From: Diacronema lutheri
Lineage: Eukaryota > Haptophyta > Pavlovophyceae > Pavlovales > Pavlovaceae
Direction: 5' to 3'
Length of the DNA stretch: 64,000 bases
Assembly: GCA_019448385.1 (NCBI GenBank)
Contig: JAGTXO010000009.1
Location: 930,001 to 994,000, forward strand
Positions 1-64,000 of this stretch are shown in pieces (the first letter of the stretch is position 1; each line of letters opens with the position of its first letter). Made by a program: the position numbers and the translations under genes. The notes beneath the pieces were generated by a model. It made no database searches and was not told the DNA's origin. It was given only the letters and a program-made list of their open reading frames with translations.

Positions 1-2
1 CC

Positions 3-3000
3 GCGCTCGACGACGCGCGCGGCATCGACCGGCACTGCCACGCCGTCCGGCAGCAGATCGAGGCGAAGCTCGCGTGGCGGCGCGCCGACGGCGCCGTCGG
101 CGTTGACGGCGCCGACGGCGCGCCCGCGCTCGCGCCTGCCGCCGCACCGCCGGCGTGCGCGCCGGCGCACGCTGCCGGCGAGGCGGCGGTCGACCAGGCG
201 ATCGTCACGCGGGTGCGCGACGCGCTGCGCGCGTGGGCGACGACTGGCACCGCGCCCAGCGCGGCGGTGCTCGACGACGCCTGCGCCGCGTACACGGCGC
301 GCGCACGCGCGCGCAAGGACGCGCGCACGGCGCTGGGCCCGACGCGCGCGGCCGAGCTGCTCGCCGCGGCCGCGCGCGGCGGAGCCGACGGGGCGGATGC
401 CGCGCGCGCGCTGCTCGGCGGCACGCCGCGCCTGCTCGTCGTGCTCCTCTGCGTGCCCGTCGCCGCGCCGTCCGGCGAGCCGCCGCGCCCGGTCGGGCTG
501 CTCGTCGCCGACCGGCCGACGGACGACTCGCGCCCGGCCGCGCTCGTGCGCTACGACTTTGCGCCGCTCGACGCGGACGTGGCCGTCGCGGTCGGCGCGC
601 ATGCCGTCGCGCTGGCCAGTGCGATCTGGCCGCTGCTCGCGGCCGAGGGGGAGCCGCGGCCATCGCCCGTCGTGCGCTCGCAGCCGCGCGGCGGCGACGA
701 TGGCGCGCGTGCGCTCGCAACGTTCGCGTGCCTCGACGCGCTGATGACCGCCAGCGTCGGCGCGCACGGCCTCGCGGGCGGCGCGGGCATGCTGCCCGCG
801 CTGGTCGCGCGAGGCGCCGCGGCCGCCCAGCGCGAGCGGCAGCTGCGCGCGGCCGCCGAGAGGCTGGGCGGCACGGTCGCTGGGTGGCCGGACACGGGCG
901 CGAGCGCGGCGGGCGCGAGCGTCGACGAGGAGGCGCGCACGTACGAGGTCGAGGCGGTCGTCGACGAGCGCCGCAAGGCGGGCAAGAAGGTGACGTTCCA
1001 GTTCCGGATCAGGTGGCGGGGCTACGACGAGAGCGCCGACACGTGGGAGCCTGAGGCCAACGTGAGCAGCGACCTCGTCGCCCAGTTCCGCAAGACGCGC
1101 GACGAGCAGAAGCGGCGCGCGGGCGTATCGGGCAGCGGCAGCGGCGGCGCGGGCGCGGCGTCGGCATTGGCGTCGGCGCCGCTTCGCGCGCACGGCGAGT
1201 CGGGCGCCGCGGGCAAGCGCGCCGCGGCGGGTGCCGCCGCGAGCGCGCGCGACGCCGCGGGCGCGCGCGCGCCGAGCGTTCTCCGCGCGCGCGGCGTCGA
1301 GCGCGCGCGCGTGGACGAGCCCGCTGCGCCGAGCGCGCGCGCCGCCGGCGGCGCGACGGCGCGCACGCGCGGCAGCGTGCTCCCGGGCTTCGTGGTCAAG
1401 CGCTCGACGCTCAACGCGGGGCCGCAGGCGGTGACGGCGCAGCCCGGTGCGCGGAAGGAGCTGCGGCGCATCGCGGCGGCCGTGCACAGGCTCACGACAC
1501 AGGCGTACCGCGTCATCAACAAGGTGGTGCGCGACGAGGCTGCGGTGGCGAGCGCGCAGGCCGTCGGCGCGGCGTCGGGCGGCCCGTCGACCAGCGTGCA
1601 CACGTCGACCACGATGGACAAGGGAACCGTCCGTGCGATCTTCTCGGCCATCGGCTGGCACAAGGACGAGAGCACGTACGGTGCAGCGCCCCGAGGCAAG
1701 CCCGCCGAGCAAGCCGCCGCGCAGACCAAGGCGGCGACGGCGCGCGCCGTCGGCGAGATGGCCGAGGGCGTCCAGCCCGTCTGCGCGGTGGGCCTCACGG
1801 AGATCCTCGAGGCGGAGGCGACGCAGGTGTCCACCGCGTGCCTGATGCATCCATCGCGCGTCGTGAACGGGCTGCTCCGCGACGTCGTCCGCGCGGCAGT
1901 CGAGCGCGACGAGGCGCTCGTCGCGCTGCCCGAGATGCAGCGAAACGCGCGCGTGCGCGAGCTGTGCGAGCGGCTGCTGCGCGGCGACGTGGAGGGCGCG
2001 CGCGTCGGCTGCCCCGCCGCGCTCGACCGCCACCTGCCCGACATGGTCCTCCACAAGATCGACTACAAGTGCACGCCCACGAAAAGGTGGAACTACGACC
2101 GGCACACGACGCGCTACTTCCTCGTGCAGATCCGCACCCTGCAGCACGTGGCCGAGGGGCAGGCGCTGCTCTGCCGGCTCGCGCACATCCACACGCAGCT
2201 GACCGGACGGCCGCCGCGGTACAATGTGGCGCCGCTGCGCACGCACAATGTGCGCGCGAGGCGTGGCTGCCGCTGCCGCCGCCGAGCGCCCAAGCGCGCG
2301 CGCCGCCGCCGTGCGCGCCGCCCCGCGGCCAGGTTGGTCACGCGCCCGCGCGCTCGCGCGCCGCGCGCTGCGCGCAGGTGCCGCGCAACGTGCGCCTCGC
2401 CGCGAGCGCCATCTGGGTGACGCTTTCGGATGACGAGCGCAAGGAGCTGCGCGCGCGGCTCAAGGCGCTGGACCTGCGCGACCACGATGGCGAGCCGATC
2501 AAGTGGACAGGCACAAACGGCAACACCCCGCCGATGTCGGACGTGCGCGTCAGGTACGCGGTCTTTGCGACGCGCTTCGACATCTCCAACCGCGTCTTCG
2601 ACTACGCCGGGCGCGAGCGGCCGCCGGCCGATCTGCCGTGGCACGCGCGGCGCTCGTGGGTTGGCCTCGCGCCGCTGCCGCGCGTGCCGCTCCCGGGCCG
2701 GCAGCCCGTCAAGTCGGTGGTGACAGATGGCGTCGCCGTGCACGCCGTCGGGACCGTCCTCGTGCCGAAGGCGCAGGCGCCGGCCGGCGGCTCGGGCGTC
2801 CTGCACCGCTGGCGCCGGCCGGACGGGCGCATCGCCGTCGCGCTCGGCTCCGAGCTGCGGCGGGCGATCGACGTCGAGGCGGCGGTCGTCGTCGCGGCCG
2901 ACCCGAACATGGGCAACATCACCACCTACTCTGCGCACGTCGGGCGGGCGGCCGTCTGGCGGCAGTTCACGCAGCGCGCGCGCGCGCGCGCCGCGGGCTT

Positions 3001-4102
3001 TGCGCGCGAGACGGCCAAGACCAACGCGGCGCGGCGGCGCGTGCGCAAGGACGGGCGCGGCGAGGAGTTCAGCGTGGAGGCGGACGAGGCGCGGCTTGGC
3101 GAGGCGCACAGCGCCAAGGTGCTCGGCGAGGGCGAGTTCCACGCCTTCCACCGCGAGAGCGCGCGGGTGCGCGAGCGCGCCGCCGAGCACGTGTACGACG
3201 CGCCGGCGCGCCGGAAGGAGCGCTGGCGGCGCGACAGCGGCGGGCGGTCCAACGCGGCGCGCGTCGCCGAGGCGCTCATCGCGGCGCACTGTGTCGACGG
3301 CGTGACGCGCGACCGGCTGCTCGTGTGCGTGGGCAAGTGGCTGCGCGACCACAAGGGCGCGCAGCCCAAGGGCGCGCCGCCCGCCTTCCAGGTGGGGCTG
3401 CTGCGCGAGCTGCGGCGGCGCGGCGTCGCGGCCGTCTTCGTGCCCGAGCCGTACACGTCGATGCACTGCTCGATGCCGCGGCTCGCCAAGGGCGGCAGGC
3501 TGCAGCGCTGCGGCGCGGAGCTCGCGCAGAACCCGCGCCTGCCCGTGGCAAAGGGCGGCACGCGCACGGTGCACGCGCTCGTCATCTGCCCGGCGTGCAA
3601 CGGCGGCAAGAAGCCCGTGCACCGCGACTACAACGCCGCGCGCAACATCTTCTACGACGTGCACGACATGGCGGCGCACGCGGCCGGGCGCGACACCACG
3701 TCGACGCCTGAGCGCTTTGCCCTCGTGCTCGCCTGGTGGGCGCGCGGCGAGGTGTGGGAGCGTGAGGAGCGCATGGTGCACGGCGAGGGCGACGACTGCG
3801 ACGACGAGTGCGACGGCGACGACGAGGGCGACGACGAGGGCGACGACGACGACGACGACGATGGCAGCGGCGACGGCGGCGGCGGCGAGGGCGACGGCGA
3901 CGGCGACGGCGACGGAGGCGGCGGCGGCGACGACGACGATGACGGCGGGGGAGGCGGCGGCGGCGACGGCGGTGGCGACGACGGCGGCGGGCGCGGCGGC
4001 GGTGGCGGCGGCGGCTCTCGCGCCCGCACCCCCGCCCGCGGAGCTGCCAGCGCCAGTGCCGGCGGCGGCAGCGCGCGCGGGCCGAAGCGCGGCCGGCGTT
4101 GA
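3..4102 (+). CDS. Chromodomain-Fanzor fusion, RNA-guided nuclease, 5'-partial
   Basis: Fanzors are eukaryotic TnpB relatives that cut DNA using a guide RNA made beside the gene. The frame is open from base 3, so the gene begins upstream. Two exons (3-2249, 2378-4102) join across a 128-bp GT-AG phase-0 intron, rebuilding the conserved Fanzor block YNVAPLRTHN/VPRNVRL. Numbering from the first codon here (1,323 aa): chromodomain at about 312-366 (TYEVE, IRWRGY, DTWEP); RuvC-I Asp924 in ADPNMGN; RuvC-II Glu1106 in VPEPYTSMHC; RuvC-III Asp1166 in HRDYNAARNI; likely zinc ribbon from Cys1113, 1127, 1153 and 1156, with Pro1116 where the first CxxC usually has its second Cys. An Asp/Gly tail (about 1218-1297) precedes a basic end, possibly nuclear-localising. 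The intron uses the local GTGCG donor, so the gene looks adapted to this host. The nuclease call is strong; activity and chromatin targeting are inferred. Confidence 0.88.
936..1100 (+). other. Chromodomain inside the Fanzor gene
   Basis: This stretch encodes a canonical chromodomain: a TYEVE opening strand, a K/R-rich turn, FRIRWRGY, DTWEP, and a C-terminal helix ending near QFRK. Chromodomains bind methylated lysine on histone H3. Aromatic-cage candidates are the Tyr of TYEVE, the Trp of IRWRGY and an aromatic nearby. It lies about 560 residues before the RuvC-I Asp in the same uninterrupted frame, so it belongs to the same protein. The role in steering the nuclease or transposon to marked chromatin is inferred from chromoviruses, where integrase chromodomains do this. 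Confidence 0.85.
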
Positions 4103-4521
4103 CGCACGGCCGAGCCGCGCAGCGGTCGACGCTTTGCGGGCTCTGCCCAGGTCGCGCGCGGCTGGCGACGCGTGCCGCGCGCGGCACGACCGTGCACGCC
4201 GCCACCCGTGGCCGAGCGCGCCGCACCAGCCGGCCCGCTCCAACCGCCGTGCGGATCACGGACGCTCGCTACGGCTCGTCGGCGCGCGTCACCTGCGCCG
4301 GCGGCCACGGCGCCGTCTGCTCCGGCCTCGTCGCGAGCAGCCCGACCGCTGCTCGCCGCCCGCACGCCGCCGCAGCAACGCTGCGCGTCGTGCTCCCCCG
4401 CTCGCCAAACGCGAAGAGCTCCCTCTCAAGGACGTCCTTCCGAACGGCCCGCGCTGCACTCGGGGCGCGATCGTGCCCCTGATCGGATTTGGCTTGACCA
4501 TCTATACACGTCGCGATATAA
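4103..4521 (+). other. Non-coding 3' flank of the Fanzor gene
   Basis: GC-rich stretch with no convincing reading frame between the Fanzor stop and the first inverted-repeat element. In known TnpB and Fanzor loci the guide RNA is made from the 3' end of the gene through the transposon right end, so this region is the expected place for such an RNA. No sequence proof of one is visible. The 17-bp stretch at 4508-4524 recurs at 4735-4751 inside the neighbouring short element. Confidence 0.4.
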
Positions 4522-4715
4522 TACTAACGTGGGTGTCCGCCCATGACGCGTCCTGCCACGTCCTTGCCGTCCCGGCCGTTCCCGCTGCCGGCGTGCACAG
4601 GGTCGACGCCCTGATTTCGGCCTGATGTTGCGTGCGCCCTTTCGCTCGCTCCGTTTGTCCAGCCTCGGCCCCGTGCGCGCCCCTCCTGCTGACCCGCCTG
4701 TAAGCGTCGTTAGTA
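4522..4715 (+). mobile_element. Short inverted-repeat element or right end of the Fanzor transposon
   Basis: Bounded by TACTAACG (4522-4529) and CGTTAGTA (4708-4715), an exact 8-bp inverted repeat, and flanked on both sides by TATAA (4517-4521 and 4716-4720), which looks like a target duplication. Its last 132 bp (4584-4715) are identical, inverted, to 47770-47901, so at least that part is a recently mobile sequence. It has no coding capacity. Because it lies 3' of a Fanzor gene it may be the transposon right end carrying guide-RNA sequence. It could equally be an unrelated non-autonomous element. Confidence 0.6.
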
Positions 4716-4720
4716 TATAA

Positions 4721-4851
4721 TACTAACGGCGCTTACGTCGCGATATAATACGCATGTGGACCCCGTGTCCTGACGTTAGTGCCTTTTTTTGAAATTATAT
4801 ATGAATCACATATATATATATATATACAACCCAACGTAAGCGCCGTCAGTA
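4721..4851 (+). mobile_element. 131-bp MITE-like element with 18-bp terminal inverted repeats
   Basis: TACTAACGGCGCTTACGT at 4721-4738 pairs with 4834-4851 with one mismatch. The interior is AT-rich, with a (TA)n run near 4811-4825. The terminal repeat shares its sequence with the end of the adjacent element (GTAAGCGTCGTTAGTA, 4700-4715), so the two are one family placed end to end around TATAA. TA at both edges suggests TA target duplication. It ends 25 bp before the start codon of the kinase gene, so it must overlap that gene's promoter or 5' UTR. Confidence 0.7.
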
Positions 4852-4876
4852 TATATACAAATAACACACATATGAC

Positions 4877-5905
4877 ATGGCCCCCTTGGTTGAAGACTGG
4901 GTAAGAATGCGGGTGAGCGCCGCGAGCCTGGCCACCTCGCGCTTCAGCGCGGAGCAGGCCGTGCGATTCCTCTCGGCCGAGCTTCCCGTGCGGGCGGACC
5001 GCCTCGTGCGCGCGCTTGAGCCAGAGGCGCCGCACTTCGCCGCGTTGCCGTCGTTCGGCGCGCTGCTCGACTCGCTCACGCGCGCCGCGAGCGCGTGTGG
5101 CCTTCGCGACGCCGCCGGCGTGGCGCAGGGCGCGCGAGCGCTGCGCGAGGGCCACGCCGCGCTCGAGACGGGCGTGCGCGCGCTTGTGCCAGAGCTCCGC
5201 GCGCTTGCGCTCGAGCCGCGTGGCTGTGCCTCGGCGATCGCCGCCGTCGAGCGCGTCGCAGTGGGCGTTCACCGCCACCTGATCGCGCAGCGAATGCTCG
5301 TTGCGCACCTCGACGCGTCGTGCGAGCCAAGTGCGCTGGCCGAGCCGCTGTGCGTGCGCGCGTGTGATCTCGGTACGCTGTGCGCGGCCACCGCCGACGA
5401 CGCCGTCCTCTTCTGCCGCGAGAAGCACGGCGACGCGCCCGAGGTGTGCTTCGCGCCGCCAGCTTACGTGCACTTCAGCCTGATGGAGGTGCTGAAAAAC
5501 GCGCTTGGTGCGCACGTGCGACGGTACGGCGTGCTCGGCTTGTGCGACGCGCCGCCGGTCGAGCTCGCGCTCGCCGCGTCCGCGGGCAACGCCGCGACGA
5601 TGCGCGTAACGGACCGCGGCGGCGGCATGGATTTTGAGGCGCGGCTCGCGGCCGCGCGCTTCTTTTCCTCGACGAGCGAGGAGCGCGCGCCGAGCTACAC
5701 GTATTCGCGCGCGTTTGGCTCGCAGTATGACGGCCTCGGCGTCGGCCTGCCGCTCGCCGCCGCGCACCTGCGCTTCTTGGGGGGCGATCTCGCGATTGGC
5801 ACGTTTGGCGACGGGTGCACGGCATTTCTCTCGATCGACCGGACGGGCGGGGCGCGCACTGATCCAGCGGATGATGAGGAGCACGCGCGATGTAGCTGCG
5901 GGTAG
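4877..5905 (+). CDS. PDK/BCKDK-family mitochondrial protein kinase
   Basis: Single-exon, 342-aa kinase of the pyruvate dehydrogenase kinase/branched-chain ketoacid dehydrogenase kinase family. These enzymes phosphorylate and switch off the mitochondrial dehydrogenase complexes. The GHKL ATP-binding boxes are in order: N-box HFSLMEVLKNALGAHVRRYG (about 199-218), G1 box RVTDRGGGMD (about 243-252), and G2 box GLGVGLPLAAAH (about 287-298) followed by GGDL. The N-terminal half is helical, as in the family. Length is slightly short (animal members are about 400 aa) and no clear transit peptide is visible. The start at 4877 is the first ATG giving this frame; it lies 25 bp after an inserted MITE. 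It is convergent with the next gene (73-bp gap). The exact substrate, PDH or BCKDH, cannot be told from the sequence. Confidence 0.85.
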   Translation: MAPLVEDWVRMRVSAASLATSRFSAEQAVRFLSAELPVRADRLVRALEPEAPHFAALPSFGALLDSLTRAASACGLRDAAGVAQGARALREGHAALETGVRALVPELRALALEPRGCASAIAAVERVAVGVHRHLIAQRMLVAHLDASCEPSALAEPLCVRACDLGTLCAATADDAVLFCREKHGDAPEVCFAPPAYVHFSLMEVLKNALGAHVRRYGVLGLCDAPPVELALAASAGNAATMRVTDRGGGMDFEARLAAARFFSSTSEERAPSYTYSRAFGSQYDGLGVGLPLAAAHLRFLGGDLAIGTFGDGCTAFLSIDRTGGARTDPADDEEHARCSCG

Positions 5906-5978
5906 GGCCGGTAGGCCCTCAGTCGAAACGGGGGAAAAAGTCAGCAATGTTGTCATCCCATCAGTGCCACACCAACAG

Positions 5979-7665
5979 TCAACGTAGCGGCTGGTCGAGA
6001 AGGCCGGCGTCGAACGCGTCCTCGGGACAGAACCAGACAACGAGCCGCCGCTCGTTGAAGTACCGTCCCTCGAGGTCGAGGTACGCGCGCATCGCGGACG
6101 ACTGCTTGCTGAAGCGCACGAACACGCGCACGTCCGCGCCGATGCCGGCGTCGTCATCGGCGGGTGGGCTCAGCTGCACGCGCACGTCGAGCACCTCGCC
6201 GTACTTTGCGCTGCACTCGCCGCCGACGTCCGCGACGAGCGACTCGTCCGCCTCTTCGACGGACGCCATGTTTCGAAGCACGAGCAGCTTGCTCGGCCGC
6301 CCTCTAAAGGTCACGGGCGCGGGCGCCGCCGCCGCGGCCGAGTTCGGCGGAAGCGCCGGCGTGCACGCGGCGGTGGCGGATGGTGGCGGAGGCGGGGCGG
6401 GCGCGCGGCGCGGCTCGGCGTTGGCGATCATGGCAGGGCCGTGCTTGCTCGCGCGGACGGCAACGAGCGGCGTCGTCATCCCCTGCCCGCTTTTGCCAAG
6501 GCCTGCGCAGCGCAGGCGGTGGCGGGCGGGCGCGGCGTGGCGCGGTGAGGCGAGACACCCCGTGAGCGTGCCAAGCTTGAACGAGGGCGAGCGAAGGAGC
6601 GGCACGAAGGAATGCGGGCGGCGCGCGCGAACCCTGCCCGTCCGACCAGCCCATCTTGCGCATCAGCTGCAGGCCCGGGTTGCGCAGAGGCTCGTCGGCG
6701 TGCGAAGACGCGCCCGGCTCGGCATCATCGTGCCCGAGCCCAGCCGCGTCGCCGGGCGATGGCCGACCAAGCGACGCGCTGTGCTGCGCGTGCTCGTCGA
6801 TCAGCGCGAGAGGCGCGCCGAACGCGGCCGGCGGTAGCGGCGGCGGCGGCGGCGGCATGCACGCGCACGGTGGCGCGAACAGCGATGGGGGCGGAGCCAT
6901 GGGCGCAGCACCGGGCGGCAGGCCGGGCTGCGGGCCGGGCTGCGGGCCGGACGGCGGGCCGGGCGGCGGGCCGGGCGGCGGGCCGGGCGGCGGGCCAGGC
7001 GGCGGGCCAGGCGGCGGGCCAGGCGGCGGGCCGGGCGGTTGCCCGACGGCGACCGCTGCGAAGGCGCCGTCCGCCTGCCGCTCGTCGTCGGCGCCGTCCA
7101 CGCCCGCGCCCGGCGGCCGCTGCACCGCGCCGATGCCGCGCGCTGCGAGCTGGCTCTCGAGGAGCCTCGTCTTCTCGAGCAGCCGACGCTCCTCCTTCCA
7201 CTGCGCGTAGTCGTTGGGCCGAAGCGGGTCGTACGGGTCCTCAATATCCCGCCACCACGCCGCGGAGCCGAGCGCCTCGCCGCTGCTCGCCATCGGCGCG
7301 TTCGCAGCGTCCGCGGGCGCGGGCGGCGCGGGCGGCGTGGCCGGCCGAGGCACGCTGGTAGGGCGCGGTGGCGGCGCCACGGCGGGCGCGTCCACCGCGG
7401 GGATGGGCGCCGCGATCCGAGGCGCGTGCGGCGGCACTGTGGGGTTCGGCTTGCGCCGGACCGCAGGCGGCAGGATGCGCATCGGCGCCATCTGGTCGCC
7501 CCGCCTCCGCTCCGCGGGCGACGGCGGGGGCAGCAACGGGTGGGCGGACAGTGGAGCGCCTGGCCGCCCGCCGGCGGACGCTGCGGCGTGCGCGCCCTCC
7601 AGCCCGGCACCGTCCGGGTGGCTCGGTTGTCTTGGCGCGGGCAGATCGTCAAAGAGGGAAGACAT
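5979..7665 (-). CDS. RBM17: Splicing factor RBM17/SPF45
   Basis: Second-step and alternative splicing factor acting in the nucleus. Exons are 7665-6633 and 6502-5979; the 130-bp intron (GTTCGC donor) splits the G-patch so that LMRKMGWSDGQG joins LGKSGQGMTTPL, as in SPF45. The N-terminus MSSLFDDL matches the conserved SPF45 start and fixes the start codon. A DPYDPLRPNDY block follows, then a proline-rich run of PPGP repeats (about 6930-7040), the G-patch, and a C-terminal UHM-type RRM (KLLVLRNM ... GRYFNERRLVVWF). Total is 518 aa, longer than the human protein (about 400) because of the Pro-rich linker. It is divergent from UCHL5 with 27 bp between start codons. Confidence 0.92.
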
Positions 7666-7692
7666 CGTGCGGACACGCGCGGACTACGCGCG
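7666..7692. promoter_or_regulatory. 27-bp divergent intergenic space, RBM17/UCHL5
   Basis: Both flanking start codons are fixed by conserved N-termini (MSSLFDDL on the minus strand, [15 protein letters not shown] on the plus strand), leaving 27 bp between ATGs. Transcription start signals for the two genes must overlap each other or lie inside coding sequence, unless 5' non-coding exons exist elsewhere. No TATA-like motif is visible. Confidence 0.6.
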
Positions 7693-9081
7693 ATGTCGGC
7701 CGACAGCTGGTGCACGATCGAGTCCGACCCGGGGGTGTTCACTGAGCTGATCCAGGAGATGGGCGTACAGGGCGTGCAGGTCGAAGAGCTCTACTCCCTC
7801 GACAAGGAATCGATGGACCAGTGCGCGCCGCCACGGGCGCCGCGCCGCGCGGCACGCGGCGTGCGGGCGCGCGCGCGCGCGCCGGCCGCTCACGCACTTG
7901 GCGCGCGCGCGCCGGCGCAGGCTCTCGCCCGTCTACGGCCTCATCTTCCTTTTCAAATGGCGTGCGAACGAGCAGGACGAGCGCCCCGTCGACACGGACC
8001 CATCGCACGACGTCTTCTTCGCCTCGCAGGTCATCAACAATGCGTGCGCCACGCAGGCGATCCTCTCGATCCTCCTCAACGCGCCCGGCGTGTCGCTCGG
8101 CGCCGAGCTGACCAACTTCAAGCTGTTCACCAAGGAATTCCCGCCAAACCTGAAGGGGCTCGCGATCAGCAACAGCGACCTCGTGCGCAAGGCGCACAAC
8201 AGCTTCGCCCGGTGCGGCGGCGCGGGCGCGCGCCCCGCGCGCCCTCGATCGTCGCGCCTCGTGGCGCGCCGAACGGCACGCGTGGGCACGCCCGACCGAC
8301 GCCACCGCGCGCCACGCCGCGCGCGGCCGCCTGGCCGCGCGCGTCCGCCGCCGCACGCCGGCTGACGCACGCGCGCGCGCGCACGCGGCGCGGCTGCCAA
8401 CCGCCGGCGCGCAGCGCGGAGCCGTTCATCCTCGAGGGGCGCGGTGCGGAGAATGACGACGAGCTGTACCACTTCATCTCGTACATACCGATCAACGGCA
8501 AGCTGTACGAGCTCGATGGCCTCAAGTCCGGCCCGATCTGCCTCGGCGAGTGCCCGCCGGACGATTGGCTCGCCGCGGCGCGCCCGGAGATCCAAAGGCG
8601 GATCGACCAGTATTCTGCCAAGGAGATCAGGTTCAACTTGATGGCGATCATCCGGAACCGCGCCGAGATCTTCTCGGAGGAGCAGGCGCGGTACGAGCGC
8701 GAGCGCGACCGCACGATCGGCCTCGTCCAATCGCGCGGCGCCTCCATCCCGACCAATGACGAGCTCGAGGCGATGCTCGACCGCGCGCGCACGCTCGGCG
8801 CCGACGCGCACATCGCGCCGGTCGAGGCGGGGATGGAGTCGAGCGTGACGGTGGACGAGCTCTTCCTACTGCTTGCCACGCTCAACGAGCAGCTCGCCAC
8901 CGTCCGCGCCAAACTGCGCCTCGAGGAGGACAAGTTTGCGCAGTGGCGGACGGAGAACGTGCGCAGGCGGCACAATTACGTCCCGTTCATTTTGAACTTC
9001 ATCAAGCTGCTCGCGAGCAAGGGCGAGCTCATGCCGCTCGTGAACAAGGCCAAGCAAAAGCCGCCGCGCGCCGCGCAGTGA
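7693..9081 (+). CDS. UCHL5: Ubiquitin C-terminal hydrolase UCHL5/UCH37
   Basis: Cysteine deubiquitinase that in animals works on the 19S proteasome (through RPN13) and with INO80. Exons 7693-7820, 7921-8211 and 8415-9081 give 361 aa; the introns are 100 and 203 bp with GTGCG donors. The catalytic set is complete: Gln79, Cys85 ([10 protein letters not shown]), His159 (ELYHFISY) and Asp174 (YELDGL). The spacing equals human Q82/C88/H164/D179. The C-terminal ULD-type helical domain ends with [12 protein letters not shown] and [10 protein letters not shown], as in UCH37 rather than the short UCHL1/3 forms. The start is set by [15 protein letters not shown]. It shares a 27-bp intergenic space with RBM17. 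Confidence 0.95.
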
Positions 9082-9458
9082 CGCGGCGCGGGCGACCGGC
9101 GCGCGGCCGCGGGCCATCGCTCCCGTTGCTACTCCAGTGTCCATCACAGTCCGGTGCGGAGCGAGGCGTAGGTTACAGGCTTCGTTTGGGCCGTCGCCCG
9201 TCAGGCAACACGCCTCATCAGGCGCGTGCGAACGCCGCGGCCATCGCTCGGGCCGATTTCCCGGCCGTGGCACAACGTCGACAGATCCGCGCAGCCGGCG
9301 CCCGCGTGCGCCGAAACTCCGCGATCGAACGCGCCCACGCGCGTGCCCGATCGAAGCTCGCCAGAATGTCCAGGCCACACTGCGCGCCCCCGTGACCAGG
9401 CGGCAGGCCGGCCGCCTGTGCCGCCCGACAGCCGATGGCTCGGCAGGCGGCGGCACGC
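9082..9458. other. Intergenic, convergent 3' region
   Basis: 377 bp between the UCHL5 stop and the RPL24 stop. It will hold both 3' UTRs. No repeat, RNA gene or plausible reading frame was recognised. Confidence 0.5.
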
Positions 9459-9950
9459 TTAGCGCAGGCCAGCGTCCTTGCCCTTCTTCATGGGCGGCGC
9501 CTTAGGCTGCATCTGCCGCTTCGGCGCCTGCGACTGGTTCTTGACCGCGACAGCCGGCTTCGGCGCGACCTTTTTGGCCGCCTGCTTGGCGCGCGAGCGC
9601 TCCTTCGCGTCGCGCAGCGCCGCATCGCGCGCCGCCTGGCGCACGTCGGGCTTCTCGTTGCGCCGGGCCTTGATGACATCGAGCGTCGCGCCCTGGATCG
9701 CCTTAGTCGCGCCCTTCTGCACCTTGCGCGAGCGCTTCTTCGCCTGCTCCTCGAGCGTGCCTTTCTTGTGCAGCCGGCGGAACATTTGCGTCCACGCGAG
9801 CTTGCGCGGGTTCCATCGGTGCGCAAAGTAGCTCTTGACCTTGCAGCTCACAAACTTGAAGGCCTTGTTGTCGATGCGCACGAACGTGATGCCATGGCCC
9901 GGGTAGATCTTCGAGCCGGAGAAGGCGCACACCTCGGTCTTGACAACCAT
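9459..9950 (-). CDS. RPL24: 60S ribosomal protein L24 (eL24)
   Basis: Large-subunit ribosomal protein forming the inter-subunit bridge eB13. The 163-aa product starts MVVKTEVCAFSGSKIYPGHG, the conserved eL24 zinc-finger-like N-terminus (plant forms start MVLKTELC), followed by NPRKLAWTQMFRRLHKKG and a long basic, Ala/Lys-rich C-terminal extension ending at a TAA stop. It is encoded in one exon. Ribosomal genes often have a 5' UTR intron, so the 536 bp upstream may contain one. The start codon is fixed by family conservation. Confidence 0.95.
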   Translation of the reverse strand: MVVKTEVCAFSGSKIYPGHGITFVRIDNKAFKFVSCKVKSYFAHRWNPRKLAWTQMFRRLHKKGTLEEQAKKRSRKVQKGATKAIQGATLDVIKARRNEKPDVRQAARDAALRDAKERSRAKQAAKKVAPKPAVAVKNQSQAPKRQMQPKAPPMKKGKDAGLR

Positions 9951-10486
9951 CGCTGCCCACCCTGTCGTCGCACGCGCGAGCCGGAGCGCGCGAGCGGCAC
10001 GGGAGGGTGCGCGCGCCAGAAGCCGAGCGCGTGCGCGCGAGCCCACGTGAGCACGGCGCCAGCCACGCGCATGTGCGCCGCCCATGGTCGGGGGCCCATC
10101 CGCGCCCGCACGCGGTTGCGGGCGGTGCGCGCCGCATCCCACAACGCGCAACTCGCGCCGGCGTCTGCCGGCGCGCGTGCGGCGACACGTGCGCAACGGC
10201 GAGCGTGCGGGCCCAACAGAGTGTGGCCACCAAACCGAATCCCATGCTCCAGCTGGCCGCAGTGTAAGCAACCTCGCCACGCGGCCCGCGTGGGGCGAGG
10301 CGAGCGGCGTCTCGGCGCATCGCGCGCACCGCCACAAGCGACGGCCCTACAAGAGGAGGCGTCAGACCACGCGCCTGGCTTCCGGAACGGTCCGGGTGTC
10401 ATTTTTCCGTTGCAGGCGGCCATCGTTATCTTCGCGTGCAAGGCGCCGGGAGCGGCGTGGGCGTGGACGCGCCTAGGCCGCGCGCC
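9951..10486. other. Divergent promoter region, RPL24/dynein
   Basis: 536 bp between the RPL24 and dynein start codons, by far the largest divergent gap here. It is GC-rich with several small palindromes, for example near 10271-10297. No TATA box or RNA gene was recognised. It probably holds both promoters and 5' UTRs. Confidence 0.45.
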
Positions 10487-13400
10487 ATGGGGAGCGAAGT
10501 GGACCCGCGGCTGGTGTGGCTGGAGGAGCGCCTTGTCGCAACCCTGCGCGGCGTCAAGGCCGACAGGTTCCGTCGCCTAGTCGCCACCGACGCGGGCCGG
10601 ATGGTCACGACATTTTTGAACAGCCCCGAGGCGCGGCGGCTCTTCTTTGTCGACAGCCCGACGGCCAAGGAGCTGCTCGTGGCGGACGTCCCGCCGGTGG
10701 GCAAGGGGCTTGCCGGCGCCAAGAAGTTCATGTACTTCATCAAGAGCCGGCAGGAGGCACTCACGCCCGAGTCGATGGACAAGGTGCGTGGGGCCACCTG
10801 CTCGCGCCGCGCGCCATGCCATGCGCTGGGGTGTACCGTTGGCCGGCGGCGGTTCGCTCGCCGCGTCGCGCCAGCCATGCCGTTAAGAGTTGCGCCTGGC
10901 TGTTGCCGGCGTGCGCACGTGCCTGGCGCTGGCCATGCGCGCTCGCATGCGCGCCGTGCGGCCTTGGCGCCACCCGCACCAGCAGTGCTCCAAACTCGGT
11001 GGGCCTCGCCGAGCGTGGCAGCAGCGCGCGTGCTGGCTGCCTGTCGACGCGCCGCCCGCGGGGCCAGTGCACGCGCGTGCACGTCCTCGCCGTGCCGCAC
11101 GCACACCCGTGTAGTCCGCACGTTTCGCCGTTGCACACCCCGCCTTTGTCCGCTCGGTGCGACACGCCACGCCGCACGCCGTTCGGGCGCTCACCGCCCT
11201 TGCCCTCTCCTGTGTGCGCGCGCGCAGATCGTCGCGTGCGGCGACGTGGGCGGTCCGCCGCTCGAGCACATGTACAAGATGTGTCACGAAGTCTTCCTGC
11301 CGATTCTCTCGAATCCGACCAATCAGGAGGGCTGGCCCGAGGTGATCTCGCGCGAAGTGATGGACAACTTCCACAAGCTGATCGCCAACGTCTACGTGAC
11401 CATCGGCCAGTCGCAGGGTCGGACGCTCCTCCCGCTCCCGCCGATCGACGTCGTCTCCGTCGAGCGCGTCGCGCGCGACAAGGATCGCGTGCACATCCTC
11501 GAGACCGCCGTCGTCACGTGGACTCGCCAGATTAAGAACGTGCTCAAGGCTGACCCGGAGCAGGCAAGCCGCGTGCCATGCGTCCGCCCTTCGCGAGCCC
11601 ACTGCGTCGCGCGTCTCCAGCGCGTGTCGCCGAGCCATGCGCGCGCAGCCCGCTGTGTGGCCACGGGGGCGGCTGCACCACCGGAGCGACTGCACTTGCA
11701 TCGCCCCCACCTCTCGGCCTCGGAGCGGCGGCGGCGACCCCTTCGCGCGGCCGTGCACCAGCTGGCTCGTCTCGTGCCGTGCACCAGCTGGCTCGTCTCG
11801 TGCCGTGCACCAGCTGGCTCGTCTCGTGCCGTGCACCAGCTGGCTCGTCTCGTGCCGTGCACCAGCTGGCTCGTCTCGTGCCGTGCACCAGCTGGCTCGT
11901 CTCGTGCCGTGCACCAGCTGGCTCGTCTCGTGCCGTGCACCAGCTGGCTCGTCTCGTGACCCTCAGGAGGGCGTCGCGCGCGCTCACGCGCAACGCGCCG
12001 CCTGTCCGCGCCCGCCCGCGCCCACGCGGCGTCGGTCGTGCAGGCGCTCAAGGCGGGCGGCAACCCGGGCCCGCTCGCGGAGATGGAGTTCTGGCGGAGC
12101 AAGGCGACCAACCTACTCTCGGTGCAGGAGCAGCTGCAGTCGGACAAGGTGCGCAAGGTCGTGCGGGTGCTCGAGTTCACAAAGTCGACGTACTTCCCGC
12201 CATTCAACCGACTCATCAAAGAGGTGGGCACGGCGTGCGCTGAGGCGAACGACAACGCGAAGCACCTGCGCGCGCTGGACAACTTCTTTTCGCGCATGCA
12301 CGCGTGTGAGTCCTTCCCGACCCTCGCCGCTGAGTTTCGTCCGACGATGCACGCCATCGTGCTCATCTGGAAGCACTCGCGCTTCTACAACACGCCCGCA
12401 CGGCTCGCCACCCTCGTGCGCGAGATCTGCAACGAGCTGATCGACCAGGCGCGCAAGTACGGCGCTCGCGCGTCCGCGCACAGCCGCGCCTTGCGCTCAC
12501 CGGCGCGGACTCGCGCCCCGCGCCCTGTCCGGCCCGGCCGGTCCGGCGTGCAGGTACGTGGATGCGCGCGCCGTCTTTGCGTTCGACGCGTCCGACGCGG
12601 TCGATCGGATCGTCGTGACGCTGCGCGTGTGCGGCCTGTTCAAGGCGGTCTACTTTGACTACAAGACGCGCGTTGCGACGGAGTGCCCGAACAACCCGTG
12701 GCGCATCCAGAACACGGCGCTCTTCCCGCGACTCGACGCCTTCCTCGAGCGGCTGCACGACCTGCTCGAGCTCTGTCGCACCGTCGTCCAGTTCGGCCGC
12801 CTCGAGCGCGTCGAGGTGGGCGGCAACAAGGGGCGAACCCTCTCCGCCTCCATCTACCAGATCTACGCGGACTTCTCCAAGACGCTCGACGCCTTCCGCG
12901 CGATGCCCTACGACGTGCGCGCCGCCGCTGCGCCGCGCCTTGCGGCCGCGCCGCGTGCCGCTGGCGCCGTGTGACAATGCGCGGCCATCGTGCGCATCCG
13001 CAGCCATCGTGCGCATCCGCAGCCATACACGCGCCCTTCGCTCCACGGGTGCGGCCCGGCCCGGCCGTGCCTTCTCACGAGCTGCGTCGCGTCGCGCCCT
13101 TTTGTTGCGGCGGTTGTGCTGCGTGGCCACGCCACGCCACGCCACGCCCTGCCCGCCCGGCGGCTCAGGTGCTCGACATCGACGCCAAGCGCTTCGACGA
13201 TGAGTTCTACGCGTTCCGCGTCTCGATCAAGGAGCTCGAGCGCAGGCTCGGCTCGGTGCTCAACCAGGGCTTCGAGGACTGCGGCACGATCTTCGACGCG
13301 TTCAAGCTCATCGAGTCCTTCGAGGGGCTGCTCGAGCGCGAGTTCATCCAGGTGCGCGCTGCGCGCACCGCATGCGCGCGCGCGCGTCACGCATGCGCGT

Positions 13401-16400
13401 CACGCATGCGCGTCTCGCATGCGCGTCACGCACGCGCGTCACGCATGCGCGTCACGCGTCAGGCGCGCGCGTGAGCGCGCACCGCGTCGTCGGCGCGTGC
13501 GCGGGTGCGGTCGAGCGCACCACCATCTCCTCGTCGTCTGAAGCGCGCGTGTGCCCGTGCCGCCCACGGGCGCGCAGGCCGACCTCGAGCGCAAGCACAT
13601 TGAGCTCGTGCGCGCGTTCGGCAAGGACCTGCGCGAGGTGGCGGACATCTTCTCGCGCCAGCGGAGCAAATCAGCGGCGGGGCGGTACCTCGAGCGAAAC
13701 GGCCCTCCACTCTATACCAACATGCCGCCATGCTCGGGCGCGCTCTATTGGGTGCGTCAGCCGCCGCACCGCGCACGCCGCTCAGCACCACCTCCGAAGC
13801 ATGGCGCCTCGCGCGCCGCGCGCGCTTCGGGCGCGGCGCTGAGGGGGAAGGGGCGGCGGGGGTAAGGCTTGGAGCCCCTGGCGTTGCGCGCAGGGCCTGG
13901 CTGGCCAACGGCAGCTGCGTCGTGCGCTCCCCCGCGCACTCGGCGCGTGTGCGCGTCGGCGGTCCTCCGCCATCGTGTCACCTCTCCTCCGCCATCGTGT
14001 CACCTCTCCTCCGCCATCGTGTCACCTCCACGCCGCCATCGTGTCACCTCTCCTCCGCCATCGTGTCACCTCTCCTCCACCATCGTGTCACCTCCACGCC
14101 GCCATCGTGTCACCTCTCCTCCGCCATCGTGTCACCTCCACGCCGCCATCGTGTCATCTCCACGCCGCGCGCTGCGTTGCGTTGCGCCCGCGTCGGCGGC
14201 GCGCGCGGTGGCCTCGGCCGACCGCTGCACGCCGCGCCCCGCGCCCCGCCGTCTTCTCCGCCATTGCCCGTGCGCGTGCAGGTGCGCGGGCTGATGGAGC
14301 GGATCGAGCAGCCAATGGCAAAGCTGCGCCAAATGCTGAAAATGATGCTGGAATCTGAGGAGGCGAAAGACGTTACGCGACAGCACGCAAACGTGCACGC
14401 GGCGCTCGCGGAGTTTGAGCGCACGCAGTTCGAGGCGTGGGAGGCGAACATCGACGCGGTCACGTTCGAGAAGCTGAAGCAGACGCTGCTCTCGCGCGCG
14501 CCCGCGCCGCCGCCCGTCGCGCCCGCCCTCGGCGGCGCGTCCGGCGGACTCGTGACTGGCGCGGCGCATGCGCGCGCTTCGCTCGTCGTCGTCAACTTTG
14601 ACCCGACCCTCGTCTGCCTGCTGCGCGAGGTGAGATACCTCGTGCGGCTTGGGATGCCGATCCCAAAGGCCGCGGACGAGCTGTACCGCATGAGCGAAAT
14701 CTTCCGCACGCAGATTGGCAACCTGCAGATGATTACGAGCAGGTGCGCGACGCGCGCTGCTAGGCAGCAGGGAAATGGGGCAAGGAGGGGGGGAGGGGGG
14801 GGGGGGCTGTGCGTTAAGTGGGTGGGTGAGTTTGGGGGGACGGGGCGGGGAGGGCGGGGGCCGCGTGCGCGAGCAAAGCCTCGCTGTTGTCCTCCTTCGA
14901 AGCGGACGGTTGGACGGTCGCCGTGCGGTGATGGTGCGTCATTGGCTGGGCCCACACCGGCCACCCCACACCGCCCCAACCGCCGCCCCAACCGCCGCCC
15001 CAACCGCCGCCCCAACCGCCGCCCCAACCGCCGCAGGTACAACACGATGCGCACGACGATGCTCGAAGTCGAGGAGCCGCTGCTGCACGCGATGCTCCGG
15101 CAGATCGACAAGGCGATGGACAAGGGCCTGCACCACCTCACCTGGCGCTCGCACGCGATCAACGACTTCATCCGCGAAGTGTCCGTCCTCGTCAAGGAGG
15201 CGGGCGACACGCTCGCCACGCTCAAGCAGAACATGGCGTCCGCCGAGGCCATCTTGCTCGGGTGGTCAGAGCAGCCAATGCTCCGGCGCAAGCTCGCGAA
15301 GACGTGCGGCGCCGTCGCAACGGCACCGACGCCAGCCGCCCGCCCGCCCACCCGCCCACCCGCCCACCCGCCCGCCCACCCGCGCACCCGCCCGCCCGCC
15401 CGCCCGCCCGCCCGCCCGCCCGCCCGCCCGCCCACCCGCCCGCCCGCCCGCCCGCCCGCCCGCCCACCCGCGCACCCGCCCGCCCGCCCGCCCGCCCGCC
15501 CGCCCGCCCGCCCACCCGCCCGCCAACCCGCCCACCCGCCCACCCGCCCGCCCGCCCGCCCGCCCGCCCGCCCGCCCGCCCGCCCGCCCACCCGCCCGCC
15601 CGCTCACCCGCGCCGCCCCGCGCCGCCCCGCGCCGCGCCACCCCGCGCCACGCCACGCGGCGCGGCTGCTGGCTGCAGGTACGCACCGGCCGAGTTCGAG
15701 GAGGAGCACGAGGCGCGCGAGGCGCCCTTCGAGTGGGACGTCCGCGCGGCGGAGGTGGGCGTGTCCGAGGACGGGCAGCGCGCGCTCGGCGAGGCGTACG
15801 GCGCGCTCGACCGGCTGCACGTGCAGGTCGCCGAGATCGAGGCCGAGGCGGGCGCGCTCTCTGAGCAGGAGGAGCTCTTCGACTTGCAGCCGCACGTGTG
15901 GCGCGAGATCGCGGTCTGCCGGCGCGAGCTGCGCGGCCTCAAGCTCGTGTGCGACCACGTCGCGCTCGTCGGCGGCACGCTCGCCGCGTGGCGCGCCACG
16001 CTCTGGGCCGCCGTGCGCGTCGACGAGATGGCGCTGCACGGTAAGGCGCTCGATGTCGAGCTGCGCGCGCTGCCCAAGGCCGTGCGCTCGTGGCGCATCA
16101 CCATCGGCCTCGCCGCGGTGCTGCACGAGGTGGTCGCGGCACTGCCCCTCGTCGCGGAGCTGCGCGACGAGGCGATGCGCGAGCGCCACTGGAAGAAGCT
16201 GATGCGCATCTGCGGCCGCACCTTTGCGATGGGCTCGAAGACGGCGCTCGACGACCTTCTCCGACTGCAGCTCGCGCAGCACGCCGACGCGGCCGTCGAG
16301 ACGGTGCAGCAGGCGCGCGAGGAGCAGAACATCGACCGGCAGCTCGCGCGGATCGACGCGACGTGGCTCAGCCTGACGCTCGGCTACGAGCAGTACAAGG

Positions 16401-19171
16401 CGACGAGCGTGCCCGTCGTGCGCGCGGCGGACGCGATCTACGAGGCCCTCGACGAGCACGAGATGGCCCTGCAGGGCATGATGGCGAACCGGTACATGGG
16501 CTTCTTCGAGGCGCAGATCCTCGCGTGGAAGGCGAAGCTGTCGGCGGTGCGCGCGACGCTCGACGCGTGGCTCGAGGTGCAGCGCGTGTGGTGCTCGCTC
16601 GAGTCGATCTTCCTCGGCTCGGAGGACATCCGCGAGCAGATGCCCGAGGACGCGAAGCGCTTCGACACGGTCGACGGCACCTTCCGCGAGCAGATGGCTG
16701 ACGCGGTGACGACGCCCAACCCGATCGACGCGTGCCTGCGCGAGGGCCGCGCCGACGCGTTCGCGCGCTCCCTCGTGGCGCTCGAGCTGTGCACGAGCTC
16801 CCTCGGTGAGTACCTCGAGACGAAACGCCGAAAGTTCCCGCGCTTTTACTTCGTCTCGGCGGCCGACCTGATCGACATTTTGTCAAAGGGGCGCTACCCG
16901 CCGGCGGTGCAACCGCACTTTGCAAAGCTCACGGGCAACGTCGCCGCGATCCAATGGCGCACGGGCGACGACGGCGAAGCGTCGTCGACGGCGCTCGGCA
17001 TGCGCTCGGCCGAGGGCGAGGCCGTGCCGTTCCGCTCGCCGCTCTCGTGCGACGGGCTGCAGCCCGAGGAGTGGCTCGCGCTGCTCGTCGCGCACGTCAC
17101 CGCGACGCTGCGCGAGCAGCTGCACCGCTGCATCGACGCGCTCGCCGAGTTGCCGCGCGAGCGTTGGATCTTTGAGCACTGCGCGCAGCTCACGGTCGTC
17201 GCGTCGTGCACGTGGTGGGCGACGGACGTGGGCCGCTGCTTTGAGCGGCTCGAGCAGGGCAACGAGAACGCGCTGCGCGATTACCTCGCGACGAGCGCGT
17301 CGCACCTCGGCGTGCTCACCGCCGCGATCGGCCGCGCCGACATCTCGCGCGGCGACCGCGCCAAGGCGATCACGCTCATCACGGTCGAGGTGCACGCACG
17401 CGACGTCGTGCAGCGCCTCATCGACGCGGCCGTCGTCTCGCCGTCCGCGTTCGCGTGGCAGGCGCAACTGCGGTACCGCTGGGACGAGGAGCAGCGCGAC
17501 GTGTCCGCCGTCATCGCCGACGCCGAGATGGCCTACTGCTACGAGTACGTGGGCAACACGGGCCGCCTTGTCATTACGCCGCTCACAGATCGCGTGTATA
17601 TGACGCTCACGCAGGCGCTCAAGCGCGTGCTCGGTGGCGCGCCGGTCGGGCCGGCGGGCACGGGCAAGACGGAGACGGTGAAGGATTTGGCGCGCAGCCT
17701 CGCCAGGTGGGTCATCGTCGTCAATTGCTCCGAGCAGGTCTCGGCCAAGATGACGGCCGCGCTCTTCTCGGGGCTTGCGCGGACGGGCGCGTGGGGCTGC
17801 TTCGATGAGTTCAACCGCATCGAAGTGGACGTGCTCTCCGTCGCGGCGGGGCAGTACGCGTCGATCCTCGATGCGATCCGCGCGCGCCGCGACGTCTTCG
17901 CGCTCGACGACGAGCAGGTTGCGCTCGTGCCGACCGTCGGGTCGTTCATCACGATGAACCCGGGCTCCGCGGGCCGCGCCGAGCTGCCCGAGAACCTCAA
18001 GGCGCTCTTCCGGCCGTGCGCGATGGTCGTGCCCGACTTTGGCAAGATCGCCGAAGTCTCGCTCGCCGCCGAGGGCTTCGTCGACGCCAAGCCGCTCGCG
18101 CACAAGTTCACCGAGCTCTTTCGGCTCTCGCGCGAGCTCCTCTCGACGCAGCGGCACTACGACTGGGGCCTGCGCGCGATGAAGGGCATCCTGCGCATCG
18201 CGGGCGGGATGAAGCGCGCCGAGCCGGACAAGAGCGAGGCGCAGGTCGTGATGCGCGCGCTGCGCGACGTGAACCTGCCCAGGCTCGTGCTCGCGGACCA
18301 CTCGATCTTCTTCGCGCTCATCGAGGACATCTTCCCGCGCGTCGAGTCTGTCAGCCGGCCGTCAGCAGAGGTGACGCAGGCGGTGCGCGCGCTGCTCGCC
18401 GAGCCGTCATCCACGCTGCAGCGCGAGGAGTCGTTCGTGCGCAAGTGCGTCGTGCTCGACCAGATCCTCGCCGTGCGCCACAGCGTCTTCATCCTCGGCC
18501 CGGCCGGCTCGGGCAAGTCGACGATCTGGCGGACGCTCAACCGCGCGCACGCGCACCTTGCGCAACTCTCGGCCGCGACGGCGGGCGCGGGCGCGCCCTT
18601 CGCCGCGACGGTCAACCCGAAGGCCGTCACGCCGGACGAGCTGTTCGGCTACGTGCACCCAACGACCAAGGCGCCGATGGACGGGGTCTTCGCCCGCCTG
18701 ATGCGCACCTACGCGCAGATGCCGTCCGAGGCGTCCAAGTGGATCGTACTCGACGGCGACGTGGACGCGGGCTGGATCGAGTCGATGAACACGGTGATGG
18801 ACGACAACAAGGTGCTCACGCTCGTCTCGAACGAGCGCATACCGCTCACCTCCTCGATGCGCCTCATCTTTGAGATCTCGCACCTGCGCAACGCGTCGCC
18901 CGCCACCGTCTCGCGCGCGGGCGTGCTGCACGTGAACGCGGCCGACATTGGCTGGCGGCCGTTCGTCGCGTCATGGGCCGAATCCATGGCGCCGCTCCAA
19001 CCGCCCGCGCTGCTCGAGCAGCTCTTCGACCAGTACGCGGTGCCCGCGCTCGAGCACGTGCGGCGCGAGCGGTGGGCGCACGTCACGCCGCTGCCGGACA
19101 TCGCGCTCGTCCAGTCGCTCTGCTCGCTGCTCGAAGGGCTCCTCGCGCGCAACGCGCCTTCGGACGGCGGC

Positions 19172-19202
<31 letters not shown>

Positions 19203-22200
19203 CGGCGGGCGCGACTGGCGCATCCGTCGACAAGGAGCTGTACGAGGCGTACTTCAAGCTGGCGACCATCTGGGCGGTCGGTGGCGCGCTCGTGTCTGAC
19301 CGCGCGCGCGACTCGCGCCGCGCCTTCTCCGACTGGTGGCGCTCCGAGCCCGGCAAGCGCGGCGCGGTGCGCATGCCGGACGGCGGCTCGCTTGTCTTTG
19401 ACTACTTTGTCGACCCGCTCTCGCGCGCCTTTGTGCCTTGGCGCGACGTGCTCGGCTCGTACACGCACGTGAGCGACGTTCCGTTCGCAAACATCGTCGT
19501 GCCCACCATTGACGGCGCACGCATCGGGTATTTGGCGGAGGCGCTGCTGCGGCAGCGCAAGCCGATGATGCTGGTGGGCGGGGCGGGCACGGCGAAGACG
19601 ACCATCCTCACAGACACGCTCCGCTCGCTGCCGGACGAGATGCGCCTGCTCACGATCAACTTCAACTCGTTCACGGACGCGGCCACGCTGCAGGCCATCG
19701 TCGAGCAGTCGCTCGAGCGCAAGACCGCGACCGTCTTCGCGCCGCCGGGCACGAAGCGCCTCATCTTCTTGCTCGACGACCTCAACATGCCCGTGCCCGA
19801 CAAGTACGGCACGCAGTCGGCGATCGAGCTGCTCCGCCAGCAGATGGACTATGGCGGCTTTTATGACCTGCGCACGCTCCGTCTCAAGCAGGTGCAGAAC
19901 ACGCAGTACCTCGCCGCGATGAACCCGGCCGCCGGTTCGTTTGCGATCGTCGACCGGATGCAGCGGCACTTTGCGACCTTCTCGTGCCCCTTCCCTGAGG
20001 CGGAGACGGTCGCCGGTCTGTATGCGTCGATCCTCAGCGGCCACCTCGCCGCCTTCCCCGTCGAGCTCGGCCGCATGACCGAGCCGATCGTCACGGCCGC
20101 GCTCGCGCTTCACCGCGAGATGGTGGCGTTCTTCCTGCCCTCCGCGCAGACGTTTCACTACCAATGGACGCTACGCGAGCTCGCGCGCGTCTTCGAGGGC
20201 CTGTGCCTCGCGACGCCAGAATCCATCGCGACCCCCGTCCTGCTCGCGCGCCTGTGGGTGCACGAGGCGCGCCGCGTGTACGGCGACCGCCTCGCCTCCG
20301 AGCCCGACCGCACGCGCTTCGACGAGACACTGCTGCGCGTCGCGCGCAACTCCTTCGAGGAGTTCCCGCACGACGAGCTGCACGCGGTACCCTTGCTCTT
20401 CACGTCGTTCAGCAGCGCGGTCGGCGCGGCCGACGACGCCGGCCTCAGCGGCGCCGACGGCGCAGCCGGCGGTGCGCGCGCGCTCGTGCACGTCACCAAC
20501 GTCGACAAGCTGCGCAAGATGCTCGAGGCGCAGTTACGCCGGCACAACGAGGCGCGCGCGCGCATGGACCTCGTCTTCTTTGGCGACGCGATCGAGCACA
20601 TCTGCCGCATCTCGCGCATCCTCGATCGGCCGCGCGGCAACGCGCTGCTCGTCGGCGTCGGCGGCTCAGGCCGGCAGTCGCTCACAAAGCTCGCGGCGTT
20701 CATCGGCGGCTTCGAGCTCGTGCAGGTGTCGCTGACCGCCGGGTATGGCCTCGCCGACTTCCGCTCCGAGCTGCTCGCGCTCTACGCGCGCGCTGGGCTC
20801 AACAGCGAGACGGTCGTGCTCCTCCTGACCGACCGGCAGATCGTCGACGAGAGGCAGCTCATGTGCGCCGCTTGGCCCTGCGCCCCTTTCCCAGCCGCCA
20901 TGCGCACGCGCCTCCCTTTCCCGTCTGCGCCCCTTTCCCAGCCGCCATGCGCACGCGCCTCCCTTTCCCGTCTGCGCCCCTTTCCCAGCCGCCATGCGCA
21001 CGCGCCTCCCTTTCCCGTCTTCGCTGCCTCCCTGCGCTGCCGCCTCTTTCCGCGCATCCCCCCCCCCCCCCCTCGCTTTCGCACCCGCCTCAATTCATCG
21101 GCCGCGTGGCGCGTGGCGCGCGCCCTGGCGATCTCGTCCAACCGCGTCGCTGCCTCGTCCTCCAACCGCGTCGCCGCCTCGTCCGCCAACCGCGCGTGCG
21201 CCGTCGCGCTCGCAGGTACCTCAACGACTGCCTCGCGTCCGGCTCAATCCCGGACCTGTACACGCCCGAGGACAAGGAGACGATCGTCGCCGCCGTGCGA
21301 CACGAGGTCAAGGCGGCGGGCCTTCTCGACTCGCGGCATAACTGCTGGGAGTTCTTCATCGACAAGGTGCGCGCCAACCTGCACGTCGTCCTCTGCTTCT
21401 CGCCGATCGGTGAGAGCTTCCGCGTGCGCTGTCGCAAGTTCCCCGCGCTCACGCACTGCTGCACCATCAACTACTTCCGCCCGTGGCCCGTCGACGCGCT
21501 CATCTCCGTCGCCGGTCGCTTCCTCGCCGACGTCGACCTCGGCACGGACGAGGTGCGTGAGAACGTGACGCACCACATGGCGTACGTGCACGAGTCGGTC
21601 TTGCAGCAGGCGGCCATTTTCTCCGCGCAGGAGCGCCGCGCGACGTATGTGACGCCAAAGTCCTTCTTGCAGCTCGTCTCGCAGTACAAGGGCCTGCTTG
21701 GCGGCGCGCGGCACAAGCTCGCGGCGCAGATGGGCAGGCTCGAGCAGGGCCTCGTCAAGCTGCGCAGCTCGGCGGCGCAGGTCTCGGTGATGAGCGCGCA
21801 GCTGCGCGAGGAGCAGTCCGTCGTCGAGCAGAAGAAGGGCGAGACGGACGGGCTGCTCGTGCAGGTGCGCGCCCATCGCCGAGACCCGCGCCGCCGCCGC
21901 GCCGCGCTGCGTCGCGCAACGCCTCGCGCGCTGTGCGCTGGCGCTGAGACCACTTTAAAAGCTGAGACTCCTCCCCCCGCCCTGGCCGCGTGCCGTACCA
22001 CTCGCCAGGTGGGGCAGGAGTCGGCGATCGCAGACGAGCAGGCGCAGGTTGCCGAAGCGGAGGAGCGCGAGGTGGCCAAGGTTCAAAGCGACGTGGCCGC
22101 CTTCGAGGCGCAGTGCGCCGCGGACCTCGCCGCCGCCGAGCCCGCTATGAAGAAGGCGGAGGCCGCGCTCGACGTCCTCGACAAGAAGGCGCTCACCGAG

Positions 22201-25200
22201 CTGAAGTCCCTGCCCAACCCGCCAAAGGACGTGCTCGCCGTCTGCCAAGCCGTCATGTGCGCGCGCGCGCGCGCGCGGTCGCGCGGTCGCAACTGGCGAG
22301 CGCTGTCACGAGGCCTGCGGCGACACCGCTTGCGCACGCGGCAGCCATGCTGAAGTGCAGCCCTCTGAACGCCATCGTGCATGTGGACGCTGACGTGCTG
22401 CGCGCGCCCGCGTGCGCCGCACGTCGAACCCTGTCTTGCTGCGCGCGCCGCCCTCGCCGTCGCCTTGCCATCGCTTTCGCCGCCCGCCGCCGTAGGTACA
22501 TGACGGCAAAGCCAAAGACCAACCTCAAGAAGCTCGACATCTCGTGGAACGGCGTGAAAAAGGCGATGGGCTCCGTTGAGTCGTACCTCTCGTCGCTGCA
22601 GGCCTTTGACCGCGACAATTTCCCGCCTGAAAACAAGGAGTATGTGCGCGGATACACAGGCCCGCCCGAGCAGCCCGACCCGAGCTTCAACTTTGATGCG
22701 ATGAAGTCCAAATCCGTGGCCGCCGCTGGCTTGTGCGACTGGGTGTGCAACATGTGCACCTACCACGACATGTGCGCTGCGGTCGCGCGCGGTGCGATGC
22801 GCCCGTGCGCATCGCGCCGTTCGTCATGCCGTGACGCGCCCTTGCGCTCCGCACGCATCGCACCGCGCGCCGCGCGCACGCTGCGCGCCTCCACCCCGCC
22901 GACGCGCGGCTCGCGGCAGGTACCTTGACATCGAGCCCAAGCGCCAGCTGCTGCACGAGGCCCGCTCCAAGCTTGACGAGGCGAACCGCAGGCTCGCGTC
23001 GGTGCGAGAGCACGTCGGCTCGCTCGAAGAGCGCAAGCAGGCGCTGCAGGCGCAGCTGATCAAGGCGACGGAGGAGAAGAATAGGCTGATCGACGCGGCG
23101 CAGCGCACGGCCAAGCGGCTCAACCTCGCCGAGCGCCTTGTGAACGGCCTCAAGGAGGAGAACGAGCGATGGGGCGCGCAAGTCGAAGTCCTCAAGGAGC
23201 GCAAGGCACTGCTCGTCGGCGATATCATGATCGCCGCGTCCTTCGTCGCGTACATCGGCCCGTTCAATGAGGTGCACCGGCAGCAGCTCGTGCACGCTCA
23301 GTGGATCCCCGACATCCAGGGGCGCGACATCCCGATGACCTCAACGGACGACGGCGAGTATGCCGGCCCGGTCTTGACGCTCGCCGCGCCCGCGCAGATC
23401 GCCGCGTGGCGCTCGGAGGGGCTGCCGTCCGACCGGCTGTCGTTGGAGAACGGCGCGATCATCACGTCGTGCGCGCGCTGGCCGCTCCTCATCGACCCGC
23501 AGCAGCAGGGCGTGCGCTGGCTCCGCCGCCACGAGGAGGAGGCGGGAATCGCAGTCACGCAGTTCACGCACCGCGATTGGCTCGAGAAGCTGCGGCGCGC
23601 GATGGAAGACGGCACGGCCGTGCTCATCGAGAACGTGCCGGAGGAGCTCGACGCGGCGCTCGAGCCGGTGCTCGCGCGCGCGACGCTGCGCAAGGGGCGG
23701 AAGACCGCCATCCGGCTCGGCGAACGCGAGGTGGAGGTGCTGGTCGCGCCGGCGCCGGGCGGCGCGGCCGCCCGCGGTGGCGGCGCGGCCAGCACGGACG
23801 TGCCGCTCTTCAAGCTCTACTTGCAGACCAAGCTGCCCAACCCGCACTTTGCGCCCGAGGTCTGCGCGCACACGACGCTCGTCAACTTCTCCGCCACCGT
23901 CACGGGGCTGCAGGAGCAGCTCCTCGCCGTCGTCGTCAACCGCGAGCGCGTCGAGCTTGAGGACGCGCGCGCGCAGCTCGTCGTCACGCAGAACGAGTTT
24001 GCGCTCAGCCTGAAGGAGCTCGAGGATGACCTGCTCTTCCGGCTCGCCAACGCGGAGGGCGACATCCTCGCCGACGAGGAGCTGATCGACAGCCTCGAGG
24101 CGACCAAGCTCACCGTGCGCGACGTCGAGCTGAAGGCGGCGGAGGCCAAGCTGACCGCCGCCGAGATCAACCGCGCGCGCGAGACGTTCCGGCCGGTCGC
24201 GACGCGCGCTTCGCTCATCTTCTTCCTAATGAGCTCGCTCTCGGCAATCAGCCCGATGTACCGTTACTCCCTCACCGCCTTCTCCGCCGTTTTTGAAAAG
24301 GCGCTCGACTCGGCGGGCAAGCGCCGGCCGGCGGTGCCGTCCGGCGCGGCGGCGACGGCGGCCGCCGAGGAGCAGCCCGACAAGGCGGCGACGCGCGCGG
24401 ACGGCGAGCGCGCGTTCGATGACGGCGCCGCGGACGCCGCCCATGCCCACGCCGACGCTGCGCGCAATGGCGCGCGCGGCGGCGCTGGCGGTGGCGGCGG
24501 CGGCGGCGAGCAACGGCGCGGTGGCGCGCTCAGGCTCGCCGCCCTCCTTGACTCGGTCACGTACGCCACCTTCGTCTACGTGACTCGCGGCCTCTTCGAG
24601 CGGCACCGGCTCGTCTTCGCGGCCAAGCTCGCGCTCGACGTGCTTCGCTCGACGGGCGAGATCACGGCGGACGACGTCGAGCTGCTCGTTCGGCCGGGCA
24701 AGCTGCTGGACCGGACAAATGTGCTCAGCTCGTGGCTTCCGGACTCAACGTGGGCGTCGGTTGTCGCGCTCGCCGAGGCGAAGCCGAGCGTCTTCGCGAG
24801 CCTGCCGCAGGACATGGAGGGATCGTGGAAGCGGTGGAAGGAGTGGTGCGATGGCGAGGCGCCGGAGCTCGAGCCGCTGCCGCAGGAGTGGAAGCGCTTG
24901 TCGTCGTACAACAGGCTCGTGCTCGTGCGCGCGCTCCGACCCGATCGCATGCACATGGCGACGCGCCTGTGGGTGAACGAGTCGCTTGGCGTGCGATACG
25001 GCGAGCCGCTGCCCTTTGACCTCGAGCTCGCGTTGGCCGACTCGTCGCCGTCGACGCCCATCTTCTTCCTCCTCTCGCCCGGCGCGGACCCCGTCCGGTC
25101 GGTCGTGAAGCTCGCGGAGAGCGCACGGCTGGACGACGGCTTGCTCGTCGTCGTCTCGCTCGGGCAGGGGCAGGAGGCCGTGGCGGAGAAGGCGCTCGAC

Positions 25201-27577
25201 CGGATGCTTGCCGAGGGCGGCTGGGTCGTTTTGCAGAATATCGAGCTCGCCGCAGGATGGCTGCCAATGCTCGAGCGCAGGCTGGACTCGCTTGCCGAGG
25301 GCACGCACTCTCGCTTCCGTGTCTTCTTGACGGCAATGCCCGACGGCACGGTGCCAGCCGCGTTGCTGCACAACGCGCTCAAGCTGACCAACGAGCCGCC
25401 GTCCGGTCTCAAGGCCAACATGCTGCGCGCACTGCACATGTTTGCCGACCAGTACGACGATTGGGACGCACACGCGCGCGCGCCCGAGCTCAAGGCCGTC
25501 ATCTTCGCGCTGTGCTTCTTCCACTCCGTTGTGTGCGAGCGGCGCGCGTTCGGGCCCATCGGCTGGAACCGACGATATCCGTTCTCCCTCTCCGACCTGA
25601 GCGTGTGCGCGACCGTCGCCGGGTCTTACCTCGAGAGCGCGCACGCGCGCTCGGGCAGCAACGTGGTGCCGTGGGAGGACCTGCGCCACCTCTTCGGCGA
25701 GATCATCTACGGAGGGCACATCTCCGATGAGTGGGACCGCAGGCTGTGCGCCACCTACCTCGCCATCTACCTGCGCGACGAGATGCTCGACGGCGCGAAT
25801 CTCGCGCCGCCGCGATTTGACGCGCCGCAGGCTTCTCTCAGCCACCGCGCGCTCGTCGAATACGTCGAGGATCGGCTCGACGTTGAGACGCCGGTGGCCT
25901 TTGGGCTGCACGCAAACTCGGAGGTGCTCGTGCAGACCGCACGCACCGCCGAGCTCTTCGACGCGATCGCCGAGCTGCTGCCGCGTGCCGCGTCGGCAGG
26001 GTCGGCGATGACGGTCCAAGAGAAGGCGAAGCGAGACCTTGATGATGTCCTCGAGAGGCTGCCGCCATCGTTCCGGACGGACGAGATTGAGGTGCGCCGC
26101 GCGCATGCCTTGGCGCGCGCAGCGCGTGACCGCGCTGCGCGCGCGCCCGCTCGCGCGCAAAGGCGCAAAGGCAGCTTGGTCGCAAAGGCGCCTAGGCAGC
26201 TTGGTCGCAAAGGCGCCTAGGCAGCTTGGTCGCAAAGGCGCGGCGGCGCTCACCGCCGCACCCGCGCGCGCGCGCTTGGCCGCGTCGCACGGCACGGTCG
26301 CAGGAGAGGCTACCGGCCGACGAGCAGCTCAGCCCGTTCACACACGTCTTCATGCAGGAGTGCCGGCGGATGAACGCGCTGCTCCGCGGGATGCGCAGGT
26401 CGCTCACCGAGCTCGACAAGGGGCTCAAGGTGTGCGCCCGCGCGCGCGCGCGCGTTGAGCGCGCGCCGCTACCGCGCGCGCCGCTGCCGTGCCCGCCGCT
26501 GCCGCGTCCCGCGCGCGCCACGCTCAGCGCGCGGCGACACGCGGCGCGGCGCGGCGCATACGCGCGTGCAGGGCGAACTGCCCCTGAGCGCATTGATGGA
26601 ACAATTGATGGCGAGTCTGTATGACAACCAGGTGCCGCCCAGCTGGGAGGCGCTCGCATGGCCCTCGCTTCGGCCGTTCGGTGCGGCGCTTGCTCCCAGC
26701 GCAGACGCGCGCGCCCACGCACTCGCCGCTCGGCGTGCGCCGGTGCGGCGCGACACACCGGGGCACGAGGATGACGAGCTCCAGGATGGCAGTACAGCCC
26801 TGTTGCGCCACCTGGCCCACGGCTCACCCACGTGGCGCGCGCCCCGCGTCCGCGCGCCGCAGCCACGTGGCTAAGCAACGCTCTCGAGCGACACAGCCAG
26901 CTCAGCATCTGGGTCGCTGACCTTTTGACGCCTCGCATCACGTGGATCTCGGGCCTCTTCAACCCGCAGGCCTTCCTCACGGCGGTGATGCAGGCGACGG
27001 CGCGGAAGCAGGACTGGCCGCTCGACAAGCTCGCCGTCGTTGCCGAGGTGACCAAGAAGGCTGTCGAGGAGATCGAGGGGCCGACGCGCGAGGGTGCGCG
27101 GCGCGCGCGCGCCCCCAAGCCCCCCCCCTCCTCCTCCCCCTCGTCCGCCGCGCGGCCCGTGCATGCGCCCGTGCGCGCGCGCCGCGCCGCCGTCCTCGGC
27201 GGCAGATTCAGAAGCTGGCTCGAGCGCGCGGCTTTCCTGCACAGCGGCTCACGCGCGCCATCTTCGCTGCGCCTGCCGTTGCGCACATCGCAGGTGTATA
27301 CGTGCACGGGCTCTCGCTCGAGGGCGCGCGGTGGGACGTCGCGGCGGGCGTGCTCGAGGAGGCAACGCTCAAGGAGCTGCACCCGGCGATGCCCGTGGTC
27401 CTCATCAGGGCGCAGGCGGCCGATAAGGTCGACTCGCGCGACGTCTACCACTGCCCAGTCTACAAGACACAGCAGCGCGGGCCGACATACGTTTTCACCG
27501 CCGGGCTGCGCACAAAGGCGCCGCCGTCAAAATGGGTCCTGGCGGGCGTGGCGGTGCTGATGGATGTCGCCGACTGA
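10487..27577 (+). CDS. Axonemal outer-arm dynein heavy chain, beta-like (DNAH9/11/17 group)
   Basis: Flagellar motor ATPase. Seventeen exons encode 4,256 aa, normal for axonemal heavy chains: 10487-10783, 11228-11563, 12044-12456, 12554-12914, 13169-13351, 13578-13751, 14282-14742, 15037-15303, 15679-20862, 21216-21864, 22009-22256, 22496-22771, 22920-26091, 26304-26429, 26572-26680, 26863-27093, 27294-27577. P-loops: AAA1 GPAGTGKTET (about 1488), AAA2 GPAGSGKST (about 1771), AAA3 GGAGTAKTT (about 2131), AAA4 GVGGSGRQS (about 2490); GAWGCFDEFNRIE follows AAA1. Stalk coiled coils and the microtubule-binding tip span about 21700-23160. The C-terminus YHCPVYKTQQRGPTYVFTAG ... WVLAGVAVLMDV resembles the beta subgroup. 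The start ATG has context GCCATGG. Intron 2 appears GC-AG. A poly-Gly insert (19168-19206) lies between AAA2 and AAA3. Class assignment is less certain than family. Confidence 0.93.
11753..11958 (+). repeat. 26-bp tandem repeat, 8 copies, in dynein intron 2
   Basis: Eight near-identical head-to-tail copies of a 26-bp unit beginning GTGCACCAGCTGGCTCGTCT occupy nearly half of the 480-bp intron. The unit occurs nowhere else I could see in the window. Copy identity is essentially complete, pointing to recent expansion. Confidence 0.9.
13970..14167 (+). repeat. 22-bp two-type tandem repeat, 9 copies, in dynein intron 6
   Basis: Nine contiguous 22-bp units share CCATCGTGTCACCTC and then end either TCCTCCG (A) or CACGCCG (B), in the order A A B A A B A B B. 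The alternation implies duplication of multi-unit blocks. There are no spacers, so this is a minisatellite and not a CRISPR array. Confidence 0.9.
14974..15033 (+). repeat. 12-bp tandem repeat, 5 copies, abutting the acceptor of dynein intron 7
   Basis: Five copies of CCCCAACCGCCG end three bases before the exon, so the repeat supplies the pyrimidine-rich tract of the splice acceptor (CCGCAG/G). Any copy-number change would alter the branch-point-to-acceptor region. Confidence 0.85.
15336..15607 (+). repeat. CCCG/CCCA-type simple repeat filling dynein intron 8
   Basis: About 270 bp of CCCGCCCG with scattered CCCACCCG units. Read through, it gives spurious Pro/Ala/Arg-rich reading frames. The flanking donor (15304) and acceptor (15678) join KLAKT to YAPAEFEEEH in frame, so this is intron. 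Its strongly C-rich strand could form i-motif or G-quadruplex structures. Confidence 0.85.
20879..21019 (+). repeat. 47-bp tandem repeat, 3 copies, in dynein intron 9
   Basis: Three contiguous copies of a 47-bp unit that begins TGCGCCCCTTTCCCAGCCGC, starting 16 bp after the donor. The unit is unrelated to the repeats in the other introns of the same gene. Confidence 0.88.
26170..26242 (+). repeat. 25-bp tandem repeat, about 3 copies, in dynein intron 13
   Basis: About three copies of a 25-bp unit that begins GGCAGCTTGGTCGCAAAGGC, in a 212-bp intron. The unit is private to this intron. Confidence 0.85.
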
Positions 27578-27664
27578 CGGCAGATCGCGATCAACGGTAT
27601 TTCGTGTCTGCGCGGCTGATGCGCAAGGCAGTTGCTAGGGCCTCGCGAGGGGAGCGTGTGCGCC

Positions 27665-27730
27665 CACGTCGCTTCCGTCACATGCACACGTCGCTTCCGC
27701 CACATGCCCACGTCGCTTCCGCCACATGCC
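27665..27730. repeat. 22-bp tandem repeat, 3 copies, between convergent genes
   Basis: Three copies of CACGTCGCTTCCGCCACATG plus two bases, in the 185-bp gap between the dynein stop and the stop of the next, convergent gene. The remainder of the gap holds nothing recognisable. Confidence 0.8.
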
Positions 27731-27762
27731 CACGGCACCCCCGGCTGCCCCGCGAGCGTGGC

Positions 27763-28613
27763 TCAGATGCCGAGGACTTCGAAGAGCGCGTCCAGCCTTG
27801 TGGCGAGCGATGCGCCCTCGTGCACCGGTGGCAGTCCGGCGGCCTTCTCGGCCTGCAGGACCGCTGCGTGGAGCGGCACGTCGTCGGCGATGCCGAGCTG
27901 AGCGCGCAGGAGCTGCATCTTGTCCTTGAAGTCGAGCGGCTTTGCTGAGCTCATGGTCGTCGCCTCCGCCGCCGCCGTCTCCGGCTGCTTCAATGGGCCG
28001 CTGTCGTCGATGATCGCCCTGAGCGCGACCGGCGCGGCAGGCGCGGCGGGCGCGGCGGGCGCCCGCCTGTCCATCACCTCTGGGCGCGGTGCCTTCGCCG
28101 CCATGCGCGCAACCGGTGCAACGACGCCATCGCGCGACGCCTTGAGCGCGCCGACCGTCAAGCAGCAACCGAACTTGGGTGCGCAGACGAGGAGCGGGCA
28201 GCATCCCAGTCCTCCGGCGCACACGGCGGGAATGGTCGGGTCATCGCTCGGGCAGGCGACGGCGTTCGCCGACCAGAGCACGTGGCAGGCGGAGCGGAAC
28301 ACGCACGCAAGTCGTGCGCGCGGATGTCGCACACGTAGTACTTCAGCTTGATCTGCGGGCGCACTTGGCCGTCGGCGTCATGCAGCACCGAGCCTTGCTT
28401 GCACTGACAGAAGGTCGTGCAGCAGCAGGCGTCAGCGAAGCCGCCGCACCCACAGCAGTCGTCGTTGAGGTACAACCCGTCCAAGCAGACAACGCAGCCA
28501 TCGCAAACGACGACGCGGTCGATTTGCAGCGCCTGCTCCTCGAGGAGCGCGAGTTCTTCGGTGCGTACTGCGCGCCGCAGCTCATCCTTCTTGCCCTTTC
28601 GGCCGATAAACAC
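27763..28613 (-). CDS. Cysteine-rich protein of unknown function, gene model unresolved
   Basis: Two minus-strand coding blocks look like one gene. Block 1 (28613 to about 28310) encodes a helical start, then CDGCVVCLDG, DDCCGCGGF, DACCCTTFCQC and KLKYYVCDIR. Block 2 (about 28330-27763) encodes SACHVLWSANAVACPSDDP, GGLGCC, FGCC, an Ala/Pro linker, and a helical end (KLQLLRAQ-like, LDALFEVLGI). The blocks are in different frames and no AG acceptor lies between 28250 and 28345 to explain the shift, so there is an unusual splice or a frame error near 28300-28340. No ATG opens block 1, so a short 5' exon is probably missing. Pairs of CC and CxC suggest metal binding or disulphides. I do not recognise the family with confidence. 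Confidence 0.55.
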
Positions 28614-28964
28614 TAATATCCCAGGTCTCTCATGCCTCTGAATGCCCCCTCGCTTAAAAGCCGTCTGCGCGATGGAAATCCAATTTTAAAATTTTGAGAA
28701 GAATAACATTATGATCAAAAACGCAGTGAATAATCGGCATCGTCACTCGTCAGTCGCGCGATGCCACCGTCGTGAGAGACACAGCCCGCGATCGTCACGC
28801 TGTGAGTGCCACGGTGGGTGAGCACTGCGCAGAGCGGGCACGCGGCGTGTCTGTGGCACGTTCTGACTGTCCGCGGGTCCGCGGCAACTGAGTTTTTTAG
28901 ACGTGTGCTCGCGCGTAGCCATCCGGACGCGGGCCCACGAGGCCACGACTCACGAGCCTGCCAC
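28614..28964. other. Intergenic with an AT-rich island
   Basis: 351 bp between the start region of the Cys-rich gene and the stop of the large minus-strand gene. Bases about 28651-28735 are strikingly AT-rich for this DNA and include the palindrome AATTTTAAAATT near 28682. The island lies just upstream of the Cys-rich gene and may be its promoter or hold its missing first exon. A T6 run occurs near 28893. No RNA gene was recognised. Confidence 0.45.
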
Positions 28965-31900
28965 TCAGCTCTGCGACGCATTCGGATCGACAAAACGCGC
29001 CTCGGCGGTTCGCACGACTTCGCGGTGCGTGCGCCGCCACGTGGCCGCCTCGCGGCAGCCGCGCGAGCCAAGCACCACCTCGATTGTCGTGCGCAGCGGC
29101 GCAGTCCACTGCCTCAAGTCTTCGCTGACGACCGCTTCGGGCGCTTCGGGCGGCGTGCGCGGCACGCCGCCCGTGCCGGCGCGCGCGGGCGTTGGCGAGC
29201 GCGATGGCGCGCCGTCGGCGCGCGGAGGCCTGCCATCAAGCGGCGGGGTTGATTGCGGCTGCGGCCGCCGCACGCGCGAGCCGCTCAAATCGAGGTCGGC
29301 GGGCGCGATGCCTGCGGTGCGGTGAGGGGCGCGCGTGGGCGCGCGGGGCAGCGCGTAAAGGGCGACGGGGAGGGCGACGGCGCCCGATTGGCGCACGCGC
29401 GCGAGCGCGCGTGCCCGCCCGCTGGCCGCGCCGCAAGGAACGGCGCACTGCGCCGAGCGCTTGCGTGCACGCGAGGCGGGTGCCGCCGGTAGCCGCCGCC
29501 ACGTCGGCGCCGGCGCGCGCGCACCAAGGGCGGTGGCGGCCTCCTCGTCAGTGGCCGTGTCCGTCCAGATGGCGATGAGCTCCGCGCTGTGCAGGCGGAG
29601 CATGGGCTCGATCCGGCGAATGGGCGCGAGCGCGCGCTCGACAGCGGGCAGCGGCAGACCCTGCGCCGTGCCTGCGAAGTGGTTGGGCGGGGCGGTTGGG
29701 CGGGGCGGTTGGGCGGGGCGGTTGGGCGGTGCGGGGCGGTTGGGCGGGACGGTTGGGCGAGGTGTGGGTACGAGCGCGGCCACGCGCCCACCACGACCAA
29801 CCACCAACCACCGCCCACCACCGCTCACCGTGCTCTGCCGCATGTGCCCGCTCGCCTGCGCGCAGCGCAGCGCCGCACACGCGCCGCAGCAAGGCTGCGG
29901 CGTACGCGCGCGCGCGCGCGCGCGCGCTCTCGTGGTGGGCGGCGGTGTGCGCGGGTTTTGCAAGCGGGTTATGCAAGCGGGTTATGCAAGCGGGTTTTGC
30001 AAGCGGGTTATGCAAGCGGGTTATGCGACTTCTTTGTCGCAGAGGCGTGTGCGCGCGTGTACCGTCCGTCGCCTCTGCGACAAAGAAGTCGGTGAGCATC
30101 TGCGCGTCCTCCATGACGTGCTCGGCGCGCTCATCGCTCAACGGCTTTGGATGGCACGCGAGCACGCAGCACATGGCGTGCACGGTCGCTGCCAGGATGG
30201 CGGCAAGCAGCTGCAGACGGACGACGTTGCCGCCGCCTTCACCGTGCCCTCCGCCTGCGCCGGTCACAGCGGCGGCGGCGGTGGCGGTGGCGATGCTGTT
30301 CATGGTGGTGGCGCTCTCGCCGGCTGCGCTCGCCGCACCAGCGACCGCGCGGCCGTTATCCTCGTCGCCGAGCAATGGCGTCGAGGACGCTCGACCGCCA
30401 CCTCCGCCTCCGCCTCCGCCTCCACCTCCGCCTCCACCTCCGCCTCCGCCCGCTGCCTCGGGAGGCGGCGTGTGGTCGAGCAGCGTGAGTAGTAACGGCT
30501 CGAGCGAGCGCAGCGAGCGCTGCAGCCGCCAGCCATGCGCCCCGTCCGACTCGCGCTCAACCGCGAAGCTGCTCGCAAGCTCCTTTAAAATGAGGTGGCG
30601 GCCAATGAGCTCGCACAGCCGCGCGCGCGCAAACGCGAGCGACACGCGCAGCGCGTCGAAGGGCGGCGGCGGCGGCTGCGCGCCACGCACGGGCCGCGCG
30701 CTGCGCGGCACGGGCGAGCCGGGCTGCGGGGCGGCAGTGCCGTGTGCGACCTCGGCCGCGGGTGCCGGCGCGCGCGCTCGCGCGCCCGTGGCGGCGTCGA
30801 ACGGCGTGCGCACGGCGGGCGGCGTGGCGCGCGCGCGCGCCTCGTCGCGCGCGCCGTGCGCCGTGTCGGCGGGCGCGTCGGCGGGCGCGTCGGCGGGTGG
30901 CAGCGCGCGCCCACGCGGCGCCTCCGCGTGCGCGCTGCCGCCCGCCGCGGGCGCGCGTTCGGCGACGGTGGCGGTCGCGGCCGCGGCGGCGACCCCGACC
31001 TCGCGCGCGTCGAGCCGCGCGAGGCGCGCTTCGTTGAATGCGCCCCCGCTGCCGCTGCCACTGCCGCCGCCGCTGCCGCCGCGACCGCTGCCGCCGCCGC
31101 TGCCGCTGCCGCTGCCGCCACTGCCGCCGCCCGCGCTCGCGCCGCGGCGCAGCGGCCGAAGCGTCGCGCCGCCATCGTGCGAGCCGCCAGCACCGCCGCT
31201 CGCGAGCGCGCCACGCACGCGCGCCGCGCCGCCGAGCGCCTCTGCCATGCCCGCAAGGCGCGTCTCGACGTGGTAGAGCGAGGTGACGCGCACGCAAAGC
31301 TCGGCGGTGCGCGCTGCAAGCCGCGAGCCCGGCGCCGCGTGCTGCGCGAACGGCGCAAGGCAGCGCGCGCCGCGCAGGCAGCCTACAAAGCCGCGCGGGC
31401 GCGCGTCGGCCAATTTAAAAAGCGCGCGCTCGGTGAGCGTGCGGAGCACCTGCGCGGGCGCGCGGGCGCGCGGGCGCGCGGGCGCGCGGGCGGAGGGAGG
31501 GTGGGGCGGGTGGGGGCGCGGGCGGAGGGGTGAGCGGGCGGCTGCGAGCGACTCGGGCGAGGGCGCGCGCGGGAAGACGGCCTGCATCGCGCGCAGCGTG
31601 CCACAGAACACGTGACGTGACGTGACGCGCCGTGACGTGACGCGCCGTGACGTGACGTGACGTGACGCGCCGTGACGTGACGCGCCGTGACGTGATGTGA
31701 CGTGACGTGACGCGCTTTGACGTGACGTGACGTGACGTCACGCGTGGCGCCATTCGCGCGAGGGCGCGTGCCGCCCCACCTCGTTCGCAAAGTGGTACGT
31801 GCTCGCCTCGACGGCTCGAATGGCGCGCGCGCGCAACGCGCCGCCCAGTTCGTCGGGCAACGCGCGCGCGATGGCGCCCGCGTCGCGCAGCAGCTCGCTC

Positions 31901-34900
31901 GCCTCGTGCACGAGCACGTGCGCGCACTGCGCGTGCGACGCCTCCGCGCCGAGCGGCGCCCATCGCTCGAGGCGAAGCGCTGCGCCCAGCATGGCGTCGA
32001 GGCTGCCCGTTTCAGCCTCGGTCCAGACATGCACGAGCGCACGGCCGATCTGACGCACGCCGAGTGCGGACGACGCGTCGATGCGCTCGTCGATCGCCGC
32101 GACGTCCACGTCCGCGTCCGTCGCCGCGTTCGCGCCCGCGCAGTCGGCCGCGACGGCGCGCGCGTCCGTGCTGCCGCCGGCCGCGACGGCGCGCGCGTCC
32201 GTGCTGCCGCCGGCCGCGACGGCGCGGGCGTCCGTGCTGCCGCCGGCCGCGACGGCGCGGGCGTCCGTGCTGCCGCCGGCCGCGACGGCGCGGGCGTCGA
32301 CGTCGGCGCCGCCGTCGTCCTCGTCGTCGTCGCTCGAGTTGGCGCGCAGCTCGTCGTTGAGCTCGTCAAGCAGCAGCCACAGCCCGTGATCCGCGCCTTC
32401 GGACAGCAGCGACGTGGTCCCGCCCTTGCCACCACCACCGGCCGCGCCGGCGGCCGCGCCGCCGCCGGCCGCGTCAGTGACGCCCGCGGTCGTGGCCGCG
32501 GACGCGGAGGCGTGCGTGCCCGGCGCGTGCGCCGAGCCGAAGCCGTGGTGCGCCAGCGAGGCGTGCGAAGCGCGCACGCCGAGCGCGATGCCCTCCGCCG
32601 CGGCGCAATTTCCGTTCGCGCCAGCCGGCCCGCCGCCTGCCGCGCCGCCGCTCGCCGCCGCGCCGCCGGCCGCGCCACCGGACGCGCCAGCCAGGTGTCC
32701 GGGCTGCGCGCTGAGCGCCGCCGCGAGTTGCAGCTGCTGAAGCTGCTGCGCGGCGCGCACGCGCGCGCGCTCCGCGTGCACCATCTCGGCGAGCGTGGGG
32801 AGCACGAGCTCGCGCAAGAAGGCGGCCCAGCGCGCGCGCGCCACGGCGTGCGCGCGTGGGTGCAGCCTGCGCATGGCCACGCAGCCGAGCGCGTGACGCT
32901 CCCAGCGCAGCGCGGCGAGCGCGCGCGAGCACGCGCGCGCCAGCATCGCCGGCGAGTCGGCGACGGGCTGCGCGGCCGACGCGTCCGAGCGCGAGCGCGA
33001 GCGCGAGCCGAGGAGCGCAGGCGGCGCGCCGCTGACACCGCCGCCGGCCGCCGCGCCGGCCGCCCTGTCCGCCGCCGTGTCGGCGCCCGCTCGCGGCGCG
33101 GCGTCAGCGATGGTCGCAGCGGGGCCGGCCTCGGCGACGGACGACGCGCTTTGGCGCCTCGCCATGTGCCCAAACGTTGCCGACGCCGCGCGCTGCAAAT
33201 TGAAAGGCGGGCGTTTGAGCGCGGCGCCGCGCGCAGCGCCGGCTGGCGAGCCGACGCGCTCGGCCGCGGTGGGCGCGGTGGGCGCGCTGTCGGCGTCGAC
33301 GGCGGCGGTGGCTGCGGCGGTGGTGGCGAGGCCGGCGCGCTCGCCCTCCCCGTCCGCCGCCGCCGTCGGCGCATCGTCCGCGGAGTGCCGCCGCGTGCGC
33401 CGCGAGGTGGCCGCGCCGTTACGCGCGCCAGAGCTGCCACCAACGCCGCTTGCGCCGAGCGGCACGCCCGCCGCGAGCAGCGCGCGCCGCCACTCCGCGT
33501 CGACGGACGCGAGGACGAGCCGCTCGATCTCCGCCTCGAGCTTGCACGCGAGCTCGCGCGTCTCAGCGCCCATGCTGTCGGCCGTTGCGCCGTCGGCCGT
33601 TTCGCCGTCGGCGCTTCGGGCGGCGCGCGGCGCACGGCGCAGCACACCGAGAACGACGGCGTGAGTGTCCGAGTCGTCACTCACTGAGCAGACCGACAGT
33701 GAGCGAGCGAGGCCGACGGAGTGGCCCTCGCCGCTCGCCACGAGGCCGAGCACGTCCTGCTGCCGGCTCGGCTGCGCGGGCGGAGCAGGCGCGTCGACTG
33801 CAGAGGGCGCACCGGACGCGCCGCCGCCGGACGCGCCACCGCCGGACGCGCCGCCGCCGCCGGCGGCGTTCGGCGCGCTCTCGCCGCTCGCGCCGAACGC
33901 GCTCAAGAAGCGCGGCGTGAACATGCCGCGAAGCGAGACGGCGACGGCGGCGTTGAGCGTCGCGAGCCGCGGGTAGGCGGCACCGGGCGGCGCGGCGCGC
34001 GCGCTCACCGCGCCGCCGCCGCCGCCCTGCGCCGCGTCGCCGTGCTTGCCGGCGTGCGGCACAGCCGCGCAGCAGCCGCCGTCGGCGGCGCCCTGCTCGG
34101 CCCTTTGCTCCGCTGCGGGCAGCGCGCCGTCCGAGGATGTCACCGCCGATGGTGACGCCGAAAGTGACGGTGCGCCATCATCGTCGCCGTTCCCCTCGGC
34201 GCATGGCGACGCCGGAGCAAAGGGCGGAGGAACGATGGCGGCTATGCCCGCACTGGCGCCCGCCTTCGCCAAGCCCTCGCTGACCGTCGCCTCGCCGCGC
34301 GCTGCGCCCCTGGCGTCGCCGACTTTAACGATGGCGACCGTCGGCACCGTCGCATGGAGCGGCGGCTGCGCGCCGCGGGCACCCCGCGCGCGCTCGTCGC
34401 GTGCCTCGGCCACGGCGTCCCCATTGCGCGCCGTCTCTGCCGCGGCCGCGCGCGCGGCGGCGGCGGCGGGCGAGGTCGGCGAGCCGCGCCCGAGGCCAGC
34501 CGAGCTCTCCGAGCCGCGGCCGAGCGGCAACGGTGCGCCCGCCGCCGCCTCGCGCGCGACGAGCGCGCCGTCGCCGCTCGGCCGCGGCGCGGCGTGCGCG
34601 CGCGCGCTCCAGTTGCTGCGCTGCCGCTGCGTGGACGCGGCGAAGGCGACCACGAGATGTGCGCGCATGGCGTCGGCGAGCAGCTCGCCCGCCTCCGCCG
34701 CGGCGCGCACGCGCGCCTCCGCGTCCGTGCCGCCCTCCCTCGCCGTGCGCGCGGCCAAGTCGCCCAAAGCCCCACCGCCCACCGCGCCCACCGCGCCCCT
34801 CTCAGCCGTCTCGGCCGCGCCAAAATGCGCGTGCGCGTCGAGCAATCGCGCCTCGAGCCACTGACGCAGCTTGGCGTGGACGGACGCATAGAGATGGCGC

Positions 34901-36504
34901 TCCTCCGCGGCGGCGGTGTCGGCCGGCGGCCACGGCACGCGCCGCGCGAGCGCCGCGGCGTGCGCACGCACGCGCGGCGCGCGCTTATGCTGCGACCACG
35001 TCGCCCACAGAAGACAGAGGGAATGCTGCGCGGGAGTTATGCGCAGAGCGCGCCTGCAGTGCCAAAGGGCTGAGACGAGGCGGCGGCGGCCGCGCTCGAG
35101 CTCGCGCGCCGCCATCCCGCTGCCGCCGCCCGCGCCACCGCCCGCGCCGTCGCTCTCGCCGGTGTCCGAGTTGTCCAGGTCGCGCGCGCGCAGACGGCTC
35201 GCGCTCGCGGCCGTGCGCGTGACAACCTCGGTGGCAGTGGGCGCGTCGGCGCCTGGGCGCACGGCGCGCACGTCTGCCGTCGCGGCGGACGCGTGCGCGA
35301 AGGTGGAGAGCAGCATGATGCGGTAGAGCGTCACAGAGAGCGGGTAGGGATACGGCAGCTTGTACTTGAGCGCCTCGGGCCACAGCCCGTTCTCGTAGAG
35401 CGTGTCGTACCTATAGCGCGCGTGTGGGCAGGCGGGCGGAAGCGGGCGGAGGGTGGGCGGAAGCGTGGGTGGGCGGGCAGGCAAGCGAGCATGCGGGCGA
35501 ACGCGCGGACGTGCACGCATGCCCGCAGAAGGTGCCGGTCGCAGGCAGACGGTGAAGAGACAACGACGACACAACGCGACGGGCGCGGCGGGCCCCGCGC
35601 GTGCACCCGCGCGCGCGCCCGGGCGTGGCCCGCGCGTGCGCCCGCGCGCGCGCCCGCGCGCGCGCCCGCCCGCGCGCCAGCGCCTCACACGCAGTGCACG
35701 AGGGCGTTGAGCTTGGAGAGGGATGCAGTGTACTCGCGGTCTTTAAAATCCGAGCGGCCGGTTGCGCCGAGCACGTAGCTGCGGGATGGGCGGCGGGGCA
35801 CAGCCGCGGCCGCGGCCGCGGAGGTGGGCGCGGTGGCGGCGCGGCGCGCGTGAGCGCGCTGCCTCGCGCCGCGCTCCGGCGCGGCCCACCGTCGGAAAAG
35901 CGCGCGCGCGCGCGCGCGCGAGCGATCACAGCCGGTAGCATTCGCGGAAGGAGCGCTTGAGGGTGCGCTGCAAGTCGCTCTTCGAGAGGCGAAAGCCCGG
36001 GATCTCCCACGCCGCGAGCTGCACCGTCTGCGTGAGGCAGAGCAGCCCGCACAGGAACGTGACCGCCTGCCGCTCGACCCACTTCTGAAAATCGGCAAAG
36101 CGCTCAAAGTGGTGCGGCCGGCCGGCCATCAGCAGGAGGAAGCGGTAGTGCAGGTAAGGGCGGTGGACGGCAGGCACCTCGACGAGCGACGATCCCGACT
36201 CGCCGAGCCCCTGCGCGTTCAGCCGGCGCACGGCCTGCGCGAGCTCGGCCGGCTCCATGCGCAGCTCGCGCAGCAGCAGCTGCGTGAGCAGCGACGACTC
36301 GTCGGCCCCGACCGCGTCGGTGCCGAGGTGGGTACAGAGCACGAGCGTCTCGTACGTGATTGTGCGGAACTGCACCTCGCTCACCGGCCAGTCCGACAGC
36401 GCCGGCAGCTCGACGAGCGCGAGGCGCTCGCCCTGCGCGTCGGCCATCGGGACTGGATGCCCAGCAGCTGCTGTTGGGTGGCTGGCTGAGTTGGCTTTGA
36501 TCAT
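28965..36504 (-). CDS. Large protein with possible Munc13-type (MHD2/DUF810-like) C-terminus
   Basis: Five exons on the minus strand (36504-35930, 35778-35689, 35410-31780, 31449-30063, 29671-28965) give 2,129 aa. Donors are GTGATC, GTGAGG, GTGGGG and GTACAC. Conserved-looking parts are separated by long Ala/Gly/Ser-rich low-complexity stretches: an N-terminal helical region (TYETLVLCTHLG, FADFQKWVERQAV), LYENGLWPEALKYKLPYP, VLRTLTERALFKLADARP, and a C-terminal block with LTDFFVA, DGTAQGLPLPAVE and LRLHSAELIAIW. That last block resembles the end of the MHD2 region of plant PATROL1 and other Munc13-like tethering proteins, which would imply vesicle docking, but the match is by eye and weak. 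An alternative start is the ATG at 36447. An 11-aa Ala-rich repeat is present (32150-32298). It is divergent from the gene at 36534. Confidence 0.55.
29681..29758. repeat. 13-bp GGTTGGGCGGGGC tandem repeat next to a splice acceptor
   Basis: About five imperfect copies of a G-rich 13-bp unit (C-rich on the transcribed strand) end eight bases before the acceptor of the last intron of the large minus-strand gene. As in dynein intron 7, the repeat makes up the pyrimidine tract. Confidence 0.8.
29957..30025. repeat. 13-bp GCAAGCGGGTTAT tandem repeat
   Basis: Five or so copies of a 13-bp unit alternating between GGGTTAT and GGGTTTT forms, inside the last intron of the large minus-strand gene and directly adjoining the 22-bp hairpin arm at 30026. 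Confidence 0.82.
30026..30091. other. Perfect 22-bp inverted repeat enclosing a 5' splice site
   Basis: Bases 30026-30047 and 30070-30091 are perfect inverted repeats with a 22-base loop (30048-30069). On the minus strand the upstream arm is the end of coding exon 4 (ending near DFFVAEA), and the loop contains the exon end (30063) and the GTACAC donor (30062). The downstream arm lies in the intron. In RNA the donor would sit in the loop of a 22-bp perfect stem. Confidence 0.75.
31610..31742. repeat. GTGAC/GCGCC pentamer-rich tandem repeat in an intron
   Basis: About 130 bp built from CGTGACGTGACG and CGCGCCGTGACG blocks, next to the donor end of the intron between exons 3 and 4 of the large minus-strand gene. 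TGACGT cores recur many times. These look like CRE/bZIP sites, but in a simple repeat this is probably incidental. Confidence 0.82.
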
Positions 36505-36533
36505 GAAGCGATTTCAAGTGGGCAGCAACTGGG

Positions 36534-36932
36534 ATGTACGCGTCGATCGACGAAGAGGCGGACAGGCGCTCGGTGCGAGAGCTGCGCATTGAGGCCGAGC
36601 GGCTCACCGCCGAGCGCGCGGCGTTGAGCGAGCGGCTGCGCGACACGGATGCGCGCGTCGCGCTGCTCCGCGCGCATACGACCGAGCTCGCACAAGGCCT
36701 GTGCGTGATGCTCAAGACGGTGCGCCGCGAGCTCAAGCGCAAGGACGCGCAGCGCGCCGAGCTCGAGGCGGCGACGTGCGCTTGGCCGGCCAGCACGCGT
36801 GCGCCGGCGCGCGCGATGCCGCCTGCCTGCACTGCGCTCAGCGACGCCGCCGCGGAGAGGCTCGGCGGCGCTGGCGCGCAGCATCTCGCGCGCGCGAGCG
36901 TGATGGGAGCGCCGTGCGCGCCACGATTGTAA
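36534..36932 (+). CDS. Small coiled-coil protein, unknown function
   Basis: 132-aa single-exon frame. Residues about 12-80 form a heptad-rich amphipathic helix (VRELRIEAERLTAERAALSE, then LRAHTTELAQGL and VRRELKRKDAQRAELEA), likely a coiled coil; the rest is Ala/Pro-rich and disordered. The coding appearance of the first 80 residues and the position in a divergent pair support a real gene, but I recognise no family. It starts 29 bp from the ATG of the large minus-strand gene (86 bp if that gene begins at 36447). It could be the first exon of a longer product, though no continuation was found before 37094. Confidence 0.5.
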   Translation: MYASIDEEADRRSVRELRIEAERLTAERAALSERLRDTDARVALLRAHTTELAQGLCVMLKTVRRELKRKDAQRAELEAATCAWPASTRAPARAMPPACTALSDAAAERLGGAGAQHLARASVMGAPCAPRL

Positions 36933-37093
36933 CGCTACGCCACCGTGGACGCCGACGTTTCGACGCGTACGGCTCTTCAGAGCCGATCCATCAGTCTCAG
37001 TCAGTCAGCCAGCCTCATGCCACGCCCGAGCCGGGACGGGCCAGGAGGAACGGAGGGTCAATAATGACAACGAGGCCGCCGCGCCGCCCAGCC

Positions 37094-38323
37094 TTACGCA
37101 GCCTGCAGCTCGGCGAGCTCGCGCACGACCTCCGCGCGTCTCGCGCTGAGCCAGCCGATGTACGCGTCGCACGACGCCCTGTGCGCGGCCGCGTCCTCGA
37201 GCGCGGGCGGCACGGAAGGGTCACACCCGCCCGCGCCCGAGCCGCGCAGCTGCGCCGGCTGCGGTGGCGGCGGTTCGGGCGTGCAGATGGCCTTGATCGA
37301 GAAGGTGAGGCCGAAGGAGAAGGGCATGAGCAGCGTCGACCAGCGCCGGTCGCGCGCGACGCGCGCGTTGAGCGCGCGCATCGCCGGGTGGTCGCCGAAC
37401 TGGAGGTCGCGGTCCTCAGGCCAGAGCGTGTCATGCAGAATGAGCAGACCTCCGGGCTTGAGCAGCGCGTAGGCCTGCTCGAAGTAGTGCTCGTAGCCAG
37501 GTGGGTCAGCGTCGACAAAGACCACATCGAACGCACCGTCCTCGCCGCGCGCGCGCACGCGCCGGAAGAGCTCGGTGCCGCTCACCTCCATGAGCTCGAG
37601 CTGCGCGCACGTCTCGCCCGCGGCGAGGGCGATGTTCTGACGGGCCATGGCGGCGTAGCGCGGGTTAGGCTCGCAGCAGGTCACCTTGCCGCCCTCCGGC
37701 ATCCCGAGCGCGCACGAGATCGCCGAGTACCCCGAGAAGGTGCCGACATCGAGCACGCGCGTTGCGCCGGTCGCGAGGCAGAGCGCCGTGAGCATCCTCC
37801 CGACCTCCTCGGGCACGCCGTTGGTAGCCTCGGACATGGCGAGGGCGCGAACGTCGGCCTGGCGCAGCGCCTTGAGCACCGGCGGCTCGGGCGACGACAG
37901 CTCGAGAGCCAGGTCGGCGAGCGTGAGCGTGCGCATCATCGCGCCGACGAGCGGGACGACTTTGAACGGCCCGTCGTGCAGCGCGTCCGTCGTGGCGTAC
38001 GTGGGCGGGCCGTCGCGTGGCGGCTCGGCGGCGGTGACGGGCACAATCACTTGCGCGTGCAGCTCGACCAGGTCCTTGGGCACCTTGGTCCACGCGTTCG
38101 GCTTGCCCGGCCGCCACGCGTCGCCAATCTCCCACGAGTCGATCGATTTTTGCCGCTCGCTCTTGCCGAGACGCACGATGAAGTTATCCGACGCGAGCGG
38201 GCGCGCGCGCGCGGCGTGCGCCGGCGAGGGCGCGCGCGGCGCCGCCGACGCCGCGCCACCCACCGCGAGCAGCGCCGCGAGACTCGCGGCCAGTCGCCAC
38301 GCGCATGGTGCTACGCGCGCCAT
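37094..38323 (-). CDS. SAM-dependent O-methyltransferase (CCoAOMT-like), targeted
   Basis: 409-aa single-exon protein of O-methyltransferase family 3. The SAM-binding motif I is VLDVGTFSGYSAI; later motifs are VTCCEPNPRYAAMARQNI, FDVVFVDADPPGYEHYF and LLKPGGLLILHDTLWPEDRD. The substrate is unknown; relatives methylate catechol-type hydroxyls. The N-terminus (APCAWRLAASLAALLAVGGA) is a hydrophobic signal-like segment followed by an Ala/Pro/Arg stretch, so secretion or organelle import is likely. About 130 residues precede the catalytic core, and the C-terminus adds a helical tail. The start at 38323 gives the signal-like segment. It is divergent from the next gene, 63 bp apart. Confidence 0.85.
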   Translation of the reverse strand: MARVAPCAWRLAASLAALLAVGGAASAAPRAPSPAHAARARPLASDNFIVRLGKSERQKSIDSWEIGDAWRPGKPNAWTKVPKDLVELHAQVIVPVTAAEPPRDGPPTYATTDALHDGPFKVVPLVGAMMRTLTLADLALELSSPEPPVLKALRQADVRALAMSEATNGVPEEVGRMLTALCLATGATRVLDVGTFSGYSAISCALGMPEGGKVTCCEPNPRYAAMARQNIALAAGETCAQLELMEVSGTELFRRVRARGEDGAFDVVFVDADPPGYEHYFEQAYALLKPGGLLILHDTLWPEDRDLQFGDHPAMRALNARVARDRRWSTLLMPFSFGLTFSIKAICTPEPPPPQPAQLRGSGAGGCDPSVPPALEDAAAHRASCDAYIGWLSARRAEVVRELAELQAA

Positions 38324-38386
38324 CCCACGTGTCGTGACTGAAAGGAGACAGAGGCTCGGAAAACCAAAACCTCCCGACCTCACAAG
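38324..38386. promoter_or_regulatory. 63-bp divergent promoter space
   Basis: Only 63 bp separate the ATGs of the O-methyltransferase and the TPR protein. No TATA motif is visible. The space must serve both genes unless 5' exons lie elsewhere. Confidence 0.5.
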
Positions 38387-40684
38387 ATGGCGGAGACCGC
38401 GGAGGTCCTGCGCGCCGAGCTCGACGAGACGAAGCAGAAGCTCGAGGCGCTCAAAGCGCAGAAGGGCTCGCTGTCGCTGCTGCAGAACGACGTCAAGGAA
38501 AAGGCCGCCGAGATCGAGCGCCTCCGCGACCAGGTGAGCAAGGAGCGAGCGACGTCGCGCGCCAACCTGCAAAAGGTGATGCGCGTCTCGTCCGAGAAGA
38601 AGGTGCTCGAGGACCAGCTCGCGCTGCTGCAAGGGCAGGCGCAGCACGCCGCGCCCGTGATGGACCCGTCGATGCTCGCCGGTCCGCGCGCGCCGCGCGC
38701 ACGCGCGTCTGCCTGCGTTTGCGCCGGCCGGCGGCGCGGCGCACGCGCCGCGCCGCACCGCCTCACGTGACCTCACGAGCCGAGCGACGCGTCCGCTCGC
38801 CTCGCGCGCCGCTCGCGCCACTGCCGCTCGCGCGGCGCGCGCGCGCAGAGCTCGATTCGCTGCGCGCTCAGCTCAACGCCGCGATGACCGCGCAGATGCG
38901 CGCGGAAGGCGAGGCGGACGCGCTGCGGCGCGCGGCACAGTTGGGCAGCGTCGGCGGCGGACACGACGAGGAGCTCGAGCGGGTGCGGGCGGCAATGGGC
39001 AAGCTGGCGGCGGACAACGCGCAGCTCGTCGAGCAGCGCGACGACCTCGCCGATGAGGTCACGTGCCTCAAGGACGAAGTTGCCGAGCTGCGCCGCGCGC
39101 ACGCCGGCGGCGGCGGTGGCGGCGGCGGCGCGGGCGGCGCGGGCGGCGCGAGTGGCGAGGTGCTGCATCTGCGTGAGGAAGTGGACATGCTCCGCGCGCA
39201 GCTTGAGTCGGTGATGGGCACGAAGCCGCTCAGTAACGGTGGTGGCCGCACGATGGAGGGCGTCCTCATTTCGGACGACGACGACGACGACGACCGCGCC
39301 GGCGGCGGCGACGACGACGACAACGACGACGACGACGACGGTGGGATGGTCTCTGAGGCGACGGCGCGCAACACGCCAGCAGCGGGCGCGAACGGCGCGT
39401 CGGACGACGACCCACTTGGCTTGGGCCTGCCCTCGTCGCCCCCGCCGGCCGCAAGCGCGACCACAAGCGCGGTCGCCGGCACGACCGTTTCACCGCCCGG
39501 TGCCGCGGCCGGCGCCGATGGCTCGGCAGCTGCCAAGCCCAAGAAGGGCAAGGGCAAGGGCAAGGCGGGACAGGACGGCGCGCCGCCGGCGGGCGGAAGC
39601 ATGTCGCCGCCTCCGGCTCAGCACGCGGCGCACCCCGCCGCGCCGGCGCGCCCGGCCGTCGAGCAGTCTCCTGCCGTTGTCGTGCCGCGCTACTCGCCCG
39701 CCGAATCGCAGTACAACCGGATGGTGCAGGAGGAGCTCACCGCAGGGCAGCACGCGGCGCGGCGGCCAAGCGTCGGCCGCGGCGGCGGCGGCGGTGGAGG
39801 GCGCGCAGGCGCGCAGGGCGGTGGCGCTGCGGGCGGCAGTTCGACCGGTGGCCTTCTCGGCTTGACGCTCGGCGGGCTCAACCCGATCGCAAAGATCATC
39901 GCGGGCGGGCCGAGCGGCGCGGGCGCGAGCGCGGGCGCTGGCGCCGGCCGGCTCAACGCGACGATTAATGGCGCCGACCCCGAGCTGGTCGCGTTTGAGT
40001 CCAAACGGCTTGGGGCGCGCGTGCACGCGCTTTTCAACCAGGGGCGGTACGCCGAGGCCCTCGAGGTCGCCGAGCAGCAGCGCGCTCTGCTGCTCGAGTC
40101 GTACGGCAGCGAGCACCAGGAGTACGCCACCTCCGTCAACAACGTCGCGACGCTCTACCAGGTGGACCGCGCGAGCGCGCCCGCCGAGCCACGCGCGCGC
40201 GCGCGCGCGCAGCCGGCGGCGGCGCGCCGCGCCCGGCGCTCGCGCTGCGCCGCGCTGGCACACGCCACGGCGCTGCGCACCGCTCACGCCTGTCGCGCCG
40301 CGACCGCTCACGCGCGCGCCGCCCGGCCGGTCGGCCGTGCTCGCAGGCGCTTGGCCGGCACGAGGAGGCGGAGCCGCTGCTGCAACAGGCGAGCCGCATT
40401 CAGGAGCGCCGGCTAGGCCACGAGCACCCGCACACGCTCGCGTCGCTTGCGAACCTCGCGACTGTCTACGAAGCCATGGGGTGCGCGCGCGCGTGCCGTG
40501 CCGCGTCCTCCCATCCCGGGCTCGCGCGGCGGTGAGCGTGGCGCTGGCGCGCGCTCAGCCCCGCGCGCGCGCATCGCGCGCGGTCGCGCGCAGGCAGCGC
40601 GAGAAGGCCGAGGCGCTCAACGTGCTCGTGCGCGCGATGCGCCAGCGATGGGACGAGAAGCAGCGCGCCGCTCGCGCGAGATGA
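38387..40684 (+). CDS. Kinesin-light-chain-like coiled-coil/TPR protein
   Basis: Four exons (38387-38681, 38849-40161, 40347-40480, 40594-40684) give 610 aa. The N-terminal part is coiled coil (AELDETKQKLEALKAQ and LDSLRAQLNAAMTAQ). Then come an acidic Asp run (39274-39345), a disordered Ser/Pro/Gly-rich middle, and two KLC-type TPR units: GRYAEALEVAEQQRALLLES with YATSVNNVATLYQ, and GRHEEAEPLLQQASRIQERR with TLASLANLATVYEAMG. A basic helix ends the protein. Kinesin light chains link motor to cargo; with only two TPRs the role here is uncertain. The introns are phase 1, 0 and 2, with donors GTCCGC, GTGGAC and GTGCGC, and the joins restore the TPR consensus exactly. Confidence 0.75.
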
Positions 40685-40806
40685 TCCGTCGGCAGCCGCT
40701 ATCACATGTACGTAAGTAAGTAGATCGTTGGATTCGTTACTGTTTGTACCCACTTTTAACGACCAAAAAGTCGGTTTGGAGGGGGGGCATCTCGCGGAGT
40801 CGCGCG

Positions 40807-43076
40807 ATGCAACGGCGGCGGGCGTCGCGCGACGCGGCGACGGTGTTTGGCGCGGGGGACGAGCGCACGGCCTTCGTACAGCAGCAGCTTGAGCTTGGCA
40901 AGCTCGTTGCCGACTCGGCGCAGCGCGCGCGCCTCGCGCCCAACCGCGCGGCGCGCGAGCTGTACATTGGGCCGGGCGGGCTCGCGGGCAACGGCATGCG
41001 CGGCGCGCCGTTCGGGCAAGAGGCGAGCGGGCCGCCGGCGCTGCCGCCGCTCGGCATCGCCGGCCGCGGCCCGCCCAAGCGCACCGGCGCCGGCTCCGAG
41101 CTGCTCGAGCTGAACCGCGCGCTCAAGCAGCGGTGCGACGAGCTCGCGCAGCAGAACGCCGCGCTGATCTCGCGTTTCGACAGCGTCGAGCGCGAGATGG
41201 GCGAGCTGCGGCAGCGGGCGGCGGCGGCGGAGGCGTCAGAGCGCCAGCTCCGCTCCGACATGAAGCACATTGTCCAGCGCAACGACGTGCTTGAGCGGAT
41301 GAACGACCAGCTGCAGGCGGAACGGCAGCGCGCGGCCGACGAGGCCGAGGCGCGCTCGCGCGAGCGGTGGATGGCGGCGCCGCCGGCGGCGGCGGCGGAA
41401 GAGTCGGACGCATCAACGGCGCAGGCCTCGCCGCTCGAGTCGGAGCGCCCGCCGCGCCCCTCCACGCCGCAGCACACACACACATTCCTCGCCCTCGTGG
41501 AGAAGGGGCTGACACGGGAGCTTGAACGCGCCGCGGCCGCGCAGGAGGCCGGGACGGAGGCGCCGTCGCCCGCGCGCACGGGGCACCAGATCTCGCTGCG
41601 CACGCAGCTGCGCCAGCTCGCTGACATGCAGAAGGAGGTGACGCAGCTCCAGCGCTACACCGAGGCCGTGCAGAACTTCTCCGACAAGCTCACGAAGCAG
41701 CTGCGCGCGCGCGAGCGCGAGAACGCCGCGCTCAGCGGCAAGTTGGGCGATCAGCAGCGCGAGGCGGAGGAGGCGTTGCACAAGCTCAACTCGCAGCTCG
41801 TCGAGGCACGCGCCGCGCGAGCGCCGTGCGCCACGCCCATCGCCGCACGCGCCGCCTCGGTCGCGACGAGGCGGCGACGCGGAGCGGCCTCCTTGCGAGC
41901 GATTGGGCGCTCATATGCACGGCGCAGGGCGGCGCGCCTGTCATATGCACGCGCCGCCCTGCCGCCGTGCATATGAGCGACAGGCGCTCATTTGCACGCG
42001 CCGCCCTGCCGCCGCCCTGCCGCCGCTCCGCCCGCGCGCAGACGCACGCGCAGCTCGCCGAGGCGGTACGGAGCGCGGCGCAGTCGGAGGCGCGCGCGAC
42101 GAGCGCGCAGGGCGCCGTGCGCTCGCTCGAGGACGATCTGGCGCGCTCTGAGACGCAACTTGGCGCCATGCGTACCCACCTTGAGCAGATGCTCACGTTG
42201 CACGAGCGGCTCACGGAGGCGGCGCTCGGGCTTGGGGCATCGGACGAGGCGATCGGCTCGCTGATCGACGAGCTCGACAAGCGGCTCGGCAACACGCTCG
42301 TCGCGGGCATCGCCGACCAGCTCGACGGCCTTGTCGCAAGCGGCGGGCGCGCCACGCCCCGCCCGCCCCTGCCGCCGGCCAGCGCGAGTCCAACGCCGAG
42401 CCCGGGCGCGGCGGCCTCGCCGCTCTCGCTCAAGCGCGCCGTCACCAAGACGCGCACAAACTTCATGGTGGCGCGCCGTTATCTCCTGTCGACGCGGCAG
42501 CACGCGACGGGCGTCGGCGCCGCTGCGGGCGAGCCGTCGGCGGCGTCGTCCACAGGCCACGGCACGCCGCCCTCCCGGCCAGATGGCGAGGCCGCGCAAG
42601 CGCTCCACGCAAGCGGCGTCTCGCCGCGGCCGCTCGGCGCGCCGCCGTCGCCCGCGCCGCCGTCCGCGCGCGCTGGCGCTGGCACGCACGCGGCGCCCGC
42701 CGGCCTCGCCCTCAGCGGCGTCGCGGCAGGCGTGCCGCACGCGCCGACGCCATCGCTTCCCGTGCCACCGTCCGCGCCAAGAGGTTTGGCGATGTCGCCG
42801 CTGGGCAAGCGGCCGGGACGCGCCGTCCTCACCGTCTCGACCGCGGCGGCGCCGGCATCGCCCGTCGCGCGGTCGCCGCTGGCAGGCTCGCCGACGAACG
42901 AGGGCGCCGCGAGCGTCGCGGTGGGCTCGCCGCTCGCGCGCGTGCGATCGCTCCGGCCGGCCGGTGGCGGCATTGGCAGCACGCGTGTCTCTGGTCCGAG
43001 CGGCCTCGGGCATGCGGCCAGCAGGGCGGCTGGTGCTGACGAGCAGTTGCGATCAAGACGCCCGCAGGCGCACTGA
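40807..43076 (+). CDS. Coiled-coil protein, unknown function
   Basis: Two exons give about 677 aa. Exon 1 starts at the ATG at 40807 and ends at 41805 if the intron is GC-AG, or at 41799 if it uses GTCGAG; exon 2 is 42042-43076. Long heptad stretches occur in both exons (ELLELNRALKQRCDELAQQN, QLRQLADMQKEVTQLQRYTE, VRSLEDDLARSETQLGAM). The last third is Ser/Pro/Ala-rich and probably disordered, with many SP sites. There is no catalytic motif. A cytoskeletal or centrosomal role is possible but is only a guess. Its stop is 40 bp from the stop of the convergent TUTase gene. Confidence 0.7.
41908..41979. repeat. Long inverted repeat (29/30 bp arms) inside an intron
   Basis: Left arm 41908-41936 and right arm 41950-41979 are complementary with a single bulged base around a 13-base loop. 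Part of the arm (TCATATGCACGCGCCGCCCT) recurs as further copies next to it, up to about 42000. The structure could be a tiny foldback element or a by-product of repeat expansion; it has no coding content. Confidence 0.72.
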
Positions 43077-43116
43077 CAGATCGGAGTTGGTTTGAAGGCT
43101 CCGTATGTAGGTACTG

Positions 43117-45627
43117 TCACGCGCCGCGACCTGGCCCTCCACCCTCGTGGCCCCCACGTCCGCCGCGCGGCCCGCGCTTCCGGCCGGCCGCGCGGCGGCC
43201 GCCGACGCCGCGGCCGCCGCGGCCGCCGCGGCCACCGCGGCCGCCGCGGCCGCCACCAACCTCCGCGGCCGTCGGCGGCTCGCACAACTCGGCGAACGTG
43301 ACGTCCGCCAGGCGGCAGAGCGCGTGCGCGCGCTCAAACTCTCGCAGTGTCCGCTGCAGCTTGGCTGGCGTGAGCACGCGACCCAAGTCGTGGGTGAGGT
43401 CGAAGGGGTCCTCGATGCAGAACAGGTGCCCGTCCCTCTTGCCCGTGCCGCCCGGCGCCATCTCATCCAACCAGCCCACCTCGGCGCGCGAGACGAGCGC
43501 GCCCAGCCGAACGGACGCGACGTGCTCCTCCCGCCGAAACACGATGGCGGCAAATTCAAAAAAGCCGCGCAGCAGCGCACCGACGCTCTGCGCGTTGCGC
43601 GCGCCGCCGCCGCCGGCGGCGGCGGCGGAGCGCAGCGCCGCGTCCACCTCCGTGCCGTCCGTGCAGAAGTGGTGGTCCAGATTGTGCCCATACTCGCGGG
43701 CAATCGCAGCGGCGACTGCCACGTCGCCGTCGGGTGCGTCGTTCGCCGCTGTCGGCTCGGCGGCGCGCGGGCGGCCACCCGGACCGCGGCCGAGGCGCTG
43801 CAGGCACGGCAGGACCGGCGGCACGACACCCGCCTGCAAAAAGCAGATGCCGAGAAGCACGTACGCGTACGATGAGAGCGTGTTTGAAGGCGGGTCGTTG
43901 ATCAAGCGCGCGCGCGCCCAACTTTTAATCGCGAGCAGGAGCGGGCGCACCCGGCTGTCGACGCGCGTGTACGCGCGGACGAGCGCCGTGTTGCGCAGTG
44001 CGAGCGCGTTGGACAAGCCCACGTCGCACTCGATCCTCGAGATCGGGTCGACAAATTTGACAATCGGCACCTGCGAAGCGGGTGAGGGCGTCACTGTGAG
44101 TGTGAGTGTGCGTGTGGGTGTGGGCGTGCGTATGGGTGTCACTGTGAATGTGAGTGTGCGTGTGGGTGTGGGCGTGCGTATGGGTGTCACTGTGAGTGTG
44201 AGTGTGCGTGTGGGGCGTTGTGCTTGCGCGCGTGCACGCACACGCGCGGCCGGTGGTACGGCGTGCGCGCGACGGGGCAGCTCTCACCCGCGCGTGTGCG
44301 ATTGGCTGCACGTTCTCCGCGCCACACTCGCGCAACCGGCTGGCGAGCATAAAGATTGCGTTGCGGCTGCGCGTGAGCGGCGGGCCCGTCGAGAGGAGAC
44401 ACACGTCGAGGTCTGCGCCTTTGAGGTGCAGGCCGTTCGCCGACGAGCCGAACGGCTCGGCGCGCGCGCCGAAGAGCGAGCGTGCGATCTCACGCACACG
44501 CGCGAGCAGGTGCGCCCGTGCCTCTGTATCGTCGCGGCCCGGCGCGTGCGCGGCGAGCGACGCGTGCAGGTCCGCCTCGAGAGGCGAAAGGCCGTCGTGC
44601 GCGGCGCGGAGCGCCGCGCCCTGCGCCTCGAGCGCGTCGCACGCGCGCGCGCGCGCGTCCGCAGAGCGCGCCGGCGCGCGCGCCTCTGCAGAGCGCGCCG
44701 GCGACGCCGAGCGCGAGCGCGTGCGCGCGGGTTGCGCGCTCGCGCCCGCTGGCGTCGCTCGTCGACCGCCGCGGCGCGCAGAGGCGGGCGACGTGGGCGT
44801 GCCGCTTCGACGGCCGCGGCGTGACGCGCCGGTGCGCGGGCTCGCCGCGCGCCGAGAGCCGCCGTCGTCGCTCTCATCGTCGTCGCCATTCTCGCCGCGG
44901 TCGTCGTCGCCTCTGTCGCCATGACCCGCCACGCGCGCGACCGGCGGCGCGACGCGCCCGCCGCCCGCCACGGCGACGGCGCGCGCGCCGGCGGGCTGCG
45001 CCGGCGGCGCGACGCGCCCGCCGCCCACCACGGCGACGGCGCGCGTGCCGCCGGGCTGCGGCGTGATTTGCACATCGACTGGCGTCACGCCGCGCGCGTC
45101 GCCGTCAGCGCCATTGCCGCCCGCCTCGGCGATGGCGGCATCGAACGGCAGCAGGTCAAACACGTGCGTTATGAGCGCTTCCGACAAAGTCTGGCGCAGC
45201 GTGCGCAATCGCGTCGCGTTGAGCGCCGGCGCGACGTCGAGCGCGCGCTGCCGCACGCCGGCATAGCTTTTCTCAACCGGCAGCGGGAGCAGCTCGACGG
45301 CGCCGAGCGCGCTGTCCAAGGCGGGCGCGTCGAAGGGCGGCCGACGACTCACGAGCAAAGGCGCGTATGCGCTCGGCACCCACAGCCCATTGGTTTGCGC
45401 CCTGGGCAGCGCGGAGAGTGCGCGGCGACGGCGCGCGCGCGGCGCGAGCGGGCGCGCTCGGGCGTGCGCACCGATGCTCGTGTTGCGCGCGCGCCGGAGG
45501 CGGGGCCTGATGGGCCCGCGCGGCGAGGCGACGCTCACCTGCGCACGTGCACGAGGCCGCCGGCACCCGGCCGGAGTAGCGCGAGGACCGAGCGTGCGCG
45601 TGCCATGTCGTTCGGCTCCACAGACAT
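43117..45627 (-). CDS. Terminal uridylyltransferase / non-canonical poly(A) polymerase (Cid1/TUT-like)
   Basis: Three exons (45627-45539, 45401-44288, 44070-43117) give 718 aa. The enzyme adds uridines or adenines to RNA 3' ends. The nucleotidyltransferase core reads FGSSANGLHLKGADLDVCLL with catalytic Asp360 and Asp362, and Asp417 in RIECDVGL after the second intron; NVQPIAHA/RVPIVKFVDP is rejoined exactly by that splice. The PAP-associated region includes SYAYVLLGICFLQAG and FCIEDPFDLTHDLGRVL. An N-terminal linker rich in Arg/Ser/Asp repeats and a C-terminal RGG-type tail (GGRGGRGG) are likely RNA-binding. Donors are GTGAGC and GTGAGA. The ATG at 45627 lies 36 bp from the divergent GST gene. 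Whether U or A is preferred cannot be read safely. Confidence 0.88.
44091..44214. repeat. 48-bp tandem repeat, about 2.6 copies, in a TUTase intron
   Basis: Two full copies and a partial copy of a 48-bp GT-rich unit starting TCACTGTGAGTGTGAGTGTG fill most of the 217-bp second intron. Copy 2 differs from copy 1 by a single base. The unit is private to this intron. Confidence 0.85.
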
Positions 45628-45663
45628 GTCCCGCAGCCGCGACGCGAGCACGCACGCGTAATC
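45628..45663. promoter_or_regulatory. 36-bp divergent intergenic space, TUTase/GST
   Basis: 36 bp between the TUTase ATG (minus strand) and the GST ATG (plus strand). No TATA-like motif is present. The TUTase start is the only in-frame ATG giving its short first exon; the GST start is the first ATG of a long open frame with a hydrophobic segment. Confidence 0.5.
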
Positions 45664-46455
45664 ATGGCGGCGCGGGAACGCGCGCGTGCGACGACGCCGC
45701 GCTACGTCGTCGGCCCGTCGGCCCTCATCGGGGTGATGGGTTTGACGCTCCTCGCAGCGCAGCTGCTGCGCAGGCGTCGGGCCCGGCCCGTTCTCTTCAT
45801 GCACACGGTGAGCGCGCCAGCGCGCGCAGCGCTCTCGCTCGTGAAGGCGTGCAAGCTCGGCGAGCGCGCGATCGAGCTCAAGCGCGTGGCGCTCGAGAGG
45901 GGCGAGCACAAGTCGCCGGCTTTCTTGCAAGTCAACCCAAACGGCTCGGTCCCCGCGCTCAAGGATGGTGACCTGCGCATCGGCGAGTCGCACACCATCA
46001 TGCGCTTCATCACAAAGCGCTTCCCCGTGGACGACCGGTGGTACCCGCAAGACGCGCGAACGCGCGCGCGCGTGGACGAGCAGCTCGACTGGCACCACGC
46101 GCACTCGCGCAAGGGCGTGCCCTACTTTTTCCACCGCTACATTGTCGCGCCCTTCTTCGGCGGCAAGCCCGACCGCGAAGCCGAGGCGATCGGCAAGGAG
46201 GCGTACCTGCAGGCGCTCGCCTTTTTGAATAGGCATCAGCTCGCCAAGCGGCGGTTCCTCGCCGCGGACCACATCACGATCGCCGACTTGGCGTGCTACG
46301 CGGAGCTCGGGCCTATGTACTGGGACGACGACCTCGGCCCACGCATCAAGGCGCTGCCCAACGTGGTCGCGTGGATGGCGCGCATCCGCGCAGAGCCTTG
46401 GCACGACGACGTGCACGGCGAGGTTATCGGCCTCGTGCGCAGAGGCGCGAAGTAG
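45664..46455 (+). CDS. Theta-type glutathione S-transferase with N-terminal anchor
   Basis: 263-aa single-exon protein. After a basic start and a short hydrophobic segment (ALIGVMGLTLLAAQLL) comes a GST thioredoxin fold: FMHTVSAPARAALSLVK, then VNPNGSVPALKDGDLRIGES, the glutathione gamma-Glu binding motif (GES-H). The helical C-terminal domain includes RRFLAADHITIADLACYAEL, the N-capping/hydrophobic staple motif of GSTs. Organisation is nearest to theta/omega-like GSTs, with a catalytic Ser in the SxxAR region (VSAPARAA). The hydrophobic N-terminus suggests membrane anchoring or organelle import. It conjugates glutathione to electrophiles; the substrate is unknown. Confidence 0.87.
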   Translation: MAARERARATTPRYVVGPSALIGVMGLTLLAAQLLRRRRARPVLFMHTVSAPARAALSLVKACKLGERAIELKRVALERGEHKSPAFLQVNPNGSVPALKDGDLRIGESHTIMRFITKRFPVDDRWYPQDARTRARVDEQLDWHHAHSRKGVPYFFHRYIVAPFFGGKPDREAEAIGKEAYLQALAFLNRHQLAKRRFLAADHITIADLACYAELGPMYWDDDLGPRIKALPNVVAWMARIRAEPWHDDVHGEVIGLVRRGAK

Positions 46456-46539
46456 CGCGGCGCAGCGGCCGTCGCGTGTCGGTGTACACTCCTTGTACAC
46501 CACCGCTCGTTCTCCCCTCCCCCCACGGCCCCACCGCTG

Positions 46540-47730
46540 TCACAGCAGCTCGAGTCCCCGCCGCCCGTTGGCGTTGCGCTCAGCGGTCGCGCTTCTGAGT
46601 CCGGTGTCGCCCCCGGCTTCCTTCGGCCGGTCTGCTTTTGGGCTCGGCTGCGCGCTTCCCAATCCCGGGTGCACGCCGGGGCCGCGCCACATAAACTGCG
46701 CGCGCGGATTGACCGCGACGAGCGCGTTATCCAGCCGCTCGGCCGCGCCGATGCCCACGCACGTCGGTGCGCCCGCGCACGCGCAGCACGCCGCCCATGG
46801 GGCGATCGGCTCGTGCGGACGCGGCGCCCGCGCGCGTGCAACAAACTCGGCGCGCGCCGGCGGGTGCGCGCCGGCCCGCCGGCTGGCTGCGCGCTCGCCG
46901 AGCGCCGCGCCTGGCGCGCGCAGCACCCGCCGCAGGCGGTACATGCCGACAAGCGCGTTGCTCGCGCCAGTTCGCGATTTGTACTCGACGACGCGGAACT
47001 CGTCGGGGGCGACGCGGAAGAGCCAGCGGTGGCCTGGTGCGACGTAGGCGCGGCGGTAGCGCGTGTCGAAGACGTACCCCTCGCGCGCGCCCGACAGCAG
47101 CGCGCCCGCCGTCGCGCCGAGGCCGCGCGCGTTGCGCGGCCGCACGATGCCCGCGTCCGTCCACTTGTCGCATTCGTGCGCCGACCGCCAGTGCGCGTCG
47201 TGGAAGGTGAAGAGCTCGCCGCTGCGCGCGATGTCGCCGTCGACCCACCACCAGCCATCAAGCTCGGCGGGGCAGAGGCTCGGCTCGCGCAACCGCGCGA
47301 GCAGCCCTTCGTCCCAGTGGTCGGACGACGCGACGTCGAGCGTGACCGGGCCGCGTAGCCCGGCCGGCGCGCACGCTCGTAGCGCGGCTTCGAGCGGCGG
47401 CTCGAGGCAGCAGCAGAGCGCGGAGCGCGGTTCAACCCAGTCAAGCCACGCGCACGGCAGCGGGCGCGTCCACTGTACGGGCGTGAAGATGCCATCGTTC
47501 GGCAGCGAGTGCCGCCAGCCCGCAGGTGGCCGGAGTGGGCCCGCCGCCTCCTCGCTCTCCTCGGCAGGCGACGGGTCGAGCGGATCGTCGAATGCATTGA
47601 TGAGGCCAAGCTGGAGCCAGTCGGGCAGCTCGTTCTCGCCCGCATCGTCGTGCTCGGGTGGCGAGTCGTCCGAGCTGCCGGATGCGACCGGCCGAGCCGC
47701 GCAGATAGCGCGGGATCCGACGCCGCCCAT
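46540..47730 (-). CDS. Hypothetical 396-aa protein
   Basis: Single-exon, 396-aa frame with non-random composition in its centre: WRHSLPNDGIFTPVQWTRPL, ELDGWWWVDGDIARSG, FTFHDAHWRSAHECDKW, GYVFDTRYRRAYVAPGH, WLFRVAPDEFRVVEYKSRTG. This reads like a globular beta-rich domain. The N-terminus is acidic and the C-terminus Ala/Pro/Arg-rich. No signal peptide or membrane segment is seen, and I do not recognise the family. The start at 47730 is the only suitable ATG. Its 5' flank carries the inverted 132-bp copy of the Fanzor-adjacent element, 39 bp upstream. It is convergent with the GST gene. Confidence 0.65.
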   Translation of the reverse strand: MGGVGSRAICAARPVASGSSDDSPPEHDDAGENELPDWLQLGLINAFDDPLDPSPAEESEEAAGPLRPPAGWRHSLPNDGIFTPVQWTRPLPCAWLDWVEPRSALCCCLEPPLEAALRACAPAGLRGPVTLDVASSDHWDEGLLARLREPSLCPAELDGWWWVDGDIARSGELFTFHDAHWRSAHECDKWTDAGIVRPRNARGLGATAGALLSGAREGYVFDTRYRRAYVAPGHRWLFRVAPDEFRVVEYKSRTGASNALVGMYRLRRVLRAPGAALGERAASRRAGAHPPARAEFVARARAPRPHEPIAPWAACCACAGAPTCVGIGAAERLDNALVAVNPRAQFMWRGPGVHPGLGSAQPSPKADRPKEAGGDTGLRSATAERNANGRRGLELL

Positions 47731-47769
47731 CGAATTTTCGCGCGCCGTCTTTGGGCGCGTAAAATAAAA

Positions 47770-47901
47770 TACTAACGACGCTTACAGGCGGGTCAGCAGG
47801 AGGGGCGCGCACGGGGCCGAGGCTGGACAAACGGAGCGAGCGAAAGGGCGCACGCAACATCAGGCCGAAATCAGGGCGTCGACCCTGTGCACGCCGGCAG
47901 C
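47770..47901 (-). mobile_element. 132-bp inverted copy of the Fanzor-adjacent element end
   Basis: Base-for-base reverse complement of 4584-4715 over all 132 bp, including the terminal repeat TACTAACGACGCTTAC (47770-47785). It lacks the other end of the longer element (4522-4583), so it is a truncated copy or only the mobile end. It is flanked by AT-rich sequence (AAAATAAAA on the terminal side). A 9-bp direct repeat AATGGCCGC (47902-47910, 47918-47926) lies beyond its inner edge. Identity over 43 kb distance implies recent movement or gene conversion. Confidence 0.78.
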
Positions 47902-48203
47902 AATGGCCGCTTAAAATAATGGCCGCGTGCCGTCGCAGGGCGCGACCCCCGCGCGCGGCTACACGCCGCACGAGGTCGCTCGCGCTGTCCATCGGCCAAA
48001 TCAACGCACTTCGGCCTCGCGGCGCCACCGCGGCTCTGCAGGCCGCCAGACCCAGACAGAGCGCCCGCCGCCCAGGTAGGGGGGGGTCCGGCTCCCCGAT
48101 TCCGAACAGCCCCGTTTCCGCGCCGGTGCTGGCGGCTGCGCTGGAGCGCATGGCGCCTGCGTGACGACGAGCGCGAAGTGCTGCGGAGCGCCCGGCGGAG
48201 CGC
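47902..48203. other. Intergenic
   Basis: 302 bp between the repeat copy and the CKS1 stop. It contains a G9-type run near 48079 and no plausible frame or RNA gene. It holds the CKS1 3' UTR and probably the distal promoter of the 396-aa gene. Confidence 0.4.
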
Positions 48204-48784
48204 TCAGCAGATGACGTGACCGGTCGACGGGTCGATCTGCTTGCCGTTCACGAGTCCCGTCTGCGGGTCTGTGCCCTTTGGTCGCCTGAAGAGCAGGATG
48301 TGCGGCTCGGGCCTGCGCCACAGAATACGCATGGCGCGCACAAGGTGCGTCGGCGGCGTGCCGCGGCTGCGCGCGCGGCCGCGGCCGTGCGACGCGCGCG
48401 CGCGCCAGGTTGACGTGGACGCAGACGCGCCAGCCGGCGCGCGCGCACTTGTGAATGCAGTAGTGGACCCAGCCGCGGCTCTGCTGCACGCCGAGTCCAC
48501 GCCACTCGCTCTCCGCGAGCAACTTGCCTTTGGGCACCTGCTTCGCCACGTGCTTTGGGAGGATCACGTGCCTGCGCGGCCGCGCGGCATGCGGCACGCG
48601 CATGCACGGCGGCGCGCGAGCGCGCGGCGTGAGCCGAAGCCGCGGCGCGCGGAGGCGCAGGGCCGCGGCGCGGCGCGGTCCGTGCGGCCGTCATTCCACC
48701 GCACACGCGCGGGCACGCGCGCGCGCACCTGTACTCAAAGTCGTCGTCGCAATACTTGTCCGAATACTCAATGTCGAGCGCCAT
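48204..48784 (-). CDS. CKS1: Cyclin-dependent kinase regulatory subunit CKS1
   Basis: 95-aa cell-cycle protein that binds CDK and phospho-Thr substrates. Three small exons (48784-48729, 48571-48449, 48312-48204) are separated by 157- and 136-bp introns with GTGCGC donors. The joined protein contains [38 protein letters not shown] and [13 protein letters not shown], the CKS signature including the anion-binding residues and the HxPEPH hinge (here KPEPH). The C-terminal tail is about 15 residues longer than human CKS1. Every splice restores the family alignment exactly. Confidence 0.96.
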
Positions 48785-49045
48785 CGCCTGCGCGCGCCGA
48801 CAAGTCCAGGGCGAGCGCGACGCAGAGCGGGTGCGGAGTGAGCGGCGTAGCGCGCGCGGCTACCCGTAGGCGGGTAGCGCGCGCGCGCGCCGGCGCGCCG
48901 GGCCGGCGCGCGCCGCGCCATCGCGCATCCAACCATCCGCGCGCACCGCCGTGCGTGAATGCCGCTAGCTGAGGAGCGTTGCCTTGCGATTTGAAAGAGC
49001 TTTTCAAAATGGAGACAAGCCCATCTTCGCGCGCAGCCGGCCGCC

Positions 49046-50142
49046 ATGCTGCCGCCCAAGTGGCACGCGATCCTCTGCGTGTGCGAGCACCTCGGCGCGC
49101 GCGACCTGTCGGCGGTCGCGCGCACCTGCCGCGAGTGGCGCAGCCTGAGTCTCGAGCCCGGCTTTTGGAGCCGGCTCGACTTGCGCGGACTCGCCTCGGC
49201 CGAGCGCGCGCTCGGGCTGCTGAGCACGCCCAAATTCTCGCAGACGACCTCGATCGCAATCCAGTTCTGCGACGCGCTGCTCGACGCGCACCTCGCGCTC
49301 TTCCCTCCGACGCTGCGCGAGATCGTACTCGACGCGTGCCACCGCATCACCGACGCGGGCGTCGAGACCGTCGCTGCGCGCTGCCGTCAGCTGCGGAAGC
49401 TCTCCCTCTACTGGAACAACCACGTGAGCGACAAGGGCGTGCTCAAGGTCGCGCTCTTCTGCCGCCACCTTGTCGAGCTATCGCTCAGCGGTTGCCACCG
49501 CGTCACGAGCAACGGCACGTCGCGCGCCGCGCGCCGTGCTGCGCGCCGTGGCGCGGCACCGACGCGCGCCGCGCACACGCGCGCCGCGCCGTGCGACGCC
49601 GCGCCCATGCTGCAGGCATTCTGTGCGTCGCGGCGCACTGCAAGCACCTGCACGCGCTCGACATCACGCGTCTGCCACTTGTGAGCGACACCGCCGTCTC
49701 CGCCATCGCGCAGTCGTGCGCTGGCATGCGCGAGCTGCGTTTGTACGCCTCGTCGCAGTACACCAGCGCGCCGATCGTCGACGTCGCGACGCACTGTCCG
49801 CAGCTGAGGCTGCTTGACTGCACGGGGCACAATCGATTGACGGACGACGCGCTCAGAGCGCTCGCGCTCGGCTGCCCGTCCCTCACGTCGCTCAACCTCT
49901 CGTGGGCCACCAAGCTGACGGACGCGGGCGTGGTCGCGATCGCGCGCGCGTGCCGCGACCTTCGGCTCCTCTCGGTGCACGGCGTGCTCGGCATCACCGA
50001 CGTGAGCATCCGCGCGCTCGGCGAGCACGTGCGAGGCCTGGAGGCCCTCGACGTGCGCGGCTGCACCGCCGCCGCCTCGCGCGAGCCCGATAAGCTGCGC
50101 GAGATCATCCCGAGCGTGCGAGTCTTTGTCGTGCACACGTGA
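49046..50142 (+). CDS. F-box/LRR protein (FBXL-like)
   Basis: 331 aa in two exons (49046-49514, 49616-50142). The N-terminal F-box-like helix set (LPPKWHAILCVCEHLGARDL, WRSLSLEPGFWSRLDL) is followed by about nine cysteine-containing LRRs of the FBXL type (CHRITDAGVETVAARC, LSLSGCHRVTSNG, CPSLTSLNLSWATKLTDAG and others). Such proteins select substrates for SCF ubiquitin ligases. The intron appears to be GC-AG (GCACGT donor), because that junction restores SNGILCVAAHCKHL; no GT donor fits the phase. It is divergent from CKS1 (261-bp gap) and convergent with the next gene. The substrate is unknown. Confidence 0.85.
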
Positions 50143-50238
50143 TCGATGGCGGCAGGGTTCTGCCTGGTCGCGGTTCAGAGAGCGCATAACATGTACATTT
50201 CATCCCAGGCTCCAGCGCAAGACCTGCCGTGCACGGCC

Positions 50239-51341
50239 TCACACGACGTACTGCCCCGGCCCGGGCGTCGTGTCGTAGCCCAAAGAGGCTTCCCCGACCA
50301 GGGAGTTGAGGGCCGCGGTTCAGGGAGTTGAGGGCCGCGTCAGGCGTGAGGGCGAAAGCGGCGAGATTGCACGCGCGCGCGCATGCACGGCTCGCGCGCG
50401 TACGGACGCGCGCGCGCGCGTGCGCGCGCCGCACCATAACCCGCCCCCTCGAGGAAGGTCTCGGCAACGGCGAGCTCTTTGAAGCGGTCGGCGCGGGAAA
50501 AGGCCCGGCCGTTGCTCGAGCGCTTGTTCGAGAGCAGCTGCGCGCCGAGCGTCGAGCCGAGCATGTACGTGCCCGCGCCCGGGTAATCTTTCGAACGCCT
50601 AAGCGCAACCGCCGCAAAGTCCGAGTTGGCCCGAGACGACGTGCCGAAGCCAAAGCCTGGCTCGTTGCGCAGCGTGGACTCAACGTTGCCGCGGCCGATG
50701 GACGACGGGCGCGAGTATGACGCCGGCCCCGGCCGGCTCGACAGCTCGGCCGACTCAGGATAGCGCGGTTGATTGGACCACGTCGCGCCCAGCTGAGGCC
50801 GGAGCCCCTCGCGCGTCGCGTTGCGCGGCAAATCATATTTGGCGCCGGGCGTCTGCGCGGACTGCGGGAGGAAGTTGCCGCGCGCAGGCGCCGTGCCGAA
50901 GGAAGAGGCGCGCGACGAGCGCATCCGGCCGAGCACCATCGAGCTGCCGATCGACGGCGGCAGCGTGTAGGACGCCGGCCCGGGCGACGTCGAGTGGCCG
51001 GAGAAGCGCTTCTGGTTTGGCGCGCGCGGCCTCTGCTCGGCGGTGCCAAAGCTGATCGACGCCGTGCCGAGCGTCGAGCGCACCTTGTATACCGGGCCGG
51101 GCGACGTCGCGGGCGAGACGACGAGCCGCGCGCCCGACGAGCCGCCGAACGAATACGCCGGCGCCGACTGCTTGGTCGAGAGGACCTGCGGCGCCTGCAG
51201 CGAGCGCGTGCCGCCGAGCTCGTTCGCGCTCTGCGGGCGGATGCGCAAGTACAGCGGTAGCCTGCGCTCGCGCGAGCCGGCTGAGTGCGGGCTTGCGACC
51301 ATGCGCGTCTCACGCCCGCGCGTGAGCGCGTCGTCCCCCAT
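50239..51341 (-). CDS. Sperm-tail PG-rich repeat (STPGR/SHIPPO, ODF3-like) protein
   Basis: 318 aa in two exons (51341-50435, 50288-50239). At least five PG-rich repeats are visible: SPGPVYKV, SPGPASYTLPPSIG, TPGAKYDL, RPGPASYSRPSSIG, YPGAGTYML and, from the short last exon, YDTTPGPGQYVV. STPGR proteins sit on or inside axonemal microtubules and outer dense fibres. The last exon is only 50 bp; its inclusion restores a full repeat at the C-terminus and the phase fits (GTGCGG donor, AG at 50289-50290). A 19-bp direct duplication (50299-50317 and 50321-50339) lies just inside the intron before that acceptor. The flagellar link fits the dynein gene in the same window. Confidence 0.85.
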
Positions 51342-51544
51342 GTGGAAGCTGTTACCAGCCCGGCGGAGCGGCGGAGCTTCCTTTTTGTGTGTCCGGACGC
51401 GCGGAAACTTTTGCTGGTGACTGGCATCGACAATGCCCGACTGGCGACTGTCGGACCGTCACCGCACCCGCGCGCGCAGGCCGCGAGTGCACAGTGTCAA
51501 GCCACGAACGACGACGTTCTCGTATCCTGCAGCCCTCAACCCCC

Positions 51545-52446
51545 TCAGCTCGAGTCGGCAAGCGCGCTCTCGCCGCCCGCGTCAGCCCACCTGCGCTGCT
51601 GCGTCCCATCGTGGTGCACGCGCAGGTTCTCCTCGCGGTCGCTCGCGACAGTGCGCAGGCCCTGCCGGAGCGCGGACGACTTGGTCAGCAGCCGGCGCAG
51701 GTCCGCCGCCGCGAGCGACAGGCATGCAACCGGTGTGTCGGCAACGACGGTCGCATTGCGCGGCACGTTGTTCAGAATCCCCATCTCGCCAAAGCAGTCG
51801 CCCACGCCGAGCGACATGACGCGCGTGCCGTCGGCGTGCACGCCGAGCGTGCCGCTCACCACGATGTAAAAGGCGTCCGCCTGGCGCACGGCGCGCGTGC
51901 GCGGCGGCGGTCAGCGTCCGAATCGCGCGGGACTAGGGGATGGCCGGCACGGGAGGAGGGGAGGAGGGGATGGCCGGCGCGGGAGGAAGGGAGGAGGGGA
52001 TGGCCGGCGCGGGAGGAGGGGAGGAGGGGATAGCCGACGCTGGAGGAGGGGAGGAGGGGATCGCCGGCGCAGTCGCCTCGCGCGCTACCTGGTCGCCCTG
52101 GCGAAAAACCACCTCGCCCGGCTGGAGCGACGTGCGTGTCATCCGGCTCGCCATCCGAATAAAATTGAGCGCGTGTCGCAACGTCTCCGCGTCCGCGCCC
52201 GACGCGCCGCCGGCTGCGCCGCCGCCGGCTGCCGCATCATCAGTTGTGAGCGCGTCAAAGTCGGCGGCGCTCAGCTGGAGCACCTCCGCGCCGTGCCGGC
52301 CCGCTCGGCACGTGGCCGTGCGCGTGCCGCGCGAGAGCAACGCCGTTTCGCCAAAAAACTCGCCGGCGTGCAGGCGCGTGACCTCAGCCGACTGCGGATC
52401 AGCTGGCGCGGCGGGCGCGGCGAGCCCAGCGGGCAGCGGCCAGCGC

Positions 52447-52484
<38 letters not shown>

Positions 52485-54953
52485 AGATGCGGCGGCGGCG
52501 GCGGATGCGGCGGCAGATGCTGCTGCTGCGGCGGCAGACCCGACGGCTGACGTTTGTGCCGGTTCGCTGCCTGCCCGGACGCCGCGCGCATCGGCCGCAC
52601 GCGCGCCCGCACCGCCGGCGCCGCGCGCATCGCTCGCTCTGAGCGCGAGCTTGCCGAGCCGCTGCTCCTCGCGCTGATCGCTCAGAATCCGCTCGTGCTT
52701 TTGAAAAACGATCACCTCGCCGCCGAGGAGCAGATAGAAGGAGTCTGCGGGCTCGCCCTCCCGGCAGATGAGCTGCGCGCGCGGCGGGGCGTGCGCCACG
52801 CGGGGCAGGGTGCGCACGAAGAAGGGCAAAGAGTGTGCACGGGGAGGAGGGGCGGGGCAGGCTGTGCGCAGCCCGCCGCGCGAGAGCCCCCACGCTGCGA
52901 GGCTGGTGTCAAACGGGCCGTTTCACAGTCTAAGCCCGAGCCCCAGCCTCAGCCCCCGGCGCGCGCAGCGCGCAGCGCGCAGCGCGCAGCGCGCAGCGCG
53001 CAGCGCGCGCACCTCGTCCGGCGCGTAACGCAGTCGTTGCATCGATGACATCATCGAGAGGTAGTCGCCATACTGAACCACAGACGGCGCGCCCCCGCCT
53101 CCGCCGCCGCCTCCGCCTCCGCCGCCGCCCCCGCCTCCGCCGCCGCCTCCGCCGCCGCCGCCGCCTCCGCCTCCGCCGTCGCGTCCGCCCTCGCCCGCAC
53201 CCTCATCAACGGCCGCGACATGGTCGCGCGCCGAGGCAGGCGCGCCCCGCGCCGGCTCGAGCGCACGCGCGCCATCGGCGGGCTGCGACGGCCTCGCCGC
53301 GTCGTCGGCGGCAGGCGCGCGCTTCTGGCCGCTCGCGCGACCAATCAGGCTCGCCATGCGCATGAAGAAACCGCCCGCACCATCCGCCGCCGCCGCCGCC
53401 GCCGGCGCGGCCGTGCCGCGCGCGCCGTCGCGCGTCGGCCGCGCCGTCGCGGGCGACGCGTCCCCGCCGCGGAGCAGCCGCTCCGCCTCTCGCGCGTCGA
53501 TCTCACGGCCGAGCGTGTCGCGCATGACACGCTGCACATCGCCTGAGTCGATGTACCCCTTGCCGCTCGCGTCGAACATGCGGAACGCCGACGCGAGGAG
53601 CGAAGCCTCGAAGGCCGCCGAGTCGAGCGTGCTGCCCGAGCCGCCGCCGCCCGACGCGGCGGCGACGGCGACGGCGGGGAATGCGCGCTGCGCGGTGCCC
53701 GCGCCGCTGGCGCCGCCGCGCGCGCTTGCGCGACGCGCGGCGATGAGGTCGTGCGCGGCCGCGTCGTGCGCCGCCTTGAGCATCATGGCGAACGCCGCGG
53801 CGCGCAGCCTACGGTGGCTCTCGACAAAGCCGCGCAGTCGCTCGTCTGAGCCCGACATCGCGCCGCCGCGCGCCGCGCCCGCCGCGATCCATGGGTGCGT
53901 GAGCAGGCCCTCGACGGTGAGTCGCTTGTCGGGCTGCGGCGCGAGCAGCTTGCGCACGAGATCCTTGGCCGGCTCGCCCACCGTCCGCCACGCCGGGTCT
54001 GCAAAGTCGTATCGGCATTTCACAATGTTTGCCCTCATCTCGTCATCGCTTGCCTGCCCGGTCGGGTCGAAGGGGTGGAAGCCGCTCAAGAGGATGTACA
54101 CGACAACACCCACGGCCCACATGTCGAGCGGCGCGCCCGCGCCCGCGCGCCCCTCAATCGCTTCGGGCGGCCAGTAAGCCCACGTGCCCACCGCGCCGAG
54201 GGCGCGCGCGTCGGCGTCGGGCGCGTCGCTCCGGCTGAGGCCAAAGTCGACGAGCCTGAGCGCGGACGAGTCAGTCTGGTCGCAGAGCAGGATGTTCTCG
54301 GGCTTAATGTCGCGGTGCGACACCGATTGCGCGTGCAAGAAGGCGAGCGCGTCGCCGATCTGCGCGACCAGCTCGGCCGCGAGCCGCTCGGAGTAGGCGC
54401 CCTTTGCGGCCAGCCGCTCGAAGAGCTCGCCACCCTTTGCGAGCTCCATCACGAGGAAGTAAGCGCCGTCGGTCTCGAAGACGTCCAGCAGCTTGGCGAC
54501 GTGCGGGTTTGAACCCACTTTGCGCAGGATCGCCACCTCCGTCTCGACGAGCGCCGTATTCACGGAGCTCTTGAGCACCTCCTTGATCGCGACCTCGCGG
54601 CCCGTCCGACGGTGCGTGCCGCGCCGCACGATCGCGCTTGCGCCCTTTCCCAGCCGCTCGCCCACCTCATACTCGTCGGTGAGGCGGCGCGCCGCGCACC
54701 CCTCCGAGTCGGCCGCGCCCGTCCCCGAGCCGAGCGCGGCGGCGGCTGCCGCCGTGCACGCAGCGGCGAGCGCGCCGCCGCGTTGGCGCGCGCACGGCGC
54801 GCCGCGCCGGATCGCCACAGCGCACGCAACGCGGAGGCAGCAAAATGATGGCGCGCGCGCGCGCTGGAGCGCCGCGCCGACCAAGCGTGCTGGCGCGAGG
54901 GCGCGCGCCTGGCCGAGCGCCCTCGCGCCGAGCGTCCGAAGGTCGCCAACCAT
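51545..54953 (-). CDS. CDPK-like Ser/Thr kinase fused to EF-hand and two cyclic-nucleotide-binding domains
   Basis: Three exons (54953-53013, 52772-52089, 51880-51545) give 986 aa. The N-terminal region is hydrophobic and basic, possibly an anchor. The CAMK-type kinase has GERLGKGASAIVRRG, VAIKEV, HRDIKPEN (Asp215), VDFGLS (Asp236) and WPPEAI in place of APE. Then come an EF-hand-like unit (FRMFDASGKGYIDSGDVQRV), a long disordered stretch with poly-Gly, and two cyclic-nucleotide-binding domains. CNB-A has GEFFGETALLS and RTATC; CNB-B has FGEMGILNNVPRNATVVA. Both keep the Glu and Arg of the phosphate-binding cassette. CNB-A carries a poly-Ala-rich insert (about 52440-52680). Known PKGs place the CNBs before the kinase, so this order is unusual. 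Ca2+ and cyclic-nucleotide control are inferred. It is divergent from the giant membrane protein (168-bp gap). Confidence 0.87.
51936..52075. repeat. 30-bp G-rich tandem repeat, about 4.5 copies, in a kinase intron
   Basis: Four to five copies of a 30-bp unit (GGAGGAGGGGAGGAGGGGAT core) fill most of the 208-bp intron joining the two cyclic-nucleotide-binding exons. The unit is private to this intron. Read through, it yields spurious Pro/Ser repeats. Confidence 0.85.
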
Positions 54954-55121
54954 GCGGCGAAGCCGCAACGCCCGACGGTACACGCACAAAAACTTTCAGC
55001 AGTTACGATACACCCGCAAAGTGAGTAAGCACGTCTTAGCACAATTCGTGCGACGCCGGAAATCCCGCTGAGCCCTTGGAGAATGCCATTGGGCCGGTGC
55101 GTGCGTTGAATCCAAGCGCCG

Positions 55122-58100
55122 ATGCAGCTCGTGCTCGCCTCGCGCGGCTGCCTCGCTACTCGCCGAGCGCTCTGCCTCGCACTCGCCTTGGCCATTGTGC
55201 GAGCCGCAGGCCGGCCCGCGGGCCCCGCCGCACTCGCCGCTCTCGTGCTCGGCGCGCCCGGCGCGCCGATGGGCCGGCCATCGTCGCCTCCGCCGGGACC
55301 GCCGCCGAGCCCTCCGCCAATGGCGGCCGGCCCTCTGCCGCCATCGCCGCCGCCGCCCTCGCCGCCGCCGCCCTCTCCGCCGCCGCCCTCTCCGCCTCCG
55401 CCCTCTCCGCCGCCGCCCTCGCCGCCGCCGTTCAGTCGGCCGCCGCGCCCGCCGCCGAGGCCGCCACCGTGGCCGCCACCTGACGTACCGCTCAGCCCGC
55501 CTCCTTCCCTGACCCCACACCCGCCGCCGCCATCATTGCCGCCCGGCACACCGCCGCCACCGAGCATGCCGCCGTCACATCCGCGTCCAAGTTCGTCGCC
55601 CCCGCCTCCGGGCATGACCTCTCCGCCGCCCAGCCCGCCGCCCAGCCCGCCGCCCAGCTTACCGCTCGGCTCGCCACCCAGCCCACCGCCGCCCAGCCCG
55701 CTGCACAGCCCGCCTTCCAGCCCGCCGCCGAGCCCTCCGCCGAGCCCGCCGCTGCTGCACCCACACCCGCCGAGCCCACCACCGCCATCGCCGCCACCAC
55801 CCTCGCCGCCTCCTCCCAGCCAGCCGCCCAGCCCGCCTTCGAGCCCGCCGCCGCCGAGCCCGCCGCCCAGCCCGCCACCCAGCCCGCCGCCTAGGCTGCC
55901 CTCCCCGCTGCTCGTCTCCCCGCCGCCACCCCCGCCACCCAGCCCGCCGCCGAGCCCGCCGCCGCCGAGCCCGCCGCCGAGCCCGCCGCCGCCGAGTCCG
56001 CCGCCCAGCCCGCCACCCAGCCCGCCGCCTAGGCTGCCCTCCCCGCTGCTCGTCTCCCCGCCGCCACCCCCGCCACCCAGCCCGCCGCCGAGCCCGCCGC
56101 CGCCGAGCCCGCCGCCGAGCCCGCCGCCGCCGAGTCCGCCGCCCAGCCCGCCACCCAGCCCGCCGCCTAGCCTGCCCTCCCCGCTGCTCGTCTCCCCGCC
56201 GCCACCCCCGCCACCCAGCCCGCCGCCCAGTCCACCGCCGCCGAGCCCGCCAACTAGCCAGCCGCCGAGCCCGCCTCCGCCGAGCCCGCCGCTGAGCCCG
56301 CCGCCGCCCATCCCTCCACCAAGCCCGCCACCCAGCCCGCCTCCGAGCTCGCCTCCGCCGCCTCGCTTTGAGCCCTTCCCGCCACCAGGCCCGCCACGCG
56401 CTCCACCGCCGTCAACCCAGCCCAACCCGCCGAACCCGCCGCCGCCCAGCCCGCCGCCGCCCGCGTCGCCGCCCAGCCCGCCGCCGCCCGCGTCGCCGCC
56501 TAGCCCGCCGCCGCCGCGCGTCGCGCCGACGCTCCGCCTCGCCACCTTTGATCCGACGGGGACGCGCCTTGTCCTCACGTTCGCCGACGGGCCGACGGAC
56601 CGCGCCGGCTTCTTCGCGCCCGCGCCGTGCTCGCTCGTGCTCGACGCCGTCACCGTTTCGCGGCTGCGCGGCAATGCGACCGAAACGCCGCAGTGCGCGT
56701 GGGCCGACGACGTGACGCTCGTCGCGGGCCTCAACATGCGCACGCAGCTCCGGCCGGGCGACAGCGTCGCGCTGCTCGCGGGCGTCGTCGCGCCCGCCGG
56801 CGTAGCGCGCGCCGACTGCGCCGCGCGCGGCCTCTGCCCGGGTGGCAACGCGACCATCTCTACCGCCGAGCCTTGCGGGCCGGGCGTGCCATGCGCCACG
56901 CCGCTCGCGGTGGTGCACGGCGTCCGCACCATCTCAGTGTGCGCGAACGAGGGCCTAACGCTCTCGGCCGCGGGCTCGTCGGGCGGAGGCAGCGTCCCAC
57001 TGAGCTACGCGTGGCGCGTCGACGCGAACGCGACGGACAACGCGTCGCTCGTCGCGGCCGCGCTGCCGGTGGCGGGCGCGGACGCCGCCGCCGTCACCAT
57101 CCCGCCGTCGGCTCTGCTCGCGGGTTCGCGCTTTGTCTTCGCGCTCACGGTCACGTCCTTCCTCGGGCGGACGTCGGCGGAGGTGCGCTGGGAGGTGATG
57201 CGCTCGACGCTGCCCTCGCCGTCGCTCACGGTCGTCGGTCCGCCCATGCGCGCCGTCCGGCCCGACGCGCTCGTCGTCGTGCGCGCACGCGCCACGCCGG
57301 CCGCGTGCTGGCCTGCGTCGGTTGGCAGCGCGATCTCCTTCGAATGGTCGCTCGAGAGCGTAACGGTCAGCGCGACGGGCGTAACGGTCGCGAACGTGTC
57401 GGTGCCGCTGCCCAGCGCGCAGATCGGGCGCGCGTTCGTGCAGGTGCGCGCCGGCGACCTCGTCGCGCGCCGCACGTACGCGTTGGTCGTCGTCGCGCGG
57501 ATGGCAGCGCAGCCCAACTCGACGGCGCGCGCGAGCGTGGCGCTCGTCGTCGAGCCGCTCGCGCCGCGCGCGATCATCACGAGCGGCTCGCGCACCGTCT
57601 CCGCCGCGCGCGCGCTCGTGCTGAGCGGGAGCTCGTCGGTGGGCGCCAACCAGGACGGGCCCCTCTCCTTCGCGTGGAGCTGCTCGCTCGTCGCGAACGC
57701 GTCGGCGACCGCCGCCGACGCGCCGCCGCTGCCCCGCGCCGTCGACATCGCGACGGAACTGCTCGGCGACGCGCTGGACGCGGGCGCGGCGCTGAATGCC
57801 TCGACGCTCGCGCTGCCCGCCGGCGCGTTGCGCGTCGGCACGTACGAGTTCACGTTGCGCGTGACCGACGCGAACGGCGGCATTGGTAGCGCACGCGCGC
57901 GCATCACCGCACTCGGCTCGATTGTGCCGACCGTCTCGCTGCCGCCCCTGCCGCTCGAGCGGTACAACGCGGCGTGGAACGTGCCGTCGCGCCGCCTGTC
58001 GCTCCGCGGCTCGCTCGACGCCGCGTCCGCCTCCGCCGGGCCGGGCGCGTGGGCCTTCTCGTGGCGCGCGTACGTGTTCGTCAATGGCGAGCGCGCGGCT

Positions 58101-58757
58101 GGAGTCGACGCGCTCGACCTCGCCGACAGCGTCGCGGTGACGACGACGGGCGCGACGCAGCCCAGCCTCGCCTTCCGCTCGGGTGCGCTTGTGCCTGGCG
58201 CGACATATGCGCTTGAGCTGACCGTTACGCCCGTCGACTCGGCGAGAGCGCGCGCAGCCCTTTTCGCCGCGCTTGGCACGGACGACGTACGCGCGGGCAG
58301 CGCGATGGCGGTCGTCGTGATGAACGCGCCGCCGTTCGGCGGCGCGTTCGTCGTCTCGCCCAGCGCGGGCGTCGCGGCGCTCACGTCGTTCACACTGGCG
58401 GCGCCCGGCTGGGTGGATGACGCGTCTGATCTTCCGCTGCAATACTCCTTCGGCTGGCGGGCTGCGGCGGGCGGCGACGCGGACGAGGCGCAGGCGCTGA
58501 CTGGCGCGAGCCCCGAGTCAAGCCTCAACGCCGTTGTGCTGCCCCCGGGCGAGCTCGAGCTGCTGGTCGACGTGAGCGACGCGCTCGGCGCGGGCGCGCG
58601 CGGGCGCGCGCGCGTGTCCGTCGTAAGCCCAGCCGCGCTCAGCATGGAGGCGTTCGTCGAAGCGGTCGATCGCGCGGCGGACGACGTGGACCAAGGCGCG
58701 GCCGGCGCGGCGCACCGGCTGCTCCTCGCGCTCGTCAGTATCGTCTCGGACACGTTC

Positions 58758-58811
<54 letters not shown>

Positions 58812-61800
58812 ACGGCGCGCCGGCTGCAGGCGGCGGCGACCAACGCAACCGCCGCGACGAACGCGAGCAATGCCGACGGTTTCAACGCCTCACTTGCGCA
58901 ACGGATCCTCGACGTTGCGCGCGGGGCAATCGCGCTTGTCCCGCCCAACGTCGAGGAGCTCGTGCAGGCGAGCGGCACGCTTACCGCGCTGCTGCGCGCG
59001 GCGCCGGACATCCTCACCGGACCGTCGCGCGCCGACGGCTTGGAGCAGCTGCGCGACGTACTGCGCGCGGCGCGCGCGGACGGCGCAGGTCCGACGCTTA
59101 CGGCGAACGCGCTCGGCGCGCTCGACGCCGTGCTCGGCGCCGACGACTCGCGCGTATTCGAGGCCGAGCGGCGCGCGATCGGCGCGGCGGTGGCGGGTTC
59201 AGCCGAGGCGCTCGGCGGCGCGCTTCTGACCGGCGCGCTCGCGGGCGAGGCGGGCGCGACGGCGGTTGGCGCCATGCTCAACTTGACCGCGTCGCGCGTG
59301 CCCGTCGGCGCGCTCGGCGGCGACAACGGCACGCTGAGCGCGCCCGGCGGCGGCGTGGGAGGCGCGTTCGTGCCCGCGAGCGCGTTCGACGCGCAGCCCG
59401 CCGGGCGGACCGCGGCGGGCGTGGACGTGCTCTACTACACCGTCGCGTACAATCTGTACGCGCTGCCCGAGGCGCAACTTGCGCTCGCGTCGGGCGGCGA
59501 CGGCGACAACGCGACGCTCGGCGCGCTGAGCTCGGAGCTCGTCGCGCTCACGCTGAGCGGCACGGACGCGAGCGGCGAGGCGCTCAACGTGAGCAGGCTC
59601 GCCGAGCCGATCCTCGTCGCGCTCCGCCGCGCGGCGGGCGGCGCGCCGAGCGGCGGCGGCGCCTGCGCGTCCGACGCGCAGTGCGGCGGCGGCGGCGCGA
59701 CGGCGGCGGCGCGCGGCGCGTGCACGGCGGGCGCGTGCGCGTGCGCCGATGGGTGGGTGGGCGCGCGGTGCGGCGAGGCGCTCACGTGCCATTGGTGGGA
59801 CGCGAACGCGTCGCTCTGGTCGACGACGGGCTGCGCGGCCGTGCGCGCGTCGGACAAGGCGTACCCCGCCGCGCTGCGCGCCACTGGTGTTGACGAAGCG
59901 GACGGCGGCGACGTGCTGCTCTGCGCGTGCGACCACCTGACGACCTTCGCCGGGCTGAGCGTGCCCGACTCGTTCGACTCGTCTGAGGAGCGGGTCGACG
60001 ACGAGGAGAAGAGCACGCGCGACAACACGATCCCGACGCGCGACGTCGACTACGCCTTTGTGCGCGGCGAGTACATGCTCTATGTCGTTGTCGCACTCGG
60101 CTGCGCCAACCTACTCGCTTTACTCATAGCGTTCGAGGCCGACCAGCGCGCGGCCAAGCGGCACCGCGAGCGCGCAGTCGAGGCGGCGCGACGGCGCGCA
60201 GCGGCGCAGCAGGGGCGCTCGCGCCGGATCGGCGACGAGCTCGACCGGCTGCGCGAGCAGCGGCGGCGCGCGGACGAGGCCAAGGCGAGCGCGGCGGCGC
60301 CGCGCGCGGTGCCGCGCGTCGTGAGTGGTGCGGAGGAATCGGCCGTGCGCGTCATCCAGGCGGCCGGCCGCGGCCGCGCGGCGCGGCGCGAGCGCGCGCG
60401 GCGCGAGCGCGCGCGGCGCGAGCGCGCGCGGCGCGAGCGCGCGCGGCGCGCGGCCACGCACGATGGGCGCCGGCCGTTGCGCGCGCCAGCGGCGCTGACC
60501 GCGCCGACGACGGCCGCGGCGGCGGTGGCGGTGGTGGCGGTGGGCGCGCCCCGAGCGCGCCCACCGTCGCGCTGCGCCGAGTGGGCACGGCACTGCATGC
60601 GCGCGATCAAGGACAACCACTCGCTGCTCGCGTGCGTGCTCTCGCGCTCGCCCGGGCTGCGCCGCACCGAGTTGGTGCAGATCGCGTTCAACCTGCTGAT
60701 GCTCGAGGTCACGATCGAGTGCCTCCTCTTCGACGCGGACGAGGCGGTCGGCGGTATTGGCGGTGGGCGTGCGGGCGACGGCGAGGACAGCGCGCCAATT
60801 TCAATCGTGCCGCTCGTGATTAGCGCGCTGTTCACCGCGGCGCTTGCCGTGCCCGCGTACGGGCTCTTCCGCGCCATCTGGAACGTCTCCGAGCCGCCCG
60901 CCGTCTCCAACGAGGCGCGGCTTCTGCGCGCCGTCAAGCAGGTGGTCTACGAGCACCACGCGCACGACGAGCTCGGCGCGCGCGTCACGGTGGCCGCCTC
61001 CGGCAAGGGCGGCGGCGGCGACGGTGGCGGCGAGGCCGCGCGGCGCGTGGTCTGGCGGCGCGGCGATATCTTTCGCCGAGGCGCGCGCGCGCGCGGCGTG
61101 ACCGCCACCGCCGGCGGCGTTGCGGAGCTCGAGGCCGTTCAGGTTGAGGTGCTCGCCGAGCCGAGCCGACCGGCGCGGGGCGCGCGCAGCCCGCCGCCGC
61201 CCGCAGCGCCGCCGCCGTCGCCGCCGCCACCGCGCCCGCCGCGGCTCGGCGCGCGCCCGCGCGAGGCGGCGGCCGGGGCGCGCGCGGCAGCGGCGGGCAC
61301 GCCGCCGCCGCCGCCGCCTCCACCGCCGCTGCCGTCCCTGCACGCGCGGCATGACAGCTGCCCTCCGCCGAGCGCGCCGCCGAGCCCGCCGCTGCCGCGC
61401 GCGCCCCGGCCGTCGCCGTCGACGCAGCCGCCGGCGGCGCGGGCCGGCGCCTGCGGCGCGGCGCACGACACGCCGGCGCGCGAGCGCGTGCGCGCCGCGG
61501 CGTTGGCGTGGGATACGCGCGCGCCTTCGCCCGTATGCGCGCCCGCGCTGCTGCTGCGGCCGCGCTCTGCCGAGCGCAAGACGGTGCGTGTCAAGACGCG
61601 CATCGCGCGGCCCAGCGAAGGCGCGACCCGCAATGCCGCCGGCGGAGGCGGCGCATTGTACCGCGGCTCGCCAATCGGCGCGGCATCGGAGCGCTCATCG
61701 CCTGTGCGGCCGTCGCCCGCCATGAACCGCCCGGCGCCGGGCAGCGCCGCCGCGGCGCTCAGCGCCAACGGCGCGCGCGGCGTGGCGACGCCTCGCGCCG

Positions 61801-63392
61801 CCGCGGACGCGCGCGCACGCGCGGACGGCGCGCCGTGGCCGCTGCCGCCGCCCGTTACACCCGCTGAGGTGTATGCGCGCATGGCGCGCGCGCGGGCGGC
61901 AGTTGAAACGGCTGGCTACGCGTCGCAGAGCGCGGGCGGCGCGCGGCGCGTCAGCTCGTCGCCGCTGCCCGCGCCGCGGCCCATCTCGGCGGCAGCGGCA
62001 TGCGATTTGACACCAAACTCGTCACTCTGCCACCGCGCCGCGCCGCTGCCGCCGTCCACGTCGTCGGCGCCGTCGCGCGCCGCCGCGAGCGCCGCGCGCG
62101 CGCGCGAGACCATCGCCGCCGCCGGCGACGTGGACGGCGGCCGCGGCCGCGGCGCGCGCGCGTCCGACTCGACCGCGTCGAGCGGCGAGGACACTGAGAG
62201 CGAGAGCGGCCGAGGCACGCTCGTGCTTGCGTCCGAAGTGCGCGCCGCAGCGGTCGCGGCCGCGCGGCCGCGCGCGCGCTTCGACTTTGCGGACATGGCT
62301 GCGTGTGCCGTCACCTCGCGGTGCGGTGGCGGCGTGGCGTCGGCGGGCGGGGCCTTGGCGTCAGCGCCGGCGCCGGCGGCGTGCGCGGCACGCGAGGCAC
62401 GCGCCACGCCGACGCCGCCGCGCGCGCGCACGCCGCCAACGCCGCCGTCGCCCGCCGCCGCCGCCGCCGCCGCCGACGCGCTGCTCGCCGCCGCCGACGC
62501 GGGTGCCGCGGCCGACGCGGCCGCGCCGTTGCTGCGCGGCGGCGCCGGTGGAGACGGCGCGCGGCCCGCTGCGGCACCCACGCCCGCCGCTCCCGGCGCG
62601 GTGCGCGAGCGCGCTCGGCCGCGCGCGCCGCCGGCCGAGCCGGCGGCGGTCGGCGACGGCGCCGACGCGGCGCGGCTGCGCGCAGTGGCGCTGGGCATCG
62701 CCGCACAGCTCGAGGCCGACGCGCTCGCGCGCGAGGCCGCCGAGCTCGCGGCGGAGCGCGAGAGACGCGTGCGGCGGTCGGTCGACGTTCTTGCGCTGCG
62801 CGGCGCAGAGATGGCCGCGGTCCGACTGCAGCGCACGTGGCGCGCGAACGCGGCATCGCTGCGCGCGCAAACGGACGGACACCGCACGGACGCGATGGCG
62901 CTCCGCCGGCTGCTCGTGCTCTTCGCGCGGTGCGACGCGGACGGGTCGGGTGCCATGGACAGCGTCGAGTTTGGCAACCTGCTCGCCGAGGTGGGCGAGG
63001 CGTACGAGCTGCAGCCCATCCAGGAGCGCAGGCTGCTGAGGCGAATGGACCGTGGGCGCGACGGCCGAGTCTCGCGCGACGAGCTGTGCGCGTGGTTTGT
63101 CGCGCGCCTCGCGGAGGAGCGCGCGCGCGAGGAGCGTGCCAAGCGGCGCGGGCGGCGCCCGCCGCAGTGGGCGTGCAAGGGCCTCGCGTGGGCGCTGATG
63201 CTGAGCATTTTTGTGTCGCTCGCGCTGCTTGCTATCGTCTACGGCCGCACGTTTGGCGAGCAGACCACGTACAACCTCGTCAGCGTGTGGGGCTTTGCTG
63301 CGCTCACAACGTTTGTCGTGCTGGAGCCGCTCACGATTGCACTCGTCGCGACGACGCCCTACTGCCTCGAGGCGTTGCTGCGCAACGTCTAG
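55122..63392 (+). CDS. Giant single-exon Pro-rich/REJ-like/GPS/EF-hand membrane protein (polycystin-1-like)
   Basis: An uninterrupted 8.27-kb frame encodes 2,756 aa. A signal peptide (RRALCLALALAIV) is followed by a (S)PPPP hydroxyproline-type region (about 50-465) like plant and algal cell-wall glycoproteins. Repeated Ig/REJ-like beta domains follow (about 470-1200; for example LSYAWRVD, SFAWSCSL, YEFTLRVTDANGG). Next are poly-Gly (about 1213-1230), an EGF-like CACADGWVGARC, and a GPS/GAIN site LTCHWWDANASLWSTTGC with CACDHLTTFAGL (about 1555-1612). TM1 is near 1651-1671, then an IQ-like basic repeat, two more TM segments near 1845-1920, a long disordered region, paired EF-hands (CDADGSGAMDSVEF; DRGRDGRVSRDEL) near 2600-2650 and two final TMs. 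It is probably a cell-surface sensor or channel-associated protein; the cleavage and Ca2+ roles are inferred. Absence of introns is odd here. Confidence 0.82.
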
Positions 63393-63748
63393 GCGCTCGC
63401 CGGCAGCGCGCTCGCGCTCGGCCGCGCGCTCGGCGTGCTTGGCTCGGTGTGCAGCTGCGGCTGACGGGCGTGCAGGGGCTTAGAGCCGCTTGCGAGGCAG
63501 GGAGAACATGAAGGCTCTTCCATGCAGCTGTGCGCAGCTAAAATGAGAAAAAAAATTCAAATTTGTCGGCTGGAAGAGAGCGGGCAGGTAGGCGGACATG
63601 TCTGCAACTCCCCCAGCCGACAAGCGTGCGCGTGCCTTCCTGCGCTCACTGCCCAACACGCACATGCTGCGCCCACCACGCACATGCTGCGCCCACCACG
63701 CACATACTGCGCCCACTCTTTGATTGCGCCTTGGTCGCCGTCGCGACA
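63393..63748. other. Convergent 3' region with a 20-bp triplicate repeat
   Basis: 356 bp between two convergent stops. It contains three head-to-tail copies of CACATGCTGCGCCCACCACG (63661-63720, the last diverged) and a short A-rich stretch near 63539-63560. No further gene was recognised. Confidence 0.55.
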
Positions 63749-64000
63749 TTAAACGGATTCGGGGACGGGCCGTCCGAGACCGCTCGGCTTTGCGCTCGCC
63801 TCTCCGCCGGCGTGCGCGCGCTTGGCGCAGCACCACGGCGGCAGTACCGTCACGTACGCGAGGAGAATTGGCAGCAGCACGATCCCGTGCAGCAGCCCGA
63901 GCAGCACGGTGAAGCTGATCATGGCGAAGAAGGTGCGGAACACGACCGACGACGCGAACGCAATCACGAGCACGCCGAGCACAGTCGTCACGCCGCCCTT
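63749..64000 (-). CDS. C-terminus of a Patched/NPC1-type RND membrane protein, partial
   Basis: Only the last 83 residues are inside the window; the frame runs off the right edge. The segment FASSVVFRTFFAMISFTVLL, continuing into GLLHGIVLLPILL, is the characteristic last transmembrane pair of eukaryotic RND permeases (Patched, Dispatched, NPC1), in which FRTFF..I...GxxHGxxxLPVLL is highly conserved. A short cytosolic tail ends at a TGA complement at 63749-63751. These proteins move sterols or lipids. The subfamily cannot be decided from this fragment. Confidence 0.82.
   Translation of the reverse strand, partial: KGGVTTVLGVLVIAFASSVVFRTFFAMISFTVLLGLLHGIVLLPILLAYVTVLPPWCCAKRAHAGGEASAKPSGLGRPVPESV

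Follow-up and report, generated by a model that had tools for sequence, protein, structure and literature searches.

The DNA analysed here, a window of 64,000 nucleotides from the haptophyte alga Diacronema lutheri (contig JAGTXO010000009.1, positions 930,001 to 994,000), raises the question of whether a mobile element has joined a chromodomain to a nuclease of the Fanzor/TnpB type and, if so, what the resulting protein might do. We find that the two domains are very probably fused as one coding unit, in the predicted product of which an HP1-type chromodomain would precede a Fanzor1-type RuvC nuclease, whether as a protein by itself or as the C-terminal end of a larger polyprotein. The features of this unit are as follows (negative coordinates, used further below, lie upstream of the window).

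3 to 2249, plus strand: 3' part of the first long exon, in a frame open from about -11067
942 to 1094, plus strand: chromodomain (PF00385), from Pfam and PDB sequence matches
1095 to 1382, plus strand: low-complexity linker without an in-frame ATG, by reading of the sequence
1383 to 2249, plus strand: probable N-terminal (WED/REC) part of the nuclease, by inference, for which the search found no relative
2250 to 2377, plus strand: predicted GT-AG intron of 128 bp, from the splice junction, relatives and copies
2378 to 4102, plus strand: second exon, with the nuclease core and an acidic, Gly-rich tail, from Pfam and sequence motifs
2723 to 2731, plus strand: TDG motif (a WED domain motif of Fanzor1), by motif
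2900 to 2902, plus strand: RuvC-I aspartate in the context ADPNMG, by motif alone
3446 to 3448, plus strand: RuvC-II glutamate in the context PEPYTS, by motif and profile alignment
3467 to 3598, plus strand: C4 zinc ribbon with Cys codons at 3467, 3509, 3587 and 3596, by Pfam and motif
3626 to 3628, plus strand: RuvC-III aspartate in the context RDYNAARNI, by motif and profile alignment
4103 to 4507, plus strand: non-coding 3' end of the element, the expected place of a guide RNA, from copy comparison
1 to 4507, plus strand: the portion of the element inside the window (the whole runs from -26495 to 4507), with the 3' terminus ...TTGACCATCTATAC at 4507

A canonical chromodomain had been placed at 936 to 1100 by a sequence-only reading of this DNA, and a Pfam scan recovered it as residues 314 to 364 of the frame beginning at 3, with 48.5 bits against a cutoff of 25.1 (E 8.2e-13). 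It is matched at E ≤ 0.001 by 48 distinct PDB sequences, with the chromodomains of CDY/CDYL and HP1 at the top, and the Y of TYEVE together with the W and Y of RWRGY, all three of which are present in the window copy, align with CDY/CDYL. These residues are presumably the aromatic cage (Y, W, Y) of an HP1-type chromodomain. The domain is somewhat more likely than not to bind histone.

Assignment of the nuclease draws on several profiles. The frame after the intron matches the PF07282 ribbon at 28.4 bits against a curated cutoff of 26.3, so that both families against which the protein was to be checked score above their cutoffs, and PF07282 matches four of the five members of our alignment at E ≤ 1, the relative P0002 being below the cutoff. 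The D-E-D triad and the four ribbon cysteines are intact in the window copy, and the three RuvC acids (codons 2900, 3446 and 3626) are exactly where the sequence-only reading had put them; the zinc ribbon and the RDxNAARNI signature (here RDYNAARNI) that it named are present too. The Fanzor/TnpB motif of Bao and Jurka (PMC3627910) is D-X(125,275)-[TS][TS]-XX-C4-X(5,50)-RD; it is found in the spliced protein, with 184 residues from the D to the TS and 8 from the last Cys to the RD, and in P0001, P0002 and P0004, and is unmatched in P0003 and in P0005, the sequence of which ends before the motif. Moreover, when we used hhalign to align the protein to a TnpB profile made from 81 TnpB-like ORFs, motif-filtered from 120 viral loci, RuvC-II, the ribbon and RuvC-III aligned in order (P 1.9e-5, probability 77.7%), and 20 column-shuffled profiles gave a probability of at most 0.35%. 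In hmmsearch the 81-ORF profile matched exon 2 and P0001 and none of 200 shuffles, and left P0002, P0004 and P0005 unmatched. The NCBIfam guided_TnpB model gave 14 bits, far under its 100-bit cutoff, and the PDB sequence matches included no Fanzor, with Cas12f1 appearing at E 0.2, 0.014 and 0.35.

In Fanzor1, as described in PMC10711439, RuvC-I is typically DPG and a TDG motif lies in the WED domain. RuvC-I of the window copy reads DPN, not DPG (DPG occurs in P0002 and P0005, and DTG in P0004); the TDG at 2723 is also present in P0005, with SDG in P0004 and VDR in P0002. The element's gene shares with the Fanzor1 proteins SpuFz1, GtFz1 and PpFz1 the RuvC D-E-D and C4 ribbon, the TDG, carriage by a transposon and a position near the element's 3' end, and differs from them in that its nuclease is preceded by a chromodomain and a linker within a frame of thousands of codons, in DPN for DPG, and in an element of 31 kb. 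(PpFz1 does have an extra domain, the FRI, which binds cyclophilin according to PMC11423790; it differs from the chromodomain here.) The guide RNAs that direct DNA cutting by Fanzors come from the ends of transposons (PMC10432273); in 4103 to 4507 we recognised no guide RNA, the folding z being about -1 with no Rfam match. The protein is slightly favoured to be an active RNA-guided nuclease. The initial impression that no chromodomain-Fanzor had been described agrees with the PMC literature searched, in which we found none (PMC6338049, PMC3627910, PMC10432273, PMC10711439 and PMC11423790 were among it); with little coverage of subscription journals or preprints, a prior description may exist.

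The transposon context of the gene is borne out by the element's termini. The window copy spans -26495 to 4507 (31,003 bp) with the Fanzor gene at its 3' end, and its 5' terminus is TATATA[CG]GGCGCGG. In the D. lutheri assembly that we counted (43,492,796 bases in 103 contigs), the exact 3' terminus occurs 193 times and the exact 5' terminus 179 times, with reversed controls at 0. We compared 19 copies, of which 17 have their end at window position 4505 to 4508 and two (L021 and L024) break off earlier, at contig ends; flank beyond the element end is present in 12 of the 17, and all 12 flanks differ. (The flank used for an empty-site comparison is itself the end of a small repeat.) The 19 copies are 97.6–99.9% identical to the window copy by aligned piece, and the element has therefore spread recently. 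The 100 ends of each kind that head the listing yield 59 end pairs, which correspond to copies of 30.5–32.5 kb (27 copies), 29.1–29.4 kb (8), 26.0–26.9 kb (8) and 21.4–21.6 kb (13), plus three others. By themselves these 59 copies account for 3.7% of the assembly; scaled up to 193 copies of the same mean size, the share would be about 12%, an extrapolation in which 41 of the listed 3' ends are unpaired. Because several contigs begin or end at element ends, the assembly breaks there and copy counts may be off. This is a recently active D. lutheri transposon with roughly 200 copies. For strain NIVA-4/92, PMC8379373 gives 43,502,671 bp, 103 contigs and 73.25% GC, with 22.9% repeats, LTR elements being the most abundant among annotated ones; words beginning with "transpos" or "retro" are absent from its main text.

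Upstream of the window the element carries the following.

-23130 to -20726: PIF1-type helicase in two overlapping frames (PF05970 and PF21530)
-19574 to -18132: UCH-type ubiquitin hydrolase (Pfam)
about -2730 to -2323: match to a YqaJ-type nuclease, in the chromodomain's frame (Pfam)

Scanned on its own, the piece with the YqaJ match reaches 22.6 bits, where the cutoff is 22; inside a longer piece the match scores 18.3 bits, under the cutoff. A further ORF of 1,345 aa has no Pfam match. (Possible proteases of the Ulp1, or SUMO, type were noticed in the element by eye only, without a Pfam match.) Among the element ORFs scanned, Pfam matched no transposase, integrase or reverse transcriptase, and no HUH Rep, although a spliced or diverged Rep could escape such a scan. 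The terminal inverted match of the element is at chance level, having been equalled in 90 of 500 shuffles. Outside the ends, 8 of 10 end pairs have no TSD and the other two have one of 1 and 3 bp, and TATA at both ends could mask one.

Two classes of known element invite comparison. Fanzor1-bearing Helitrons (CRe-1, 2 and 3) are described from Chlamydomonas, and PIF1-type helicases belong to Helitrons (PMC3627910). An algal transposon, a spliced Fanzor1 and a PIF1-type helicase are common to both cases, whereas here no HUH Rep was found in the ORFs scanned, the ends differ and the terminal inverted match does not exceed chance; we place the element in no superfamily. Chromoviruses, the chromodomain LTR retrotransposons, are likewise mobile elements that carry a chromodomain; here, in contrast, reverse transcriptase and integrase went unrecognised in the ORFs scanned, and the chromodomain precedes a RuvC nuclease. 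In chromoviruses, the chromodomains of integrases direct insertion to marked chromatin.

To our knowledge, how Fanzors act within chromatin is an open question. As a whole, the reading that best explains the locus is that a 31-kb transposon, active until recently, carries at its 3' end a chromodomain fused to a Fanzor1-type nuclease, with cutting tethered to chromatin, an explanation to which we give a little under an even chance. According to this proposal, the nuclease would, like other Fanzors, be guided by an RNA made at the 3' end of its element; the chromodomain would bind methylated histone tails and keep the nuclease in silent, transposon-rich chromatin; element-free sites there would be cut, and repair would copy the element back, such that copy number would stay high. 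The helicase would act in the transposition step. That histone binding and RNA-guided cutting are coupled as a function is a tentative suggestion, somewhere between doubtful and nearly even. More speculative still, and on balance unlikely, is the larger idea that histone marks steer the RNA-guided search, in which the chromodomain would concentrate the Fanzor in silent chromatin that holds both element copies and empty sites, the ubiquitin hydrolase and the possible SUMO-type proteases would loosen that chromatin, and a 31-kb transposon could in this way come to occupy something like 10% of the small genome of an alga. Since the alga is in culture and the transposon is young and present in many copies, a natural fusion of a Fanzor with a histone reader would make the chromatin question testable there and would offer a natural design for chromatin-aware editors. 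The element may also be informative on the way in which compact genomes become filled by a giant transposon.

The alternative that survives best, itself rather unlikely, is that the chromodomain serves the choice of insertion site by bringing a polyprotein or complex to marked chromatin, much as in chromovirus integrases, and that the Fanzor only shares its frame. A YqaJ-type nuclease in that same frame and the recent high copy number would both fit, and chromodomains are described as accessory domains of LTR-transposon polyproteins (PMC6338049); the failure to recognise an integrase or transposase in the ORFs scanned, and the position of the chromodomain directly ahead of the nuclease and far from the helicase, count against it.

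A second alternative, which we consider improbable, is that there is no fused protein, either because the junction of 2249 and 2378 is a frameshift or artefact or because the chromodomain and nuclease are on separate transcripts. The chromodomain and the Fanzor/TnpB-type nuclease share one open frame, with the intron between the exons, and joining 2249 to 2378 keeps the frame up to the stop at 4102. The frame is open from about -11067, far upstream of the window, and does not begin at 3. The proposal of one gene at 3 to 4102 stands in that both domains lie in one frame and fails as to its start: the stretch 3 to 4102 holds no more than the 3' end, both of the gene and of the 31-kb element. Between -11067 and 2249 there are 0 stops in 4,439 codons, compared with a mean of 40.7 and a minimum of 26 in 200 mononucleotide shuffles. 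GC by codon position follows the coding pattern from the YqaJ region across the chromodomain and its linker into the stretch that comes next; within the first 5 kb of the long frame the pattern is weak in places. That upstream frames stay open in GC-rich DNA, and that the start of P0001 lies inside exon 2, speak for separate domains; the lack of an in-frame ATG between the chromodomain and 1614 argues for the fusion.

The relatives bear on the junction too. P0002, P0004 and P0005, which are 45, 50 and 43% identical to P0001, open with MPR or VPR and so at the acceptor residue of the splice junction, a start that may in part be the gene caller's choice. In P0003 (KFE25_006464, a D. lutheri protein) RTHN is joined to VPRN at the same junction as in the window gene; the genome was annotated with BRAKER2 and RNA-seq (PMC8379373), and the P0003 junction may be a prediction only. 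Among the copies compared, one 2-bp insertion, present in two copies, lies in the intron, and where indels in the frame span at least 3 bases (six events), their lengths are all multiples of three. We considered a frameshift in place of the intron and judged it less likely because three relatives start at the acceptor, P0003 uses the junction and two copies have the 2-bp intron insertion. The intron first proposed on sequence grounds has GT-AG borders and a counterpart in an annotated protein, and the 2249/2378 junction is consistent with splicing. The same fusion was sought elsewhere with less success: among 8000 candidates scored, the chromodomain exon matched P0003 alone, a fragment corresponding to the exon's later part, and nothing in other species. 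Nuclease relatives were found neither in viral contigs (3 scans) nor in genome contigs (1 scan).

The fusion is also reflected in the element's copies. Genome-wide, 30-mers with at most 1 mismatch number 214 for the chromodomain, 235 for REC and 230 for RuvC-III. Among the exact matches listed for contigs 1–40, 74 of 79 chromodomain places lie 2597–2622 bp upstream of RuvC-III on the same strand (55 of them at exactly 2618), and for 24 of 98 RuvC-III places the range contains no exact match to the chromodomain 30-mer. In three of these 24 the 30-mer is there after all, either altered or within an inverted segment. A comparison by eye of the remaining 21 shows the REC 30-mer 2132–2140 bp away in 11, without any match to a degenerate chromodomain pattern, and neither of the two in 10. 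In the 29.1–29.4-kb class of these contigs, the exact chromodomain 30-mer is missing from five of seven copies and present in two. The two domains are therefore linked in most copies, with a changed or missing chromodomain motif in a minority.

Selection was assessed in 20 copies (19 against the window copy), where 55 of 72 shared variants are nonsynonymous, a share that equals or slightly exceeds the roughly 70–72% expected under neutrality; the copies are too young to reveal purifying selection. One 2-bp deletion lies in the frame, and several copies, for the most part ones at the ends of contigs, have 1-bp indels. That the nuclease is a passenger, decayed or unable to cut, and that the chromodomain was picked up by chance and has no function, as the DPN of RuvC-I, the lack of a selection signal, these 1-bp indels and the copies without a chromodomain motif might suggest, seems to us equally improbable given the three acids and four cysteines kept in the window copy, the Fanzor/TnpB motif of P0001, P0002 and P0004, and the 4,439-codon open frame.

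In the D. lutheri genome assembly, among the listed 5' and 3' termini that pair, the lengths of the 31,003-bp element fall mostly in discrete classes of approximately 31.0, 29.2, 26.3 and 21.5 kb, and the fact that these sizes are discrete suggests that shorter forms of the element have spread too. One rearranged copy (L022, G000:C9:422000-431900) carries the segment corresponding to -1813 to 2401 inverted with respect to the remainder (negative positions lie upstream of the window start). A fragment of a chromodomain-Fanzor copy, consisting of the end of exon 1 and the start of exon 2, is present in the annotated D. lutheri protein KFE25_006464, where SAM-domain repeats follow it.

The interior of the element contains a near-perfect palindrome (L032:1503-2373; window about -24497 to -23627) with arms of 378 nt each that are 98% complementary and a spacer of 115 nt; GC content is lower in the stretch that holds it. 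Judged by eye from the Ulp1-type motif, two stretches (L029:1254-1829 and L029:8542-9246) resemble Ulp1-type cysteine proteases; Pfam gave zero matches for either.

Upstream of the element lies a tandem array with a 48-bp unit (L034; window about -33987 to -33345). About 21 bp past the 3' end of the element begins an abundant small repeat (4529-4707), for which the majority of the best 40 places scored were identical across 179 bases. The ORF at 4877-5905, which lies near the element's end, has a weak match to HATPase_c (20.1 bits, below the cutoff of 26.4).
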